A stretch of 64,000 nt of DNA. Source: Sphingomonas natans. GTDB taxonomy: Bacteria; Pseudomonadota; Alphaproteobacteria; Sphingomonadales; Sphingomonadaceae. The notes beneath the pieces are model-generated. The model was not told where the DNA came from. It ran no database searches and saw only the letters and a list, made by a program, of their open reading frames with translations. This document shows, piece by piece, positions 1 through 64,000 of this stretch. The DNA is taken from NCBI RefSeq assembly GCF_030546695.1, contig NZ_JAUOTP010000004.1, positions 434,001 to 498,000 on the forward strand. Direction: 5' to 3'. The stretch's first letter is position 1; each line of letters begins with the position of its first letter. Both the position numbers and the translations under genes were made by a program.

Positions 1-1
1 C

Positions 2-709
2 TTCATGGTCATGGATCTGCTGTCGCGGGTCATGAGCCCCTACGAACTCAATCCGATGAACGTGAATCCGCTGCGCAAGGTGCTGGAGGAGTCGGTCGAC
101 TTCGAAGTCCTGCGCGAAGGCTGCCCGATCAAGCTGTTCCTGTCGGCGACGAACGTGCGCACCGGCAAGGTCCGCATGTTCGAGAATCACGAGATCGGCC
201 CTGATCAGGTGCTCGCCTCGGGCTGCCTGCCCTTCATGTTCCAGACCGTCGAGATCGATGGCGAGGGCTATTGGGACGGCGGCTATATGGGCAATCCGGC
301 GATCTTCCCGCTGATCTACGGCAGCGAGACGAACGACGTCGTCATCATCCATATCAATCCGCTCAACCGCGACGAGATCCCGAAGACGGCCAAGGACATC
401 CTCAACCGCCTGAACGAGATCAGCTTCAATTCCAGCCTGATGCGCGAGATGCGCGCGATCGCCTTCGTCAGCCATCTGATCGACGATGGTCAGCTCGCCG
501 ACGACAAGCATCGCCGGATGCTGATCCATTCGATCCAGGACGAGAAATATATGACGAGCCTGGGCGTCACCAGCAAGCTCAACCCCGACTGGAAGTTCCT
601 GCAGGAGCTTCGCGACGTCGGCCGGGCCTGCGCGACCGCGTGGCTGGACGAGCATCTCGACGATGTCGGCAAGCGGTCGTCGACCGACATCGCATCGTCT
701 TTTCTTTGA
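2..709 (+). CDS. patatin-like phospholipase family protein, C-terminal part (5' end cut by window)
   Basis: The reading frame is already open at base 2, so only the C-terminal 235 residues are present and the nucleophilic Ser of the GxSxG motif lies outside the window. The visible part carries the patatin D-G-G motif (WDGGYMGNP, about residue 97), whose Asp completes the Ser-Asp dyad, preceded by SATNVRTGK and a small-residue-rich strand. The tail, rich in charged helices, resembles the DUF3734 extension of a patatin subfamily. The family hydrolyses acyl esters; the substrate here is unknown. It stands 44 bp upstream of two acetoacetate-decarboxylase-like genes, which suggests a link to ketone-body or polyhydroxybutyrate turnover. 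That link is inference. Confidence 0.85.
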   Translation, partial: FMVMDLLSRVMSPYELNPMNVNPLRKVLEESVDFEVLREGCPIKLFLSATNVRTGKVRMFENHEIGPDQVLASGCLPFMFQTVEIDGEGYWDGGYMGNPAIFPLIYGSETNDVVIIHINPLNRDEIPKTAKDILNRLNEISFNSSLMREMRAIAFVSHLIDDGQLADDKHRRMLIHSIQDEKYMTSLGVTSKLNPDWKFLQELRDVGRACATAWLDEHLDDVGKRSSTDIASSFL

Positions 710-753
710 TCTAGTCTGCTTTCGTGTTTCCAGCCTGGGGGGCCTGCTGACCG

Positions 754-1509
754 ATGACGCCTGAAGAAATCCTCAAGCTGCCGTCGATGCCGGCGGTCGC
801 GCCCAGCTATCCGCTCGGGCCGTACCGGTTCATCAACCGCGAATATATGATCATCACCTACGAGACCGATCCGGTCGCGCTGCGCGCGGCGGTGCCGGAG
901 CCGCTCGTGCCAAACGCAGACAATCTCGTCCTCTACGAGTGGATCAAGATGCCCGACAGCTCGGGCTTCGGCGACTATACCGAGAGCGGGATCGTCATCC
1001 CCTGCACCTTCAACGGCGAGCCGATCAACTATACCGCGCAAATGTATCTCGACGACGAACCGCCGATCAGCTGCGGCCGCGAGATCTGGGGCTTCCCCAA
1101 GAAATATGCGTTCCCCACGCTCACCGTGAACTCCGATACGCTGACGGGCGTCCTCTCTTATGCAGGCCAGGTCGTCGCGATGGGGACGATGACCTACAAG
1201 TGGAAGGAGAGCCCCGGCGGGGCCGAGGCGATGGCCAAGGGCATGACCAAGACGTCGTGCAACCTGAAGATCATCCCCGATGTCGATGGCAGCCCCAAGA
1301 TCTGCCAGCTCGTCGCCTACAATCTCGAGAATATCACCGTGAAGGGCACCTGGGTCGGCAATGCGCGGCTCGAGCTGACGCCGCACGTCAATGCGCCCGT
1401 CGCCGATCTGCCGATCCTGCGGATCACGGGCGGCAAGCATTATATCGCCGATCTCTCGCTGCCGCATGGCCGCGTATTGTTCGATTACATCAAAGACGCA
1501 GCGGGCTGA
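754..1509 (+). CDS. adc: acetoacetate decarboxylase (catalytically intact copy)
   Basis: 251 residues, about the usual length for the family (~245). Decarboxylates acetoacetate to acetone and CO2 through a Schiff base on lysine. Aligned from memory with the Clostridium acetobutylicum enzyme, the Schiff-base Lys is K116 followed by K117 in GREIWGFPKK, the active-site Glu residues correspond to E62 and E77 (DYTESG), and Arg29 is kept (NRE). Gene order is patatin-like hydrolase, this gene, then a diverged paralogue 13 bp downstream, so the three are probably co-transcribed. The enzyme could also act on a related beta-keto acid, since family members with other substrates exist. Start ATG at 754. 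Confidence 0.9.
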   Translation: MTPEEILKLPSMPAVAPSYPLGPYRFINREYMIITYETDPVALRAAVPEPLVPNADNLVLYEWIKMPDSSGFGDYTESGIVIPCTFNGEPINYTAQMYLDDEPPISCGREIWGFPKKYAFPTLTVNSDTLTGVLSYAGQVVAMGTMTYKWKESPGGAEAMAKGMTKTSCNLKIIPDVDGSPKICQLVAYNLENITVKGTWVGNARLELTPHVNAPVADLPILRITGGKHYIADLSLPHGRVLFDYIKDAAG

Positions 1510-1522
1510 GGGGGGCACGGAC

Positions 1523-2347
1523 ATGAACAAGCAGGATGTGCTGAAGCTCAGCTCGATGCCGCTCCAGAGCCCGACCTATCCGGAAGGGCCGTACAAATTC
1601 TTCGAGCGGCAATATATGATCATCTATTACCGGACCGATCCGGCGATGATCCGCAAATTGCTGCCTGAACCGCTGGAGCCCGATGGCGACACGGTCTCGG
1701 TCCAGTGGCTCGATCTGCCCGACGGCGAGGGCTTCGGCGCCTATTCGGCCGCGCTGCAGGCGATCCCGTGCACGTTCAACGGCGAGAAGTGCAACTTCCT
1801 TGTCCAGATGTATGTCGATAATTGCCCGCCGCTGGCAGGTGGTCGCGAGATCTGGGGCTATCCGATGAAGTACGGCGCCGCGACGCTGACGACGGCGAGC
1901 GATACGCTGACCGGCGTCCTGCTCTATTCGGGGCAGCGTGCCGCCACCGGGACGATGGTCTACAAGCACGAAGTGGTCGGTGACAAGGCCGAGCTGGAGG
2001 CGCTGCTCAAGCGCACCCAGGTCACGCTGAAGCTGATCCCCGACATCGATGGCTCGGCGGCGATCGCGCAGCTCGTCGGCATCAACTTCGCCGACATCAA
2101 GGTGAAGGGCGCCTGGCGTGGCCGCGCGCAGCTGGAGCTGATCCCGGCGGTCAATTGCCCGATGGCCGATCTGCCCGTGCTCGAGCACAAGGGCGGGCTC
2201 CATCTCGTCACCGACATGACGCTGCCTTATGGTCGCGTCCTCCACGATTATCTCGAAGAGGCGGGCGACAAGGCGCGTCCGGCGATCGGGGATTCGGGTC
2301 AGGGCGATCTGTCGGGCGGCGGCGATCCTTTGGTGGCCGCCAACTGA
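1523..2347 (+). CDS. acetoacetate-decarboxylase-like paralogue lacking the catalytic residues
   Basis: 274 residues, collinear with the preceding Adc along its length but with a Gly-rich C-terminal extension of about 25 residues. The position of the Schiff-base Lys is methionine (M115 in GREIWGYPMK; the second Lys, K116, remains). The Glu of TESG is Ala (GAYSAALQ) and the Glu near residue 61 is Gln (VQWLDLP). Arg29 is kept. These replacements remove the residues known to be needed for decarboxylation in the clostridial enzyme, so it is either a pseudoenzyme (perhaps a partner of the upstream copy) or does lysine-independent chemistry. The start is set at ATG 1523, where similarity to the first copy begins; the frame is open further upstream to 1391 inside the first gene. 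Confidence 0.85.
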   Translation: MNKQDVLKLSSMPLQSPTYPEGPYKFFERQYMIIYYRTDPAMIRKLLPEPLEPDGDTVSVQWLDLPDGEGFGAYSAALQAIPCTFNGEKCNFLVQMYVDNCPPLAGGREIWGYPMKYGAATLTTASDTLTGVLLYSGQRAATGTMVYKHEVVGDKAELEALLKRTQVTLKLIPDIDGSAAIAQLVGINFADIKVKGAWRGRAQLELIPAVNCPMADLPVLEHKGGLHLVTDMTLPYGRVLHDYLEEAGDKARPAIGDSGQGDLSGGGDPLVAAN

Positions 2348-2360
2348 AGCGATCTGCGTC

Positions 2361-2378
2361 GCCGCCGCTCGCGGCGGC
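2361..2378 (+). terminator. GC-rich hairpin after the decarboxylase pair
   Basis: GCCGCCGC and GCGGCGGC are separated by two bases, giving at least a 7-bp perfect stem 14 bases after the stop of the second decarboxylase gene. No strong T-tract follows, so termination is plausible but weakly supported. The rest of 2379-2499 shows no gene. Confidence 0.35.
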
Positions 2379-2499
2379 GGCGTCCGGCCTTAATCTGCCG
2401 CAAGGAGCGATCTCGGCTCCCGGGAGTTAGGCGCCGATACTGACCGTCGAGACGACGAGGAACGCCTCATCGCCGACGCTCCCGTGCGAAGGCCTGATT

Positions 2500-3591
2500 G
2501 TGACGATTGATCGACGGCGTGTCGAAAGCGGCGGGCTCGTCCTGTTCCTCGGCCTTATCACGCTCGGCCTGGGACTCATCGTCTCCAGCTTTGCCGGCGC
2601 CTTGCTGTGGGCGGCGCTCGCGGCGCTTCTCTTCCAGCCGATCTATCAGCGGCTGCTCGCCCGCTGGCCTGGTCGCCGCAACCGGGCTGCGGCGGTGACG
2701 ATGCTGATCTTCACCGTCGCGGTCGTCATCCCCGCGCTGATCGTGGCCAGCCTCGTCGTGGACCAGGCGGCGGGCGTCTATACCCAGATCCGCACCGGCC
2801 AGATCAACTTCGCCTCCTATTTCAAGCAGGTCCACGATGCGCTGCCGCTGCGCCTCCAGCATCTGATGGACCGATCGGGCTTCGACAGTTTCGAGCGCGC
2901 ACAGGCGCAGATCTCGCAGGCGGTGAGCAACAGCGCGACCCTGCTCGCCCGTCAGGCCTTCTCGATCGGCGCCAATGCCGCCGCCTTCGTCCTCGCCTTC
3001 GGCGTCGCGCTCTACGTGACCTTCTTCCTGCTGCGCGACGGCGATCGCATCGGCCCGGCGATCCAGCGCGCGCTGCCGCTTGAGCCTGCGGTCGCCGCGC
3101 GGCTCGCGGACAAGTTCGTCGCGGTCGTCCGCGCGACGATCAAGGGATCGGGCGTCGTCGCGCTCGTCCAGGGCGCGCTGGGCGCGATCACCTTCTGGAT
3201 CGTCGGCCTGCCCGCCGCGCTTCTCTGGGGCGTGCTGATGGCGATCGCGGCGCTGCTGCCCGCGATAGGCCCGACGATCATCTGGGCGCCCGTCGCGATC
3301 TACCTGCTGGCGACGAGCGCGATCTGGCAGGCGGTGGTCGTGATCCTGTCGGGCGTGTTGGTAATCGGCCTGGTCGACAATATCCTCAGGCCGATGCTCG
3401 TCGGCCGCGACACGGGCATTCCCGATTGGCTGGTGCTGGTGACGACGCTCGGCGGGATCGATCTGGTCGGGCTGAGCGGCATCGTCATCGGCCCGCTCGT
3501 CGGCGCCCTGTTCATCACCGGCTGGCGCATCCTGACCGAACAGCGCCAGGACAAGGTCGAAGGCCCCGAGCCCCTCACGCCGGCGCCCTGA
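2500..3591 (+). CDS. AI-2E family transporter (PerM-like membrane protein)
   Basis: 363 residues with about eight hydrophobic segments in the arrangement of the AI-2E/PerM family: two N-terminal helices, a third near residues 65-90, a soluble stretch (~95-150), then paired helices to the C-terminus, including the conserved DNILRPMLVGRDTGIP segment. Members export or transport small molecules (autoinducer-2 in TqsA, Na+/H+ exchange in others); the substrate here cannot be told. Translation most likely starts at GTG 2500 (MTIDRRRVES). The gene converges with the photolyase gene, only 9 bp separating the two stops, so neither has room for its own terminator. Confidence 0.85.
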   Translation: MTIDRRRVESGGLVLFLGLITLGLGLIVSSFAGALLWAALAALLFQPIYQRLLARWPGRRNRAAAVTMLIFTVAVVIPALIVASLVVDQAAGVYTQIRTGQINFASYFKQVHDALPLRLQHLMDRSGFDSFERAQAQISQAVSNSATLLARQAFSIGANAAAFVLAFGVALYVTFFLLRDGDRIGPAIQRALPLEPAVAARLADKFVAVVRATIKGSGVVALVQGALGAITFWIVGLPAALLWGVLMAIAALLPAIGPTIIWAPVAIYLLATSAIWQAVVVILSGVLVIGLVDNILRPMLVGRDTGIPDWLVLVTTLGGIDLVGLSGIVIGPLVGALFITGWRILTEQRQDKVEGPEPLTPAP

Positions 3592-3600
3592 CCGCGCCCG

Positions 3601-5151
3601 CTACCGTGCCCATCCCGCCGCCGCCGGCTCCAGCGTTTCGAGAAAGGCGGCGGCGCTCGCGCGATAGGCCTCGCGTATCTCGGGCTTCATCCGGTCCCAG
3701 TTCGCATACATCTGCACCATCCGCCGATTGCGCCGAAAGCGCCGCTCGTGGCGCGCGAGGAAATCCCAGTAGAGCGCGTTGAACGGGCAGGCATTCGGCC
3801 CGGTCTTCTGCTTCACGTCGTAGCGGCAGCGCCCGCAATGATCGGACATGCGATTGATATAGGCGCCGCCGCCAGCATAAGGCTTGGTAGCGAGCCGCCC
3901 GCCATCGGCATGCTGGCTCATCCCGATGACGTTGGGCAGCTCAACCCATTCATAGGCATCGGCATAGACGACGAGGAACCAGTCGGCGACGTCCTGCGGC
4001 CGCACCCCCGCCAGCATCGCGAAATTGCCGAGCACCATCAGTCGCTGGATATGATGCGCATAGCCATGATCGCGCGTGTTGCGCACCGCTTCGGCCATGC
4101 ACAGCATGTCGGTCTCGCCGGTCCAGTAGAATTCGGGCAGCGGCCGCGTCGCCTCCAGCGCATTGGCCTGCGCGACCGCGGGCATTTCCAGCCAGTAATA
4201 GCCGCGGACATATTCGCGCCAGCCGATGATCTGGCGGATGAAGCCCTCGGCCGCATTCAGCGGCACGTCGCCCGCGGCATAGGCATCGGCCGCCGCCTGC
4301 GCGACTTCCAGCGGCGTCAGCAGGCCGAGATTCAAGGCGGGGCTGAGCCAGCTATGGTAGAGCCAGTCCTGCCCGGTCACCATCGCATCCTGATAGGCCC
4401 CGAAATCGGGCAAAGCGGTGCGCACGAAATGATCCAGAGCGCGCCGCGCGTCGCCCGCCGTCACCGCGAGGCCGAATTTATCGAGCCGCCCGAAATGCCC
4501 GGCGAAGCGCGCCGCGACCATGTCGATCACCTCCTGCGTGATCGCGTCGGGCGCGATGTGCAGCGGCTCGGGATAATTGAGCCCGCGCTTGGGCGGCGCG
4601 CGGTTTTCCTGATCGAGATTCCACGTGCCGCCCTCGGGCTTGCCGTCGGCGGTCATCAGCAGGCCCGTCTTGCGGCGCATCTCGCGATAGAAAAATTCCA
4701 TCACCAGATCATTCCGCGCCTGCGCCCAGGTCTGGAACTCCAGGATGCCGCACACGAAGCGGTCGTCGGGGAGGATCTTCACCGGCAGGCCGAGCGCCCG
4801 CTGCCAGCCGTCGATCATCGTCTTGACCCGCCATTCGCCGGATTCGGTGATCCGGATCGCGCTCGCCCCGTGCCGTGCAACCGCGCGCGTGACCTCCCCC
4901 GTGAAGCTGCCGCTGTTGGCCGGATCGTCCAGCCGGACATAATCGACCGTCCAGCCCATGCCGCGCAGTTCCTCGGCAAAGTGGCGCATCGCCGAGAAGA
5001 TCAGCGCGATCTTGCGCTTGTGATGCCGGACGTAGGTCGTCTCGTCCGCCACCTCCATCAGCAGCACCACCGCATCGGCGCGATCGACGTCGCGCAGCGA
5101 AGCGAGATCATGGGAAAGCTGGTCGCCGAGGACGGGGATGAGGATCGTCAT
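3601..5151 (-). CDS. phrB: Fe-S cluster (6-4) photolyase / cryptochrome-photolyase family protein
   Basis: 516 residues starting at MTILIPVLGDQL; an in-frame GTG-type extension to 5226 exists but its 25 residues do not look conserved. N-terminal Rossmann half (1-130), then the helical FAD-binding half. Four cysteines, C351, C439, C442 and C455 (SDHCGRC and NACPF), have the spacing of the four ligands of the [4Fe-4S] cluster in Agrobacterium PhrB (C350, C438, C441, C454 from memory). This places the protein in the bacterial iron-sulfur photolyase group that repairs (6-4) pyrimidine photoproducts with light. It is divergent from a DnaQ-like exonuclease gene 86 bp away. The exact lesion specificity is inferred from the family. 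Confidence 0.9.
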   Translation of the reverse strand: MTILIPVLGDQLSHDLASLRDVDRADAVVLLMEVADETTYVRHHKRKIALIFSAMRHFAEELRGMGWTVDYVRLDDPANSGSFTGEVTRAVARHGASAIRITESGEWRVKTMIDGWQRALGLPVKILPDDRFVCGILEFQTWAQARNDLVMEFFYREMRRKTGLLMTADGKPEGGTWNLDQENRAPPKRGLNYPEPLHIAPDAITQEVIDMVAARFAGHFGRLDKFGLAVTAGDARRALDHFVRTALPDFGAYQDAMVTGQDWLYHSWLSPALNLGLLTPLEVAQAAADAYAAGDVPLNAAEGFIRQIIGWREYVRGYYWLEMPAVAQANALEATRPLPEFYWTGETDMLCMAEAVRNTRDHGYAHHIQRLMVLGNFAMLAGVRPQDVADWFLVVYADAYEWVELPNVIGMSQHADGGRLATKPYAGGGAYINRMSDHCGRCRYDVKQKTGPNACPFNALYWDFLARHERRFRRNRRMVQMYANWDRMKPEIREAYRASAAAFLETLEPAAAGWAR

Positions 5152-5237
5152 AGGCACCGCCAACGCGCGCGAGGCGGGTTCGTCCCCGCCGACATGATTT
5201 CCCCGCTGTCGTCGCGGGGCGGGCATGTTATGTTCCG

Positions 5238-6200
5238 ATGATGAGCGCCACGATGCCGCTGCCGGCAGCCATCCCGATCCCGCCCGACACCGACCCGACG
5301 CTCCCGGACTTCGTGGTGGTGGACGTCGAGACCGCCTGCTCGCGCGTCAGCAGCATCTGCCAGATCGGCATCGTCGGCTTTCGCGCCGGGATCGAGGTTT
5401 TCGCCTACGAGACATTGGTCGATCCGCGCGACGATTTCTCGCCGTTCAACACGCGCATCCACGGGATCAGCTGCGATCATGTCGTCGGCAAGCCGAGCTT
5501 CGATCACATCCATGCGATCGTCGACAGCCATCTCTCCGGCCGCATCACCGTCGCGCATTCCTATTTCGACAAGGGCGCGCTCGCGGCCGCCTGCCGGGTG
5601 CATGATCGCCCGGCGATCGAGACGCGCTGGCTCGATAGCGTGCGCGTCGCCAAACGCGCCTGGCCCGATCTGCCGAGCCACCGCCTCAACGTGCTGACCA
5701 AGTTCCTCGGCGTCCGCCACAAGCATCATGACGCGCTGAGCGACGCGCGCGCCGCCGGCATAGTGATCGTCCGCGCGATCGACCATACCGGCATCGATCT
5801 CGCCGGCTGGATGACGCCGGCCAATGCGCGCGGCGGCCCCGCTCCCAAGCCTGCGGCGGACGGGCCGCTCAAGGGCCAGCGCGCCGCGATCCTCGGCGCC
5901 CCGCGCGATGGCCCCCTCGCCCGCTGGCTGGCGGACGCCGGCGCGCGCGTCGTCGCCTCGGTCGGCCCCACCTCGAACCTGCTCGTCGTCAGCCGCGATC
6001 AGCCGTTCGGGCGCTATGTCGCGGCCAGCGCCGCGCATCGCCGCGCGGAAGAACTGAACCGCGCCGGCGCCTACATCGAGATCGTCGAGGAAGAGGAGCT
6101 TCGAGCCCGGATCGGCGCCGCCCCGACGCTATCGGACGAGCACGCCCCTCATGGCGGCATCGTGGATCACCTCGAAGGGCGCGCCGCCGCCTTGGGATAG
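5238..6200 (+). CDS. DnaQ-like 3'-5' exonuclease with C-terminal BRCT-like domain
   Basis: 320 residues. DEDDh exonuclease motifs: Exo I VVDVET (~residues 27-32), Exo II VAHSYFD (~105; the usual Asn is Ser), Exo III HHDALSDAR with His and final Asp (~155-163). After a Pro/Ala-rich linker, residues ~205-255 (LKGQRAAILGAPRDGPLARW) look like a BRCT fold, as found fused to DnaQ-like nucleases. It probably trims 3' ends in DNA repair; the neighbour across an 86-bp gap is a photolyase. The last 34 bp overlap the end of the convergent metallo-beta-lactamase gene. ATG 5238 (MMSATM) is used; ATG 5241 is equally possible. Confidence 0.8.
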   Translation: MMSATMPLPAAIPIPPDTDPTLPDFVVVDVETACSRVSSICQIGIVGFRAGIEVFAYETLVDPRDDFSPFNTRIHGISCDHVVGKPSFDHIHAIVDSHLSGRITVAHSYFDKGALAAACRVHDRPAIETRWLDSVRVAKRAWPDLPSHRLNVLTKFLGVRHKHHDALSDARAAGIVIVRAIDHTGIDLAGWMTPANARGGPAPKPAADGPLKGQRAAILGAPRDGPLARWLADAGARVVASVGPTSNLLVVSRDQPFGRYVAASAAHRRAEELNRAGAYIEIVEEEELRARIGAAPTLSDEHAPHGGIVDHLEGRAAALG

Positions 6201-7267
6201 TGCGTCGTGAGGCCGGTGCGCATATTGGTCACGGCAATCGCGCCATCGCGGCCGATCGCAAGGCGCAGCGGGTGCATCGCATCCGCCCCGTCGGGATTGG
6301 CGATCTGCCCGGCCCGGGCATTGTCGCCTGGACTGCGCGTCGCGAAATGGACTTGCCAGATGCCCCGCACGTAAGGCGCTGCCTTCGCGAAGGCCAGGGA
6401 TGCCTGGTCCGCACCCTTGGCCGCGCCATTGTTGAAGACGATCACCGACGGCTTCACCGTATCGAGCAGAAGCGGACTGCCCGCATTGTCCGTCCCGTGA
6501 TTGTCGGCGATCATCAGATCGACCGGCCCGATCAGGTCGCGCGGGCAGACGAGCCGATCCTCGATGATGCGCGTCGTGTCACCCAAAGCGAGGATGCGCG
6601 CCTTGCCCCACGCCAACAGAGTCCCCAGCGAGCGCGGATTCTCGTCGGTGCCGATGTCGGTGCCGCGCGTAGCGGCCGCACACCCGACACCCGGACCGCC
6701 AGCGCCCGGCAGCGACCGATTAAGGATCGCGCCGTCGCTGTCGATCGCGGTGACGCTCAGCCCGTCGATCGTCAGCACGTGGCCCGGCCGCATCACGCGA
6801 TGCGGCTTGCCGGCGATCGCCGCGACATAGCCGGCATAGAGCTCCGCCGGCTGATAGCCGCTCCGGTTGGCGGGCGGATCGCCCACCGCCGGCTGGCGAT
6901 TGGGGCCGTGATCGACAAATGCTCCGATCGGGAAGGCGCCGATCAGCTCGCGCGCGCCGCCGAGATGATCGGCGTGGTAATGCGTCAGCAGCAGATGATC
7001 GATCCGCGACAGGCCTTCGCGCTTCGCCGCGGCGACGATCCGCTGCGCGCTGGTTCCGCTGCCCGCCGCCGCCGGCTTCCCCCCGCCGCTCAGCGCCGCA
7101 GGCCAGCCGGTATCGATCAGCAGCGAGTGGCCCTCGGGCGTGACGATCAAGGTCGCCGCCCCGCCCTCGACATCGATGAAGACGATGCGCAGCGCACCGC
7201 GATCCGCCGCCGGCGTGGGCGATGCGCAGACGCCGCAGATCGCTAATGCGAAGACGAGGTGCTTCAT
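6167..7267 (-). CDS. exported metallo-beta-lactamase-fold hydrolase (ComEC/Rec2-like)
   Basis: 366 residues with a cleavable signal peptide (about 1-21, ending ASPTPAAD). The zinc-binding HxHxDH motif is present as H96-Y-H98-A-D100-H101 after LIDTGWP. Downstream His and Asp positions, in LGDTTR and DNHGTDN, fit the hydrolase type related to the ComEC C-terminal domain. The substrate is unknown; periplasmic phosphodiesterase or lactonase activity would fit. It lies 13 bp downstream of a secreted GH2 glycosidase on the same strand, so the two exported proteins are probably co-transcribed. Its 3' end overlaps the convergent exonuclease gene by 34 bp. Confidence 0.8.
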   Translation of the reverse strand: MKHLVFALAICGVCASPTPAADRGALRIVFIDVEGGAATLIVTPEGHSLLIDTGWPAALSGGGKPAAAGSGTSAQRIVAAAKREGLSRIDHLLLTHYHADHLGGARELIGAFPIGAFVDHGPNRQPAVGDPPANRSGYQPAELYAGYVAAIAGKPHRVMRPGHVLTIDGLSVTAIDSDGAILNRSLPGAGGPGVGCAAATRGTDIGTDENPRSLGTLLAWGKARILALGDTTRIIEDRLVCPRDLIGPVDLMIADNHGTDNAGSPLLLDTVKPSVIVFNNGAAKGADQASLAFAKAAPYVRGIWQVHFATRSPGDNARAGQIANPDGADAMHPLRLAIGRDGAIAVTNMRTGLTTHYPKAAARPSR

Positions 7268-7280
7268 CGCGCGCTCCAGT

Positions 7281-10200
7281 TCACTGGAGCTGAAACGTCA
7301 GACGGCCCGCATAGCGGCCCGAAGCATCCGAAGGCAGTCCGGCCGGCCCGGTCGTGTTCGCCGGCTGGAATTTCGTGCCAATGGGGGGGATCGCCTTGAG
7401 GAAGCCGACATCGCTCGCCGGAAAGGCCGGCGACGTCGCGGGCGAATCCGCCACTTTCGCGCCGAGCTGCAGGAAGGTCTCGGCATCTTCGGTTCGCACC
7501 GTCCAGAGCCCGCCGGCAGTCTCGAAACGCGCCCAGCGCAGCCCGGCGAAATAGCCTGCATCATCGGGATGCAACGCCGATTTGGGATCGCTGCCTGCCA
7601 AATCATAAACGCCGAGCACGGTTCCGCGAGTGCGGTTCTTCCAGACCGGACGCGGCCCCTGCGCGAGCGCCCGGACCGATCGCACGCCTGCCGGCGGCTG
7701 ATCAAAACCGATGCCGTGGTACAGATATTGGCCGCTCAGCGAATAGGCATAGTCCAGCGTCAGCGTGCCATCCGGTCGCATCGTCCAGCGCGCGCTGTCC
7801 AGCCCGCCCGCGTTGCGCGCCTCTATCCATGCGGTGGCCCGACCCGTGGCCGGATCGCTGCCTTCGCCGCTGCTCAGGATCGCTGCCTTTGCCGCCAGCG
7901 GGAAGCGGCCGGGCTCGGCGCCGAGGCGGACCGAGACGATCTCCGGCGTACGATGGACCGCGTGGAGATCGGTCACCCGCACCATCGACACGGTCTGTGC
8001 GGGAAAGCCGTAGATCATGCCGTCGCGCTCGGTCCGATCTCCCGAAAAGATCGTCCGCCACGTCACGCCGTCGCCCGAGATCTCCGCCTTGAAACCACCC
8101 CAGCTATCCTGCCCCTTCAGCCCGATATCGATCTCGGCCTGATCGGCGAAGACGGGGCTCGACAGACGGAAAACGCCTGTGCCCGCCGGGCTCGTGCCGG
8201 TCCAGTCCGGCTTGTCGCCGGCTTTCCCTGCCGTCATCGCCACGAGGCGCGGCCCGTTGCGGAGCGAGACATCATGTCCGCCCCGTGACAGGCTCGTCAG
8301 CAGCCCGGTCGCGGCATCGAAACGCGCAATCGCGCCGCCCGCGGTCAGGCTCACGACATTGCCCGCGCGAGCCACATGCGGCGTGGCGCCGCGTCCGGAT
8401 GGCTCGGCCTCGTCGGGCTTGGCGACCGGCCAGGTCCATTGCGCCAGCACGGTGCCGCCCTCTTTCGCGACCATCGACAGCGCATCGGCCTTCGCCCAGC
8501 CGGGCGACAGCGGGACGCGCAACGCGCCGTTCGCATGCGGCGCGACCGGCGGCCCCGCAAAAGCGCCTGCGGCGATCGTCCGCGGCGTCGTCGCGCGATC
8601 GTTCGGGCCCGCGAACCGGATCCACGCATATTCGAAGCGCACGCGATCGAGCGACGTGAAGTCGTGGAGGTTCGTGACCGGGATCAGGCCCGCAAACCCG
8701 GCATCGATACGCGGCGCGGCGATCTGCACCGGCGACCACACGTCCCTGACCGCATAGGCGCTCGGCTCCCATTCGTGCCGCGCGCCGACGATCCCGTCCG
8801 GCGCGAGCGTGGCTGCGACGTCGATCCGGCCGGCCTGGTCGGTGCGCGCGATCCCTTCGTCGGCGAAAGCCCAGATGAACCCGCCGGCGCCGCGCGGCGA
8901 AGTGGAGATGGCGCGCCAATATTCGTCGACCCCCGCGCCGCCGCCGCCATCATACAGGCCGTGGAGAAATTCGGTCGGCATCACGAGAGCCGGGCCGCTC
9001 AGCCGGCGGACGAGATCCTCATAATGCGGATAATGCTTCGTATCGATCCCGCCATGCCACTCCCACGGGTGCAGCACGGTGCGCTGCTGCGGATCATAGA
9101 GCGCGAAATCGCCGTCCAGCTGGCGATTCCATCCGCCCTCATTGCCATTGTCCCAAAACAGGATGGCGGGGTGATTAACGTCGCGCTCGACGAGCTCGCG
9201 CACCAGCTTGCGCCCGACTTCCGTGTCATGCGCATGCTGCCAGCCGCTCAGCTCGTCGAGCACATAGAGGCCCAGTTCGTCCGCCGCTTCCAGGAAGGAT
9301 TCCTCGGGCGAATAATGCGACATCCGCACCGCATTCATGTTGAGCGCCTTCAACTCGCGCGCATCTGCATAGGAATCGGCGCGGCTGAGCGCGCGGCCCG
9401 TGTCGGCGCGGAAGCTGTGGCGATTGACGCCCTTTAGCAGGATGCGCTGGCCGTTGAGGAACAGTCCCTCGGGCCGCACCTCGAACGTCCGGAAGCCGAA
9501 ACGCTGGCGGGTCCGGTGTACAGCCGTCTCGCCATTGTAGAGCGTGAGATCCAGCGCATAGAGGTTGGGCGCCTCGGCCGACCACAATTTGGGATCGGCG
9601 ATATGACCGGCCACGCGCACCCGCCCGCTCCCGCCCGCCGGGATCGCCGTCGAGAAAGGCTGGCCGACCGGGCTCCCATCGAGCGTCACCACCTGCCCCT
9701 CGATCCGCGTCACCGTCTGGCCATCCACGCGTCCGCCCTGGGGCACGGCGATCCCGATGGTGGCGGCGATGTCGCCGTCGGCACGTGCGTCGATGGCGAC
9801 CGTGCCGATCGACTGCGCTGGCGCTGCCTCCAGCCACGCCGGCCGATAGATGCCGCTGAACGCCCAGTAGTCCGCATGCCGCTCGGCGAGTTCCGTATCC
9901 TTGGCCGCCGAGACCTCGCTCACCTCGACCTCGATCAGCGCCTCCTCGCCGGGCTTCACCAGCGCCGTCACGTCATAGCCGAAGCGGTTGAATCCCCCCT
10001 GATGAACGGGCCCCGCAACCGCCCCATTCACCTTGACCAGCGCGTCGGTCATCACGCCATCGAACACGATCCGGATGACGCGGCCCTTCCAGTCGGCCGG
10101 GATCGCGATCCGGCGGCTGTAAGAGCCATGATCCCCGTCCGCACGGGGGCCGAGATCATAGCCATATTGATAATGGCCGAAGCCCTTTTGCTGCCAGTTG

Positions 10201-10385
10201 GACGGCACGGCGATCTTGGCCGCCTTGCCTGCCTGCATGCCGCCGTCGATCCTAAAATCCCAGGGCACCGCATCGTCCGGACCGTGTCCGGTCAGCATCA
10301 GCCGCTGCGTCTCCGGCACGGGCGCGGCGAACGCCGCCGTCGTGCACAAGGCGGCCACCAGCCCGGCAAATGATCTACGGCGCAT
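7281..10385 (-). CDS. secreted glycoside hydrolase family 2 protein (beta-galactosidase-like)
   Basis: 1034 residues. Signal peptide MRRRSFAGLVAALC... with probable cleavage after AAFA. GH2 architecture: jelly-roll sugar-binding domain (~25-190), Ig-like domain (~195-305), TIM barrel (~310-590), then beta-rich domains including a discoidin-like stretch near SGDGVTWRTIF. The acid/base Glu is E416 in GNEGG; the nucleophile is probably E472 (MPTEFLHG), inferred from position. The family cleaves beta-galactosides, mannosides or glucuronides; the sugar here is not certain. ATG 10385 was preferred because AGAGGGG lies about 11 bases upstream and the signal peptide begins there; ATG 10394 is an alternative. 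The next gene downstream encodes another exported hydrolase. Confidence 0.88.
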   Translation of the reverse strand: MRRRSFAGLVAALCTTAAFAAPVPETQRLMLTGHGPDDAVPWDFRIDGGMQAGKAAKIAVPSNWQQKGFGHYQYGYDLGPRADGDHGSYSRRIAIPADWKGRVIRIVFDGVMTDALVKVNGAVAGPVHQGGFNRFGYDVTALVKPGEEALIEVEVSEVSAAKDTELAERHADYWAFSGIYRPAWLEAAPAQSIGTVAIDARADGDIAATIGIAVPQGGRVDGQTVTRIEGQVVTLDGSPVGQPFSTAIPAGGSGRVRVAGHIADPKLWSAEAPNLYALDLTLYNGETAVHRTRQRFGFRTFEVRPEGLFLNGQRILLKGVNRHSFRADTGRALSRADSYADARELKALNMNAVRMSHYSPEESFLEAADELGLYVLDELSGWQHAHDTEVGRKLVRELVERDVNHPAILFWDNGNEGGWNRQLDGDFALYDPQQRTVLHPWEWHGGIDTKHYPHYEDLVRRLSGPALVMPTEFLHGLYDGGGGAGVDEYWRAISTSPRGAGGFIWAFADEGIARTDQAGRIDVAATLAPDGIVGARHEWEPSAYAVRDVWSPVQIAAPRIDAGFAGLIPVTNLHDFTSLDRVRFEYAWIRFAGPNDRATTPRTIAAGAFAGPPVAPHANGALRVPLSPGWAKADALSMVAKEGGTVLAQWTWPVAKPDEAEPSGRGATPHVARAGNVVSLTAGGAIARFDAATGLLTSLSRGGHDVSLRNGPRLVAMTAGKAGDKPDWTGTSPAGTGVFRLSSPVFADQAEIDIGLKGQDSWGGFKAEISGDGVTWRTIFSGDRTERDGMIYGFPAQTVSMVRVTDLHAVHRTPEIVSVRLGAEPGRFPLAAKAAILSSGEGSDPATGRATAWIEARNAGGLDSARWTMRPDGTLTLDYAYSLSGQYLYHGIGFDQPPAGVRSVRALAQGPRPVWKNRTRGTVLGVYDLAGSDPKSALHPDDAGYFAGLRWARFETAGGLWTVRTEDAETFLQLGAKVADSPATSPAFPASDVGFLKAIPPIGTKFQPANTTGPAGLPSDASGRYAGRLTFQLQ

Positions 10386-10516
10386 CGCAAGCATCACCCC
10401 TCTTCGCAGTCGCACGACTGCCTAAAGCGGATCGCCTGCCCTGTCTCGCCGCGATCTGTCGGTCCTCTCAGCAGGTGGCGATCGATCGAATCGACGGGCC
10501 GGGCGTTGGGACCGAC

Positions 10517-10795
10517 ATGACCGACACAATCGAGAGCCTGCGCGAGCAGATGGAAGCCGCGGCGCTGGCGCTCGACTTCGAGGAGGCGCGCCGCCTGCGC
10601 GACAGGATCAATCTGATGCGCGGCGGAGCCTCGGCCAGCGAGGCCGAGCAGGCCGATGCCGCGGGGCTGATCCGCCAGCGTCCCGGCGCGATGGGGCTCG
10701 GCACGAGCCAGCAGCGGATGGAGCCTCCGCCGGGCTGGACGCCGCCGCCCAAACCCGATTTCCTCGCATCCGGCCGCCGCCGACGCGATCGTTGA
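10517..10795 (+). CDS. small UVR-motif protein (UvrB/UvrC interaction motif)
   Basis: 92 residues, starting at ATG 10517 (MTDTIESLREQ); the open frame upstream to 10370 shows no conserved look. Residues ~6-30 (ALDFEEARRLRDRI) match the UVR helix-loop-helix by which UvrB and UvrC bind each other. The remainder is low-complexity and Pro-rich, ending in RRRRDR. Stand-alone UVR proteins of this size occur in sphingomonads, often annotated as excinuclease ABC subunit B domain protein. A role in nucleotide excision repair or protein scaffolding is inferred from the motif only. It is divergent from the GH2 gene, with a 131-bp gap holding no recognised motif. Confidence 0.75.
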   Translation: MTDTIESLREQMEAAALALDFEEARRLRDRINLMRGGASASEAEQADAAGLIRQRPGAMGLGTSQQRMEPPPGWTPPPKPDFLASGRRRRDR

Positions 10796-10902
10796 CCCGA
10801 TAGGCGCGCGCAACCGAGCGTCCCCGTGCCTGCCCTCGCTATCCGCCGGTGCCAGTCGGCGATAAGGCTCGTCAGGATGAAACCGGGAATCGGACGGGTC
10901 GG

Positions 10903-11814
10903 ATGAGCAGCACCACCGCGCCAGCGCCAGGCAATCGCCTCCCCGCCTGGCTTCCCATCCTCATCGGGCTGGCGGTCGCCGCCTCGTGCCTGGTCCTCGC
11001 GTGGAGCCACGGCGGGCTCGTCACCGGCAAGGCGTCCGATGGCTTCAACCCGGTCTATGCCTTTTCGGGGCTTGCGATCGGCATCCTCGTCGGTCTGACC
11101 GGCATCGGCGGCGGCTCTTTGATGACGCCTCTGCTCGTGCTGCTGTTCGGGCTCCATCCCAGCACCGCGGTCGGCACCGATCTGCTCTACGCCTCGGCCA
11201 CCAAGAGTGTCGGCACGATGGTCCACGGCGCCAATCGCACGATTGACTGGCGCGTGACCGGGCGTCTGGCGCTGGGCAGCGTTCCCGCGACGATCCTCAC
11301 GGTCGGCCTGCTCTATGTCCTGCGCGACAACGAGGGATCCTCGTCGAAGCTCATCTCGACCGTGCTCGGCTTCGCCTTGCTGCTGACCGCGGTGACCTTG
11401 TTCTTCCGCCACAAATTGTTCGAGCTCGCGCAGCGGCGATCCTTCGTGCTCAGCCCCGCGAGAGCGCAGACGCTGACGATCGTGCTCGGCGCGGCGCTCG
11501 GCGTCCTGATCACTCTCTCCTCGGTCGGCGCGGGCGCGATCGGCGTGACGGTGCTGATCTTCCTCTATCCCGACATGCCGCTGTCGCGCATCGTCGGCTC
11601 GGACATCGCCCACGCCGTTCCGCTCACCCTGATCGCGGGTGCGGGCCACCTCGCCTTGGGGACGGTAAATCTGCCGCTGATGGAATCTTTACTCGTCGGC
11701 TCGATCCCCGGCATCATCCTCGGCAGCCACTTCGCCGCGCGCGCCTCGGATCGCATCCTGCGGCCGATCCTCGCGGGCACGCTCGTGCTGGTCGGCGGAC
11801 GCCTCGTATTCTGA
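10903..11814 (+). CDS. TauE/SafE family sulfite/anion exporter
   Basis: 303 residues and about eight transmembrane helices. The first TauE repeat has the glycine-rich signature GLTGIGGGSLMTPLL (~residue 65) and the second GVLITLSSVGAGAIG (~205), as expected for the duplicated family fold. Members move sulfite, sulfoacetate or other organosulfonates. ATG 10903 (MSSTTAPAPG) is preferred over the in-frame ATG 10849 because homologues have a short N-terminus before the first helix. The gene lies 130 bp upstream of the run that ends in a methionine-type importer; a shared sulfur theme is possible, but separate transcription is likely. Confidence 0.88.
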   Translation: MSSTTAPAPGNRLPAWLPILIGLAVAASCLVLAWSHGGLVTGKASDGFNPVYAFSGLAIGILVGLTGIGGGSLMTPLLVLLFGLHPSTAVGTDLLYASATKSVGTMVHGANRTIDWRVTGRLALGSVPATILTVGLLYVLRDNEGSSSKLISTVLGFALLLTAVTLFFRHKLFELAQRRSFVLSPARAQTLTIVLGAALGVLITLSSVGAGAIGVTVLIFLYPDMPLSRIVGSDIAHAVPLTLIAGAGHLALGTVNLPLMESLLVGSIPGIILGSHFAARASDRILRPILAGTLVLVGGRLVF

Positions 11815-11930
11815 TCACTGCGGCTCGCACCGCTGCAAGATCAGCTTTGGCCCGCCCAAGAAGAGCCCATTCGGCAAATCTCCTATCGCACCGCTAGGAT
11901 TTCCCGACAGCCGATGATCGGCGCCGGTCG

Positions 11931-11947
11931 GGAGAGGAGTAGCGTTG
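11931..11947 (+). promoter_or_regulatory. strong ribosome-binding site fixing a TTG start
   Basis: GGAGAGGAG at 11931-11939 is followed after five bases (TAGCG) by TTG at 11945. No ATG in this frame lies within the first conserved region, so this site decides the start of the desaturase gene. Confidence 0.7.
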
Positions 11948-12862
11948 AGGGGTCCAGCTCGTGCGTCCCGCATATCCGCGGTCGAATGGCCCACGCTCCT
12001 GCTGGCGGTGGCGGTCTATGGCGGTTGGCTGCTGGCGACCCTCTATCATGCGGGCCTGCCCGGCTGGCTGCTGCCGTTCGTCGGCGGCTGGTTGATCGCC
12101 TGGCAGGGCTCGCTCCAGCACGAGACGATCCACGGCCATCCCACCCCCAACCGGACGGTCAACGCGCTGATCGGCGCCGCACCGCTCTCGCTCTGGCTGC
12201 CTTACGCCGTCTATCGCCGGACGCATCTCGCGCACCATGCGACGGAGGCGGTCACCGATCCGTTCGAGGATCCCGAATCCCGCTATCTGGCGGATGACGA
12301 ACGCCTTTGGACGCGCGCGGCGCTGCTGCTGGAAGCGACGCAGGCGACGCTCGCCGGTCGACTCCTGCTCGGCCCGCCGGTCACGATCGGTCGCTCCCTG
12401 ATCGGCGAAAGCGCCCGCCTGGTCCGCACCCCGATCGCGGTGCTGCGCGACTGGCTTCCTCATCTGGCGGGCGTCGCGCTCGTCCTGATCTGGCTCGATC
12501 ATGTCGGATTGACGCTCGGCCGATATGGGCTCTGCTTCGTCTATCCGGGCACGGCGCTCTCGCTGCTGCGCTCCTTCGCCGAGCATCGCGCGGATCCTCT
12601 GCCCGATCACCGCGTCGCCATCGTCGAGCGCGCGGGGCCCTTCGCTTTGCTGTTCCTGCACAACAATCTCCACGCCGCGCATCACCGCGCACCGGGCCTT
12701 CCGTGGTTCCGGCTGCCGGGCTTCTATCGCGCGAACCGCTCCTCGCTCCTCGCCGGCAACGGGGGGCTGATCTACGCCGGCTATCGCGACGTCGCGCGCC
12801 GCTACCTGCTCCACGCGCACGACACGCTCATCCACCCCGACCATGCCAGACCGGCGCCATGA
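11945..12862 (+). CDS. membrane fatty acid desaturase family protein
   Basis: 305 residues, TTG start set by the Shine-Dalgarno sequence GGAGAGGAG five bases upstream. The three His clusters of the di-iron membrane desaturase/hydroxylase superfamily are present: QHETIHGH (~residue 58), RTHLAHH (~97) and NLHAAHH (~240). Hydrophobic pairs lie at ~15-55, ~75-90, ~165-190 and ~200. It may desaturate or hydroxylate an acyl chain; regiospecificity cannot be read. The last four bases overlap the ATG of the next gene (ATGA), so translation is probably coupled to the PhnD-like gene and the desaturase is the first cistron of the run to 18.8 kb. Confidence 0.85.
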   Translation: MRGPARASRISAVEWPTLLLAVAVYGGWLLATLYHAGLPGWLLPFVGGWLIAWQGSLQHETIHGHPTPNRTVNALIGAAPLSLWLPYAVYRRTHLAHHATEAVTDPFEDPESRYLADDERLWTRAALLLEATQATLAGRLLLGPPVTIGRSLIGESARLVRTPIAVLRDWLPHLAGVALVLIWLDHVGLTLGRYGLCFVYPGTALSLLRSFAEHRADPLPDHRVAIVERAGPFALLFLHNNLHAAHHRAPGLPWFRLPGFYRANRSSLLAGNGGLIYAGYRDVARRYLLHAHDTLIHPDHARPAP

Positions 12863-13671
12863 GCCGCCGCGCCGCCTCGCTCGGTATGTACGACACGCCC
12901 GGCGCGCGTGCGGCGAACGATCAGCTGTGGACCGCCATCGCCGCCCACCTCGCGCGAACCGGCGTCACGAATGTTCCGCCCCGGCTCGATCGCGATCGCG
13001 CCCCGGCCGTGATCTGGGACGACGAAAGGCTCTTGCTCGCCCAATCCTGCGGCTATCCGTTCGTCACCGCCTGGCGCGACAAGCTCCCTTATGTCGCGAC
13101 CCCGCGCTATCGCGTCGCAGGTTGCGACGGCAGCACCTATCGCAGCCGCATCGTCGTGCGCATCGATGATCCGGCCGACGCCCTGATTGCCCTCCGCGAC
13201 CGACGCGCCGCGCTCAACGAATCGAGCTCCAATTCAGGCATGAACCTCTTCCGCGCCGCCGTGGCGCCTCTGGCCGACGGCGGGCGCTTCTTCTCGGAGC
13301 TGATCGCGACCGGATCGCACGTCGCCAGCGCCCGCCTCGTCGCGACGGGCGGCGCCGACGTCGCCGCGATCGATGCCGTGTCTTTCGCCCATCTCGAGCG
13401 CGACGAGCCCGAGACGGCCCGCCGGCTGCGCACGATCGGCTGGACGATCGCTTCGCCGGGCCTGCCCCTCGTCACCTCGCCCGCGACGACCGCGCGGGAG
13501 CTTGCCGCCCTGCGCGAAGCCCTGGCCGCGGTCGCCACCGATCCCGCTCTGGCCGAAGCGCGCGCTTTGCTGTTTCTCGACGGCTTCGATATCCTGGATC
13601 CTGCAGCCTATGAGGCGATCCGCACGATCGAGGAGGACGCGATCCGGCTCGGTTATCCCGCGCTCGCATGA
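12859..13671 (+). CDS. PhnD-like substrate-binding-fold protein without signal peptide
   Basis: 270 residues, resembling the phosphate/phosphonate ABC-transporter binding component (PhnD-like): an opening MYDTPGARAANDQLW strand, LLLAQSCGYPF, a hinge with ALNESSSNSGMNLFR (~115-130) and AAIDAVSFAHLERD. It has no signal peptide or lipobox, so it should stay in the cytoplasm, which is unusual for a binding protein. Stand-alone cytosolic PhnD-like proteins exist but their ligands are mostly unknown. ATG 12859 overlaps the desaturase stop by four bases. The following ATP-grasp gene begins 79 bp later. Confidence 0.72.
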   Translation: MSRRAASLGMYDTPGARAANDQLWTAIAAHLARTGVTNVPPRLDRDRAPAVIWDDERLLLAQSCGYPFVTAWRDKLPYVATPRYRVAGCDGSTYRSRIVVRIDDPADALIALRDRRAALNESSSNSGMNLFRAAVAPLADGGRFFSELIATGSHVASARLVATGGADVAAIDAVSFAHLERDEPETARRLRTIGWTIASPGLPLVTSPATTARELAALREALAAVATDPALAEARALLFLDGFDILDPAAYEAIRTIEEDAIRLGYPALA

Positions 13672-13750
13672 CGCACCTCGACCTGCGCCCGCCAAGACCG
13701 CTAAGTGCGCCGATGATCTCGATACCCTCCCCTGCGCTTCGGCACCGTCC

Positions 13751-14656
13751 ATGACCGATCTCGCCATCCTCTATGAGCATCCGGTCTGGTTCCAGCCGCT
13801 GTTCGCCGCGCTCGACCGGCGCGGGGTCGATTATGCCGCGCTGCGCCCCGATGGCGGCTTCGATCCTGCCGATGCCACTGCGCCTGCGCCCGTGATCCTC
13901 AGCCGCATCGCCATGTCGGCGTTCCTGCGCGAGGCCGAGCATCCGATCTTCTGGACCGGTGCCCTGCTCGCGCAGTGGGAACGCGCCGGCGCGCGGGTGC
14001 TGAACGGCCCGGCGGCGCTCGCGATCGACACGTCCAAGGCGCGCCAGCTTTCGCTTGTGTCCGGCCTCGGCCTCGCCATCCCCAAGACGCGCGTCGTCCA
14101 TCGCGCGGCAGATGTCGCGGACGCTGCCGACGCGGTCGGCTTCCCCTTGGTCGTGAAGGCCAATATCGGCGGCGCGGGCGCGGGCATCGTCCGCTTCGAC
14201 ACGCGCGACGAACTGCGCGCCGCCATCGCTGACGGCGGCCTCCCCACGAGCATCGACGGCGTCCTGCTCGTGCAGGATTATGTCCCCGCGCACGGTGGCG
14301 CGATCACCCGCATCGAAACGCTCGACCGGGCCTATCTTTATGCGATCGAGGTCAGGGGCGATGGCGGCTTCGATCTCTGCCCAGCCGATGCCTGCCAGGT
14401 TCCCGGCAGCGCCATCACGATGACCGCGGTCGAACCCGCCCCCGCACTGCGCGACGCGGCCGAGGCGATCGCGCGCGCCGCCTCGCTCGATGTCGGCGGG
14501 GTCGAGGTGATGATCGACGATCGCGACGGCGTCGCCCGCTTCTACGATATCAACGCGCTCTCCAATTTCGTCGCGAAGCCGCTCGACGTGCTCGGCTGGG
14601 ATCCGCACGATCAGCTGGTCGATCGTCTGATCGGCTGGATCGGGGAGGCGCGCTGA
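13751..14656 (+). CDS. ATP-grasp ligase (RimK-like)
   Basis: 301 residues with an N-terminal Rossmann-like part (~1-90, ILYEHPVWFQPLFAALDRRG) and an ATP-grasp core: PLVVKANIGGAGAGIV (~135, P-loop-like glycine-rich lid with its ATP-binding Lys), DYVPAHGG (~178), GGVEVMID and FYDINALSNF (~270) supplying metal-binding Glu/Asp/Asn. RimK-type enzymes join an amino acid to a carboxylate using ATP; acceptor and donor here are unknown. The N-terminus is set at ATG 13751 because the upstream open frame lies within the previous gene. The stop TGA shares one base with the ATG of the flavin monooxygenase gene (TGATG), so the two are translationally coupled. Confidence 0.8.
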   Translation: MTDLAILYEHPVWFQPLFAALDRRGVDYAALRPDGGFDPADATAPAPVILSRIAMSAFLREAEHPIFWTGALLAQWERAGARVLNGPAALAIDTSKARQLSLVSGLGLAIPKTRVVHRAADVADAADAVGFPLVVKANIGGAGAGIVRFDTRDELRAAIADGGLPTSIDGVLLVQDYVPAHGGAITRIETLDRAYLYAIEVRGDGGFDLCPADACQVPGSAITMTAVEPAPALRDAAEAIARAASLDVGGVEVMIDDRDGVARFYDINALSNFVAKPLDVLGWDPHDQLVDRLIGWIGEAR

Positions 14657-15672
14657 TGCGCTACGGCTTTTGGATGCCCGTCTTCGGCGGCTGGCTGCGC
14701 AACGTGCCCGACGAGGGCATGGAGGCGAGCTGGGACTATGCCAAGCGCTTGACGCAGGATGCCGAGCGCTGGGGCTATGACCTCACGCTGATTGCCGAGC
14801 TCAACCTCAACGACATCAAGGGTATCGATCAGCCCGCGCTCGATGCCTGGTCCACCGCCGCCGCTCTGGCCGCGGTCACCGAGCGGCTCGAGCTGATGGT
14901 CGCGGTCCGCCCCAATTTCCACCACCCCGCGCTCTTCGCAAAGGCGGCGGCGAATATCGATCGGATCGCCGGCGAGCGGCTGTCGCTCAACGTCGTCTCG
15001 TCCTGGTGGGCGGACGAGGCGCGCCAGTACGGGCTCCAGTTCGATCAGCATGACGATCGCTATGCGCGCACCGCCGAATGGCTGCAGGTCGTCGATGGCC
15101 TATGGACGCAGGAGCGTTTCAGCTTCGCGGGCGATTTCTACACCACCGAAGACGCGATCTGCGCCCCCAAGCCCGTCAAGCGCCCGATCGTCTATGCCGG
15201 CGGCGAGAGCGACAAAGCCAAGCAGATGATCGCCGCGCAATGCGACGCCTATGTCATGCACGGCGATCCGGTCGACGCGGTCGCTCCCAAGATCGCCGAC
15301 ATGGCCCGCCGCCGCGAAGCCGCGGGCGGCGCGCCGATGACCTATGGCATGGCCGCCTATGCGATCGTCCGCGACAGCGAGGCCGAGGCCAAGCGCGAGC
15401 TGGAGCGGATCACGACCGTTGCCGACCTCCCCGCCGGCTACGACAATTTCGATCAGTGGCTGTCGGGCACGCAGCTGGAGCGCGAGCTGAAGCTGCAGGA
15501 ATATTCGGTCTCGAACCGCGGCCTGCGCCCCAACCTCGTCGGCACGCCCGAACAGCTTAAGGAGCGCATCGCCGAATATGCAGAGGCCGGGCTCGATCTG
15601 CTGCTGCTCCAGATGAGCCCGCAGGCCGAGGAGATGGAGCGTTTCGCCGTGCAGGTGATGGGCACCGCATGA
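14656..15672 (+). CDS. LLM-class flavin-dependent monooxygenase (dimethylsulfone monooxygenase-like)
   Basis: 338 residues, a luciferase-like TIM barrel. The segment [19 protein letters not shown] (~residue 110) and [18 protein letters not shown] (~135) resemble the SfnG/SsuD branch, which uses FMNH2 to split C-S bonds of sulfones and sulfonates. A nitrilotriacetate-type monooxygenase substrate cannot be excluded. No flavin reductase is encoded nearby, so reduced flavin must come from elsewhere. It overlaps the ATP-grasp gene by one base and the ATPase gene by four, placing it firmly in the operon with the methionine-type importer. A role in releasing sulfur from an organosulfur compound is inference from family and context. 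Confidence 0.83.
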
Positions 15673-16400
15673 TCACGCTCGACCATGTCAACAAGCGCTT
15701 CGCCGACGGCACGCGTGCGCTCGACGACGTCTCGCTCGACGTGCCGCAGGGCTCGGTGTTCGGCGTGATCGGCCGCTCGGGTGCGGGCAAATCGACTTTG
15801 CTGCGGCTGATCAACGGCCTCGAAAAGCCGAGCGAGGGCGAGGTGCGCGTGCTCGGCGCGGCGCTGAGCGGCCTGTCGCCCGCCGCCCTGCGCGATCTGC
15901 GCCGCGGGATCGGCATGATCTTCCAATCTTTCGGCCTGCTCGCCTCGCGCACCGTCGCCGGCAATGTCGCTCTGCCGCTCGAACTGTCGAAGGTGCCCCG
16001 CGCCGAGCGCAACATACGCGTCGCCGAACTGCTCGCCCGCGTCGGCCTGTCCGACAAGGCCGACGTCCACCCGGCCCGCCTTTCGGGCGGCCAGCGCCAG
16101 CGCGTCGGCATCGCGCGCGCGCTCGCCACCCGCCCCGGCATCCTGCTCTGTGACGAGGCGACGAGCGCGCTCGATCCAGAGACGACGCGCTCCGTGCTGG
16201 CCCTGCTCGGCGAGCTCAACCGCGAGCTCGGCCTGACGATCGTCCTCATCACGCACGAGATGAGCGTCGTCCGCGCGATCTGCGATCATGTCGCGGTGCT
16301 CGATTCCGGTCGTCTGGTCGAGGCCGGTCCCGTCGCCTCGGTCTTCGCCGATGCGCGCCACGAGGCGACGCTCCAATTGCTCGGCGAGGGCGCGGGATGA
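15669..16400 (+). CDS. metN: MetN-type ABC transporter ATPase without the C-terminal regulatory domain
   Basis: 243 residues. Walker [10 protein letters not shown] (35-43), Q-loop MIFQSFGLL (~82), signature LSGGQRQR (~140), Walker [12 protein letters not shown] (~163) and switch His in ITHEMSV. The sequence closely follows the ATPase core of MetN, but MetN proteins normally run to about 340 residues with a C-terminal NIL/ACT-like domain that binds methionine and shuts transport down. Here the protein ends right after the ATPase core (QLLGEGAG), so that trans-inhibition domain is absent. It overlaps the monooxygenase gene and the permease gene by four bases each. Confidence 0.88.
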
Positions 16401-17062
16401 CCGATTTCTTCGCGCATATCGTCTGGAGCGAGATCGGCCGCGCGACGCTCGATACGCTGATCATGCTCGGCGCCAGTCTTGCGCTGACGATCCTGCTCGG
16501 CATTCCCCTCGGCGTGCTGCTGTTCCTCACCGACGAGGGCCAGCCCGCCCGCAACCGCCCGATCAATCGGATCGTCGGCATCCTGGTCAACATCCTCCGC
16601 TCGATCCCGTTCGTGATCCTGCTGATCGTCATGATCCCGCTGACCTTGCTGCTCGTCGGCACTTCATTGGGCGTCGCCGGCGCGATCCCGCCGCTCGTCG
16701 TCGGCGCCGCCCCTTTCTACGCGCGCCTCGTCGAGGGGGCGCTGCGCGACGTGCCCCGCGCGACGATCGAGGCGGTCCAGGCGATGGGCGCGACCCGGCT
16801 GCAGATCGTGACGCGGATGCTGCTGCCCGAGACGCTCCCCGGCCTGATCTCGGGCGCGACGATCACCGCCGTCGCGCTCGTCTCGTTCACCGCCATGGCC
16901 GGCGTCGTCGGCGCAGGCGGCTTGGGCGATCTCGCCATCCGCTACGGCTATCAGCGCTTCCAGACCGACGTCATGCTGGTCACGGTCACGCTGATGGTCT
17001 TGCTGGTCCAGATCATCCAGTTTGCCGGCGATCGCCTCGCCCGCCATTTCGACCATCGCTGA
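16397..17062 (+). CDS. metI: MetI-type ABC transporter permease
   Basis: 221 residues, five predicted transmembrane helices, with the coupling segment [21 protein letters not shown] (~residues 118-138) that contacts the ATPase in MetI-type permeases. It imports methionine or a methionine-like solute together with the adjacent ATPase and lipoprotein. The start ATG overlaps the ATPase stop by four bases and the stop is eight bases before the binding-protein start. Length matches MetI of other proteobacteria (~217). Confidence 0.9.
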
Positions 17063-17070
17063 GGATGCTT

Positions 17071-17874
17071 ATGCCCACCCGTCGCACGATCCTGGCCCTC
17101 GCCTCCGCCTTGCTGCTCGCGGCCTGCGGCGGCAGCGGCGCCAAGAAGGCCGATCCAAACACGCTCACCATCGCCGCGACCGCTGTGCCGCACGCCGAGA
17201 TCCTCGAGTTCGTGAAGCCCGAACTGGCCAAGGAAGGTCTGACGCTCGAGATCCGCGTCTTCAACGATTATGTGCAGCCCAATCTTCAGGTCGATCAGGG
17301 CCAGATCGACGTCAGCTATTTCGAGACCAAACCCTATCTCGACACGTTCAACGCCTCGCGCGGCACCAAGCTCGTCCCCATCGCCGGCATCCATGTCGAG
17401 CCGCTCGGCGCTTATTCGCGCAAGTGGAAGACGCTTGCCGCGCTGCCCGACGGCGCCGCCGTCGCCATCCCCAACGAGCCGAGCAATGGCGGCCGCGCTC
17501 TGCTCCTCCTTCAGAAGGCGGGCCTGATCACCTTGCGGAACCCGACCGATCCGCTCGCCACGCTCAAGGACATCACCGCCAACCCGAAGCATCTCGCCTT
17601 CCGCGAAATCGAATCCGCCACCCTCCCCCGCATCCTCGGCGAGGTCGATCTTGCGCTGATCAATACCAATTACGCGCTCGATGCCGGCCTCAACCCTATC
17701 CGCGACGCGCTCGTGATCGAGGACGGCACCTCTCCCTACGTCAACTTCGTCGTCGGCCGCCCCGGCAGCGACAAGGATCCCCGCGTCCAGAAGCTGATCG
17801 CCGCCTTGCGCTCGCCCGAGGTCAAGGCCTTCATCCAGCGCAAATATCAGGGCGCGGTCCTGCCAAGCTTCTAG
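17071..17874 (+). CDS. metQ: MetQ-type substrate-binding lipoprotein
   Basis: 267 residues. Lipoprotein signal with lipobox LLAAC; the Cys at residue ~20 would be lipidated. The NLPA/MetQ fold is clear: TIAATAVPHAEIL, DYVQPNLQVDQGQIDVSYFE, PNEPSNGGRALLLLQKAGL and ALINTNYALDAGL, segments that line the methionine pocket in MetQ. ATG 17071 is chosen because GAGGA (17061-17065) sits five bases upstream; ATG 17065 lies inside that site. It delivers substrate to the MetI/MetN pair just upstream and stands ten bases before an exported SAM hydrolase gene. Confidence 0.92.
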   Translation: MPTRRTILALASALLLAACGGSGAKKADPNTLTIAATAVPHAEILEFVKPELAKEGLTLEIRVFNDYVQPNLQVDQGQIDVSYFETKPYLDTFNASRGTKLVPIAGIHVEPLGAYSRKWKTLAALPDGAAVAIPNEPSNGGRALLLLQKAGLITLRNPTDPLATLKDITANPKHLAFREIESATLPRILGEVDLALINTNYALDAGLNPIRDALVIEDGTSPYVNFVVGRPGSDKDPRVQKLIAALRSPEVKAFIQRKYQGAVLPSF

Positions 17875-17884
17875 GGGAAGGGTT

Positions 17885-18826
17885 ATGCTCAACCGACTGG
17901 CCCGCGGGGCGCTGGTGCTGCTTGCGCTGATCATAGCCTCGCCGATCGCCGCGCAGGACGCGCCTGCCGGCGCCCCGCTCGTGCTGATGACCGACTTCGG
18001 CCTGCGCGACGGCGCCGTCTCCGAAGTGAAAGGCGTCGCCTACGGCGTCTCGCCCCGGCTGCTCGTCTCCGACCTTACCCACGAAATCCCGGCGGGCGAC
18101 ATCTGGGCCGGCGCCTACCGGCTGTATCAGGTCGCGCCTTACTGGCCGAAGGGCACGGTGTTCGTCGCGGTCGTCGATCCCGGCGTCGGCACCGCCCGCC
18201 CGTCGATCGGCGTGCGCACGAAGGCCGGCCATTATTATATCCTGCCCGACAACGGCCTGATCACGCTGATCGACGAGGTGGAAGGCGTCGCCGAGGCGCG
18301 CCGGATCGACGAGCATGTCAATCGCCTGCCCGGCTCGGAGAAGAGCAACACGTTCCACGGCCGCGACGTCTTCGGCTATACCGGCGCGCGCCTCGCCGCG
18401 GGCGTCATCAGCTTCGCGCAGGTCGGCCCCGAAATCCCCGTCGCCCGGCTCGTCCGGCTGCCGCACCAGAAAGCGGTGCGCGAAGGCCGCGTGTTGAAGG
18501 GCGACATCCCCGTCCTCGATGTCCAGTACGGCAATGTCTGGACGAACATCCCGGCCGCACTCGTCGACGAACTGGGCATCACGCTCGGCGATCCGCTCAG
18601 GTTCGAGATCTTCCATGACGGCCGCCTCGTCGACAGCGTCACCGCGCCTTATGCGCAATCCTTCGGCTTCGTGCCGCAAGGGCAGCCCGTCGCCTACATC
18701 AACAGCCTGCTCAATCTTTCGCTGGCGCTGAACGAAGGCGATTACGCCAAGGCGCATCATGTGGCATCGGGGCTGAACTGGACGATCCGGGTGTCTGCCG
18801 AGCGACTGCCGTCGCGCGGCCGCTAA
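17885..18826 (+). CDS. exported S-adenosylmethionine hydroxide adenosyltransferase (DUF62)
   Basis: 313 residues. N-terminal signal peptide with probable cleavage near AAQ-DAP (~23/24). The mature part has all landmarks of the SAM hydrolase/DUF62 family: MTDFGLRDG (35-43), VVDPGVGTAR (96-105), PDNGL (121-125) and FHGRDVF (157-163). The Asp-Arg-His triad of archaeal DUF62 maps to D98, R105 and H158. The family hydrolyses SAM to adenosine and methionine. Export is unusual because SAM is normally cytoplasmic. The gene follows the MetQ gene by ten bases, suggesting that methionine released in the periplasm is taken up by the adjacent importer; that link is inference. Confidence 0.88.
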   Translation: MLNRLARGALVLLALIIASPIAAQDAPAGAPLVLMTDFGLRDGAVSEVKGVAYGVSPRLLVSDLTHEIPAGDIWAGAYRLYQVAPYWPKGTVFVAVVDPGVGTARPSIGVRTKAGHYYILPDNGLITLIDEVEGVAEARRIDEHVNRLPGSEKSNTFHGRDVFGYTGARLAAGVISFAQVGPEIPVARLVRLPHQKAVREGRVLKGDIPVLDVQYGNVWTNIPAALVDELGITLGDPLRFEIFHDGRLVDSVTAPYAQSFGFVPQGQPVAYINSLLNLSLALNEGDYAKAHHVASGLNWTIRVSAERLPSRGR

Positions 18827-18862
18827 CGCATGCGGCCCGAGCGAAGCGGAGACGAAATTCGG

Positions 18863-20236
18863 ATGTTTGAGCCAGGGACGCCACCGGTCATTCGGGAGGC
18901 GGCGATCGTCGGTGGGGGGTTCAGCGGCGCGCTGCAGGCGATCAACCTGTTGCGCCACGCCGGCCCGAAGGCGATCCTGATCGAACGCAAGCCCAGCGTC
19001 GGCCGCGGCGCGGCTTATTCGGTGACCGACCCCTCGCTGCTGCTCAACGTGCGCGCCGCGAACATGAGCGCCTTCCCCGACGATGCGGCGCATTTCGTGC
19101 GCTGGCTCGAAAGCCGATCATTGGGCACGCAGGGCTTCGTGCCGCGCGCGCTCTACGGCGAATATCTGAGCGAAACGCTGGAGGCCGCGCGGGCGAGCGA
19201 CCCCGGCCGGATCGAGATCCTGCAGGGCGACGCCGTTCGCGCCGATCTGTCCGCGGGCGGCGTCTCGGTCGCGCTGGCCGATGGCCGCGCAATCAAGGCC
19301 GATGCTCTCGTGCTGGCGGTCGGCAACCTGCCGCCGACCGCGCCGGACAATCTCGATCCCGCGCAATTGCCGGACGACGTCTATGTCGCCGATCCCTGGC
19401 AGGGCGCCAGTTCCGACAATCTCGTCGCTGAGGATCTCGTGCTGATCGTCGGCACCGGGCTGACGATGGTCGATGCCGCTCTGCTGCTCGACAATCGCGG
19501 CTTCGCGGGCCGGATCGTCGCGCTGTCGCGCCGCGGCCTGTTGCCCCGCCCGCATGGCGAAGGCGCGCCGCCTCACGGCAAGCTCGGCGAGCGCCCGCGC
19601 ACGGATCTGACCCCGCTCCTGCGCGAAGTCCGCGCACGCAGTGAGGCGATCGGCTGGCATGCGGCGGTCGACGAGCTTCGCCCCTTCACGCAGAGCCTGT
19701 GGCTCGGCGCGACCGAGGATCAGCGCACGCGCTTCCTCCGTCACCTGCGCCCCTGGTGGGAGGTCCACCGGCACCGGCTCGCTCCGCCCGTCGCCGCCCG
19801 GCTCGCGGTCCTGCAGGCGGAGGGCCGTCTCCAGATCGTCGCGGGCAAAACGCTCGGCTTCGCGCCGCAGGGGAAAGGCACTCTCGTCCGCTGGCGGCCG
19901 CGTGGACAAGACGGGGTGCAGGAGCTGCTCGCCCGGCGGATCGTCAATTGCAGCGGCCCGCGCGTTGATCTCGCGCGCACCGCCGATCCGCTCCTCCGCC
20001 AGCTTCGGCAGGCCGGGCTGATCGTGCCCGACGAGTGCGCGCTCGGCATCGCGGTCGATCGCTACAGCCGCGTCGTCGGCGCCAGCGGCGCGCCGTCCGA
20101 TCGGCTGTTCGCGCTCGGCCCGCTCACTCGCGGGACCTTCTGGGAGATCACGGCGGTGCCCGATATCCGGGTGCAGACCTGGGGGCTCGCGCGGCGCCTC
20201 TCCAACGCGCACTGGATCTCGTCCGAAGGGCTCTGA
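18863..20236 (+). CDS. FAD/NAD(P)-binding oxidoreductase family protein
   Basis: 457 residues. N-terminal dinucleotide-binding motif AAIVGGGFSGALQA (~12-25) for FAD and a second motif LVLIVGTGLTMVDAALLL (~190-207) for NAD(P), the pattern of the YdhS-like group with an FAD-NAD(P)-binding domain. LLNVRAANMSAFPDD near residue 60 is typical of this group. The redox substrate is unknown. ATG 18863 (MFEPGTPP) is chosen; an in-frame ATG at 18830 would add 11 unconserved residues. It follows the SAM hydrolase after 36 bp on the same strand and may belong to the same transcript. It converges with the next gene, three bases between stops. Confidence 0.75.
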   Translation: MFEPGTPPVIREAAIVGGGFSGALQAINLLRHAGPKAILIERKPSVGRGAAYSVTDPSLLLNVRAANMSAFPDDAAHFVRWLESRSLGTQGFVPRALYGEYLSETLEAARASDPGRIEILQGDAVRADLSAGGVSVALADGRAIKADALVLAVGNLPPTAPDNLDPAQLPDDVYVADPWQGASSDNLVAEDLVLIVGTGLTMVDAALLLDNRGFAGRIVALSRRGLLPRPHGEGAPPHGKLGERPRTDLTPLLREVRARSEAIGWHAAVDELRPFTQSLWLGATEDQRTRFLRHLRPWWEVHRHRLAPPVAARLAVLQAEGRLQIVAGKTLGFAPQGKGTLVRWRPRGQDGVQELLARRIVNCSGPRVDLARTADPLLRQLRQAGLIVPDECALGIAVDRYSRVVGASGAPSDRLFALGPLTRGTFWEITAVPDIRVQTWGLARRLSNAHWISSEGL

Positions 20237-20239
20237 TGC

Positions 20240-21385
20240 TCAGCGCGAGCGCCCTCGCGCGGCGACCGGCCACAGATCGCGCAGCGTATCGCCCTGCACG
20301 ACATGATAGGAATCGTAGAGGTTCACGGTCGGATCGCAGTGCGGCGCGGCGAACGTGACGACCTGCGACAGTGGCAGCGTCTGGCCGGCTCCGAGGACCA
20401 GCATGCCATGCTCGTCCCCCATGAAGCGATATTCGGCGCTCGCAGGCGCGCCCGCGAGCACGACCGGCGGGCCGGCATCGGTGGAGAAGGCCTTGAACCC
20501 GGCATCGACCGTGACCAGGCCAGGCGTGTTGGCGCTGATCACGCGCGCGTCGATCATCAGCGCCGTCTCGAACGGCGCGAGCCCGGCGTCGCCGCTCAGA
20601 TCGCAGGCCAGATATTCCCGGTCCATGAACACGTAAGAGCCGGCCTGGAGCTCGGTGAACAGGCCCAGCCCCGGATCGATCCGATGCGTACCCGTGCCGC
20701 CGCCCGTGACGATCGACGGCGCCCCACCCGCTTCGGTCAAGGCGGCGATGACCGTCCGGAGATAGTCGGCTTTCTCGTCCATCGCCGCGCGGCGCTCGTC
20801 GAAGCTCTCGATATGCTGCTGCGTCCCGCAATAATATTGGACGCCCAGATAGCGCAGCCCCGGCTCGGCACGGATCGATCGCAGCAGTTCGACGGCGCCC
20901 GCCGCCGAGCACACGCCCGTACGGTGGATGCCCGGATCCACGTCGATGATCACCGCCAGCGGCTTGCCCGAAGCCCCGATCGCAGCGCCCAAAGCGGCGA
21001 CGTTGGCGGGGTGATCGACGACGCACATCAGCTCTTCGGTCCGCTCGTTGAGCGCGATCAGCCGATGGATCGCCGCGGGCGAGACGACCGGCGAGGTGAT
21101 GTGAAGCCCCCGCGTCACGCCGTGCTCGGCGAGCACCTCCGCCTCGCCGATCTTCGCGCAGCAGATCCCGATCGCGCCCGCCGTCATCTGTCGTCTGGCG
21201 ATGTCGGGGCTCTTGTGCGTCTTGGCGTGCGGCCGCAACTGCAGCCCTTCCGCGCGGGCGAACCCCGCCATGCGGGCGATATTGCGATCGAGCGCGTCCA
21301 CATCGAGGATCAGCACCGGCGTGTTCAGGCCGGCGCGCGAGCCTTGCTGGTCGCGCAGATGCCCGTGAAGCTCCTCGTCGGTCAT
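20240..21385 (-). CDS. D-threonine aldolase-like PLP enzyme (alanine racemase N-terminal fold)
   Basis: 381 residues. The PLP lysine is K55 in RPHAKTHKSP, the hallmark of D-threonine aldolase / D-serine dehydratase-type fold III enzymes. The C-terminal metal-binding His-x-Asp is present as PHCDPTVNLYD (~350). The fold III barrel shows GVQYYCGTQQHIESF and IVTGGGTGTHRID in the middle. It probably cleaves D-3-hydroxy amino acids to glycine and aldehyde; a D-serine deaminase or hydroxyaspartate aldolase role cannot be separated by eye. The start ATG at 21385 overlaps the stop of the membrane protein gene by four bases, so the two are translationally coupled. Confidence 0.85.
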   Translation of the reverse strand: MTDEELHGHLRDQQGSRAGLNTPVLILDVDALDRNIARMAGFARAEGLQLRPHAKTHKSPDIARRQMTAGAIGICCAKIGEAEVLAEHGVTRGLHITSPVVSPAAIHRLIALNERTEELMCVVDHPANVAALGAAIGASGKPLAVIIDVDPGIHRTGVCSAAGAVELLRSIRAEPGLRYLGVQYYCGTQQHIESFDERRAAMDEKADYLRTVIAALTEAGGAPSIVTGGGTGTHRIDPGLGLFTELQAGSYVFMDREYLACDLSGDAGLAPFETALMIDARVISANTPGLVTVDAGFKAFSTDAGPPVVLAGAPASAEYRFMGDEHGMLVLGAGQTLPLSQVVTFAAPHCDPTVNLYDSYHVVQGDTLRDLWPVAARGRSR

Positions 21386-22077
21386 GACGACAGCCCGATT
21401 GCGGGCTCGGCGGCCGGAGACCGGGCCGCCGACAGGCGCGCTTTGCCGTAGAGCAGGCTCACCGTGACGAGGATCGCGTCGCTGGCCAGGTCCCACAAGG
21501 GCGAGATCATCAGAAACTCCCGGGTCGAAAGGTAGCTCGCAAACACCAGGTTGATCGCAGACTTGACCGTCAGCCCGACGACCCAGCCGATCGTTAGCTC
21601 GCGGTAGGTCGCCCTGACATGCGGCTTGGCGGCCTCGTTGTCGAACGCCGCGCGCTGCGCGGGATCGTTGCCCGTCGCCAGCTGCCGCGCCATGTAGAAC
21701 AGGAGCGGTCGCGCGATCATCAGCGAGACGAGAAAGCCGATCGCCAGCAGCCCATTCTCCATCGCGCGACCGATCAGCGCCCCGCGCTCGTCCTGCGCAA
21801 TCAGCAGGGCGGTCATCCGCACCATGACGCTTTCGGCGGCGAACAGGCCGAGGAAATCGACCGCACGCGTCCTCGCGAGGCTGAAAGCGAGCCAGAGCAG
21901 CGGCGGCACGCCGGAGATGGCGAGCGGCACTACACTGTTCGGCGGGAAATGCGGTGCCGCCCGACCATAGAGGATCGCGGGCGCGACCATGTTGATCGCG
22001 ACGCTCTTGGCCAGGGCCGATGCGGCGACATGGGAGGTCAGCCGTCTTGCGGGTGTGGGGTGCGGGGCCATCGCCAT
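21382..22077 (-). CDS. VC0807-like integral membrane protein of unknown function
   Basis: 231 residues with about six hydrophobic helices. Recognisable pieces are AAPAILYGRA, GVPPLLWLAFSLARTRAVDFLG and FYMARQLATG, which recall the VC0807 family of bacterial inner-membrane proteins with no known activity. It is translationally coupled to the D-threonine aldolase-like gene (four-base overlap) and lies 47 bp downstream of coq4 on the same strand, so the three probably form one operon. A permease for the aldolase substrate is conceivable but has no direct support. Confidence 0.65.
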   Translation of the reverse strand: MAMAPHPTPARRLTSHVAASALAKSVAINMVAPAILYGRAAPHFPPNSVVPLAISGVPPLLWLAFSLARTRAVDFLGLFAAESVMVRMTALLIAQDERGALIGRAMENGLLAIGFLVSLMIARPLLFYMARQLATGNDPAQRAAFDNEAAKPHVRATYRELTIGWVVGLTVKSAINLVFASYLSTREFLMISPLWDLASDAILVTVSLLYGKARLSAARSPAAEPAIGLSS

Positions 22078-22124
22078 ATCCGAAAATCCTCGTCTGGAGC
22101 CGGGTCTTTGCGCGGGGCGCTCGA

Positions 22125-22862
22125 TTAGATCGCGGCGCTTGCCGCAAGATAGGCGACCGGTTCGGCGATCCTGAGCCGCCCGCGCGCCGCCTCGAGCGGC
22201 TCGGCGAGCAGCAGCTCATATTCCTCGCCCAGCAGCCAGGCCGCGCGGCGGCCATGGCGATAGCCTTCCCAGATTGCGCGGACCTTGACCCTGCCTGCCG
22301 CCGAAGAGACGTTCTGAAGCGCGGCACCGGCCGCGATCGCAGCCCATCCGAGGCCGCCGGTCTGCGCATAGGAAAAGGCGGTGAGACACGCCTCGCCCAG
22401 CGGATCGTCGGCACGATAGCCGGTCAGGATGTGCCAGATGTCGTGGACGTCGCGCGTGCGCCGGCCGTACCAGGCATAAGGGTGCCGCGCATCGCGCAGC
22501 GGATCGTCGCTCCGGCTTATTGCCGCCAGGCCCATCGCCGAATAACCCGTCTCCTCCAGAAAGCTCCGGTACGCGGCGCCGACGCTGCCGGCGGCGTAGC
22601 CGCTCACCGCGCCGGGCTCCGACAGCCGCTCGGCCAGCTCCACCTGCCGACAGGCGATCTCGCCGCCGCCGGGCGTGCGCAGCAGCCGATCGTAGCCGGC
22701 TTTGGCGACACCCGCGTTCAGCGCGCGCATGATGCGAAATACCTGCGCGGTATCGTCCGCATCGGCCAACAGTCGGCGCAGCGCCGCGAGCGCGGTGCGC
22801 CAGTCCTTTCGGCCCGAAATCAGCGTTGCGACATGGGTCTGCGTCATCTCGTCCTCGCTCAT
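22125..22862 (-). CDS. coq4: Coq4 family ubiquinone-biosynthesis protein
   Basis: 245 residues. The Coq4 zinc motif HDxxH is present as H140-D141-I-W-H144, followed by E157 in DPLGEACL. Coq4 acts in assembly of ubiquinone-synthesising enzymes, and recently as a ring-decarboxylating hydroxylase-type protein in eukaryotes; bacterial members are common in sphingomonads. Three starts are possible: GTG 22892, ATG 22862 and ATG 22847; 22862 (MSEDEMTQTH) is used because a weak AGGCGA lies about seven bases upstream. The gene is divergent from a TetR regulator, and the 101-bp gap contains two perfect inverted repeats. Confidence 0.8.
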   Translation of the reverse strand: MSEDEMTQTHVATLISGRKDWRTALAALRRLLADADDTAQVFRIMRALNAGVAKAGYDRLLRTPGGGEIACRQVELAERLSEPGAVSGYAAGSVGAAYRSFLEETGYSAMGLAAISRSDDPLRDARHPYAWYGRRTRDVHDIWHILTGYRADDPLGEACLTAFSYAQTGGLGWAAIAAGAALQNVSSAAGRVKVRAIWEGYRHGRRAAWLLGEEYELLLAEPLEAARGRLRIAEPVAYLAASAAI

Positions 22863-22912
22863 TCGGTTCGCCTGCGGCACCTGCTTTGCCACCGCCTATC
22901 GCGATTGTTATA

Positions 22913-22936
22913 TGAGCAAAGCTCACGTTCGCGAAC
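22913..22936. promoter_or_regulatory. two inverted repeats in the coq4/tetR intergenic region
   Basis: TGAGC-AAA-GCTCA occupies 22913-22925 and the perfect palindrome GTTCGCGAAC occupies 22927-22936, one base apart. They lie between divergent coq4 and tetR starts, the place where a TetR protein usually binds to control itself and its neighbour. Binding is inferred. Confidence 0.5.
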
Positions 22937-22963
22937 TCGCGTTCGGAGCTTGGGGAACATGTC

Positions 22964-23647
22964 TTGAAAGCAGTGCGATCTCAACGTGCTAAGCCCCGCC
23001 TGCCGCAGCAGGAGCGCGCACGGCAGAAGATCGAACTCATATTGGAAGCGGCGATCCGGCTGTTGAGCAAGGACCGCGCAGCGCTCACGACCAATGCGGT
23101 GGCGGAAACCGCCGGGGTCAGCATCGGCACGCTCTACCAATATTTCGCCGATAAGGACGCGATCCTCGACGCGCTGGCGGATCGCGAAACCGCCAGGCTC
23201 TCCCAGCGGATCCGGTCCGCCATCCAAGGCCCAACCGGGCTGCCGCTCGCCGAGCAGATCGCCCTGATCATCGAGGCCGTGACATCCAGCTATGGCGGAC
23301 GGCGCCACGTCTACCGTCTCGTGATGGAACATTCCCTGGCGCGCGGCGGCGGCCGGATCGCGCCGCTGATCGAGCAGCTGGTGACGCTGCTGACCGCCGA
23401 GGACGGGACCGCTACGACCGAATCCGGTCTCTCCACGCGCCATGCCGACGCCTTCGTCCTGACCAACGCCTTCGCCGGCGTGATGCGCGCAATGATCCTG
23501 TGGCAGGATGCTGCGTCTCCGCCGCGGGAGCAGATCCAGGCGTCCTTGGTCCGGCTGATCACCGGCTTCAGATCGCCCCCGCCACCCGAGCCACGCGGCA
23601 ACCCCTCCGCGCCGCGGGGACCGAGTCGCGCAGCGGCGCGCAACTGA
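22964..23647 (+). CDS. TetR/AcrR family transcriptional regulator
   Basis: 227 residues. Standard N-terminal TetR helix-turn-helix: ILEAAIRLLSKDRAALTTNAV then GVSIGTLYQYFADKDAIL (residues ~25-70). The C-terminal half is the variable ligand/dimer domain and the last 25 residues are Pro/Arg-rich. Translation appears to begin at TTG 22964, because the ATG at 22959 is followed at once by a stop in its own frame. It is divergent from the coq4-led operon and probably represses it and itself through the inverted repeats at 22913-22936. The inducer is unknown. Confidence 0.82.
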   Translation: MKAVRSQRAKPRLPQQERARQKIELILEAAIRLLSKDRAALTTNAVAETAGVSIGTLYQYFADKDAILDALADRETARLSQRIRSAIQGPTGLPLAEQIALIIEAVTSSYGGRRHVYRLVMEHSLARGGGRIAPLIEQLVTLLTAEDGTATTESGLSTRHADAFVLTNAFAGVMRAMILWQDAASPPREQIQASLVRLITGFRSPPPPEPRGNPSAPRGPSRAAARN

Positions 23648-23670
23648 TTAGCGCCAATTACACGGCGATG

Positions 23671-23686
23671 TTCGACATTCGTCGAA
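23671..23686. promoter_or_regulatory. inverted repeat upstream of the HU gene
   Basis: TTCGAC-ATTC-GTCGAA is a perfect 6-bp inverted repeat with a four-base centre, 24 bases after the tetR stop and about 80 bases before the HU start. No T-tract follows, so an operator is more likely than a terminator. A TTGACC / GATCAT promoter-like pair lies just downstream at 23713-23740. Confidence 0.35.
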
Positions 23687-23741
23687 TTATCGGTCGTCCG
23701 GGACCTGCCGCGTTGACCGCCTTCTGGGGGGCGCGATCATT

Positions 23742-23762
23742 CCAAGCTCGATGCTTGGAGGA
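23742..23762 (+). promoter_or_regulatory. hairpin touching the HU ribosome-binding site
   Basis: CCAAGC-TCGAT-GCTTGG (23742-23758) can fold into a 6-bp stem whose last two Gs belong to the Shine-Dalgarno GGAGGA (23757-23762). This could lower translation or respond to temperature; the effect is inferred from position only. Confidence 0.4.
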
Positions 23763-23766
23763 TCGT

Positions 23767-24039
23767 ATGAATAAGCAACACCTTATCAACGAAGTGTCGC
23801 AGACGACGGGTCTCGGTCGGGACGCCGCCGGACGCATCATCGAAGCCGTTCTCAGCAAGATTGGCGAGCAGTTGGTGAGCGGCGAAGAAGTCCGCCTCGT
23901 CGGCTTCGGCAAATTCTGCGTCGGCAAGCGCAAACCCTCGACGGGCCTCAACCCGCGCACCGGCGAGCCCATCAACATCGCCTCGGTCGCACAACCCAAA
24001 TTCCGCCCGGGCAAGATCCTCAAACAGATGGTCAGCTGA
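23767..24039 (+). CDS. hup: HU family DNA-binding protein
   Basis: 90 residues, the normal size for HU. All landmarks are present: MNKQHLINEVSQ, GEEVRLVGFGKF (~40-52), and the DNA-binding arm RTGEPINIASVAQPKFRPGK (~62-81) ending in KILKQMVS. It binds and bends DNA non-specifically as a nucleoid protein, usually as a dimer. In the arm, SVAQPKF replaces the more common PAAKVPKF, a common subfamily variant. The start is certain, with GGAGGA four bases upstream. The gene stands alone between the TetR gene and a tRNA on the opposite strand. Confidence 0.95.
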   Translation: MNKQHLINEVSQTTGLGRDAAGRIIEAVLSKIGEQLVSGEEVRLVGFGKFCVGKRKPSTGLNPRTGEPINIASVAQPKFRPGKILKQMVS

Positions 24040-24090
24040 CCGCTGTGTGCGGCTTGTGAATGGCCGCGCGGCTCACTCGTGATCTGAATA

Positions 24091-24166
24091 TGGTGCCGGT
24101 TGCAGGAATCGAACCCGCGACCTTCGGTTTACAAAACCGCTGCTCTACCAGCTGAGCTAAACCGGC
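24091..24166 (-). tRNA. tRNA-Thr (anticodon UGU)
   Basis: The reverse complement starts GCCGGTTTAGCTCAG and ends ACCGGCACCA. The 7-bp acceptor stem is perfect (GCCGGTT with AACCGGC), the D-loop has AGCTGGTAGAGC, the anticodon loop TTTGTAA gives anticodon TGT, and the T-arm has GGTTCGATTCC. The CCA end is encoded (24091-24093). The gene lies 16 bp downstream of the DUF429-like gene on the same strand. Confidence 0.97.
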
Positions 24167-24182
24167 GTTGGCGCCTCATGCG

Positions 24183-25049
24183 TCAGGGAACGCCGAAGGT
24201 CCAGCCTTCGGTGAGGCGCACCGCGGACATGCCACGCGGGCTCCAGAGCGCGGGATCGTCGGCCGCGCGGCGCAGCCACGCCGCGGTCAGCAGCGCGTCG
24301 CTGCGATGATCGTCGATCGGGCCCGTGCCCGCGACCGGATCGCTGGCGATGGCCGGCGCGACCAGAGCGGCATTGAGCGCCTCAATCGTGCGCAGCTTGG
24401 TGCCGCCGGTCTTGCCCGCGCGCCGCGCGGCGATGCTCGTATAGACTTCGACCAGCAGCGCGCCCGCCGCCGGTACGCGCTCGAACGGCCAGAACGGGAT
24501 CCGACCCGCCAGTGCGTGGAGCACGCGCATCCCCGTCAGGCTCGATCGCCCGACCTGCGATGCGCCGACGAGGTTGAAGCAGGAATAAGGCCGCACGCCG
24601 AGCGGCCGCGCCGCGATCTCGGTCGCGCGCATCCGCCCGTTGCCCGCCCGTCGGAACAGCGCGCCGGTCGCGCGACCGATCCGGAAATGCGGGGCATGAT
24701 CGGCGACGAAGCGCGACACCGCATGATGCGGCTCGCCCGCCGAGCGCGCCTCGACATAGGCCCACAAGGCACGCGCATCGGTGGGCGAGCCGGCGTCGCC
24801 CGGAAAGAAGGCGCCTTCGTCGGCAAACGGCAAGGAGGGCGACAGATCCAGCCCGATCAGCATCCCTCGCGGCGCCTGCGCGATCAGCCAGTCGAGCACG
24901 TCCGCCCTCGACCAGCGCGCATGCGGCGGCATCACGAGCTCGGGCGCGGTGCTTCCGCTTGCGCATTCGGCGATCGCGATCCCGCTTTGTCGCTCGCCGA
25001 CCGCGCCCGACCAGTCGATGCAGGCGAAAGCGTCGAAGCCGAGCGTCAC
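24183..25049 (-). CDS. DUF429-like predicted RNase H-fold protein
   Basis: 288 residues. It opens with FACIDWSGAVGERQSGIAIA, a first beta-strand with acidic residue typical of RNase H-like folds, and ends with DDHRSDALLTAAWLR, the distal Asp pair of DUF429-type predicted nucleases. The middle holds LIGLDLSPSLPF, a second acidic strand. No activity is established for the family. The start is GTG 25049, which overlaps the TGA stop of the yjbR gene as GTGA. The gene is last of a rarA-yjbR-DUF429 operon, which suggests a role near DNA repair or replication; that is inference from context. Confidence 0.7.
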   Translation of the reverse strand: MTLGFDAFACIDWSGAVGERQSGIAIAECASGSTAPELVMPPHARWSRADVLDWLIAQAPRGMLIGLDLSPSLPFADEGAFFPGDAGSPTDARALWAYVEARSAGEPHHAVSRFVADHAPHFRIGRATGALFRRAGNGRMRATEIAARPLGVRPYSCFNLVGASQVGRSSLTGMRVLHALAGRIPFWPFERVPAAGALLVEVYTSIAARRAGKTGGTKLRTIEALNAALVAPAIASDPVAGTGPIDDHRSDALLTAAWLRRAADDPALWSPRGMSAVRLTEGWTFGVP

Positions 25050-25381
25050 GTCCCCTTGCGCGGCCGCTTGGGCTTGCGCGCCAGAGCCGCGTCATGCGCC
25101 TGTTCGATCGTCGCCCAGACGCGCTCGGGATCGTCGCTCGCATAGCGGACGAGCACCGCCGGCCAGCCTGCATAATGCGGCGTCTGCCAGAAGGTCGCGG
25201 GGTCGGTCTCCTTCAGCATCTCCACCGTGTCGCGGTCGATATGCAGGCAGAAGCTGCCCTCCTCGCGCGCCGACGTGACGACCGGATAGCCGTTCGCCTT
25301 GGTCGCCGGGCCGCCATAATGCGTCGTTCGCTCCGCGCCGGGCAAGCTGGCGGCGAAGTCGAACACCGCCTGCCAGTTCAC
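25046..25381 (-). CDS. MmcQ/YjbR family DNA-binding-like protein
   Basis: 111 residues, the expected size for the MmcQ/YjbR family (double-wing DNA-binding-like fold). Characteristic pieces: NWQAVFDFAASLPGAERTTHYG at the N-terminus, CLHIDRDTVEMLKETDP in the middle and VRYASDDPERVWATIEQAHDAAL at the end. The start is GTG 25381, which overlaps the rarA stop as GTGA and has GAGGAG seven bases upstream; an upstream in-frame codon would lie within rarA. Molecular function is not established for the family. Confidence 0.82.
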   Translation of the reverse strand: MNWQAVFDFAASLPGAERTTHYGGPATKANGYPVVTSAREEGSFCLHIDRDTVEMLKETDPATFWQTPHYAGWPAVLVRYASDDPERVWATIEQAHDAALARKPKRPRKGT

Positions 25382-26694
25382 GTGCCCCGCTCCTCGCGCA
25401 GCGTGTGCCAATACGCGAGCCGCTCGCGGATCTTGACCTCGAAGCCGCGCGGCACGGGCTCGTAGAAGGTCTGCGGGCTCATCTCGTCCGGCCAGTAATT
25501 GTCGCCGGAGAAGGCGTCGGGCGCGTCATGGTCATAGCCATAATCCTTGCCGTAGCCGATCTGCTTCATCAGCTTGGTCGGCGCGTTGAGGATGTTGGCG
25601 GGCGGCATCAGCGAGCCCGTCTCCTTCGCGCTGCGCGCCGCCGCCTTCCACGCTTTGTAGCCCGCATTCGATTTCGGCGCGGTCGCGAGATAGATGAGCG
25701 CATTGGCGATCGCGAGTTCGCCCTCCGGCGATCCCAGGAAATCGTAGCTGTCCTTGGCCGCGAGGCACTGGACCAGCGCCTGCGGATCGGCGAGCCCGAT
25801 ATCCTCGGACGCCATCCGCACCATCCGCCGGAGCAGATAGAGCGGCTCCTCCCCCGCGACGAGCATCCGCGCGAGATAGTAGAGCGCCGCCTGCGGATCG
25901 GAGCCGCGCACCGCTTTGTGGAGCGCGGAGATCAGGTTGTAATGGCCCTCGCGATCCTTGTCGTAGACGGGCATCCGCCGGTGCAGCAAAGCCGCCAGCC
26001 CCGCCGGATCCAGCGCCTCGCCGACCTCGCCGATCGAGAACAGGGTCTCGGCCTGGTTCAGCAGGAAGCGTCCGTCGCCGTCCGCGCTCGCGATCAACGA
26101 CGCGCGCGCATCGTCGGTCAGCGGCAGCGGCCGCCCCTCGATCGCCTCGCCGCGCGCGAGCAATTTGCCGAGCGCCACGCTGTCGAGCCGGTTGAGGATC
26201 AGCACCTGCGCACGGCTCAGCAGAGCGGCGTTCAGCTCGAACGACGGATTCTCGGTCGTCGCGCCGACCAGCACGACCGTCCCGTCCTCGACGTAGGGAA
26301 GAAAGCCGTCCTGCTGCGCGCGATTGAAACGGTGGATCTCGTCCACGAACAGCAAGGTCCGCTTGCCCGCCCGCGCCAGTTCGCGTGCCTCGGCGAAGAT
26401 CTTCTTGAGATCGGCGACGCCCGCGAAGACCGCCGAGATCATCACGAAGCGCAGCGCCACCGCATCGGCGAGCAGCCGCGCGATGCTCGTCTTGCCCGTG
26501 CCCGGCGGCCCCCACAATATCATCGACGATAGCCGCCCCGCCGCCACCATCCGCCCGATCGCGCCGTCGGGGCCAGTCAGATGCTCCTGTCCGATCACCT
26601 CGTCGAGCGATTGCGGGCGCAGCCGGTCCGCGAGCGGCCCGGCTTCGCTCAGCGCATCGTCGGGCGGAAGATCGGCGGCGAAGAGATCAGGCAT
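25378..26694 (-). CDS. rarA: replication-associated recombination protein A (AAA+ ATPase)
   Basis: 438 residues from MPDLFAADLP; an in-frame extension to 26760 is not conserved. AAA+ domain with Walker A GPPGTGKT (62-69), Walker B LLFVDEIHRFN and sensor 1 ATTENPSFE, followed by the RarA/MgsA tetramerisation region (SALHKAVRGSDPQAALYYLARM and EDIGLADPQAL). RarA acts at stalled replication forks and single-stranded DNA ends. It heads an operon with yjbR and a DUF429-like gene, each joined by a GTGA overlap. The gene is divergent from a PadR-type regulator across 217 bp. Confidence 0.95.
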   Translation of the reverse strand: MPDLFAADLPPDDALSEAGPLADRLRPQSLDEVIGQEHLTGPDGAIGRMVAAGRLSSMILWGPPGTGKTSIARLLADAVALRFVMISAVFAGVADLKKIFAEARELARAGKRTLLFVDEIHRFNRAQQDGFLPYVEDGTVVLVGATTENPSFELNAALLSRAQVLILNRLDSVALGKLLARGEAIEGRPLPLTDDARASLIASADGDGRFLLNQAETLFSIGEVGEALDPAGLAALLHRRMPVYDKDREGHYNLISALHKAVRGSDPQAALYYLARMLVAGEEPLYLLRRMVRMASEDIGLADPQALVQCLAAKDSYDFLGSPEGELAIANALIYLATAPKSNAGYKAWKAAARSAKETGSLMPPANILNAPTKLMKQIGYGKDYGYDHDAPDAFSGDNYWPDEMSPQTFYEPVPRGFEVKIRERLAYWHTLREERGT

Positions 26695-26876
26695 CACCAC
26701 GAAATATAGGATCTGTTTGGTCGAGCGTAAGCCGTCTTGGCCGATCGCCCGGCTACCCACGCCTCATCCAATGGCGCGTGGGAGAAGGGGGCAAGCCAAC
26801 TGCCCGCTCGGGTCCGATAGATATCGCGGACCACTTCCGCTGCGCTCACCAAAAACAGCCTTGCAAAACTTATTCT

Positions 26877-26888
26877 AAGATATATCTT
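26877..26888. promoter_or_regulatory. perfect palindrome, candidate PadR operator
   Basis: AAGATATATCTT is a perfect 12-bp palindrome 23 bases upstream of the padR ATG. It overlaps the only AT-rich promoter-like region of the 217-bp rarA/padR gap (TTGCAA at 26861, TATATC at 26881), as expected for an autorepressor site. Confidence 0.6.
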
Positions 26889-26911
26889 GAGTCGCATGAA
26901 AGGAAACAAAC

Positions 26912-27511
26912 ATGTTTAGAGGCTTTGGCCATCACAATCATCGCTTCGGTCCCCGCGGAGGCTCCGTCCGACGCGGCCCGTTTGAATTCAGCTGGTCGCT
27001 CGAAGGCGACGAGCGTGGCTTCGGCGGACGCGGCGGGCGCGGCGGTGGACGCCGTCGTGTCTTCGACGGAGACGAGCTGAAACTCGTCCTGCTCGCTCTG
27101 CTCGCCGAGGCACCGCGTCACGGCTATGATCTGATCCGTCAGATCGAGGAGCGCACGGGCGGCGGCTATGCGCCCAGCCCCGGCGTCGTCTATCCCACGC
27201 TCACTCTGCTCGACGAGATGGACCTGATCGAGGAGGTCAAGGAAGAAGGCGCGCGTCGCCGCTTCGGGATCACCGCATCGGGCCGCGCCTGGCTGGAGGA
27301 ACGCCGCGAGCAGGCGGACGCTCTGCTCGCCCGCCTCGAGGCGATCGGCGCCGAGCGCACCCGCAGCGATCACGCTCCGATCCGGCGCGCGATGATCAAC
27401 CTGAAGCTGGCGCTGCGCGAATCCGCGATGGAAGCGGACGGCGACACCGAACGCGCCCACGCCATCGCCGAGATCCTCGACGAGGCGGCGCGCAAGATCG
27501 AGCGGCTCTGA
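26912..27511 (+). CDS. PadR family regulator, YqjI-like
   Basis: 199 residues. A Gly/Arg-rich N-terminus (1-50) with a short His cluster GHHNHRFG (6-13) precedes the PadR winged helix: ELKLVLLALLAEAPRHGYDLI and GYAPSPGVVYPTLTLLDEM (~53-105), then a C-terminal helix for dimerisation. The body matches E. coli YqjI as remembered (GRGGGRR before the domain and PSPGV[IV]YPTL), a nickel-responsive repressor of a ferric-siderophore reductase gene. Unlike YqjI, the N-terminus has only three clustered His and no Cys, so metal sensing may be weaker or different. It is followed by a small ORF and DUF2218. AAGGAAAC precedes the start. Confidence 0.85.
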   Translation: MFRGFGHHNHRFGPRGGSVRRGPFEFSWSLEGDERGFGGRGGRGGGRRRVFDGDELKLVLLALLAEAPRHGYDLIRQIEERTGGGYAPSPGVVYPTLTLLDEMDLIEEVKEEGARRRFGITASGRAWLEERREQADALLARLEAIGAERTRSDHAPIRRAMINLKLALRESAMEADGDTERAHAIAEILDEAARKIERL

Positions 27512-27513
27512 TC

Positions 27514-27681
27514 ATGCCGAGGCTGGAGGTTCTCCGCCGCCGCCTCGGCATCGATACGCCTGCCGCAGCGCTCCATCCCTTCGCGCTGAGCCTGGCGCGC
27601 GTCGCCCCGCCTGTCGAACGGCATGGCCCGGCCTCGGCGGGCTCGGCGCCCAGCACTCCCCTTTCGAAAGCAAATCGATGA
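27514..27681 (+). CDS. small hypothetical ORF between padR and DUF2218
   Basis: 55 residues (MPRLEVLRRRLGIDTP ... SKANR), starting two bases after the padR stop and ending in a TGA that overlaps the ATG of the DUF2218 gene (ATGA). The tight fit on both sides suggests a translated, coupling cistron. The sequence has no recognised domain, is basic at the N-terminus and Pro/Ala-rich after that. It could instead be an untranslated spacer that happens to be open in GC-rich DNA. Confidence 0.4.
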   Translation: MPRLEVLRRRLGIDTPAAALHPFALSLARVAPPVERHGPASAGSAPSTPLSKANR

Positions 27682-28013
27682 CCGATACGATCACCGCCGC
27701 CGCGCGCGTCCCCACCGCCAGCGCGAGCAAATATCTCCAGCAATTGTGCAAGCATTGGTCGCACAATCTGCAGGTCGAATTCACCCCCGAACACGGCACG
27801 ATCACCTTCCCCCGCGAAGGCCGCGCCGGCACTTTCCCCGGCGACGGCCTCGTCACCTTCGATGCTGCGCCCGACACGCTCATCGTCCGCATCGACGCGA
27901 CCACACCCGAGCAGCTCGAAGCGCTACAGGGCGTCCTCGCCAGCCACCTCGACCGCTTCGCCTTCCGCGAGGCGCCCTTGCCGTTCGCCTGGGAACGCGC
28001 GGACCCCGCCTGA
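27678..28013 (+). CDS. DUF2218 domain protein
   Basis: 111 residues. It matches the DUF2218 family: ARVPTASASKYLQQLCKHWSH near the N-terminus and GTITFPREGRAGTF, LIVRIDATTPEQLEALQ, ending FAFREAPLPFAWERA. In many bacteria DUF2218 genes sit beside siderophore-interacting ferric reductases, and YqjI-type regulators control such a reductase, so an iron-related role is plausible for this pair. No reductase gene is present here. The ATG overlaps the preceding small ORF by four bases. Confidence 0.8.
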   Translation: MTDTITAAARVPTASASKYLQQLCKHWSHNLQVEFTPEHGTITFPREGRAGTFPGDGLVTFDAAPDTLIVRIDATTPEQLEALQGVLASHLDRFAFREAPLPFAWERADPA

Positions 28014-28026
28014 CCACGCATCCGAA

Positions 28027-28130
28027 CCTGTTCAGCTGCGAAACGCGGCGTCCCGACTTAACGGTTGATGAATGATTATGTCGTTGTTAACCATGCGAAT
28101 CGGGATGTCTGACGGGCCCATCTGAACAGG
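28027..28130 (+). promoter_or_regulatory. nested inverted repeats in the leader of the PEP-CTERM metalloprotease gene
   Basis: CCTGTTCAG (28027-28035) and CTGAACAGG (28122-28130) form perfect 9-bp arms; inside them TCCCGA (28051) pairs with TCGGGA (28100). The stretch also holds TTAACGGTT and GTTAACCATG; TTAACCAT resembles a CtrA half-site. The arms could fold into a leader-RNA structure ending just before the gene. Confidence 0.35.
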
Positions 28131-28138
28131 GGGACGTC

Positions 28139-29200
28139 ATGAAGAGAGTTCGCTTTTCCGCATTGGTCGCGGCGACATTGCTGGGTGGCGCAGTTGCGCC
28201 CAGCGCGCAGGCGCTCACGATCAATCTCGTTAATACCGGCGGCGTTGAAGTCGGCACCGCTGCCTATACCGGCTTTCGTGCCGCTGCCGATTACTGGCAG
28301 TCGGTGCTTCTGGACGATGTGACGCTCAACTTCAGCGTCGGTTTCAGCTCGACGGGCTTCGCCCCGACGACACTTGGATCGACGAGCAGTGCAGCAAGCA
28401 GCAAATCGACCGGAGCCTGGAAGACGGCGTTGACCGCCGACGCCAGCACGGCTCTTGATACGTCGGTCGTGGCGCACCTTCCGGCCGTCGTCAGCCAGAC
28501 CGTGAACCTCAACAATACTGTCCAGAAAGCGCTGGGCATCTACACCGGCAGCGCGACCGCGACCGATGCGACGATCCGTTTCAACAGCGCGCGGGCTTTC
28601 GATTTCGACACACGCGACGGTTTCCAGACGGCGTCTTCGGATTTCATCAGCGTCGCCGTTCACGAAATGGGGCACGCTTTGGGCTTCACCAGCGCCGTAG
28701 CACAGGCTACGACCAACCTTTCGCGCCCCTCCAACACGGATCTATTCCGTTACAAGGACGGTGCCTGGAATATCACTTGGGGCGGCGATCCTTATTTCTC
28801 GATCGACGGCGGTGCGACCGAGTTCATGGGCAATGCTGGCTTTTCGGCAGGCCCTGACGGCTTTCAGACATCGCACTGGCGCGAGGGTGGCCGCATCCAT
28901 GACGGCGTGAGTTGCACCATCTTGACCGAGCCGCAGGTCGGCATCCTCGATCCCACCGGCGGCATCTGCCAGCAAGGGATTGTCACCGCGCAGGATCTCG
29001 CCATCTTCGATGCGATGGGCTGGGATCTCAATCAGAATATCCTGCAGAATCTCACCTATCAGAAGACCACGTCTTCGATTTTGACGGACTATCTCGCCAG
29101 CCAGGCGCCCGAATCGTCGACCTGGGCGATGATGATCGTCGGCTTCGGCTTCGTGGGAGCGTCCATGCGGCGGCGGACGACGCGCGTAACCTTCGCTTGA
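28139..29200 (+). CDS. NF038122-type secreted metalloprotease with PEP-CTERM sorting signal
   Basis: 353 residues. Signal peptide (1-25, cleaved after SAQA). Zincin motif VHEMGHALGF with H175, E176 and H179 (HExxHxxGF). The C-terminus has PESSTWA (the PEPxxWA-CTERM form found in sphingomonads), a hydrophobic stretch MMIVGFGFVGASM and a basic RRRTTR tail. This signal is recognised by an exosortase, which anchors or releases the protein at the surface; no exosortase gene is in the window. The family is annotated as a metalloprotease with unknown substrate. The coding sequence reads less GC-rich than its neighbours, hinting at accessory status. Confidence 0.85.
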   Translation: MKRVRFSALVAATLLGGAVAPSAQALTINLVNTGGVEVGTAAYTGFRAAADYWQSVLLDDVTLNFSVGFSSTGFAPTTLGSTSSAASSKSTGAWKTALTADASTALDTSVVAHLPAVVSQTVNLNNTVQKALGIYTGSATATDATIRFNSARAFDFDTRDGFQTASSDFISVAVHEMGHALGFTSAVAQATTNLSRPSNTDLFRYKDGAWNITWGGDPYFSIDGGATEFMGNAGFSAGPDGFQTSHWREGGRIHDGVSCTILTEPQVGILDPTGGICQQGIVTAQDLAIFDAMGWDLNQNILQNLTYQKTTSSILTDYLASQAPESSTWAMMIVGFGFVGASMRRRTTRVTFA

Positions 29201-29277
29201 AGCACGATGGTGCCGTCGGCCTTTCGGCCGGCGGCACTTCGCTCGTTATCATCCGATCGGCTCGATGGAAGAATGTG

Positions 29278-29556
29278 ATGCAGGTCATGATGGCTTTGGC
29301 GCTGGTCGCCGCAGCGCCCGGCGCTCCGCTGAGCCAGACGGAGAAGCGCGTCCTCGCGCAGGCGATCGCATGCCCGGAACGTCTTGCGGACGACCGCGCC
29401 CGTATCCGGAACGTAGAAGAATATTTCAGTCGTTATGGCCAGTTCCGACCGAATTCGCATGCCGGCGAGCGGATGGCGTATCGTGATGCCGTGCTGCGGA
29501 CGAAGAATTGCGCGCCTCGAGATGCAGCGCTCATCCACACTTTTCCCGAAAACTGA
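29278..29556 (+). CDS. small exported hypothetical protein
   Basis: 92 residues, not recognised. The N-terminus MQVMMALALVAAAPGAP looks like a signal peptide. The mature part is charged and helical (LSQTEKRVLAQAIACPERLADDRARIRN) with two Cys, in ACPER and NCAPR, about 46 residues apart that could form a disulfide in the periplasm. GTG 29275 is an alternative start one codon upstream. It lies 77 bp behind the metalloprotease gene on the same strand and could be co-transcribed. Confidence 0.55.
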   Translation: MQVMMALALVAAAPGAPLSQTEKRVLAQAIACPERLADDRARIRNVEEYFSRYGQFRPNSHAGERMAYRDAVLRTKNCAPRDAALIHTFPEN

Positions 29557-29630
29557 GCGGCCCCCCGGCCGATCGCTTCAGCCGGCCAAACCTCGGTCGT
29601 CGACGGAGTGCGTTCCGTCGCCCGAAGACT

Positions 29631-30122
29631 CTAGCGGCGCTCCCGGCCGAGTTCGGCAATGCGCGCGCGTTCGGTTGGGGGGATCATCAGTTCCAGCACG
29701 CGCCAGAAGCCGGACACTGCCTCCTGCCCCGCCTGGCCATAGGCCGCGGACAGATTCTCGCGGATCATCGCGAACAGGTCGGCCTCCAGCGCGGCGCCCT
29801 TCTCGGTCAGCCGCAGCAGCCGCTGGCGGCGATCCTCCTCGCCCGGCACGATCTCGACGAGCTCGCGCTGCTGCAATTCGGTCAGCACGCGCCCCAGCGA
29901 TTGCTTGGTGATGCCGAGCAGGCGCAGCAGCTCGCCGATCGTCAGCCCGGGCTGACGCGCGACGAAATAGAGCGCACGATGATGCGCGCGGCCTAGTCCC
30001 TGCTCGGCCAGAATGCGATCGCTCGGCCGGTAGAGATTGGCATAGCCGAAGAAGAGCAGCTCGGTGCCGCGGCGGATTTCGGCTTCGCGAAGGAAGAGCG
30101 GGGATGCGGACGGGACAGTCAT
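29631..30122 (-). CDS. MarR family transcriptional regulator
   Basis: 163 residues from MTVPSASPLF (ATG 30122, with AAAGGG six bases upstream; an in-frame GTG at 30140 is possible). Winged helix: HHRALYFVARQPGLTIGELLRLLGITKQSLGRVLTEL (~48-85) and wing VPGEEDRRQRLLRLTEKG. The family responds to small phenolic compounds or stress signals. It is divergent from ilvE, with an 81-bp gap, so it may control that gene; no clear palindrome was found there. Confidence 0.85.
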   Translation of the reverse strand: MTVPSASPLFLREAEIRRGTELLFFGYANLYRPSDRILAEQGLGRAHHRALYFVARQPGLTIGELLRLLGITKQSLGRVLTELQQRELVEIVPGEEDRRQRLLRLTEKGAALEADLFAMIRENLSAAYGQAGQEAVSGFWRVLELMIPPTERARIAELGRERR

Positions 30123-30203
30123 GTTGACCCTTTCTGCCACGCGGATTAGGGCAGCGCAACCGATCCGGCCCTATCCGTCCTCTTCCGATCGCATTTGGAG
30201 AAA

Positions 30204-31298
30204 ATGAGCATGACCGCCGCGCTGTCCTTCACCCGCGAGGAGCATCCGGCGCTCATCCCCGCCAGCGATCGCGCCGTTTTCCTGGAGAATCCCGGCTTCG
30301 GCAAGGTTTTCACGGATCATATGGTCACGATTCGCTATGCCGAGGGAAAAGGCTGGCACGATGCCAAGGTCACCGCCCGCGCGCCGCTCGTGCTCGATCC
30401 CGCGACCGCCGTACTCCATTATGCGCAGGAGATTTTCGAGGGGCTCAAGGCCTATCGCCTGCCCGATGGCGGAGCGGCCCTGTTCCGCGCCGACGCCAAT
30501 GCGCGCCGCTTCCAGGAAAGCGCACGCCGCATGGCGATGGCCGAGCTGCCCGAGGATCTGTTCCTCCAGTCGTGCCGCGAGCTCGTCGCCGCCGATCGCG
30601 ACTGGATCCCGGAGGCCGAAGGCGGCGCGCTCTATCTGCGCCCCTTCATGTTCGCCTCCGAGGTCTTCCTCGGCGTGAAGCCCGCGTCCGAATATCTCTA
30701 CATGGTCATCGCCTCGTCCGTCGGCGCCTATTTCAAGACGCCGACGGGCGTCACGCTGTGGGTGTCCGACGATTATACCCGCGCCGCCCCCGGGGGCACC
30801 GGCGCGGCCAAGTGCGGCGGCAATTACGCCTCCAGCCTGATCGCGCAGCAGGAGGCGATCCGCGAGGGCTGCGATCAGGTCGTGTTCCTCGATGCGGTCG
30901 AGCGCCGCTGGATCGAGGAACTGGGCGGCATGAACATCTTCTTCGTGTTCGAGGACGGATCGATGCAGACGCCTCCGCTCGGCGGCACGATCCTGCCCGG
31001 CATCACGCGCGAGAGCCTGATGCTGCTCGCGCGCGACGAGGGCCTGACGATCCGCGAAGAGCCCTATTCGATCGATCAATGGGAGGCCGATGCCGCCAGC
31101 GGCCGCCTGCGCGAGAGCTTCGCCTGCGGCACCGCCGCGGTCGTCACCCCGATCGGACGCGTACGCGGACGCACGCGCGATTTCCGCATCGGCAATGGCG
31201 GGATCGGCGTCGCGACCGACCGGCTCAAGGCGCGGCTGGTCGATATCCAGCGCGGCCTCGCACCCGATCCGCACGGCTGGATGGAACGCCTCTTCTAG
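30204..31298 (+). CDS. ilvE: branched-chain amino acid aminotransferase
   Basis: 364 residues, the longer type (mammalian/BCAT-like, ~360) rather than the ~310-residue E. coli type. The PLP Lys is K203 in GGTGAAKCGGNYA; ELGGMNIFFVFEDG and the closing GTAAVVTPIGRV match the family. It transfers the amino group between glutamate and the 2-keto acids of Leu, Ile and Val in the cytoplasm. ATG 30204 is chosen since TTGGAG lies four to five bases upstream; ATG 30210 is possible. It is divergent from the MarR gene; no other branched-chain biosynthesis gene is nearby. Confidence 0.93.
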   Translation: MSMTAALSFTREEHPALIPASDRAVFLENPGFGKVFTDHMVTIRYAEGKGWHDAKVTARAPLVLDPATAVLHYAQEIFEGLKAYRLPDGGAALFRADANARRFQESARRMAMAELPEDLFLQSCRELVAADRDWIPEAEGGALYLRPFMFASEVFLGVKPASEYLYMVIASSVGAYFKTPTGVTLWVSDDYTRAAPGGTGAAKCGGNYASSLIAQQEAIREGCDQVVFLDAVERRWIEELGGMNIFFVFEDGSMQTPPLGGTILPGITRESLMLLARDEGLTIREEPYSIDQWEADAASGRLRESFACGTAAVVTPIGRVRGRTRDFRIGNGGIGVATDRLKARLVDIQRGLAPDPHGWMERLF

Positions 31299-31341
31299 AG
31301 CTTCCATCCCGCGCATGCCCGGCTATAAGCCCGGCCGCTGT

Positions 31342-31416
31342 TGGGGCGTCGCCAAGTGGTAAGGCAGCGGCTTTTGGTGCCGCCATTCGGAGGTTCGAAT
31401 CCTCCCGCCCCAGCCA
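31342..31416 (+). tRNA. tRNA-Gln (anticodon UUG)
   Basis: TGGGGCG (31342-31348) pairs with CGCCCCA (31406-31412); discriminator G and encoded CCA follow (31414-31416). The anticodon loop TTTTGGT between GCGGC and GCCGC gives anticodon TTG. The T-arm GGAGGTTCGAATCCTCC is perfect. It stands alone between ilvE and a convergent gene. Confidence 0.97.
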
Positions 31417-31443
31417 GCATCGCACGGCCGAGCGCGCATCGCC

Positions 31444-32001
31444 TCAGTCGCGCCAATCGTCGATCGCGCGCTCGTAGGACGCCTGCGCCTCGTCGCGAAC
31501 CTGTTCCAACCTCGCGAACGCCTCCTCCTGCTCACGCCGCAAATCGCTTTTTTCCTCGGCGAGCGCCTTCTCGCGTCTGACGATCGCGGCGAGCGCTTCG
31601 GCATTCTGCTCTTCGGCCCGCGCGATCGCGGCCTCGGCCGCGTCGAGCGCCGCGCGGCTCGGCCGTGGCTTCGCCTTCTTCGCCTTCTTCGCGCTAGGCG
31701 CGGTCTCGGCCGCGCCGTCCGCCAGCCGCTGTTTCTTCGGCTTGTCCGCGGGCAGCGCCGCGATCTGCTCCGCCTCGGTGCCGCGCAGCCGCTTGATGAC
31801 CGTGCCCGGCGCCGCCAGCGGCTCGGCCATCAGCTCTTCGTCGGTCACCTGCTCGGCGATGCCGCGCCCGAACAGGTCCTTGCTGCTGCCCCACGCCGCG
31901 AGCGCCGCCTTCTTGGTCGGCGCGGCGACATAGGCGTCGTGAAAGCCGATGACGGTGCGAAAGACCTTGAGCTTTGCGGCCTTCGTCTTGGCCTTCGCCA
32001 C
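31444..32001 (-). CDS. Lys/Ala-rich coiled-coil protein (TolA-like annotation)
   Basis: 185 residues in three parts. 1-75 is an ordered region (LKVFRTVIGFHDAYVAAPTK, AALAAWGSSKDLFGRG) seen in sphingomonad hypothetical proteins; 76-115 is a basic linker with KKAKKAKPRPS; 116-185 is a strong coiled coil (ALDAAEAAIARAEEQNAEAL). No signal peptide or membrane helix, so the frequent label cell envelope biogenesis protein TolA is based on composition only. Function unknown. It is downstream of the cyclophilin gene by nine bases on the same strand, so probably co-transcribed. Confidence 0.6.
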   Translation of the reverse strand: MAKAKTKAAKLKVFRTVIGFHDAYVAAPTKKAALAAWGSSKDLFGRGIAEQVTDEELMAEPLAAPGTVIKRLRGTEAEQIAALPADKPKKQRLADGAAETAPSAKKAKKAKPRPSRAALDAAEAAIARAEEQNAEALAAIVRREKALAEEKSDLRREQEEAFARLEQVRDEAQASYERAIDDWRD

Positions 32002-32010
32002 CCGCCCGGC

Positions 32011-32679
32011 TCAGCCGCTGCGGCGCGCGGTGAGGATCTTGACCGGCGCGACGAGCATCTGCCCCTTCATCGTCGCCGGGCCGCCCGTCGCCGAGGTCGG
32101 CTCGTCCATGATCTTGCGAACGAGGTCCATGCCCTCGATCACGCGCCCGAACGCTGCGAAGCCCAGATTGTCGCCGGGCTGGCTGGGATCGGCATCCATC
32201 TGCGGCGATGCGCCGACCATGATGAAGAAGTCGGCCGAGGCTGAGCCCGGCGCCGCGCGCGCCATCGAGATCGCGCCGTCGACATGGTGGACGCCCGTCT
32301 TGGTCGTCGGCTCGTGCGCGATGCTGGGGAATATCTTCTTGGGATCGTTGCGCAGCCCCGCCTGGATCAGTCCGAAGCCCGGCTGGACCTTGACCGCACG
32401 ATAGAAGCCGATCCCGTCGAAGCGTTTGGCGTCGACATATTTGAGGAAGTTGGCGGTCGTGATCGGCGCGCGTCCCTTCTCCAGCTCCAGCACGATCGCC
32501 CCTTCGCTCGTCGTCAGCACGACCTTGACCGTCGCGGGCTTCGGCGCGGGCGCGGCGGGCGGCGAGGACGGGGGCAATTCCCGGGCGACAGCCGCATCCG
32601 TTGGGCTGGCCTGCGGCGGCGTCTGCGCGATCAGAGGAGCGGCGAAAAGGGCCAGAGCGGACAGGAGGTGCAGCTTCAT
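32011..32679 (-). CDS. ppiA: periplasmic cyclophilin-type peptidyl-prolyl isomerase
   Basis: 222 residues from ATG 32679 (GTG 32685 also in frame). Signal peptide MKLHLLSALALFAAPLIAQ, a Pro/Ala-rich linker (~20-50), then a cyclophilin domain: TSEGAIVLELEKGRAPITTANFLKY, FYRAVKVQPGFGLIQAG (the catalytic Arg region F-Y-R), ISMARAAPGSASADFFIMVG and GFAAFGRVIEGMD. It catalyses cis-trans isomerisation of prolyl bonds in the periplasm. The gene is divergent from the nucleoside-phosphorylase-like gene across 148 bp. Confidence 0.88.
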   Translation of the reverse strand: MKLHLLSALALFAAPLIAQTPPQASPTDAAVARELPPSSPPAAPAPKPATVKVVLTTSEGAIVLELEKGRAPITTANFLKYVDAKRFDGIGFYRAVKVQPGFGLIQAGLRNDPKKIFPSIAHEPTTKTGVHHVDGAISMARAAPGSASADFFIMVGASPQMDADPSQPGDNLGFAAFGRVIEGMDLVRKIMDEPTSATGGPATMKGQMLVAPVKILTARRSG

Positions 32680-32827
32680 GGCCACAGCCTAGCGGAAAGC
32701 GTGCGCTGACCGCCAGCCTGAAGGGAACCCCCTTGGAGACGCCCCGACCCGCTGCTAATCGCCGCTCGCAAGCCCGGGGCATAACAGAGGCTTGGCAGGA
32801 GGGGTCACGTCGTCGCACGAGGCCGCT

Positions 32828-33922
32828 TTGGGGGTTAAGGTTCATCTTCTGCTCGCCTGTGCGGCTGCCGTGTCGGCGGCAGCGCCTGCGTTTGCGCAAT
32901 CGCCCGCGACCAGCGTCGCGACGGTGAAGCCGCTCGAGATCCGGATGGTGATCGTCACCGCCTTCGAGATCGGCGAGGATGTGGGCGACAAGGCGGCCGA
33001 ATATCAGGCGTGGGCGACGGTGATGCCCGAAGTCCTCCCTTTCCCGGCCGGCTTCCGTCACCTGCGCTACGATCCCAAGAAGCAGGCGCTGCTGATCATG
33101 ACCGGCATCGGCACGAATCGCGCCGCCGCCTCGACGATGGCGCTCGGGCTCGATCCGCGCTTCGATCTGACCCATGCTTACTGGCTGGTCGCCGCGATCG
33201 CCGGCGCCAACCCGCACACCGCCACGGTCGGCTCGGCCGCTTGGATCGGCGATCTCGTCGATACCGATTACGGCTATGGCGTCGATCCGCGCGAAGCGCC
33301 CAAGGGCTGGACGACCGGCATGTTCCCGCGCGATCGCACCGCGCCCTATCAGGGCAAGCCGGGCGACACGCAGTATAATCTCTATCCGCTCAACAAGGGC
33401 CTGCGCGATTGGGCGTTCACGCTCACGAAGACTGTGAAGCTGCCCGACACACCGGTGCTGCAGCAGATCCGCGCCGGCTATGCGGCGAGCCCAGCCGCCG
33501 CGAAGCCGCCCTCGGTCCTCGTCGGCGACGAGGCGACCGGGCAGACCTTCTGGCACGGCACGCTGCTGAACGACCATGCCGAGCGCTGGGTCGCCTACTG
33601 GACCGGCCGGCCGAACAGCTTCGTGATGACGGGCATGGAAGATACCGGCATCGCCAATGCGCTGACGATGCTCGGCCGGCTCGGCAAGGCGGATCCGGCG
33701 CGGCTGATGATGCTGCGCACGGGCAGCAATTTCACGACGCAGCCGGCCGGCGGCGATGCGGCGGGCAGCCTGATCGGCGAGCTGAAGGGGCTCTCCGCGC
33801 TTCAGCCGTCGCTGGATGCCGCCTTCGCGGTCGGCGGCACGGTCGTGAACGAGATTACCGGGAATTGGGGCCGCTACCGCGACACCATTCCCGGCGCGGC
33901 GGTGGGAGCCGCCGCGAAGTAA
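32828..33922 (+). CDS. exported nucleoside phosphorylase-like protein (annotated family: purine nucleoside permease, NUP)
   Basis: 364 residues from TTG 32828, with ACGAGG about five bases upstream; the frame is open to TTG 32792. The signal peptide (KVHLLLACAAAVSAAAPAFA) is followed by a soluble domain without membrane helices. It matches the NUP family, but ALLIMTGIGTNRAAASTMAL recalls the PNP/UDP nucleoside phosphorylase signature and FVMTGMEDTGIANAL its nucleoside-binding region. A periplasmic nucleoside-cleaving or -binding role is therefore more likely than transport. The next gene, 63 bp away, encodes a TonB-dependent receptor, so the two may form an uptake locus for nucleosides. Confidence 0.8.
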   Translation: MGVKVHLLLACAAAVSAAAPAFAQSPATSVATVKPLEIRMVIVTAFEIGEDVGDKAAEYQAWATVMPEVLPFPAGFRHLRYDPKKQALLIMTGIGTNRAAASTMALGLDPRFDLTHAYWLVAAIAGANPHTATVGSAAWIGDLVDTDYGYGVDPREAPKGWTTGMFPRDRTAPYQGKPGDTQYNLYPLNKGLRDWAFTLTKTVKLPDTPVLQQIRAGYAASPAAAKPPSVLVGDEATGQTFWHGTLLNDHAERWVAYWTGRPNSFVMTGMEDTGIANALTMLGRLGKADPARLMMLRTGSNFTTQPAGGDAAGSLIGELKGLSALQPSLDAAFAVGGTVVNEITGNWGRYRDTIPGAAVGAAAK

Positions 33923-33945
33923 GAGCGTGATGAACAATCGCACGA

Positions 33946-33961
33946 GGCGGCAAAAGCCGCC
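33946..33961 (+). promoter_or_regulatory. intercistronic stem-loop
   Basis: GGCGGC-AAAA-GCCGCC is a perfect 6-bp stem with a tetraloop between the nucleoside-phosphorylase-like gene and the TonB receptor gene. No T-run follows, so it is more likely an mRNA-processing or stabilising loop than a terminator. Confidence 0.4.
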
Positions 33962-33985
33962 CGCGCACATAAGGGGTCTGACTAC

Positions 33986-36900
33986 ATGCGGAATTATCTC
34001 TACGCCGGTGCCTGTGTCGCGGCGTTGTGCGTCAGCGGCGCGGCCAGCGCGCAGGAAGTCACTTCGTCGGTCCGCGGCCAGGTCACGGCCGCCGGCGCGC
34101 CCGTCGCGGGCGCAACCGTCACCGTCACGCACGTGCCGTCGGGCACCAAGGCGGTCACGCGCTCCAGCAGCGACGGCGCCTTCTCGGCATCCGGCCTGCG
34201 CGTCGGCGGCCCGTTCACCGTCACGGTCAATGCGCCCGGCTTCGCCGACAGCACCGTCACCGACGTCCAGCTCGTCGCCGGCCAGCCGCTCGCCATCCCC
34301 TTCGCGCTCGAGCCGCAGGGCGACGAGATCGTCATCAGCGCGACCCGCGCCAAGACGGTCAACCTCGCCGCGGGCCCCGGCACCAACATCACGCGCGAGG
34401 ATATCGAAGGCGTCGCCACCGTCGCCCGCGACATTCGCGACATCGTCCGCCGCGATCCCTTCGCCACGATCGATCCGGGCCAGAGCCGCGGCGTGATGAT
34501 CGCCGGCCAGAATGCCCGCCTTAACAAATTCTCGGTCGATGGCCTGCGCTTCTCGGACAATTTCGGCCTCAACGTCGGCGGCCTGCCGACCGCGCGCGGC
34601 CCGGTGCCGATCGACGCGATCGAGCAGATGTCGGTCAAGATCGCGCCGTTCGACATTTCCGAAGGCGATTTCCAGGGCGGCGCGGTCAACGTCGTGCTGC
34701 GCTCCGGCACCAACAGCTTCACCGGCTCGGGCTTCTACAGCTATAACAGCGACGATCTGACGGGCAGCAAGACCCGGCCCGGGATCGCCAACCCGACCGG
34801 CAAGATCAATCTCGACTATCAGTCCAAGAATTTCGGCGGCTTCCTCGCGGGCCCGATCATCAAGGACAAGCTCTTCCTCGCGGTGTCCTACGAGCATCTG
34901 CGCGAGGGCACGCCGATCCAGATCGGCACCGCGGGTTTCCCGTCGGTCGTGCCCAACCTGACCGACGCGCAGATCTCGAACGTCTCGGCAATCGCCCAGT
35001 CCGTCTATAATTACGACACGCTCGGCGTGCAGCAGACGACGATCGAGACCGACGAGAAGTGGACGGTCAAAGCCGACTGGAACATCACGACCGGCCAGCG
35101 CCTCTCCGCCACCTGGATCCACAACAACAGCAACAACGCTTCGACCGCCGGCTTCTCGTCGACCGTGCCGACGACGCCCGCGCTCGGCCTCCAGTCGGAC
35201 AATTACCAGCGTCCCGAGAAGGTCGACAGCTATGTCGCCCAGCTCAACTCCGATTGGTCGAGCAAATTCCACACCGAGGTTCGCGGCAATTACCGCAAAT
35301 ATGATCTGACGCCGGTCCCGTTCGGCGCGTTCGATTTCTCGCAGATGCAGGTCTGCCTGGATCCGACCGCGGCGACGCAGCAGAATGGCGCGGCCAATAC
35401 CAACGCCACGCTCTGCTCGCAGGGCAGCACAGCGGCCCCCGGCGCGGCACGCCTCTATCTCGGCCCGGATCGCTTCCGCCACTTCAACTATGTCCGCACC
35501 AAGCAATATGGCGGCGACCTCGCGGTCCGCTGGGAAGCCGGCCAGTTCTCGATGAAGATCACCGCTGCCTGGAGCCATCTGGACGTCGCCAACGCCTTCA
35601 CCTCGGACGCGCTCGGCACCTATTATTTCGACAGCCTCGCCGATTTCCAGGCGCGCCGCGCGGGCACCGTCACGCTCGCCGGCTCGGTCACGGGCGATCT
35701 GCTCGATACGCTCGCGAGCTTCAAATATGATCAGTATACGGTCGGCGGACAGGTCGCCTGGGATCCCAATTCGGATCTGAACATCACGGCGGGCGTCCGC
35801 ACGGACACCTATGGCGGCATCTCGGCGCCGCCGCTCAACAACTTCTTCTACGGTCGCTACGGTTTCACCAACCAGAGCGCGATCAACGGCAAGGACGTCA
35901 TCCAGCCGCGCCTGCAGGCGACCTGGAAGCCGCTGAGCGACGTGCGCGTGCGCGGCGGCATCGGCCTGTTCGCGGGCGGTTCGCCGGACGTGTTCCTCGG
36001 CAACAGCTATTCGCAGTCGGGCGTCTATGCGAACACGGTGACGATCAGCCGCAACACGAACGCTCCCGGCTGCCAGGGCGGCATCTCCGATGCGCTCTGC
36101 TCGGCCGCGCTCGATGGCGTGACCGGCAAGAGCTTCTCGCCGCTGCTGACCGATTATCTGCGCACCAACACCGCCTCCCTCTCCGTTGCCAACACCAATG
36201 CGATGGATCCGGGCTACCGGATGGAATCGACGTGGAAATCGAGCCTGTCGGTCGATTGGACGCCGAAGTTCGATGGCTTCATGGGCGGCGGCTGGAATGT
36301 CGGCGGCGACGTCTATTATGGCTGGGTCAATTATGCGCCGATCTACAAGGATCTGCGCCTGCGCCAGATCGGCGTCGCGGCGGATGGCCGCCCGCGTTAC
36401 GCCACGCTGACGCCGACCAGCGCCAACACCGATCTGCTGCTCACCAACAGCCGCGACGGCTACTCGCTCGTCACGGTCGCACGGATCGACAAGAGCTTCG
36501 ATTTCGGCCTGTCGGTGGGCGTCAGCTACACCTATCAGGACGTGAAGGATCGCAGCTCGATGAACGGCACCACAGGCGCCGGCACCTACGGCCAGAATGC
36601 GATGGTCGATCCGAACATCGCCGCCTACGGAACTTCGATCTACGAGATCAAGAACAGCATCAAGTTCCACTTCGATTTCGATCACGCCTTCTTCGGCGAC
36701 TATAAGACGCGCTTCAGCCTGTTCGGCGAGCGTCGCTCGGGCATTCCGTACAGCCTGACGATGGCCGATACCGTCGCCACCCAGAGCCATGGCAACGTCT
36801 TCGGCGTGACGGGCTCGAACAACCGCTTCCTGCTCTATGTGCCGAACGTCTCGAGCATCACCGCCGATCCGATCGTTTCGTATGACAGCGCGGCGACCTT

Positions 36901-37279
36901 CGCCTCGCTCCAGAATTTCGTGCAGACGAACAAGCTGAAGCAGGGCCAGATCATCGGCAAGAACACGATGCGCGCGCCCCATTGGTTCAAGATCGATCTC
37001 CACGTCGATCAGGAAGTGCCGGTCCCCGTTCTCAAGGGCGGGCGCCTCAAGTTCTTCGCCGATGTCGAAAATGTGCTGAACTTGCTCAACAAGGATTGGG
37101 GATCGCTCCGCCAGGTCAGCTTCCCGTACCTCGCGTCGGTCGTGAACGTCGCCTGCGCGACGACCGTGGGCAACAACTGCACCCAGTATCGCTACTCGAA
37201 CTTCTCGAACCCCGCCGTCGACAATGTCGGCCGCGTCTCGCTCTACGCGATCCGCGTCGGCGCCAAGTTCGAATTCTAA
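33986..37279 (+). CDS. TonB-dependent receptor with N-terminal carboxypeptidase-regulatory-like domain
   Basis: 1097 residues. Signal peptide MRNYLYAGACVAALCVSGAASA; a CarboxypepD_reg-like beta domain (~25-105, VRGQVTAAGAPVAGATVTVTH); plug domain (~120-260) starting VNLAAGPGTNITREDIEG and containing GVMIAGQNARLNKFSVDGL; then a long barrel ending in the aromatic Phe (GAKFEF) required for outer-membrane assembly. This type (Oar-like) imports large or complex substrates with TonB energy. AAGGGG lies about ten bases before the start. It is directly downstream of the exported nucleoside-phosphorylase-like gene, which suggests a nucleoside or nucleic-acid-derived substrate. A strong terminator follows. 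Confidence 0.92.
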   Translation: MRNYLYAGACVAALCVSGAASAQEVTSSVRGQVTAAGAPVAGATVTVTHVPSGTKAVTRSSSDGAFSASGLRVGGPFTVTVNAPGFADSTVTDVQLVAGQPLAIPFALEPQGDEIVISATRAKTVNLAAGPGTNITREDIEGVATVARDIRDIVRRDPFATIDPGQSRGVMIAGQNARLNKFSVDGLRFSDNFGLNVGGLPTARGPVPIDAIEQMSVKIAPFDISEGDFQGGAVNVVLRSGTNSFTGSGFYSYNSDDLTGSKTRPGIANPTGKINLDYQSKNFGGFLAGPIIKDKLFLAVSYEHLREGTPIQIGTAGFPSVVPNLTDAQISNVSAIAQSVYNYDTLGVQQTTIETDEKWTVKADWNITTGQRLSATWIHNNSNNASTAGFSSTVPTTPALGLQSDNYQRPEKVDSYVAQLNSDWSSKFHTEVRGNYRKYDLTPVPFGAFDFSQMQVCLDPTAATQQNGAANTNATLCSQGSTAAPGAARLYLGPDRFRHFNYVRTKQYGGDLAVRWEAGQFSMKITAAWSHLDVANAFTSDALGTYYFDSLADFQARRAGTVTLAGSVTGDLLDTLASFKYDQYTVGGQVAWDPNSDLNITAGVRTDTYGGISAPPLNNFFYGRYGFTNQSAINGKDVIQPRLQATWKPLSDVRVRGGIGLFAGGSPDVFLGNSYSQSGVYANTVTISRNTNAPGCQGGISDALCSAALDGVTGKSFSPLLTDYLRTNTASLSVANTNAMDPGYRMESTWKSSLSVDWTPKFDGFMGGGWNVGGDVYYGWVNYAPIYKDLRLRQIGVAADGRPRYATLTPTSANTDLLLTNSRDGYSLVTVARIDKSFDFGLSVGVSYTYQDVKDRSSMNGTTGAGTYGQNAMVDPNIAAYGTSIYEIKNSIKFHFDFDHAFFGDYKTRFSLFGERRSGIPYSLTMADTVATQSHGNVFGVTGSNNRFLLYVPNVSSITADPIVSYDSAATFASLQNFVQTNKLKQGQIIGKNTMRAPHWFKIDLHVDQEVPVPVLKGGRLKFFADVENVLNLLNKDWGSLRQVSFPYLASVVNVACATTVGNNCTQYRYSNFSNPAVDNVGRVSLYAIRVGAKFEF

Positions 37280-37301
37280 AGGACCAAATCGGGCCTGAAG
37301 G

Positions 37302-37335
37302 GGCGGCGGCGCGAAAGCGTCGCCGCCTTTTCTTT
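37302..37335 (+). terminator. rho-independent terminator of the TonB receptor gene
   Basis: An 11-bp stem (37302-37312 with 37317-37327, one G-T pair) closed by a GAAA tetraloop is followed by TTTTCTTT. It lies 22 bases after the receptor stop. Confidence 0.93.
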
Positions 37336-37340
37336 ATCCG

Positions 37341-37357
37341 CCCCAGCTTCGCTGGGG
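37341..37357. terminator. second hairpin in the convergent gap, possibly minus-strand terminator
   Basis: CCCCAGC-TTC-GCTGGGG, a perfect 7-bp stem ten bases downstream of the convergent HAD gene stop (37367). It lacks a T-run when read on the minus strand, so its role as terminator is uncertain. Confidence 0.4.
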
Positions 37358-37366
37358 AGGATCAGA

Positions 37367-38113
37367 TCACTTCAAACACGCCACCACAGCCGCGATCGCC
37401 GTCATCGTCTCGGCCGGATCGCGCACCTTGATGCTGTCGATCCCCGCCGCGCGCACGGGATCGTCGTTTCCGCCCGGATAGATGGCGTCGCCCATGAACA
37501 GGATCGCCTCGCGCGCGACACCCGAATGCTCGCAGAGCTTCTCGATCGCCCACGCCTTGTCCACGCCTTTGCGCGTGATGTCGATCGAGGTGGACCCGCC
37601 GACCTTCACCGAGAGCCCCGGAATATCTCGCTCGACGATCGCCTGCATAGCGCGGCGCTTCTTCTGATCGGGATCCCACTTGTCCTTGGCCTCGAGCGGG
37701 GCTTCCTGCCCGAGCGCGGAGAAGGTGATCTGGCTACCGCGATCCTCGATCTGTGCGCCCCAGGTCTTCTCATTATCGTAGCCGCATTCCTTCGCCGCCT
37801 TCTGGAGCGCAGCGAGGATCTCGTCATGCTCGGCGCGCGAGAAATCGTCGGCATAGATGCGCGCCCATGCGCCGTCCTGATAGCGGTACAGCTTCGATCC
37901 CGTGGTCGGCATCAGGAACAGCCGTTCCAGCTTCGTGCCGGCGGGCAGACGCGAGGCGACCTGCTTGTCGAATTGCGGCCAGTCCCCGCCCGAAATCACC
38001 GCGACCGAGGCGACGTCGAGCAGCCCCTTCAGCGTCGCCGCCATATCGTCCTTCAGCGGCTGCTTGCTCTCGGCCAGCGTCCCGTCGAGATCGAAAGCGA
38101 TCATGCTCTTCAC
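37367..38113 (-). CDS. HAD-IIB hydrolase, phosphomannomutase-like
   Basis: 248 residues. HAD motif I FDLDGTLAES (~6-15), motif II VISGGDW, motif III/IV region around KGVDKAWAIEKL and FMGDAIYPGGND. The cap resembles eukaryotic-type phosphomannomutase (PMM/HAD-IIB), so it may interconvert mannose 6- and 1-phosphate or act as a sugar phosphatase. The start is GTG 38113, which overlaps the rpe stop as GTGA; AAGGAGG lies exactly six bases upstream. It is the last gene of the pentose phosphate block. Confidence 0.82.
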   Translation of the reverse strand: MKSMIAFDLDGTLAESKQPLKDDMAATLKGLLDVASVAVISGGDWPQFDKQVASRLPAGTKLERLFLMPTTGSKLYRYQDGAWARIYADDFSRAEHDEILAALQKAAKECGYDNEKTWGAQIEDRGSQITFSALGQEAPLEAKDKWDPDQKKRRAMQAIVERDIPGLSVKVGGSTSIDITRKGVDKAWAIEKLCEHSGVAREAILFMGDAIYPGGNDDPVRAAGIDSIKVRDPAETMTAIAAVVACLK

Positions 38114-38790
38114 GCGCATCCTCCTTGTTGGCCGGCGCAGCGGCGAATGCCGTCCATCGCCGCACCATAATCCTGTGTTCCGAAGATCGCCGTGCCCGCG
38201 ACGATCACGTCCGCGCCCGCCTCGACCACGCTGCGCACCGTCTTCGCATCCTGCCCGCCATCCACCTCGATATGCGGATGCAGCCCGCGCTCGGCGCACA
38301 GTGCGCGCAGCGCCGCGATCTTGGGCAGCATCTCGGGCAGGAATTTCTGCCCCCCGAAGCCGGGATTGACGGTCATCACCAGGATGATGTCGGCGAGATG
38401 CAGCACATGCTCGATCCAGACGAGCGGCGTCGCCGGATCGATGACGACGCCGGATTTCTTGCCGAGCTCACGCACCTGGCTCAGCACGCGGTGGAGATGC
38501 ACGGTCGATCCGGGCTCGGCCTGCACCAGCAGATGATCCGCGCCCGCCTCGGCATAAGATGCAAGCGAGCGTTCGGGCTCGACGACCATCAGGTGCACGT
38601 TGAGCGGCTTGGCGGTCGCCCGGCGGATCGCGCGCACCACCGGCGGGCCGAACGAGATTTCCGGCACGAAGCGGCCGTCCATGATGTCGACATGGATCCA
38701 GTCCGCGCCCGCGCGATCCACCGCCGCCACCTCCTCCGCCAGCCGACCGAAATCGGCGGCGAGCACGGACGGGGCGATCAGCAGGCTCAT
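38110..38790 (-). CDS. rpe: ribulose-phosphate 3-epimerase
   Basis: 226 residues. TIM barrel with IAPSVLAADFGRLAEEV, WIHVDIMDGRFVPEISFG (metal-binding His/Asp), VMTVNPGFGGQKFLP and VDGGQDAKTV, all family signatures. It interconverts ribulose 5-phosphate and xylulose 5-phosphate. The start overlaps the upstream Cof-type hydrolase gene by four bases and the stop overlaps the downstream HAD gene, so it is tightly coupled in the pentose phosphate operon. Confidence 0.96.
   Translation of the reverse strand: MSLLIAPSVLAADFGRLAEEVAAVDRAGADWIHVDIMDGRFVPEISFGPPVVRAIRRATAKPLNVHLMVVEPERSLASYAEAGADHLLVQAEPGSTVHLHRVLSQVRELGKKSGVVIDPATPLVWIEHVLHLADIILVMTVNPGFGGQKFLPEMLPKIAALRALCAERGLHPHIEVDGGQDAKTVRSVVEAGADVIVAGTAIFGTQDYGAAMDGIRRCAGQQGGCA
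38113..38126 (-). promoter_or_regulatory. ribosome-binding site deciding a GTG start
   Basis: AAGGAGG (38120-38126 on the minus strand) is six bases from GTG 38113 but directly abuts the in-frame ATG 38119 and is twelve bases from ATG 38104, so GTG 38113 is the best start of the HAD-IIB gene. Confidence 0.65.
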
Positions 38791-39599
38791 TTTGCCCCGA
38801 TCATCGGCAGCAAGATCTCGTCGATCGCGTGCGCGACACCGTCCTCGTCGTTCGAGCGCGTCTCGCGCGTTGCGGCGGCGCGCACTTCGGCCGGCCCCTG
38901 CCCCATCGCCACCGAGAAGCCTGCGCGCGCGAACATCGGCAGATCGTTGCGCTGGTCGCCCAGTACCGCGACCTCGTCGAGGCTCAGGCCATGCGCCTTG
39001 GCGAGCGCTGCGATCCCATGTCCCTTGTCCGCCAGCGGCGCGGTGACATCGAGATAATAGACCTGCGATCGCGCGACCGTCGCGCCGTCGCCAAGCGCGG
39101 CCGAGACCTTCTTATCGAGATCGGCGAGGAAATCATGCTCGTCCGAGACGCCGACAATTTTGTCGAACGGCCCCTTTACCTCGGATGCATCCCGGAACAT
39201 CACCGGCTCGGCATTGGCCGAACTGCGTTCGGAATCCATGTGCGTGTTGGCGACATCCTGCGCATACCATTTGCCGTGCGCGAACAGCCACAGCGCGACC
39301 TTCGTCTCCACCAGCATCGCGATCGCCTTGTCGGCGACGGCCGGATCGATATGCTCGGCCGAGACGATCGCGCCATCGGGCTTCACGATCGTGCCGCCAT
39401 TGAACGCGCCCATCGGATGGGTCAGCTTCAGCGCGTCGGCGATCCACAGCATCCCGCTCGCCGGCCGCGCGCTGATCAAAGTGAACGGCACGCCGGCATC
39501 CTGCAGCCGTCCGACCGCGGCGATGACTTCGGGCGAAAGCTTCTTGTCGGACCGCACCAGCGTGCCGTCGACGTCGGAGATGACGAGGCGGATGCTCAC
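38787..39599 (-). CDS. Cof-type HAD-IIB phosphatase
   Basis: 270 residues. HAD motif I ISDVDGTLVRSDK (~6-18), motif II LISARPASG (~38), Lys motif III in the DKGHGIAALAKAHGL region and motif IV VLGDQRNDLPMFARAGFSVAMG (~215), typical of Cof phosphatases that dephosphorylate sugar phosphates, FMN precursors or PLP. The placement between zwf and rpe suggests a sugar-phosphate substrate. It overlaps both neighbours (rpe and zwf) by four bases. Confidence 0.88.
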   Translation of the reverse strand: MSIRLVISDVDGTLVRSDKKLSPEVIAAVGRLQDAGVPFTLISARPASGMLWIADALKLTHPMGAFNGGTIVKPDGAIVSAEHIDPAVADKAIAMLVETKVALWLFAHGKWYAQDVANTHMDSERSSANAEPVMFRDASEVKGPFDKIVGVSDEHDFLADLDKKVSAALGDGATVARSQVYYLDVTAPLADKGHGIAALAKAHGLSLDEVAVLGDQRNDLPMFARAGFSVAMGQGPAEVRAAATRETRSNDEDGVAHAIDEILLPMIGAK

Positions 39600-41029
39600 G
39601 AGATCGAGTGCCAGCTGCGGCCGTCGCGCTCCAGCAAGTCCGCTGCCGCCGGAGGCCCGTCGCTGCCCGCTTTGTACGCGTGGGGCTTGCCCTTCTTGCC
39701 CCAGGCATCGAGCAAGGGCTGCACTGCCGCCCAGCCGCCCTCGATCTGGTCGGCGCGCTGGAACAGGGTCTGGTCACCGATCAGCACGTCATAGAGCAAG
39801 GTCTCATATCCCGTCCGGTGGCCGATATCGAAGCGATCGGCATAAGCGAAATTCAGCGCCACCGGCACGGGCGCCACGATCGGCCCCGGCGCCTTGGCGG
39901 CAATCTCCAGGCTCACGCCCTCGTTGGGCTGGATCTGGAGGATCAGTTTGTCGGGCGGCAATTTGCCGCCTTCGGCGTCGGGGAAGAGCGACAAAGGCGC
40001 ATCGCGGAAATGGATGACGATCTCCGTGTCGCGCGCCGACATCGCCTTGCCCGTGCGCAGGTAGAAAGGCACGCCCGACCAGCGCCACGTTTCGACCGCC
40101 ACCTTCAGGGCGACGAACGTCTCGGTCCGGCTCTTCGGATCAACATCGGCCTCGGCGACATAATCGACGACCTTGCTCGTGCCGATTTTGCCCTTCGCAT
40201 AGCGGCCGCGCACCGCATCGTCGGGCGAGATCGGGCGCACCGCCGCGATGACCTTCGCCTTCTCGGTTCGGATCGCATCGGCGGAGAGATCGCCCGGCGG
40301 CTCCATTCCCACCAGCGACAGCAACTGGAACAGATGGTTGGGCACCATGTCGCGCAGCGCGCCGGTCGCATCGTAAAAGGCGCCGCGCGTCCCGACCGTT
40401 ACCACTTCGGCGGCGGTGATCTCGACATGATCGATATAGCGGCGGTTCCACACCGCTTCCATCAGCGCATTGCCGAAGCGCGTGACGAGAATGTTCTGGA
40501 CCGTTTCCTTGCCGAGGAAATGGTCGATCCGGTAGATCTGCTCTTCGGACGCGCGCGCTAGAATGAGCTTGTTGAGCGCCCTCGCCGACTCCAAGTCGGT
40601 CCCGAACGGCTTCTCGATGACGACGCGGCGGAATCCGTCCTTCTCGTCGAGCAGGCCGACATCGCCCAGTGCCTCGACGATCGTCCCGAAGAAGCCGGGC
40701 GCGGTCGCCAGATAGAAGACGACGTTGCCCGTCAGCTCCTTCGCCAGCGCGGCGAACGTCTCGGGCTTGGTGAAGTCGCCCTGCCGGTAATGCACGTTGG
40801 CCGACATGTTCGGCCAGTCGCTCTTGTCCTCGATATAATCGTCGAGCACGTCGCGCAGCGACTGGTCGTCCCCCTCGGTATGAGCGACGCCGAGCACCCG
40901 CGTCCCCTTGCCGAGCAATCCATCGCGGACGAGATTGACGAGCGCCGGCGCGAGCAGCCGCCGCGTCAGATCCCCGAGCGCGCCGAAGATCACGAAGGTC
41001 GCAGGCGGCGCGACCGGGGGTTTCCTCAC
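39596..41029 (-). CDS. zwf: glucose-6-phosphate 1-dehydrogenase
   Basis: 477 residues from GTG 41029; upstream of it the frame runs through gnd. The NADP-binding motif FGALGDLTRR (15-24) and the catalytic RIDHFLGKE (~175) are both intact, followed by NILVTRFGNALMEAVWN. It oxidises glucose 6-phosphate to 6-phosphogluconolactone and makes NADPH. Most sphingomonad zwf genes sit with pgl, edd and glk of the Entner-Doudoroff route; here it lies between gnd and a Cof phosphatase, so this copy may serve the oxidative pentose phosphate pathway. Its GTG is 11 bases after the gnd stop. Confidence 0.95.
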   Translation of the reverse strand: MRKPPVAPPATFVIFGALGDLTRRLLAPALVNLVRDGLLGKGTRVLGVAHTEGDDQSLRDVLDDYIEDKSDWPNMSANVHYRQGDFTKPETFAALAKELTGNVVFYLATAPGFFGTIVEALGDVGLLDEKDGFRRVVIEKPFGTDLESARALNKLILARASEEQIYRIDHFLGKETVQNILVTRFGNALMEAVWNRRYIDHVEITAAEVVTVGTRGAFYDATGALRDMVPNHLFQLLSLVGMEPPGDLSADAIRTEKAKVIAAVRPISPDDAVRGRYAKGKIGTSKVVDYVAEADVDPKSRTETFVALKVAVETWRWSGVPFYLRTGKAMSARDTEIVIHFRDAPLSLFPDAEGGKLPPDKLILQIQPNEGVSLEIAAKAPGPIVAPVPVALNFAYADRFDIGHRTGYETLLYDVLIGDQTLFQRADQIEGGWAAVQPLLDAWGKKGKPHAYKAGSDGPPAAADLLERDGRSWHSIS

Positions 41030-41039
41030 TTGGAAGCGC

Positions 41040-42017
41040 TCATTGCGGCATCTCGACATGCCCGCCGAAGCCGAAGCGCATCGCCGACAGGAGCTTGTCC
41101 CCGAATGTATGCTCGACGCGGCTGCGATAGCGCGCGAACAGGGCTGCGGAGAGGACGTAGGCGGGCACCGCCTCCTCCATCGCCGCATCGATCGTCCATT
41201 GGCCCTCGCCGCTGTCCGCGACATGGCCGGTGAACTGGTCCAGCTTATGATCCTTGGCGAGGCCGATTGCGCCGAGATCCAGCAACCAGGACGAGATCAC
41301 GCTGCCGCGGCGCCACACCTCGGCCACGTCCGGCAGGTTGATGTCGAAGCGCTCATCCTCGGCGAGCTTTTCCGAAGCCTTGCCCTTGAGCACATCAAAG
41401 CCCTCGGCATAGGCTGCCATCAGGCCGTACTCGATGCCGTTATGGACCATCTTCACGAAGTGGCCCGCGCCCGCCGGCCCGGCATGGATATAGCCTTTCT
41501 CGGGCCGCGGGTCGGCATCGTCGCGGCCGGGCGTTTTGGAGATCGTCCCGATCCCCGGCGCGAGCGCATCGAAGATCGGGTCGAGCAGGGTCACGGTGTC
41601 GGCGTCGCCGCCGATCATCATGCAGAAGCCGCGCTCCAGCCCCCACACGCCGCCCGACGTGCCGACGTCGACATAGTGGATGCCCTTCTCGGCCAAGCCC
41701 TTCGCGCGGCGGATATCGTCCTTATAGAAGCTGTTGCCGCCATCGATGATGATGTCGTCTGCCGCGACGAGTCCCGACAGCGTCTCGATCGTGCTCTCGG
41801 TCGGCCCGCCCGCGGGCAGCATCACCCAGAAGATGCGCGGGCCGTCCAGCTTGGCGACGACATCCTCCAGCGATGCCGCGGCGATCGCGCCGTCGCCGGC
41901 CAGCGTCTCCACGGCCTTGGCATCGCGATCATAGCCGACGATCTCATGGCCATGCTGCATCAGCCGCCGCGCGATTCCCGCGCCCATGCGGCCGAGGCCG
42001 ATCATCGCCAGCTTCAT
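41040..42017 (-). CDS. gnd: 6-phosphogluconate dehydrogenase, short decarboxylating type
   Basis: 325 residues, the short (GntZ/YqeC-like) form instead of the ~470-residue classical enzyme; short members often use NAD. Rossmann motif [15 protein letters not shown] (5-19), [12 protein letters not shown] (~90), [19 protein letters not shown] (~175, catalytic Lys and His-Asn). It converts 6-phosphogluconate to ribulose 5-phosphate and CO2. The stop lies four bases inside the tkt-facing side of the operon: tkt stops at 42014, overlapping the gnd ATG by four bases. Confidence 0.93.
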
Positions 42018-44107
42018 GCCTTCGATCCTTCCAGAAGTTCGCGCGCCATCTTGACGACATTGTCGATCGTGAAGCCGAATTTCTCCTGCAGCTTCGTGAT
42101 CGGGGCGGACGCACCGAAGGTCGACATCGTGATCGTCCCGCCGTCGCTCGTCACATAGCGGTCCCAGCCGAGCGAGCCCGCCTGCTCGATCGCGAGCCGC
42201 TTCGTCACCTTCGGCGGCAGCACGCTCTCGCGATAGGCGCGGTCCTGCTTCTCGAAGAGATACCAGCTCGGCAGCGAGACGACGCGCGACTTGATGCCCT
42301 CGGCGGTCAGTTTCTCATGCGCCTGCACCGCGAGCGGCAATTCGCTGCCCGTCGCGATCAGGATGAACTCCGGCTCGCCGCCCTCGGCATCACCGAGCAC
42401 ATAGCCGCCCTTCTCGAGCCCGTCGGCGCTCGCATATTTCGAGCGGTCGAGCGTCTGAATCGCCTGGCGCGAGAAGATCAGCGCAGTCGGCTCGTGCGTG
42501 TGGGTCAGCGCGACCTTCCACGCGACTGCGACCTCGTTGGCGTCGCCCGGCCGGATCGTGTCGAGCCCGGGGATCGCGCGGAGCGTCGCAAGATGCTCGA
42601 TCGGCTGGTGCGTCGGCCCGTCCTCGCCCACGCCGATACTGTCGTGCGTGAACACGAAGATGGTCGGCACCTCCATGATCGCGGCGAGCCGGATCGGTGC
42701 GCGCATATAGTCGGAAAACACCAGGAAGGTGCCCGTGTACGAGCGCAGATACGAGAGCGCCATGCCGTTGGCGATCGATCCCATCGCATGTTCGCGGACG
42801 CCGAAATGCATGTTGCGCCCGCCATAGCTGCCCGGCTCGAACGCGCCCGCGCCCTGGAAGGTCAGCAAAGTCTTGGTCGATGGCGCGAGATCGGCTGCCC
42901 CGCCGATCAGCATCGGCACGTGCGGCGCGATCGCGTTGAGCACCTTGCCGCCCGCATCGCGCGAGGCCAGCCCCTTGGCGTCCGCTTCGAAGGTCGGGAT
43001 GTCGGCCTGCCAGCCGTCGGGCAATTTGCCCTGGCGCAGCAGATCGAGCTCGGCCGCCTGTTCGGGGAAGGCGCCGCGATACGCCTCGAAATCCGCATCC
43101 CACTTTTCGCGCAGCGGCACCGCGCGCTCGGTCATCGCGTCCTGCAGCAAGGTCTTCACCGCATCGGGGACCAGGAACTGCGCATCCTCGGGCCAGCCAT
43201 AGGCTTTCTTGGTGGCCTTGATGACCTCCTCGCCCATCGCATCGCTATGCGCCTTCTGCGTGCCCTGGATCGGGCTGCCATAGCCGATCACCGAATGGAC
43301 GACGATGAAGGTCGGCCGGTCGTCGGTCGCCTTGAAGCTCTCGATCGCGCGCGCGAACTCGCCGCGGTCATTCGCGTCGTTCACATGGATGACGTGCCAG
43401 CCATAGCCTTCGAAGCGCTTGCCGACATCCTCGGTGAAGGCGAGATCGGTGCCGCCCTCGATCGTGATGTGGTTGCTGTCATAGACCCAGCACAGGTTGG
43501 ACAGCTTCAGATGGCCCGCGACCGAGGCCGCCTCTTGGCTGACGCCCTCCATCATGTCGCCGTCGCCGGCAAAGGCGTAGACGTCGTGATCGAACAGCGT
43601 GAACTCGCCGCGGTTGAAATGCGCGGCGAGCGCGCGCTCGGCGATCGCCATGCCCACCGAATTGCCGCAGCCTTGGCCGAGCGGGCCCGTTGTCGTCTCC
43701 ACGCCGGTCGTCATCCGATATTCGGGATGGCCGGGCGTCTTGGAATCGAGCTGGCGGAACTGCTTGATGTCGTCGAGGCTCACCGCGGGCTTGCCGGTCT
43801 CGTTGCCGTCCGCGTCGATCTCCTTCACGCCAGCGAGGTGCAGCAGCGAGTAGAGCAGCATCGAGGCATGGCCGACCGACAGCACGAAGCGATCGCGGTT
43901 CGGCCAGTCTGGCTTGCCCGGATCGTAGCGCAGGAACTGACTCCACAGCGTATAGGCAACCGGGGCGAGCGCCATGGGCGTGCCGGGATGGCCGCTATTG
44001 GCCTTTTGCACGGCATCCATCGCCAGCGTGCGGATCGTGTCGATCGCGAGCCGTTCGGGGGAGCCGTCCTCGCGATAGGCGGAGAAGTCGGCGGTCTGAT
44101 CGTTCAT
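42014..44107 (-). CDS. tkt: transketolase
   Basis: 697 residues from [11 protein letters not shown] (ATG 44107); an in-frame extension to 44191 is unconserved. Landmarks: [19 protein letters not shown] (~25-43), TTGPLGQG, the ThDP motif [15 protein letters not shown]...N (~160-190), [13 protein letters not shown], and [14 protein letters not shown] (~475). It moves two-carbon units between pentose, heptose and triose/hexose phosphates. Between rpiA (upstream, 50 bp) and gnd (overlapping four bases), it links the oxidative and non-oxidative branches in one operon. Confidence 0.97.
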
Positions 44108-44157
44108 GGAAAGTCCTTCGATTGGCGCCTGAACGAAGTGCCGGCGGGAAAGATGCG

Positions 44158-44850
44158 CTAGATGAGGCTTGGACCGCTCGGCCTGTCGCACCGTTTAACG
44201 GATTCGTCTTCACCGACCATCAGCACATCGATCTCGTCGAGAAAGAGGCCGTGGCCCAGCAGGCCGGGGATGGCCGAAAGCAACGCCGCCAGCCGGGGCA
44301 GATCGCTCATGTCGGCAAAGTCGCAATCGGCGAGCAGATTGCCCTGATCGCTGATCCGTCCTTCGCGCAGAAGCGGCTCCCCGCCGAGGCGACCGACCGC
44401 CGCCAGCACGGAGGCGCGCGCGAACGGCAAGATCTCGATCGGGATCGCGCGACTCAGGGTCGCGACGCTCTTCGATCCGTCCGCGATCGCGATCATCCTC
44501 GCCGCCGCCTGCGCGACGATCTTCTCGCGCAGCATCGCCCCGCCGCCGCCCTTGATCGCGCGGAGTGCCGGATCGATCTCGTCGACCCCGTCGACGCACA
44601 GATCAACCGCCGCGACATCCGCGAAATCGAGCACGGCGAGCCCGGCCGCCTGTGCCGAGCGTGCCGTCCCAAGCGAGGTCGCGACCGTCGTCACGCTCAG
44701 CCCCTCGGCTACCCGCCGCGCCAGCGCGCTCACGACGTGCGCCGCGGTCGTCCCCGTGCCGAGACCGACGAGCATCCCGCTCTCGATCTCGGCCACGGCG
44801 GCCTCGGCCGCACGCGCCTTTTCCGCGTCACGGTTCGGAAGGTTGGCCAT
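44158..44850 (-). CDS. rpiA: ribose-5-phosphate isomerase A
   Basis: 230 residues. GLGTGTTAAH (~30), the catalytic DGVDEID (~88) and KGGGGAMLREKI (~100) with the catalytic Glu are all present. It interconverts ribose 5-phosphate and ribulose 5-phosphate. ATG 44850 (MANLPNRDAEK) is chosen as it lies just after the M28 peptidase stop (five bases apart); the upstream open frame is a shadow of that gene. It probably opens the sugar-phosphate section of the operon. Confidence 0.95.
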   Translation of the reverse strand: MANLPNRDAEKARAAEAAVAEIESGMLVGLGTGTTAAHVVSALARRVAEGLSVTTVATSLGTARSAQAAGLAVLDFADVAAVDLCVDGVDEIDPALRAIKGGGGAMLREKIVAQAAARMIAIADGSKSVATLSRAIPIEILPFARASVLAAVGRLGGEPLLREGRISDQGNLLADCDFADMSDLPRLAALLSAIPGLLGHGLFLDEIDVLMVGEDESVKRCDRPSGPSLI

Positions 44851-44855
44851 CGCGC

Positions 44856-46514
44856 TTACTTGCGCGCGGTCGCCGTCTTGTCGCGCGCTGCTTTGAATTC
44901 GCTGTCGGCGCTCCACTGCGGCCATTCGCGCGAATTGGCGAGCTGTTCGCCAAGGCCGAACAACAGGTCCAGGTCCTGCACCGCACCCGTCAGATCCGTC
45001 TTGGAATCCCATTCGTCGGCGGGCTGGTGATAGCGGTCCTTGGTGTAAGCCGCTGCCAGTTCCTCGCCCTTCGCGGTGCCGCCGACGACGAGATCGTTGC
45101 CGCCCTTGAACGAGATTGCCGGCACGCCCTGCTTGGCCATTGGAAAATGGTCCGATCGGAAGAAGCCGCCGGCTTCCGGATGCGCCTCGGGCGTGAACGT
45201 CCGCCCGGCCTTGGCGCCTTGGGCGATCAGATCGTCGAGCAGGCCGAGCTTGGCGCTGCCCGAGATCGAGAAATTTTTCGCCGGCCCGTTCATCTGGATG
45301 CCGTCCATGTTGATCGCGCCGACCGTCGTCGCGAGCGGATAGAGCGGGTGCGTCGCATAATATTCGGAGCCGAGCAGCCCCTTCTCCTCGGCGGTGACCG
45401 CGAGGAACAGCACCGAGCGCTGCGGCTTGGGCGCCTTGGCGAAAGCGCGGCCCATCTCGATCAAGGCCGCGACGCCCGAGGCATTGTCGTGCGCGCCATT
45501 GTAGATCTTGTCGCCCTTCGCGTCCGCCAGCCCGACGCCGAGATGGTCCCAATGCGCCGAATAGATCAGCGTCTCGTCGGGCTTGGTCGCGCCCGCCACG
45601 CGGCCGACGACATTGTGCGAGACGATCCGACCGCTCGTCGCGGTCAGGTCGATCGACAGCGTCGCGTTGAGCGGCATCGGCTTGAAGGCGCGCGTCTGCG
45701 CCGCCTTCTTCGCTCCGTCGAAATCGAGCCCCGAGGCGCGGAACAGCTGCACAGCCAGATCGCGCTGGATCCAGGCTTCGACCGGCGCATGGCTCGCCTT
45801 GGGATTGTCGCGGACGATGTCGAACATCACGTTCGTGTTCGAATTCTTCACCGTCGCCCACTCGTAGGAGGCCGGCTTGCTCTCGTGGACGATCAAGGTG
45901 CCGATCGCCCCGCGCCGCGCAGCCTCCTCATATTTGTACGTCCAGCGACCATAATAGGTCATCGCCTTGCCGCCGAAATCTCCCTTGCCGGTCTCGAAAT
46001 CGGCATCGTTGATCAGCACGACGATCAGCTTGCCGCGCACGTCGACGCCCTTGAAATCGTCCCACTTCTTCTCGGGCGCGGTGATGCCGTAACCGACGAA
46101 GACGAGCGGCACGTTCTTGATGTTGATGGCCTTGGTACCGTCCAGCGGCGCGCGCACGGCGATCTCCTCGCCCTGCGCCAGCGCCTTGGTCGTGCCGCCC
46201 TCGGTCAGCGAGATGGTCGGCGTGCCGATATTCTCGGAGCGCAGCAGCGGCACGTCCTGCGTCCAGGCGCGGGTGCCGCCGGCCTTGGGGTCGCCCGCGG
46301 GCTCGAGACCGGCCTCGGCCATTTTCGCCGAGATATAGGCGACCGACTTTTCCTCGCCCGGCGTCGCGGGCCCGCGGCCCTCATAGGCGTCCGAGGCCAG
46401 CGTCTCGATATGACCCGCAATCCTCGCCGCCTCGAAATGCGAGGGCGCGGTCTGCGCCATCAGCGGCATCGCGCCGATCACGAACGCCACGCCGCACAAC
46501 AAGCCGCTCTTCAT
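44856..46514 (-). CDS. exported M28 family zinc aminopeptidase with PA domain
   Basis: 552 residues. Signal peptide MKSGLLCGVAFVIGAMPLMAQ. A protease-associated (PA) insert (~125-280) splits the lead-in from the M28 catalytic core with two-zinc ligands in SAHWDHLGVG, YNGAHDNASGVAAL, TAEEKGLLGSEYY and FFRSDHFPMA. Members cleave N-terminal residues from peptides outside the cytoplasm. It is five bases upstream of rpiA on the same strand; transcription may run on, although a functional link to sugar-phosphate metabolism is not evident. Confidence 0.92.
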   Translation of the reverse strand: MKSGLLCGVAFVIGAMPLMAQTAPSHFEAARIAGHIETLASDAYEGRGPATPGEEKSVAYISAKMAEAGLEPAGDPKAGGTRAWTQDVPLLRSENIGTPTISLTEGGTTKALAQGEEIAVRAPLDGTKAINIKNVPLVFVGYGITAPEKKWDDFKGVDVRGKLIVVLINDADFETGKGDFGGKAMTYYGRWTYKYEEAARRGAIGTLIVHESKPASYEWATVKNSNTNVMFDIVRDNPKASHAPVEAWIQRDLAVQLFRASGLDFDGAKKAAQTRAFKPMPLNATLSIDLTATSGRIVSHNVVGRVAGATKPDETLIYSAHWDHLGVGLADAKGDKIYNGAHDNASGVAALIEMGRAFAKAPKPQRSVLFLAVTAEEKGLLGSEYYATHPLYPLATTVGAINMDGIQMNGPAKNFSISGSAKLGLLDDLIAQGAKAGRTFTPEAHPEAGGFFRSDHFPMAKQGVPAISFKGGNDLVVGGTAKGEELAAAYTKDRYHQPADEWDSKTDLTGAVQDLDLLFGLGEQLANSREWPQWSADSEFKAARDKTATARK

Positions 46515-46623
46515 CTTACGCCCTCTCGAAAGTCAGGGCGCCTGACTGCCCCTTCGCCCGGCCGTCAGCAAGAGGCAGACTCACTGTCCTGGTTCGTTGG
46601 TCACAAAACCAGGCGCAGTGCGC

Positions 46624-47829
46624 TCAGTTGGAGGCGATCTGCATGTCGCGCAGCGGCCGTCCGTCGAGGCGGGCAATCACCTCGGCATCGCGCCCATAGG
46701 GATCGCCATAGGAAACGAGATCGCCATTCGCGTCACGGTCCAGCGTGAAATAGACGAGATAGACGTTGTAGCGCTTCGGCAGCGCCAGCGTCTTCGTATC
46801 CGTGCCGGCCAGCGCCTCGTCGAGCTTCGCACCGTCCCCGCCGTCGGACATCAGTTCGGTCGCGAGCTGGTCGATATCCTTCACGCGGATGCAGCCGTGG
46901 CTCAGTGCGCGCTGATCCTTGGCGAAACCGCCTTTCGACGGCGTATCGTGCAGGTAGATCGCCTGGTCGTTGGTCAGGTTGATCTTGAGCCGGCCCAGCG
47001 CATTTTTCGGCCCGGGCAGCTGGCGCACGCTGTAGCCGCCGGCCGAGGCCTTGAAGATATAGCCGGCCTTGCCCGGCCGCAGGTTCGAGCTCTTGATGAT
47101 GCTCGCCGGCACATACCAGGACGGATTGACGACGAGCGACGGCGCATCGCCCGCGATCCACGGCGTCGGCGTGTCCTTGGCGCCGACCACGACCGTATAG
47201 GTCGAGAGCACCGCGCCGTCGTTGATCCGCTCCAGTTTGTAGCTCGGCACGTTCACATAAAGATACTCGGTGCCGAGGTCGCGCGGCATCCAGCGCCAGC
47301 GCTCCATGTTCGCGCGGATGCGGTCGCGCGAAGCGCCGTCGGACGTATCGGCCAAGGCGGCCTTCAGCGCCTTGTAGCGCTCGTCCACCGGCAACAGGCT
47401 CTGCAGATACGAGCGCACCTTGCCGCGCTCGATCGCGGCGTTCAGGACCACCGGATCGACCGAGCCGTTGCCGCGATCGATATGCCAGCCCAGATCCGCG
47501 CGATCGCCGACCCGGCCATATTGATAGTCATGCGCGAGCGTCAGCGCGGCGCGCTGCGCGACCGCGTCCAGCGCCGGGCTCTCCCCCTGCTCCGCCGCGG
47601 CCTTGAGCGAGGCGAGCCCATAATCGGTAGGACGCAGGCCTTCGTCCGCCGAACCTTCGATCGCGCCGATCAGATCTTTCGCCGCAGCCTTGGTCCACAC
47701 AGTGGCCGGCGCAGGCGCCATCGCCGTTTCGGCCACCGGCACGATGCTCGCCTGCTGCTCGGGAACACTGGCTGCGCCCATTCCGCAAAAGGCTGCACCG
47801 GCGAGGAGAAGCAGGCGATCGATCTTCAT
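46624..47829 (-). CDS. L,D-transpeptidase (YcbB-like, YkuD domain)
   Basis: 401 residues. Signal peptide (1-20); a scaffold/peptidoglycan-binding part (~45-180), then the YkuD catalytic domain with IYLHDTPSKGGF and the active-site S-H311-G-C313-I-R (SHGCIRV). It makes 3-3 crosslinks in peptidoglycan or attaches proteins to it, working in the periplasm. The arrangement, with a long insertion before the catalytic Cys, is of the YcbB/LdtD type. It stands 109 bp from the M28 peptidase gene, and a 213-bp gap upstream includes an AT-rich stretch near 47,895-47,915 that probably holds its promoter. Confidence 0.92.
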   Translation of the reverse strand: MKIDRLLLLAGAAFCGMGAASVPEQQASIVPVAETAMAPAPATVWTKAAAKDLIGAIEGSADEGLRPTDYGLASLKAAAEQGESPALDAVAQRAALTLAHDYQYGRVGDRADLGWHIDRGNGSVDPVVLNAAIERGKVRSYLQSLLPVDERYKALKAALADTSDGASRDRIRANMERWRWMPRDLGTEYLYVNVPSYKLERINDGAVLSTYTVVVGAKDTPTPWIAGDAPSLVVNPSWYVPASIIKSSNLRPGKAGYIFKASAGGYSVRQLPGPKNALGRLKINLTNDQAIYLHDTPSKGGFAKDQRALSHGCIRVKDIDQLATELMSDGGDGAKLDEALAGTDTKTLALPKRYNVYLVYFTLDRDANGDLVSYGDPYGRDAEVIARLDGRPLRDMQIASN

Positions 47830-48042
47830 GGCAACGCTCCCAGAACCTTGAATGCCGGAACGAAGCTACGGCTGTCGCGATCCACGGGATTTGAAAGTCA
47901 ATATAAATTTATCAGTGCCGCAACGGCTCGACGCCGCAGATAAACGGTTCACCGCAGCTTTCCGCTTCGCAAACAAGAAATTTGTGCGGCGGAGGCGAAA
48001 CGTTTGGCACAAACCCGCGTCCGGGCTCGTTCTTGCCATCCT

Positions 48043-48225
48043 ATGTCACAGCTTAACCCCACCCCCCAGCCGCAGTCGGAGCGGATCGTCGCGGTCGGCC
48101 TCCTGACCGAGCAGGATCTGGGCGTACTTGGGCAGGGTTTCCGCCGTGCCTTCCGGCTCCAGCACGATCATGACTTTCACGATCTGCTAGCGGCGATCGA
48201 TCGCGCGGACGCCGAGGCGCGCTGA
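48043..48225 (+). CDS. small conserved-looking hypothetical protein
   Basis: 60 residues from ATG 48043 (MSQLNPTPQPQSERIVAVGL); TTG 48004 would extend it. The core IVAVGLLTEQDLGVLGQGFR followed by FHDLLAAIDRAD looks like a short ordered domain, and I recall similar small proteins in sphingomonads, without known function. No signal peptide or membrane segment. A perfect 10-bp hairpin follows the stop. Confidence 0.6.
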   Translation: MSQLNPTPQPQSERIVAVGLLTEQDLGVLGQGFRRAFRLQHDHDFHDLLAAIDRADAEAR

Positions 48226-48230
48226 CCGGC

Positions 48231-48255
48231 TTCCCCTCCCGCGCAGGGAGGGGAA
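48231..48255. terminator. bidirectional hairpin between convergent genes
   Basis: TTCCCCTCCC-GCGCA-GGGAGGGGAA is a perfect 10-bp stem between the small hypothetical gene and sodC, ten bases or fewer from each stop. T-runs are lacking; it resembles the hairpin at 63359-63384. Confidence 0.6.
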
Positions 48256-48264
48256 CGGGTTCTC

Positions 48265-48756
48265 TTACTTGAACGCCCCGCAGGCTACCCGATCGCCCGC
48301 GCCCCCGATCGGCTGCGTCGTATAATCATCCGCTTTGGCATGGATCACGATCGCCGATCCGTCGGCGTCGTGCAGCGGCGCCATCATCGTCAGCGTCGTG
48401 AACAGCTCGGCCTTCGCCGTGCCGTCTGCGCCCGCATAGATGTTGGGCAGGTCGCCCGTGTCGTTGGCGGCCGGGTTGAGCAGGCCGTGCGCGGCCGGCG
48501 TCGCGCTGTGCGTGTGCGCGCCGGCCATCTTGAACGCCGCATCCGAGCAATCGGCCTTTTCGTGGATATGGATTGCGTGCCAGCCCGGCGTCAGGCCGGT
48601 CGCGTCCACCTTGATCAGCAGGCCCTTGGGCGCCGCGATCAGGTCGACCGATCCGGCCGAGGCGCCGGCATTGTTCTTGAGCGGCACGACATGCGCGACC
48701 GCGGCGGCGGGCAGTGCCGCGGCGGCGATCAGCGCGAGCATATGAGAAAAGCGCAT
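48265..48756 (-). CDS. sodC: Cu/Zn superoxide dismutase family protein
   Basis: 163 residues from ATG 48756; the longer open frame toward 48888 is not conserved. Signal peptide MRFSHMLALIAAAALPAAAVA. Metal ligands appear in order: WHAIHIHEKADC (Cu His pair and first Cys of the disulfide), AGAHTHSATPAAHG and LPNIYAGADG (Zn site), AIVIHAKADDYTTQPIGGAGDRVACG (Cu His, catalytic-site Arg and second Cys). It removes superoxide in the periplasm. It is divergent from polA, 121 bp apart. Confidence 0.93.
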   Translation of the reverse strand: MRFSHMLALIAAAALPAAAVAHVVPLKNNAGASAGSVDLIAAPKGLLIKVDATGLTPGWHAIHIHEKADCSDAAFKMAGAHTHSATPAAHGLLNPAANDTGDLPNIYAGADGTAKAELFTTLTMMAPLHDADGSAIVIHAKADDYTTQPIGGAGDRVACGAFK

Positions 48757-48877
48757 GAGCGGGTCCTTCTGCTGATGGATCGAGCGTGACGCGTAACTCG
48801 TGCATCGCGCGCGCCGTTCCTTGTCCGCCGATAAACGGGCGATGCAAGGGGCTTCAAGCGCTGCTACAGATGCGCCG

Positions 48878-51661
48878 ATGGCCGCCAATCACCTCTATCT
48901 GGTCGACGGCTCGGGCTATATTTTCCGGGCATATCATCGACTTCCCCCCCTCACCAACCGCCACGGCGTCCCCGCCGGCGCGGTCTATGGATTCACGACG
49001 ATGCTGTGGAAGCTCGTCGAGGACCTCAACAAGCCTGTCCTGAGCGACGTCGAGGGAGCCGGAGGGCCGACCCATCTCGCGGTGATTCTGGACGCCTCGT
49101 CCAAGACTTTTCGCAACGACATGTACGATCAGTACAAGGCGCACCGTCCCCCGCCGCCCGAGGATCTGGTTCCCCAGTTCCCGCTGATCCGCGTCGCCAC
49201 GCGCGCTTTCTCGATTCCCTGCATCGAGGAAGTCGGGCTCGAGGCCGACGACATCATCGCCTGCTATTCCAAGGCCGCGCTCGCCGCGGGCTGGCAGGTC
49301 ACGATCGTCTCGTCGGACAAGGATCTCATGCAGCTGATCGAGCCCGGCCGGCTCGACATGCTCGATACGATGAACAATCGCCGCCTCGGCGCCGAGCATG
49401 TCCGCGAAAAGTTCGGCGTCGCGCCCGAACAGCTCGGCGACGTCCTCGCGCTGATGGGCGACAGCGTCGACAACGTCCCTGGGGTTCCCGGCGTAGGACC
49501 CAAGACCGCGAGCGAGCTGATCCAGACCTACGGCACGCTGGAGGCGGTGCTCGCCGCGGCACCCGAGATCAAGAAGCCCAAGCTCCGCCAGAACCTGATC
49601 GACCATGCCGACAATGCCCGCCTCAGCCGCGAGCTCGTCCGCCTGGTCTGCGATCGCCCGCTCCCCGAGCCACTCGAAGCCCTCGCGATGAAGGGCATTC
49701 CGCCCGAGCCGCTCAAGGCATTCCTGACCGACATGGGCTTCCGCTCGCTGCTGACCAAGCTCAGCGGCGCCGAAGCCGCGACCGAGGCGATCGCCCCGCG
49801 CGTCGAGGATGCGCAGCCGTTCGTCCACAAGGATTACGAGACCGTCGTAACGGAAGCCGATCTCGATCGCTGGATCGAAGCCGCGCGCGCCGCGGGCCGC
49901 TTCGCGGTCGATACCGAGACCGACCATGTCGATTGCGTCCGCGCCAAGCTCGTCGGCATCAGCCTCGCCACGCAACCGGGCAAGGCCTGCTACATCCCGC
50001 TCGCGCATGGCGATGCAGGCGACGATCTGCTCGCCGAAAAGCCCGTCCAGCTTGATCCTGCGCTCGTGCTGGCGAAGCTCAAGCCGCTGCTGGAGGACCC
50101 GTCGCTCCTCAAGATCGGCCAGAACATCAAGTACGACCTGATCATGTTCCGCAAGAACGGCGTCGATATCGCCCCCTATGACGATACGATGCTGCTCTCC
50201 TACGATCTCGACGCAGGGCTGGGCGGCCACGGCATGGACGATCTCGCCAAGCGCCACCTCGATCATGCCTGCATCGAGTTCAAGGCGGTGTGCGGGACGG
50301 GCAAGGCGCAGGTCACGTTCGACAAGGTGCCGCTCGACAAGGCCACCGAATATGCGGCCGAGGATGCGGACGTCACGCTCCGCCTGTGGCACCGCCTCAA
50401 GCCCCGCCTGGGGCGCGAATCCGCGACGCGCGTCTACGAGCTCGTCGATCGCCCGCTCGTCCCCGTCATCGCCGAGATGGAGCGCGCCGGCATCCTCGTC
50501 GACCGCGCCGAGCTCTCGCGCCTCTCGACCGAATTCGGCCACGAAATCACCCGACTCGAAGGCGTGATCCACACCGCCGCGCAAGGGCCGTTCACGATCG
50601 GCAGCCCCAAGCAATTGGGCGAAGTCCTGTTCGATCGCCTCGGCGCCGCCGGCGGCCGCAAGGGCAAAAGCGGCGTTTATTCGACCGACGTCACCGAACT
50701 TGAGCGGATCGGTCTCGGCGACGATGCCGCCGCCGAAGTCGCGCGCCTCGCGCTCGAATGGCGCCAGCTGTCGAAGCTCAAGTCCACTTACACCGATGCG
50801 CTCCAGGAGGAGATCAATTCGGTCTCCGGCCGCGTCCACACGAGCTTCTCGATGGCCGTCGCCCAGACCGGGCGCCTCTCCTCGACGGAGCCCAATCTCC
50901 AGAACATTCCGATCCGCACCGAGACCGGCCGCCGCATCCGCCAGGCCTTCGTCGCGCCGGCCGGATACAGCCTGATCTCGGCCGACTACTCGCAGATCGA
51001 GCTCCGCCTCGCCGCGCACATGGCCGACGTGCCGCAGCTGCGCGAAGCCTTCGCCAATGGCGACGACATCCACAGCCTGACCGCGCAGGAATTGTTCGGC
51101 GAGGTGAACCGCGAGACGCGCGGCCGCGCCAAGACGATCAACTTCGCGATCCTCTATGGCATCTCGTCCTGGGGCCTCGCCGGCCGCCTGGGCGTCGATC
51201 GCACCGAGGCGCAGGCGATCATCGATCGCTATTTCGATCGCTTCCCCGGCGTCCAGACCTACATCGCCGAGACCGTCGCCAAGGTCCGCGAACTGGGCTT
51301 CGTGACCACGCTCTTCGGCCGCAAGACGCACCTCCCCGGCGCGAAGGCCAAGACGGTCGGCGAACGCCAGTCGGCCGAGCGCCAGGCGATCAACGCCCCG
51401 ATCCAGGGGACCTGCGCCGACATCATCAAGCGTGCGATGATCCGCATGCCCGCCGCCCTCGCCGAGGCCGGCCTCACTGGTACGCGCATGCTCCTCCAGG
51501 TCCATGACGAACTCGTCTTCGAGGCGCCCGATGGCGAGGTCGAGGCCGCCAAGCCCGTCATCCTGCGCGTGATGGCCGGTGCGGCCGAACCTCATGTCAC
51601 GCTCTCGGTGCCCTTGGGCGTCGAAATCGGCCACGGCCCAAGCTGGGGCGCCGCGCATTGA
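48878..51661 (+). CDS. polA: DNA polymerase I
   Basis: 927 residues from MAANHLYLVDGSGYIFRAYH. Three domains: 5'-3' exonuclease (1-300), 3'-5' exonuclease (~320-520, FAVDTETD keeps the catalytic Asp and Glu, so proofreading looks intact) and polymerase (~530-927, with LISADYSQIELRLAAH, RGRAKTINFAILYGIS and LLQVHDELVFE). It fills gaps and removes RNA primers. Residues 52-62 (KPVLSDVEGAG) lie where related proteins read directly from the helix into GPTHLAVILD; the DNA here (49037-49057) matches the local dispersed repeat, so it seems to be an in-frame repeat insertion. The start has no in-frame rival of quality. Confidence 0.97.
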   Translation: MAANHLYLVDGSGYIFRAYHRLPPLTNRHGVPAGAVYGFTTMLWKLVEDLNKPVLSDVEGAGGPTHLAVILDASSKTFRNDMYDQYKAHRPPPPEDLVPQFPLIRVATRAFSIPCIEEVGLEADDIIACYSKAALAAGWQVTIVSSDKDLMQLIEPGRLDMLDTMNNRRLGAEHVREKFGVAPEQLGDVLALMGDSVDNVPGVPGVGPKTASELIQTYGTLEAVLAAAPEIKKPKLRQNLIDHADNARLSRELVRLVCDRPLPEPLEALAMKGIPPEPLKAFLTDMGFRSLLTKLSGAEAATEAIAPRVEDAQPFVHKDYETVVTEADLDRWIEAARAAGRFAVDTETDHVDCVRAKLVGISLATQPGKACYIPLAHGDAGDDLLAEKPVQLDPALVLAKLKPLLEDPSLLKIGQNIKYDLIMFRKNGVDIAPYDDTMLLSYDLDAGLGGHGMDDLAKRHLDHACIEFKAVCGTGKAQVTFDKVPLDKATEYAAEDADVTLRLWHRLKPRLGRESATRVYELVDRPLVPVIAEMERAGILVDRAELSRLSTEFGHEITRLEGVIHTAAQGPFTIGSPKQLGEVLFDRLGAAGGRKGKSGVYSTDVTELERIGLGDDAAAEVARLALEWRQLSKLKSTYTDALQEEINSVSGRVHTSFSMAVAQTGRLSSTEPNLQNIPIRTETGRRIRQAFVAPAGYSLISADYSQIELRLAAHMADVPQLREAFANGDDIHSLTAQELFGEVNRETRGRAKTINFAILYGISSWGLAGRLGVDRTEAQAIIDRYFDRFPGVQTYIAETVAKVRELGFVTTLFGRKTHLPGAKAKTVGERQSAERQAINAPIQGTCADIIKRAMIRMPAALAEAGLTGTRMLLQVHDELVFEAPDGEVEAAKPVILRVMAGAAEPHVTLSVPLGVEIGHGPSWGAAH
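49037..49057 (+). repeat. dispersed-repeat unit inserted in frame in polA
   Basis: The 21 bases at 49037-49057 differ at two positions from 51709-51729 (GTCCTGAGCGAAGTCGAAGG... form), a half-arm of the inverted repeat after polA. Inside polA they encode VLSDVEG, the peptide typical of translated repeats of this type. Confidence 0.7.
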
Positions 51662-51703
51662 GCCGGCGCGCGGGCGCCTTCAATGCAGTCCCCTCTCCCT
51701 TTC

Positions 51704-51784
51704 CGTTCGTCCTGAGCGAAGTCGAAGGACGTGCTGCGGGCGATGCCGCCAGCGGCACGTGCTTCGACAAGCTCAGCACGAACG
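51704..51784. repeat. REP-like inverted repeat between polA and the flippase gene
   Basis: Left arm 51704-51734 and right arm 51755-51784 are imperfect inverted copies around a 20-base centre, sharing CGTTCGT, CTGAGC, GTCGAAG and CACGTGC. The element is 42 bases after the polA stop and ends at the possible flippase ATG (51785). Confidence 0.85.
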
Positions 51785-51802
51785 ATGTTCTGGTGGCCGC
51801 CC

Positions 51803-53359
51803 GTGGCTAACACCCACCCCACCGAAGGCCCCGGCGACATCGAGACGCTCGCGCAGGGCGGCCGCACCAATTTCTTCGGCTTCCTGCTGCGCCTCGCCGC
51901 GCGCCTGCCCTTCCTGTTCATCGCCGGGCGCTGGTATGGCGCGGACGCGCTCGGCCGCTTCGCTTATGCGACGATCATCGTCGAATTCGCCGGCCAGCTC
52001 GCGACGATGGGGCTCAAGCGCGGGCTCGCCCAGCAGCTCGCGACCACGCATCGCCCGCACGTCCATGTCGTCTGGGATGCGCTGCTCGTCAGCTTCATCG
52101 CGTCGCTCGTCGCCGCGGGCGCGCTCATCGCCGTGCCCGAAATCATGTTCCCGAACAGCGAGATCAACGGCAGCGATCGCCTGCTCGCGCTCACCATCTT
52201 CGGCTGGGCGGCGTCGGACATCGCGCTCGCGGCGCTCGCCTATCGCGGCGACATCGCCGCCACGGTCAAGGCGCGCTCGCTGATCGAGCCTTGGACGATC
52301 AGCATCGCCGCGTTCGGCTTCGCTTTCTATTCCACGCGCGACGGTCTGATCATGGCCTATGCGCTCTCGGCGATCGCCGCTTTCGTCGCCTCGCTCTGGC
52401 CGCTCTACCGCAATTATGGCCGGCCGAACAAATGGCGCCCCGAGCCGCTCCGCCTCCAGAAGATCGCGGTCAAGAACCTGCCCCTCGCCGGTGCGGACGC
52501 GATCGAATGGGGCTCGCGCCGGCTCGATATCGCGATGCTCGGCCTGTTCTTCTCGCCCGCGATCGTCGGCATCTATTATGTCGCGCAGCAGGTCGCCTCG
52601 CTGCCGCAGAAACTGAAGACCAGCTTCGATCCGATCCTCGGCCCGGTCATCACCCAGAATCTGGCCGAGGACAATCTGAAGGCGGTCGCGCGGCAGGTCC
52701 GCCAGGTCGGCTTCTGGATCATCGCCGCGCAGCTCGGCATCGCGCTCGCGCTCTCCATTCCCGGCAAGGCGGTGATGGGCCTCGTCGGCCCCGGCTTCGT
52801 CGGCGGCACCGGCGCGCTGGCCGTATTGCTCGCGGCCGAGGCGATCGCCGCGACCGCGGTCGTCAGCGAAGCGGCGCTGATCTACGTCGCCGCCAAGCGC
52901 AATTTCCTGATCTCGCTCGTGATGATCGTCAGCCAGGCGATCCTCTCGGTCCTGCTCGTCTGGCTGCTGCGCGCAGCCCTGCCGCACGTCGCCGCCTGGG
53001 GCTGGATCAAGCCGCGCCCCGATTTCCGCGACGATGTCATCGCCGCCGCCGGCCCCGCCATCGCGCTGATGCTCGCGCTCGGCGCCGCCTCGGTCGCCAA
53101 GGCGCTTTTGCTCCGCCGCATTCTCGGCGCGAAGGTCTCGGGCTGGCGCTGGTCGCTCGTCTTCGCGGCAATCGTCGCCGCCGTGGTCGGCTGGGCCGTC
53201 ACCCGCCTGCCGCACAGCCTGGAATGGGTCGAGCTCGCGATCGGCGTGCCGGTCATCCTCGGCGTCTATGGCGCGATCGTCTGGCGCTTCGGTTTCACCA
53301 GCGACGACCGGGCGCTGTTTCGGAAGAGCCAGCCGGCGGCGGCGGGGAATCGCTCCTAA
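51803..53359 (+). CDS. polysaccharide flippase family membrane protein (Wzx/MVF-like)
   Basis: 518 residues with about 12-14 hydrophobic helices; an N-terminal GDIETLAQGGRTNFFGFLLR precedes LPFLFIAGRWYGADALGRFAYA, as in sphingomonad flippase/polysaccharide biosynthesis proteins of the MOP superfamily. It would move lipid-linked sugars across the inner membrane. Two starts are possible: GTG 51803 (used; GGTGG six bases upstream) and ATG 51785, which abuts the inverted repeat. No glycosyltransferase genes are adjacent. A second inverted repeat follows its stop. Confidence 0.78.
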   Translation: MANTHPTEGPGDIETLAQGGRTNFFGFLLRLAARLPFLFIAGRWYGADALGRFAYATIIVEFAGQLATMGLKRGLAQQLATTHRPHVHVVWDALLVSFIASLVAAGALIAVPEIMFPNSEINGSDRLLALTIFGWAASDIALAALAYRGDIAATVKARSLIEPWTISIAAFGFAFYSTRDGLIMAYALSAIAAFVASLWPLYRNYGRPNKWRPEPLRLQKIAVKNLPLAGADAIEWGSRRLDIAMLGLFFSPAIVGIYYVAQQVASLPQKLKTSFDPILGPVITQNLAEDNLKAVARQVRQVGFWIIAAQLGIALALSIPGKAVMGLVGPGFVGGTGALAVLLAAEAIAATAVVSEAALIYVAAKRNFLISLVMIVSQAILSVLLVWLLRAALPHVAAWGWIKPRPDFRDDVIAAAGPAIALMLALGAASVAKALLLRRILGAKVSGWRWSLVFAAIVAAVVGWAVTRLPHSLEWVELAIGVPVILGVYGAIVWRFGFTSDDRALFRKSQPAAAGNRS

Positions 53360-53369
53360 AGACCCAACC

Positions 53370-53489
53370 CCCGCTCATCCTGAGGAGCCCCTGAGCTTGG
53401 CGAAGGGGCGTCTCGAAGGACATAGAGCCTGGTGCCAGTCCTTCGAGACGAGGCTTCGACAAGCTCAGCCCCTCCTCAGGATGAGCGGG
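53370..53489. repeat. large inverted repeat (two 52-base arms)
   Basis: Arms 53370-53421 and 53438-53489 are nearly perfect inverted copies around 16 bases. They begin with CCCGCTCATCCTGAGGAG and contain CTGAGCTT and GTCTCGAAGGAC, the same motif family as the element at 51704-51784. A transcript of it would form a long hairpin just downstream of the flippase gene. Confidence 0.9.
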
Positions 53490-53576
53490 AATGGCACGAA
53501 CGCCCCACCCTTGACACCCCATCCCCCCACCCGCGAAAGTCCCGCACCGGCCTCAGCGCCGGACAGGGGGAAGCGA

Positions 53577-53957
53577 ATGGATGATCTGCTGTCCGCCAGG
53601 CCCGTCGCCTTCGTCCACGTCGCCGATCGCAATCGCGCGCTCGCTTTCTACGAGGGCGTGCTCGGCCTGCCCCTCCAGAGCGCCGATCCGTTCGGCGACT
53701 TCCTTGATCTCGGCGATGCGCTGCTGCGCATCACCGTCATCCCCGATTACGAGGCGCACCCCCACCCGGTGCTCGGCTGGAACGTCGCGGACGTCCGCGC
53801 CACAGCGGCCGCGCTCGCCGAGCAGGGGGTCGCGCTCAACATCTATGAAGGCATCGGCCAGGACGAGGACGGCATCTGGACCGCCCCCGACGGCCGCGTC
53901 CAGGTCGCCTGGTTCCTCGATCCCGACGGCAACGTCCTGAGCCTCTCGCAGACCTGA
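53577..53957 (+). CDS. VOC family (glyoxalase/dioxygenase-fold) protein
   Basis: 126 residues from ATG 53577, with AGGGGGA five bases upstream. Two beta-alpha-beta-beta-beta units: PVAFVHVADRNRALAFYEGVLGL and NVADVRATAAALAEQGV, ending VAWFLDPDGNVLSLSQT. The usual metal ligands are partly visible (His in AFVHVAD, Glu absent or shifted), so activity is uncertain; members include glyoxalase I and antibiotic-resistance proteins. It converges with the MHS transporter gene, 25 bp between stops. Confidence 0.82.
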   Translation: MDDLLSARPVAFVHVADRNRALAFYEGVLGLPLQSADPFGDFLDLGDALLRITVIPDYEAHPHPVLGWNVADVRATAAALAEQGVALNIYEGIGQDEDGIWTAPDGRVQVAWFLDPDGNVLSLSQT

Positions 53958-53982
53958 GCCGCGCTCACCGCAAAGCCGGAGC

Positions 53983-55269
53983 TCAGGCTCCGATCGTCGA
54001 TCGCGCCCGCGTGTCGCTCATCTTGACGAAGACGATCAGCGAGACCGCGATCAGCCCCGCGACATACCAGTAGAAGCCCTGCTCGGCGCCGAGCGACTTG
54101 AACAGCAAGGCCACATATTCGGCGCTCCCGCCGAACACCGCATTGGCGATCGCATACGGCAGCGCCACGCCCAGCGCGCGGATATGCGCGGGGAACAGCT
54201 CGGCCTTCACCACCGCGTTGATCGCCGTATAGCCGCTGACCGCGACCAGCCCGCACATCACCAGCGCGAAGGCGAGCAGCGGATGCCCGCCCGTCCCGGC
54301 GATTGACCGGAACAGCGGAACCGTGCCCAAGGCGCCCAGCACGCCGAACGCGATCAGTAGCGGCCGCCGCCCGATCCGGTCCGACAAGGCGCCCACCGCG
54401 GGCTGCAACAGCATGTAGCAAAAGAGCGCCGCCGCCATGATCAAGGTCGCGGTCTCGCGACCGAAGCCGGCGGTGTTGACGAGGAATTTCTGCATGTAGA
54501 TCGAGTAGGCATAGAAGGCGACGGTGCCGCCCGCGGTCAGCCCCATGACGAGCGCCACCGCGCGCGGATGATCGCGGAACAGCGCCAGCCCGCTCGATTT
54601 GGGCGCGCCTTCGGCCTTCGCCTCGGTGAAATCCCGCGTCTCCTCCATCCGCCGCCGGATGAAGAAGACCGCGATCGCCAGCGCGCCGCCGATCAGGAAC
54701 GGGATGCGCCAGCCCCACGCCTCCAGCTCGGCGGGGGTCAGCACCGCCTGCAACAGCAGCAGCAGGCACAGAGCGACGAGCTGCCCCGCGATCAACGTCA
54801 CATATTGGAAGCTCGAATAGAAGCCGCGATGCCGACTCGTCGCGATCTCCGACAGATAGGTCGCGCTCGCCCCATATTCGCCGCCGACGCTCAAGCCCTG
54901 CATCAGCCGCGCGAGCAGCAGCATCGCGGGCGCGAGCAGGCCGACGCTCGCGAAAGGCGGCGTCACCGCGATGAGCAGCGAGCCCACGCACATCAGGGTC
55001 ACCGATAGAGTCAGCCCCGCCTTGCGTCCGTGCCGGTCCGCATAGACGCCCATGATCCACGCGCCCAAAGGCCGCATCACGAAGCCGACCGCGAAGATCG
55101 CCGCCGCGCTCAGCAATTGCGCGGTCGGATCGCTCTTCGGGAACAAGGCCGGCGCGAAATAGAGCGTGAAGGCGGAGTAAGCGTACCAATCGTACCACTC
55201 GACCAGATTGCCCCCCGACGCGCCGAGGATCGACCGGATCGGCGTGTGCAGCTTCGTCTCGACCATCAT
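53983..55269 (-). CDS. MFS transporter, metabolite:H+ symporter (MHS) family
   Basis: 428 residues, 12 transmembrane helices. The MHS signatures are clear: GGNLVEWYDWYAYSAF in the first helix region, RPLGAWIMGVYADRHGRKAGL between helices 2 and 3, and RLMQGLSVGGEYGASATYLSE, as in the alpha-ketoglutarate permease KgtP. It takes up dicarboxylates or related compounds with protons. ATG 55269 is used; ATG 55266 follows directly. A tandem 9-base repeat lies about 70 bases upstream, in its promoter region. Confidence 0.88.
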   Translation of the reverse strand: MMVETKLHTPIRSILGASGGNLVEWYDWYAYSAFTLYFAPALFPKSDPTAQLLSAAAIFAVGFVMRPLGAWIMGVYADRHGRKAGLTLSVTLMCVGSLLIAVTPPFASVGLLAPAMLLLARLMQGLSVGGEYGASATYLSEIATSRHRGFYSSFQYVTLIAGQLVALCLLLLLQAVLTPAELEAWGWRIPFLIGGALAIAVFFIRRRMEETRDFTEAKAEGAPKSSGLALFRDHPRAVALVMGLTAGGTVAFYAYSIYMQKFLVNTAGFGRETATLIMAAALFCYMLLQPAVGALSDRIGRRPLLIAFGVLGALGTVPLFRSIAGTGGHPLLAFALVMCGLVAVSGYTAINAVVKAELFPAHIRALGVALPYAIANAVFGGSAEYVALLFKSLGAEQGFYWYVAGLIAVSLIVFVKMSDTRARSTIGA

Positions 55270-55339
55270 GCGCCGCCCCCTCAGCAAGGGTGTGGGGCAT
55301 CGCCTGCCCTGCGGCAAGACCGGCCCCGCTTGGGCGCGG

Positions 55340-55357
55340 AAGTTGACAAAGTTGACA
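55340..55357 (-). promoter_or_regulatory. tandem 9-base direct repeat upstream of the MHS transporter
   Basis: AAGTTGACA occurs twice in tandem (55340-55348 and 55349-55357), read as TGTCAACTT twice toward the transporter start 70 bases away. Two sites one helical turn short apart suggest a regulator binding site; the regulator is unknown. Confidence 0.45.
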
Positions 55358-55618
55358 CTACGTCACCCCCCACCTCGGCGCCTCCCCCGGAACGAGCGCC
55401 ACGCAAAGCCGCATTTTCGAGGGTGGTTCGCCGCGCCTGCGCGCCGACCAGAGCCTGCGCTCGGACGGAGCGGCGCGAGGCGCCTAGGGGCGGCTGCGGT
55501 GAGCGCGAAAGTCATCGTGTCCGGCCTTTCGAATCAGGAGCGGACGAACCAGATGTCACATGAATTCCTACATTGCAAAGCGCGATCGGGGCGCTTTCGC
55601 GCCGTCGCGGCGGTAGAA

Positions 55619-55717
55619 CTCCCCGCCCTGAAAAGGAGGGCTGGTGTGGGCGAAAACAAGGAGTGCCGCAGCGCTGGTGTCGACCCACCCCCGACCCCTC
55701 CCTTTCAGGGAGGGGAG
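55619..55717. repeat. inverted repeat with 22-base arms
   Basis: Arms 55619-55640 and 55696-55717 match as inverted copies with two mismatches (CTCCCC-CCCTGAAA-GGAGGG form) around 55 bases. The outer CTCCCC/GGGGAG sequence is shared with the hairpin at 63359-63384, so it is likely another dispersed repeat. Confidence 0.8.
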
Positions 55718-55741
55718 CGGCCCTGCCATCTCGTGCCTGCC

Positions 55742-56383
55742 CTACTCCCCCAGCGCCACCGCCAGAGCCCGCTCCGCTTGCCCGCGTATCGCGCGATAGC
55801 CCGCCGCCGTCAGATGCACCCCGTCGGTGGTCAAGCCGGGCCGGATTCCGCCACGCCCGTCGCCGAGCGACGTCGCATAATCGACGGGGACGATGCCGCC
55901 CGGGCCGCATAATCGCGCCAAGCCTTCGTGCAGTACCGCGAACAGCTCGGGCCGCCCGAACAGGGGCCGCGCTTCGGGCCCGATCGGCGGCGGCATGGCG
56001 AGGATCACCGCGATCCCCGCCGCCTGCGCGCGCCGGGCCATCTCGGCGATGTTGGCGATCGCCGTGGTCGCCTCCGGGCCGGGATCGCCGTGCCACAGGT
56101 CGTTGGTGCCGGCCATGATGTGGACGACGCGCGGGCGCCAGGCGATCACGTCCGCATCGAAGCGCGCAAGCATGTCCCGGCTCGTCTGCCCGCCGATGCC
56201 GGCGTTGCGGCGCTTCTGCCCGCGGAAGAAACCCGGATCATATTGGAGCCACTGCTCGGTGATGGAGTCGCCTAAGAACACCGCATCCGGCCTTTGCGTG
56301 CGCGCCTCGCGGCCGTGCGCCCAGCGCCGGACCCGCACGCGCGCGTTCGCCGCCTTGCGCAGCGCCGTCCGAATGATCCCCAA
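55742..56383 (-). CDS. SGNH/GDSL-type esterase
   Basis: 213 residues. All four SGNH blocks: block I FLGDSIT with Ser40, block II GIGGQTS with the Gly oxyanion residue, block III AGTNDLW with Asn, and block V DGVHL with Asp and His. The family hydrolyses esters or thioesters, including acyl groups on sugars. The start is TTG 56383, with GGAGG five bases upstream. No signal peptide is seen, although the basic N-terminus is followed by no hydrophobic segment, so it is probably cytoplasmic. It lies 51 bp after the second TonB receptor gene on the same strand. Confidence 0.83.
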   Translation of the reverse strand: MGIIRTALRKAANARVRVRRWAHGREARTQRPDAVFLGDSITEQWLQYDPGFFRGQKRRNAGIGGQTSRDMLARFDADVIAWRPRVVHIMAGTNDLWHGDPGPEATTAIANIAEMARRAQAAGIAVILAMPPPIGPEARPLFGRPELFAVLHEGLARLCGPGGIVPVDYATSLGDGRGGIRPGLTTDGVHLTAAGYRAIRGQAERALAVALGE

Positions 56384-56434
56384 GCCTGCCTCCGCCGCTG
56401 CGCCGTGCGTCCCCGTAGCCCGGCGGCGGCTCGC

Positions 56435-59074
56435 CTAGAAGCGCTTCCGCGCGGTCAGCCCCCATGTCCGCGGCTCGCCGAGGAAGGCGCCGAACAACTG
56501 GTTCGAGGTCGTCCCGAACGCGGTCACCGCCGCCGCGGTCCCCGGCATGCCGCCCGAACCGCCACCCTGCAGCGGCTCGCTGAACACCACCTGCTTATAT
56601 TGGACATTGAACAGATTCTGCGCCCACAGCTCCAGGCTCCACTGCCCGTCGCCGATCCCGATCCGCGCATCGACGAGCCCGAAGCCCTTTTGCGCTTTCT
56701 CGGCGAGCAGGTCGGATCCGGTGTTGATGCGGCTCTGGTAGCGTCCGCCGACATAGGCCAGCGCGCGCAGCCGATCGCCGATCGCGGGCGTCCAGCGCAC
56801 CGATCCGGTCGCGCTATAGGCCGGCGCGTTGGACAGCCGCGCGCCGGGCAGCAGGAACAGCACCGGCGGCAGCGAATTGTCGCCGGTCAGCGCATCGGGC
56901 GAACCGACGATGTCCTTGGCATAGCGCGTATCGGCATAGGCGAAGCCGCCACTCAGCACCCAGTCCGCCGCTGGCCGCAGCGCGGCATCCACCTCGACGC
57001 CCTTCGAGATCACTCCCGCCTTCGTATCGGTGCAGGTGGAATTGGCGGCGATATTGTCCGCATCGCGGCTGCCGAGCGACGCCGAACAGCCCTGCACGTT
57101 CGAGACGATGAAATTGGTGCCCGTATAGCTGTTGAGCTGGAAGTTGCGGAAGCGCTGGTGGAACAGCGCGACGTCGACATCGAACAGCCGCCGGTGCAGC
57201 TTGGCACCCAGCTCGATCGCGTCGACCGTCTCCGGCGCGAAGCCGAGGCTCGCCGCGGGCAAGGGCAATAGACGTCCCGTGTTGAACAGCCCGCCGCGAT
57301 CGAGATTGAAGCCGCCCGCCTTGTAGCCGCGCGACCAGCTCGCATAGACGTTGGCGCCCGCCGCGACCCGATAGCCCAGGGCCGCGGTCCCCGACCAGCG
57401 ATGCTCGGCGCGGCGCTCGTGGATGGCGCCGTTCACCGCATTGATGTTGCACGGATAGCCCGTCAGCGGCGCGAGCACCGAATTGGCGAGCGTCACGGCG
57501 CTCGCCGTCCCCAGCGCGCGCAGCCGGGCGATATCGTCAAGGTAGATGCCGCAGCCGCTGGTCGAACTTAGGTCGGCGTCGAGCGTCTTGCGATCGCGCG
57601 TATAGCGCGCGCCCAAAGTCAGCGAGAGCCGGTCGGTCACATGCACGATGTCGTGCGTGAACAGGGCCTGGTTGCTGTCGTGCTGGCGGAAGCGATCGAG
57701 CTCGCCCGTGCCCGCCAGCGGCACGTTGCGCACCGCCGCCGCCAGCGCATCCCCGCCATAAGCGCGCGCGAAGCCGCTGAGATTGGCGAAGCCGTAGGCC
57801 GGGAAGGCGGCGAAGGCCCCGCCCAGCGCGCCGATCCGCGCCGAGGCGAGCCGGTCATAATCCGCTCCGTAGGCCATATTGTCCTGCAGCGTCAGCCGCT
57901 CCTCGCCCCAATAGCCGCCGACGAGCCAGTCGAGCCGGCCGCCGAACGCCTCGCCGCGCGCGCGCAATTCCTGGCTGAAATTGCGGAAGCGGATGAAGCC
58001 CGTTCCGTCGCTCGGCCGGCGGATCAGATCGAGGCTGGAGAAATCGGCGTCCTGCCCGCGGATGAACCGGTTCGAGCGCCACGCGGTGATGCTGTCGATC
58101 GTGACCCCGCCGAGCGTCTTGGTCGCGTTGAGCGCGATGCCGCCGTCGGTCACGTCCTGTCGGAAGCTCTGCCCCGGCGAGAGCGCGACCTTGCGCGCGC
58201 TGCTGTCCTCCAGCACGACCCCACCCGGCATCGCCCGGATCAACGCCGCGATCGAAGACGGCGCGGTGACGAGGCTGCCGCCCGCCGCGCCCGGCGTGCT
58301 GCTGCGCAGGTCGCGCACCGTATTGTACACGCCCGCGCAGCATTCCTCGTCGCGCCTGGCGTAATCCACCGTCAGCGTCGCCGCGAAGCTCGCGTCGGGC
58401 TCGAAGCGCAGCTTGCCGCGCAGCAGCCAGCGATCGCGATCGTTGATGTGCCGCCCGGAGACGACGTCCTCGATGAAGCCCTGCCGCTTCAGATTGACGC
58501 CGTCGATCCGCGCGGAGAAGTGCTCGCCGAGCGGGCCGGTGATCCCCGCCGACAGCCGGCGATAGTCGTAATTGCCGACGCTCGCCTCGGCGAACCCGCC
58601 GAGCGTGCGCGACGGCTGCGCGGTGACGATGTTGATCAACCCGGCCGAGGCGTTGCGCCCGAACAGGGTCCCCTGCGGCCCGCGCAGGACCTCGATCCGC
58701 TCCAGCGGCCCCAATTCGGTCAGCGCCACCGCGCCGCGCGCGCGATAGACGCCGTCGACGAAGGTCGCGACCGAGCTTTCCAGCCCCGCATTGTCGCCGA
58801 CCGTCCCGATCCCGCGGATGCGCAGTCCCGCGCCGCCCGCCTCGTTCGAGGAGGAGGAGACGAGCAAGGAGGGCGCGAGCATGTTGAGCGTGCGGATATC
58901 GACGACCCCGCCGTCGCGCAGCGCCTCCGCCCCGATCGCCGTCACCGCGATCGGCACGTCCGAGAGCGCCGTCGCCCGCTGCGTCGCGGTAACGAGGATC
59001 TCCGCTTCCGCGTCACGCGCGACATCGGGGACCCCGGCGGCACCCACCGCCGCCAGCAACGCGATCGCAAACAT
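56435..59074 (-). CDS. TonB-dependent receptor
   Basis: 879 residues. Short signal peptide (MFAIALLAAVGAAG) then a TonB-box-like EILVTATQRATALSDVPIAVT, plug domain (~25-190, with RIEVLRGPQGTLFGRNASAGLINIVT), barrel to the C-terminal Phe (GLTARKRF). Outer-membrane active transporter for siderophores, vitamin B12, glycans or aromatics. The plug motif GTLFGRNASAGLINIVT is of the large sphingomonad group that lacks an assigned substrate. GGGAG lies five bases before the ATG. It is downstream of the LigB/flavin-enzyme pair on the same strand, so an aromatic substrate is conceivable. Confidence 0.92.
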   Translation of the reverse strand: MFAIALLAAVGAAGVPDVARDAEAEILVTATQRATALSDVPIAVTAIGAEALRDGGVVDIRTLNMLAPSLLVSSSSNEAGGAGLRIRGIGTVGDNAGLESSVATFVDGVYRARGAVALTELGPLERIEVLRGPQGTLFGRNASAGLINIVTAQPSRTLGGFAEASVGNYDYRRLSAGITGPLGEHFSARIDGVNLKRQGFIEDVVSGRHINDRDRWLLRGKLRFEPDASFAATLTVDYARRDEECCAGVYNTVRDLRSSTPGAAGGSLVTAPSSIAALIRAMPGGVVLEDSSARKVALSPGQSFRQDVTDGGIALNATKTLGGVTIDSITAWRSNRFIRGQDADFSSLDLIRRPSDGTGFIRFRNFSQELRARGEAFGGRLDWLVGGYWGEERLTLQDNMAYGADYDRLASARIGALGGAFAAFPAYGFANLSGFARAYGGDALAAAVRNVPLAGTGELDRFRQHDSNQALFTHDIVHVTDRLSLTLGARYTRDRKTLDADLSSTSGCGIYLDDIARLRALGTASAVTLANSVLAPLTGYPCNINAVNGAIHERRAEHRWSGTAALGYRVAAGANVYASWSRGYKAGGFNLDRGGLFNTGRLLPLPAASLGFAPETVDAIELGAKLHRRLFDVDVALFHQRFRNFQLNSYTGTNFIVSNVQGCSASLGSRDADNIAANSTCTDTKAGVISKGVEVDAALRPAADWVLSGGFAYADTRYAKDIVGSPDALTGDNSLPPVLFLLPGARLSNAPAYSATGSVRWTPAIGDRLRALAYVGGRYQSRINTGSDLLAEKAQKGFGLVDARIGIGDGQWSLELWAQNLFNVQYKQVVFSEPLQGGGSGGMPGTAAAVTAFGTTSNQLFGAFLGEPRTWGLTARKRF

Positions 59075-59122
59075 CAGGACTCCCTCGCAAACCCGCGCGG
59101 CCCACTAGCAGGCGGCGGCGGC

Positions 59123-59136
59123 ATTGCGCGTGCAAT
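59123..59136. promoter_or_regulatory. inverted repeat upstream of the TonB receptor
   Basis: ATTGC-GCGT-GCAAT is a perfect 5-bp inverted repeat about 50 bases before the receptor start, within a stretch repeating TTGCG/TGCG several times. It may be a regulator site; nothing more can be said. Confidence 0.3.
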
Positions 59137-59210
59137 CTTGCGAATGTGCGAAGCGAAGTTTGCGGACTATTCCGCGCCATTCGATCGCGCGGATCTGGCC
59201 CAAGGCTGCG

Positions 59211-60007
59211 TCAATCGAAGCGATAGCCCGAGATGCGCGTGCTCAATACCTCGCCGGCGAAAATGCGCTCGCCCGCGCCTTGCGCCGCGCCGGCCGCGAC
59301 CATCAGCGGGATCAGATGCTCCTCGCGCGGATGCGAGAAGGCGCCCTGCGGCGCGTCCCTCCACCGGCCCAGCGCCGTATCGCGCGCCACGCCGGTCAGC
59401 GCCGCCGCATCGCCCAGCCACGCATCGAACGCCGCCGACGGCGCCAGCGCACGCGGATCGCCATAAGCGCGCATATTGTGGAAGCTCATCCCCGATCCGA
59501 CGATCAGCACGCCCTCGTCCCGCAGCGGCGCCAGCGCGCGCCCCGCGGCGAGATGCAGCGCCGGATCGAGCGAACGATCGACCGACATCTCGACGACCGG
59601 CACGTCCGCCTCGGGCCACGCCACCTTGAGCGGCACGAACACGCCATGATCCAGCCCGTGCGCGGGATCGACCACTGCCTTGATGCCTGCGCCCTCGATC
59701 AGCTGCGCCGCGCGCGCCGCCAGCGCCGGATCGCCCGGCACGGGGAAGGTCAGTTCGTAGGTGTGCGGCGGGAAACCGTAATAATCGTAGATGAGCGACG
59801 GCGCGGCCGATCCGGTGAAGGCGAAGCCGTCCGTCTCCCAATGGCCCGAGACGAGCAGGATCGCGCTTGGCGGCGCGGGCAGGCTCGCCGGCAGCCCGCG
59901 CAGGAAGGCGGCCATTTCGGTCCACATGCCGCGCGGATCGTCCATGAAGAAGCAGGGGCCGCCGCCATGCGGAATGAACAGGGTCGGCTGGCGCAGCGCG
60001 ATCTCGC

Positions 60008-60011
<4 letters not shown>
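59211..60011 (-). CDS. LigB-type extradiol dioxygenase (4,5-DOPA dioxygenase family)
   Basis: 266 residues from GTG 60011, overlapping the flavin-enzyme stop as GTGA. Metal-ligand His residues of the DODA/LigB family appear as H15 in FIPHGGGP and H57 in SGHWET, plus [10 protein letters not shown] and [11 protein letters not shown]. The family opens aromatic diols (4,5-DOPA, catechols) with a non-heme metal; E. coli YgiD is a related member. The product may be released as a semialdehyde. It is coupled to a luciferase-like monooxygenase, consistent with an aromatic oxidation step; the substrate is not known. Confidence 0.87.
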
Positions 60012-61015
<1,004 letters not shown>

Positions 61016-61061
61016 CTTTTTCTCCAGACGCACGCTTCTTCGCACATGCGGCATTGAAACC

Positions 61062-61073
61062 TACCAGCTGGTA
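61062..61073. promoter_or_regulatory. perfect palindrome between divergent oxidoreductase genes
   Basis: TACCAGCTGGTA is a perfect 12-bp palindrome midway between the starts of the luciferase-like gene (61015) and the Old Yellow Enzyme gene (61107). A TTGAAA box lies just before it (61054). It is a good candidate operator for both; no regulator gene is adjacent. Confidence 0.55.
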
Positions 61074-61106
61074 CATAAGTGCCGTGCCGGAAAAAGGGAG
61101 GCCTTG

Positions 61107-62213
61107 ATGGCATCGAAATTATTCTCGCCACTCACCGTCGGCGGGCTGGAGCTCGCCAACCGCATCGTCATCGCGCCGATGTGCCAATATTCGGCCGAGG
61201 ATGGCGCGATGAGCGACTGGCATCAGCAGCATCTGGGCATGCTCGCCCAATCCGGCGCGGGCCTGCTGACGATCGAGGCGACGGCGGTCGTGCCCGAGGG
61301 CCGCATCTCTTACGGCGATGTCGGCCTGTGGGACGATCGCACCGAGGCGGCGATGGGCCGCGTGGTGGAGAGCATCCGCCGCTGGTCCGACATGCCGATC
61401 GCGATCCAGCTCGGCCATGCCGGCCGCAAGGCCTCGACCGATCTCCCCTGGAAGGGCGGCAAGCAGATTGCGCCCACGGCTGAAAATGGCTGGCAGCCAG
61501 TGTCCGCATCGGCCGCCCCGTTCACCGCGGGCGACGCGCCGTCGACCGCGCTCGACGCCGCCGGCCTTGCCCGCGTACGCGACGCGTTCGTCGAGGCGAC
61601 CCGCCGCGCCAATCGCCTCGGCATCGATGCGATCCAGCTCCACGGTGCGCATGGTTATCTGATCCACCAGTTTCTCTCGCCGCTCTCGAACACGCGCACC
61701 GACCAATATGGCGGCAGCCTCGAGAACCGGATGCGCTTCCCGCTCGAGTTGTTCGATGCGGTCCGCGCCGCCTTTCCGGCGGACAAGCCGGTCACGATGC
61801 GCGTCTCGGGGACCGATTGGGTCGAGGGCGGCTGGGACATCGCGCAGACGATCGCCTTCGCGCAGGCGCTCGAGGCGCGCGGGTGCGCCGCGATCCACGT
61901 CTCCTCGGGCGGGCTCGACGAGCATCAGAAGATTCCGGTCGGCCCCAATTATCAGGTGCCGCTCGCGCGCGCGGTGAAGCAGGCGGTGTCGATCCCGGTC
62001 GTCGCGGTCGGGCTCATCACCGATTACGACCAGGCCGAGGCGATCGTCGCGACCGGCGATGCCGATCTCGTCGCTCTGGCCCGCACGATCCTCTACGATC
62101 CGCGCTGGCCCTGGCATGCCGCAGCCCATCTCGGCGCGCGCGTGGAGGCGGCGCCGCAATATCTGCGCTGCCAGCCGAGCCGGTTTCGCGACCTGTTCAC
62201 TACCGAACGGTAG
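61107..62213 (+). CDS. Old Yellow Enzyme, YqjM-type NADPH/flavin ene-reductase
   Basis: 368 residues. Sequence landmarks of the YqjM class: C26 and Y28 in APMCQYSAEDG, QLGHAGRKAS (His pair binding the substrate carbonyl region), and HGAHGYLIHQFLSPLSNTRTDQYGGSLENR. It reduces activated C=C bonds with FMN and NAD(P)H. The start is certain: GGGAGG lies five bases upstream, and the frame upstream covers the divergent gene. It faces the LLM/LigB operon, so the two transcripts may be controlled together. Confidence 0.93.
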   Translation: MASKLFSPLTVGGLELANRIVIAPMCQYSAEDGAMSDWHQQHLGMLAQSGAGLLTIEATAVVPEGRISYGDVGLWDDRTEAAMGRVVESIRRWSDMPIAIQLGHAGRKASTDLPWKGGKQIAPTAENGWQPVSASAAPFTAGDAPSTALDAAGLARVRDAFVEATRRANRLGIDAIQLHGAHGYLIHQFLSPLSNTRTDQYGGSLENRMRFPLELFDAVRAAFPADKPVTMRVSGTDWVEGGWDIAQTIAFAQALEARGCAAIHVSSGGLDEHQKIPVGPNYQVPLARAVKQAVSIPVVAVGLITDYDQAEAIVATGDADLVALARTILYDPRWPWHAAAHLGARVEAAPQYLRCQPSRFRDLFTTER

Positions 62214-62289
62214 AAAAGTCGCCGGAGCGTTGCTATAAGGGGTGCGCGCCTTCCCTGGGCGCGCACCCATACCCAGATTCAGGATCCTC

Positions 62290-63351
62290 ATGCCCAGCCA
62301 GGCCAAAGCTTTCGCGGCTCAGTCCGCGACGACCCCGCTCGCTCCGTTCAGCTTCGATCGGCGCGATCCCCTCCCCACCGATGTCGCGATCGACATCGCT
62401 TATTGCGGCGTCTGCCACTCGGATCTCCACACCGTCCGCGCCGAATGGGACGGCACGATCTTCCCCTGCGTCCCCGGTCACGAGATCGTCGGCCGCGTCA
62501 CCGCCGTCGGCAGCGACGTCACGAAGTTCGCGGTCGGCGAGATCGTCGGCGTCGGCTGCATGGTCGGCAGCTGCGGCACCTGCCCGTCCTGCACCGAGGG
62601 CCTCGAGAATTACTGCACGAACCCCGGCTTCGTCGGCACCTATAACGGCCCCGACAAGCATAATGGCGGCCACACGATGGGCGGCTATTCGGACAAGATC
62701 GTCGTCGATCAGCATTTCGTGCTGAAGATCGCGCATGGCGAGGCGGATCTTGCCGCGGTCGCGCCCCTCCTGTGCGCCGGCATCACCACCTACTCGCCGC
62801 TCAAGCATTGGGGTGCGGGTCCGGGCAAGAAGGTCGGCATCGTCGGTCTGGGCGGGCTCGGTCATATGGGCGTCAAGATTGCCGCCGCGATGGGCGCGCA
62901 TGTCGTCGCCTTCACCACCTCGGCCTCCAAGATCGAGGACGCAAAGAAGCTCGGCGCGCATGAAGTCGTCGTCTCGCGCAACGAGGACGAGATGGCCGCG
63001 CATGCCGGCAGCTTCGACATGATCCTCAATACCGTTGCCGCCAGCCACAATCTCGATGCGTTCACCGCGTTGCTGAAGCGCGAGGGCACGCTCGTGCTGG
63101 TCGGCGTTCCCGAACATCCGCATCCCTCGCCGAATGTCGGCGCGCTGATCTTCCAGCGAAAGGCGATCGCCGGCTCGCTGATCGGCGGCATCGCCGAGAC
63201 GCAGGAGATGCTCGATTTCTGCGCGCAGCATGGCCTGACCGCGGATATCGAGATGATCCCGATCCAGGAGATCGAGACCGCCTACGAGCGCATGCTTAAG
63301 AGCGACGTGAAGTATCGCTTCGTGGTCGACATCGCCTCGCTGGCGGCCTGA
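62290..63351 (+). CDS. zinc-dependent NADP alcohol dehydrogenase (YahK/CAD-like)
   Basis: 353 residues. Catalytic zinc ligands in CGVCHSDLH and GHEIVG, structural zinc in CGTCPSCTEGLENYC, cofactor-binding GLGGLGHMGVKIAAAMGAHV with no acidic residue at the NAD-ribose position, matching NADP-using cinnamyl-alcohol-type enzymes. It reduces a broad set of aldehydes. ATG 62290 (MPSQAKAFAAQ) is chosen; ATG 62242 would add 16 basic residues. It follows the Old Yellow Enzyme by 76 bp, and both could serve aldehyde or enone detoxification. A hairpin follows the stop. Confidence 0.93.
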   Translation: MPSQAKAFAAQSATTPLAPFSFDRRDPLPTDVAIDIAYCGVCHSDLHTVRAEWDGTIFPCVPGHEIVGRVTAVGSDVTKFAVGEIVGVGCMVGSCGTCPSCTEGLENYCTNPGFVGTYNGPDKHNGGHTMGGYSDKIVVDQHFVLKIAHGEADLAAVAPLLCAGITTYSPLKHWGAGPGKKVGIVGLGGLGHMGVKIAAAMGAHVVAFTTSASKIEDAKKLGAHEVVVSRNEDEMAAHAGSFDMILNTVAASHNLDAFTALLKREGTLVLVGVPEHPHPSPNVGALIFQRKAIAGSLIGGIAETQEMLDFCAQHGLTADIEMIPIQEIETAYERMLKSDVKYRFVVDIASLAA

Positions 63352-63358
63352 CCCTCGT

Positions 63359-63384
63359 CTCCCCTCCCGTGCGCGGGAGGGGAG
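63359..63384. terminator. bidirectional hairpin between adh and glycosyltransferase genes
   Basis: CTCCCCTCCCG-TGCG-CGGGAGGGGAG has an 11-bp perfect stem with a tetraloop, seven bases after the adh stop and directly before the convergent stop at 63385. No T-run follows. Confidence 0.65.
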
Positions 63385-64000
63385 CTACGCCTTCAGCGCG
63401 AAGACCAGCCGCCATTTCCTGTGGAAGCGCACCGCGCCCACCTGCCGGTAATCGCGCACCAGCGCCGCGCGCATGATGTTCCATGCCACCGGATTGCGGT
63501 CGGGCCCCGGCCGATCGGTCACCACCACCACGCTCGGCCGCGACGCGATCACGCGGCGCAGTTCGGCGCTCTGATCGGTGCCGATCGCGTGCGATTCCTT
63601 CTTCTGGTTCAGATGGTTCGGGAAGGCATAAGGCGAAGCAAGCTTCGCGCCGGTCAGCAGATACAATGCCGGCTCGCCATCGAAGACGAACAGCCGATCG
63701 GTCAGGTGCGGCCGGATCGCGGCGACGAGATCGGCGCTCTGCTGCTCGCCACCGCGCGCGCGCAGCCGCACCGCGCTCATACCCACCGCGATCGCTAGCC
63801 CCAGACCCAGCACCACGATCGCGCGCCACCGGTCGCGCCGTCCGACATCGAACGCGGGCGCGGCGAACACGGCGAGCGGCGCCACGAGCGGCAGCGCATA
63901 ATGTTTGTAGAGGCTGCCGAGCGCGAAGAAGCCGATCACCGCGCCGATCAGCCACACCAGCAGGAACAGCCGCGCGCGCTGCGCCTCGTCGCTCCGCTGG
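63385..64000 (-). CDS. membrane glycosyltransferase, C-terminal part (cut by window edge)
   Basis: The frame is open to the last base of the window, so only about the last 205 residues are seen. Two hydrophobic helices (FLLVWLIGAVIGFFALG and HYALPLVAPLAVFAAP) are followed by a third (VVLGLGLAIAVGM), then a soluble tail with DRLFVFDGEPALYLLTG. The KHYALPLVAPL segment resembles the ArnT/PMT (GT39/GT83) type of polyprenyl-phosphate sugar transferases, where such a motif precedes the soluble C-terminal domain. The catalytic Asp in the first loop is outside the window. Confidence 0.7.
   Translation of the reverse strand, partial: QRSDEAQRARLFLLVWLIGAVIGFFALGSLYKHYALPLVAPLAVFAAPAFDVGRRDRWRAIVVLGLGLAIAVGMSAVRLRARGGEQQSADLVAAIRPHLTDRLFVFDGEPALYLLTGAKLASPYAFPNHLNQKKESHAIGTDQSAELRRVIASRPSVVVVTDRPGPDRNPVAWNIMRAALVRDYRQVGAVRFHRKWRLVFALKA

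What the first reader, a model, noticed from the sequence alone, without database searches (positions are those of the whole stretch)
17071..18826. Exported SAM hydrolase next to a methionine-type importer: periplasmic SAM salvage?
The DUF62 protein keeps the Asp98-Arg105-His158 triad of SAM hydroxide adenosyltransferases yet carries a clear signal peptide, and its gene begins ten bases after metQ. Cleavage of extracellular SAM in the periplasm would release methionine exactly where MetQ captures it. I know of no described system of this type.
Basis: partly seen in the sequence, partly recalled or inferred. Interest (0 to 1): 0.78.

Follow-up and report, generated by a model that had tools for sequence, protein, structure and literature searches.

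The report
Exported SAM-splitting enzyme beside methionine-type importer
A sphingomonad-like bacterium carries an enzyme predicted to leave the cytoplasm and split S-adenosylmethionine into methionine and adenosine; it belongs to a wide exported branch of a known enzyme family and may let cells feed on outside S-adenosylmethionine, but its place beside a methionine-type importer was found only in this strain.

Summary
In detail: metQ (17071-17874) is followed after 10 bases by a DUF62/SAM hydrolase gene (17885-18826) with a signal-like N-terminus and intact Asp98-Arg105-His158. Export looks clade-wide: 82 of 82 DUF62 frames in the window's own and the 80 closest scanned loci have a signal-like stretch; an E. 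coli homologue has one too, and 2381 of 5426 complete E. coli genomes match it. But the metQ neighbourhood is not conserved: 0 of 80 loci, 0 of 6 family genomes with near MetQ, where ATP-grasp/monooxygenase/metNIQ is the older unit. Independent clues favour methionine or SAM salvage: sister genes of Listeria and E. faecium lie behind T-box leaders with AUG specifier; exported members adjoin a homocysteine methyltransferase, a nucleoside importer or related TonB receptors (8 of 80 loci). Against: MetQ has Thr where four aligned solved relatives have His. Activity, epimer preference, export and use of outside SAM are unshown. Most likely a periplasmic SAM hydrolase for sulfur/methionine scavenging; new variant of a known family.

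The parts
17885..18826 (+). DUF62 / SAM hydroxide adenosyltransferase, 313 aa, exported subfamily
   Evidence: PF01887 165.4 bits, PF20257 66 bits; best solved relatives SalL 2q6o/2q6i (5.7e-40, 8.1e-40), 2zbu, PH0463 2wr8/1wu8
17885..17953 (+). predicted Sec signal peptide (about residues 1-23)
   Evidence: two Arg, then ALVLLALIIA mean 3.38, small residues before Gln; rule-based, no SignalP
18176..18199 (+). triad residues Asp98 to Arg105 (motif DPGVGTAR)
   Evidence: 84 of 84 exported-clade rows keep both
18356..18358 (+). triad residue His158
   Evidence: 81 of 84 exported-clade rows
17071..17874 (+). MetQ/NlpA-family substrate-binding lipoprotein (metQ)
   Evidence: PF03180 304.9 bits; TIGR00363 203.6 bits, below its cut-off 228.85; best solved relative 4k3f 302.6 bits, MetQ 4yah 187.5 bits
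16397..17062 (+). metI permease
   Evidence: NF008049 222.3 bits, over cut-off 212
15669..16400 (+). metN ATPase, 243 aa, matching positions 1-236 of the 343-position MetN model
   Evidence: TIGR02314 316.6 bits, below cut-off 499.7
14656..15672 (+). luciferase-like flavin monooxygenase (SfnG/SsuD type)
   Evidence: PF00296 201.8 bits; TIGR04021 SfnG 231.7 bits, below cut-off 382.95; solved relatives 3rao, 8vw6, 8t0u
13751..14656 (+). RimK-like ATP-grasp protein, travels with the monooxygenase and metNIQ
   Evidence: PF08443 33.5 bits; near them in 4 of 6 relatives
12859..13671 (+). PhnD-like substrate-binding-fold protein without obvious signal peptide
   Evidence: PF12974 78.2 bits
11945..12862 (+). 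fatty-acid-desaturase-fold gene at the head of the gene string
   Evidence: PF00487 99.6 bits; membership in the unit inferred from overlap with the next gene
18830..20236 (+). FAD/NAD(P)-binding protein, 3 bases after DUF62
   Evidence: PF13454 116.9 bits; in 29 of 149 family genomes including the own, elsewhere near monooxygenase, NMT1-type binding protein or TonB receptor genes

Best explanation
The gene encodes a periplasmic S-adenosylmethionine hydrolase. After Sec export, the Asp98-Arg105-His158 site activates water, which attacks C5' of SAM and yields adenosine and methionine (chemistry known for DUF62, inferred here). The substrate is SAM from outside, from lysed neighbours or leakage, perhaps mostly the (R,S) epimer, which forms spontaneously. 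Methionine, or its sulfur, is then taken up; in this strain the gene was added behind an older organosulfur-scavenging operon (ATP-grasp, flavin monooxygenase, metNIQ), so that hydrolase and a MetQ-type importer are made together. Shown: genes, operon-like spacing, intact triad, signal-like N-terminus here and in the closest relatives, placement seen in this strain only. Inferred: activity, epimer, source of SAM, uptake by MetQ, direction of the addition.
For: Triad kept, as in hydrolases and unlike halogenases (triad D68-R75-H127 in PMC4859513, passages; PMC10491745, passages). Signal-like stretch in 82 of 82 DUF62 frames. One tree branch (100/100, bootstrap not fully settled) joins 84 exported and 2 Firmicutes rows against 27 cytosolic alphaproteobacterial rows. 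The two Firmicutes sisters have T-box leaders ending 69 (L111) and 101 (L112) bases before the annotated start, with AUG in the specifier position as I read it; PMC2494555 Table 2 lists Listeria lmo2587 with a Met T-box as 'Met related cytosolic hypothetical' (passage). Neighbours of exported members: TonB receptor, homocysteine S-methyltransferase and flavin monooxygenase in L009; DeoC, PnrA-type nucleoside-binding protein and two permeases in L011; TonB receptor, Cys/Met PLP enzyme and PALP-plus-CBS enzyme in L016. Related TonB receptors lie within 850 bases on the same strand in 8 of 80 loci. Searched with the L016 receptor, 6 of the 7 other genomes have the DUF62-linked one as best match; the seventh (L073) gave none at 1e-40 (places compared by hand). 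The own genome has one CNT nucleoside transporter for the adenosine.
Against: metQ adjacency is found only here: 0 of 80 and 0 of 6. No neighbour is shared across the clade: the widest neighbour cluster spans 18 of 81 loci and is not a sulfur gene by eye; in E. coli the gene lies between yigE and uvrD. Relatives of the TonB receptor also occur in genomes where none is near DUF62 (for example 42% in L014's genome, 41% in L005's). MetQ has T86 where the four aligned solved relatives have His, though the Pedobacter MetQ of L045 has Asn there. No methionine-responsive RNA was found at the operon. PMC12120602 doubts that (R,S)-SAM hydrolysis is the physiological role of StDUF62 (abstract and passages). 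His158 is lost in 3 of 84 rows, among them L009, the locus with the homocysteine methyltransferase. How much SAM is free outside cells was not looked up.
Confidence: 0.5

Rival explanations
1. The operon scavenges another organosulfur compound (an alkyl sulfone, sulfonate or oxidised methionine derivative); the exported DUF62 enzyme cleaves a different periplasmic sulfonium or nucleoside compound, and MetQ binds something other than methionine.
For: The recurrent partners of this metNIQ are a SfnG/SsuD-type monooxygenase and an ATP-grasp protein, in 4 of 6 relatives that lack DUF62. In the 8 other neighbourhoods of the downstream FAD gene that I fetched, a monooxygenase gene adjoins it in L172 and L178, an NMT1-type binding protein is near in L174, and TonB receptors are near in L172, L174, L176 and L178 (the L176 one by phmmer only). 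MetQ has T86 instead of His.
Against: The DUF62 hydrolases named in the passages read act on SAM; many columns are invariant among 32 exported members, triad D and R included; T-box leaders with AUG specifier before the sister genes point to methionine.
Confidence: 0.22
2. The exported enzyme is an envelope clean-up or housekeeping enzyme that destroys leaked SAM or its (R,S) epimer; its place behind metQ is an accident of insertion.
For: metQ adjacency was found only in this strain; no neighbour is shared across the clade; StDUF62 acts only on (R,S)-SAM (passages of PMC12120602).
Against: Does not explain the Met-type T-box leaders of the sisters, the nucleoside importer in L011 or the homocysteine methyltransferase in L009, nor the recurrent TonB receptor.
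Confidence: 0.2
3. The protein stays in the cytoplasm, the hydrophobic N-terminus being a membrane anchor or a start-site artefact, and it is an ordinary cytosolic SAM repair hydrolase.
For: No signal-peptide program could be run; DUF62 proteins studied so far are, as I recall, cytosolic.
Against: 82 of 82 relatives (own included) keep a hydrophobic N-terminal stretch although its letters vary, and two E. coli records have one. Of the 29 class-sample loci L082-L110, 27 lack such a stretch; L089 and L107 pass only in upstream extensions of the frame (48 and 306 residues before the domain motif).
Confidence: 0.05

Closest known systems
SAM hydroxide adenosyltransferase / (R)-SAM hydrolase (DUF62, PF01887; PH0463, StDUF62)
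   Same: Both Pfam domains over cut-off, Asp-Arg-His triad with the same 7-residue Asp-to-Arg spacing as D68-R75
   Different: Signal-like N-terminus; below the cut-offs of both NCBIfam (R)-SAM hydrolase equivalogs (156.2 of 350 and 115.4 of 470 bits); separate branch from cytosolic alphaproteobacterial proteins
SalL chlorinase / FlA fluorinase
   Same: Same fold family; best solved sequence match is SalL
   Different: Halogenases lack the triad (passage); this protein has it
T-box-led DUF62 genes of Listeria monocytogenes and Enterococcus faecium
   Same: Same side of the main tree branch, 43-44% identical to the window protein
   Different: No signal-like stretch; the E. faecium one is followed by an ECF-type transporter, so import would come before hydrolysis (inference)
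MetNIQ methionine importer
   Same: MetI over its subfamily cut-off, MetQ/NlpA family
   Different: MetN and MetQ below their cut-offs; MetN covers only the first 236 of 343 model positions; T86 in MetQ

Membership tests
DUF62 / SAM hydroxide adenosyltransferase | PF01887 and PF20257 domains over gathering score | tested here: met
   165.4 and 66 bits
DUF62 / SAM hydroxide adenosyltransferase | Asp-Arg-His triad | tested here: met
   D98, R105, H158
DUF62 / SAM hydroxide adenosyltransferase | hydrolysis of SAM to adenosine and methionine | not testable with these tools
   no assay
(R)-SAM hydrolase equivalogs NF058624, NF053629 | score over the curated cut-off | tested here: not met
   156.2 of 350 and 115.4 of 470 bits; 9 other DUF62 proteins of this subfamily also stay below
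SAM-dependent halogenase | loss of the hydrolase triad, halide site | tested here: not met
   triad present; TIGR04507 100.4 of 400 bits
Sec-exported protein | signal peptide ahead of the domain | tested here: met
   rule-based only (hydrophobic 10-mer); 82 of 82 frames
MetNIQ methionine importer | MetI over cut-off | tested here: met
   222.3 over 212
MetNIQ methionine importer | MetN and MetQ over NCBIfam cut-offs | tested here: not met
   MetN 316.6 of 499.7; NF008285 209.4 of 374; TIGR00363 203.6 of 228.85
MetNIQ methionine importer | methionine pocket of MetQ | tested here: inconclusive
   Asn and Arg motifs kept, T86 where four aligned solved relatives have His; that these residues line the pocket is recalled; L045's MetQ has Asn there
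Conserved metQ-DUF62 unit | adjacency in relatives | tested here: not met
   0 of 80 loci, 0 of 6 MetQ relatives

The most novel reading that the evidence does not exclude
Many bacteria use extracellular SAM, mainly the (R,S) epimer, as food by a two-step route not described so far: a dedicated TonB receptor brings it through the outer membrane, an exported DUF62 hydrolase splits it in the periplasm, and inner-membrane importers take up methionine (MetNIQ in this strain) or adenosine (PnrA-type importer in the Holophagaceae locus). Firmicutes would do the same in reverse order, import first (in E. faecium by an ECF transporter) and then hydrolysis, under Met T-box control.
Probability: 0.33. 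Interest if true: 0.8.

Novelty: new variant of a known kind. Interest (0 to 1): 0.6.

Why it matters
The physiological role of DUF62 hydrolases is openly doubted (PMC12120602, abstract and passages). An exported clade that reaches Bacteroidota, Aeromonas and 2381 of 5426 complete E. coli genomes, with a T-box-led sister group in Firmicutes, gives that question a concrete and easily tested answer: salvage of outside SAM. It would also make free SAM a shared nutrient in communities.

Tried and rejected
Riboswitch control of the window operon: in 9000-19000 the only match up to E = 1 was a sub-threshold Cyano-2 (22.4 of 40 bits) at 10092-10187, taken as chance; at gathering threshold the window has two tRNAs only. 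L147, L149 and L152 of the MetQ relatives were scanned for RNA, L148, L150 and L151 were not. A conserved metNIQ-DUF62 unit: rejected. metI/metQ-type genes in the flanks (up to 10 kb, many loci shorter): only L045 (2.3-4 kb away, opposite strand) and metNI in L016 (8-9 kb), too few to argue from. Cystathionine-synthase-like genes lie in the flanks of 8 loci, next to DUF62 only in L016, otherwise 2.8-9.4 kb away; not taken as evidence. DUF62 as a foreign gene by composition: G+C and GC3 are like the neighbours, so no support. TonB test: the profile was built from the adjacent receptors and is circular, and it did not pick up every TonB-like frame seen by eye, so only the best-match test is used (at most 31 candidates a genome are scored there; the query's own genome is left out of the count). 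Neighbours of exported members were scanned by Pfam only in L009, L011 and L016; the rest by eye and by the queries. Rows left out of the tree by me: L082, L104, L107 (ill-defined or long frames), L116 (same letters as L114) and the re-fetched copies from L117 on. Papers: PMC3608174 (passages), PMC3766115 and PMC4239095 (passages): no occurrence of 'DUF62' in the main texts; PMC4597187 and PMC6004538 (passages): nothing on DUF62 seen. No paper on an exported DUF62 or periplasmic SAM salvage stood in the listings, which show only the top of longer lists (20 of 5,545, 20 of 77, 10 of 96, 30 of 30); PMC6299022, listed, was not read. 'lmo2585' was searched by mistake for lmo2587 (0 papers). Kornfuehrer 2020 and Rodionov 2004 were not held; what I say of the former comes from passages of other papers.

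Full report
The observation. The window carries a string of genes on the + strand with overlaps or gaps of a few bases: ATP-grasp 13751-14656, flavin monooxygenase 14656-15672, metN 15669-16400, metI 16397-17062, metQ 17071-17874, DUF62 17885-18826, FAD/NAD(P)-binding protein 18830-20236. A PhnD-like gene and a desaturase-fold gene precede it. The DUF62 protein has both family domains well over the cut-offs and the triad D98, R105, H158. Its first 23 residues or so look like a Sec signal peptide and the domain starts at about residue 32. The own genome has exactly one PF01887 match.

Placing the genome. Genomes G653 and G778, reported as of the same family, have DUF62 contigs with the lengths of the Novosphingobium contigs of L004 and L003, so the window is probably from the Sphingomonadaceae (inference).

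How rare and how wide. PF01887 is found in 1 of 7 genomes of the genus, 1 of 149 of the family sample and 60 of 385 of the class sample, the own genome counted each time. Close relatives of this protein: 3 of 396 genomes of the order sample at 1e-30, 3 of 398 of the phylum sample at 1e-60, 1 of 149 in the family of Asticcacaulis at 1e-60. A scan of genome contigs confirmed 297 relatives and kept the best 80: Novosphingobium, Asticcacaulis, Paludibacterium, Uliginosibacterium, a Holophagaceae MAG, many Bacteroidota, Aeromonas. All 82 DUF62 reading frames in these 80 loci and the window's own locus have a hydrophobic signal-like stretch (lowest 10-mer mean 1.89). These are the closest relatives to a signal-bearing query, not a random sample. 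Two E. coli records show the signal MKKTLATLFLLTCLGSSSAYAD; the gene lies between yigE and uvrD, and 2381 of 5426 complete E. coli genomes hold a match (2374 over at least 80% of the query).

The tree. With 113 rows, 84 exported and 2 Firmicutes rows stand on one side of a fully supported branch and 27 cytosolic rows on the other. The Firmicutes rows, which have no signal-like stretch, fall among the exported rows in the midpoint-rooted tree; they have long branches and the bootstrap had not settled, so their exact place is unsure. D98 and R105 are kept in 84 of 84 exported rows, H158 in 81 of 84; some rows are near-copies.

The metQ neighbourhood. None of the 80 loci has metQ adjacent; metI/metQ-type genes occur within the flanks only in L045 and L016. 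From the other side, 7 of 149 family genomes, the own included, have a close MetQ. In the six others the ATP-grasp and monooxygenase genes accompany metNIQ in four (L147, L148, L149, L152) and not in two (L150, L151); DUF62 is beside none. By their handle numbers these six lie in the sample, where no genome but the own has a PF01887 match. So the DUF62 gene was probably added to an older operon in this lineage. The FAD gene behind it is found in 29 of 149 family genomes. In the 8 other neighbourhoods I fetched (L171-L178) it adjoins flavin monooxygenase genes in L172 and L178, has an NMT1-type binding protein near in L174, and TonB receptors within about 3.5 kb in L172, L174, L176 and L178 (L176 by phmmer only). 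The operon therefore looks like organosulfur scavenging (inference).

What other members sit beside. L009 (Asticcacaulis): OmpP1/FadL-type protein, DUF6691, TonB receptor, homocysteine S-methyltransferase, DUF62, isochorismatase-fold protein, monooxygenase. L011 (a Holophagaceae MAG; its DUF62 groups with Paludibacterium, so misbinning or transfer is possible): DeoC, DUF62, PnrA-type nucleoside-binding protein, two permeases. L016 (Uliginosibacterium): TonB receptor and DUF62, then on the other strand a Cys/Met PLP enzyme and a PALP-plus-CBS enzyme. A related group of TonB receptors lies within 850 bases on the same strand in 8 of 80 loci: L009, L013, L016 (66-70% identical to each other), L025, L038, L073 (61-68%), L023, L067 (60%); between the groups about 28-38% over long alignments. 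In L009 the methyltransferase gene lies between. L010 has a TonB receptor of another type. Searched with the L016 receptor, the DUF62-linked receptor is the genome's best match in 6 of the 7 other genomes (L009, L013, L023, L025, L038, L067); L073's genome gave none at 1e-40. I compared the places by hand with the contig ranges. Weaker relatives of the receptor occur in many of the 32 genomes searched without lying near DUF62, so the receptor family is not exclusive to DUF62.

The Firmicutes sisters. In E. faecium (plasmid record, L112) a T-box leader ends 101 bases before the annotated DUF62 start, and ECF-type transporter genes follow; a second T-box precedes a permease and mmuM. In L. monocytogenes (L111) a T-box ends 69 bases before DUF62. 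In all three leaders the letters AUG stand where the consensus alignment puts the specifier (read by eye; that position is recalled knowledge). Wels and others 2008 (PMC2494555, passage) list lmo2587 with a Met T-box; that this is the same gene rests on my recollection that mdrT is lmo2588. Only these two Firmicutes were looked at. This is the strongest evidence that the subfamily serves methionine supply.

MetQ is nearer to 4k3f than to MetQ 4yah, and has T86 where the four aligned solved proteins (of 22 matched) have His; 5 of the 6 relatives also have Thr and the sixth was not matched by the pattern, while L045's MetQ has Asn. MetN and MetQ miss their NCBIfam cut-offs. Methionine as ligand is thus unproven. 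No RNA control was found at the window operon. No neighbour is shared across the exported clade.

Literature. DUF62 enzymes hydrolyse SAM; StDUF62 takes only the (R,S) epimer, and a 2025 paper doubts that this is its role (PMC12120602, abstract and passages; PMC10491745, passages; triad in PMC4859513, passages). The listings showed no paper on an exported DUF62 or periplasmic SAM salvage; they show only the top of some lists and the library lacks most subscription journals.

Verdict. An exported-looking SAM hydrolase with its triad intact, of a broad exported clade that I found described nowhere in these searches. Salvage of outside SAM is the best single explanation (0.5); the MetQ partnership is a local arrangement, not a conserved system.

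Noticed in passing
L112 7639-7887 (+) and 4780-5007 (-); L111 7667-7916 (+): T-box leaders with AUG specifier (read by eye) directly before cytosolic DUF62 genes of E. faecium and L. monocytogenes, and before a permease-mmuM pair in E. faecium.
   Followed up: partly
L116 5201-6950: In E. coli the exported DUF62 gene follows yigE (phosphodiester glycosidase PF09992, also with a signal-like N-terminus) beside uvrD; a match was found in 2381 of 5426 complete genomes, so it is absent from or too diverged in the rest.
   Followed up: partly
L008, L009, L012: The catalytic His of the triad is Tyr (L008, L009) or Phe (L012) in three exported members while Asp and Arg stay; the activity may be altered.
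   Followed up: no
L013 2563-4821: Two exported DUF62 genes on the same strand about 300 bases apart, behind a TonB receptor gene cut by the locus end.
   Followed up: no
window 12859-13671: PhnD-like binding-protein fold without an obvious signal peptide inside the gene string.
   Followed up: no
L026, L031 and other loci, mostly 2-4 genes upstream of DUF62: Genes that look like agmatine deiminase (cluster in 10 loci) and N-carbamoylputrescine amidase (cluster in 9 loci) recur upstream of exported DUF62; named by eye, not scanned.
   Followed up: no
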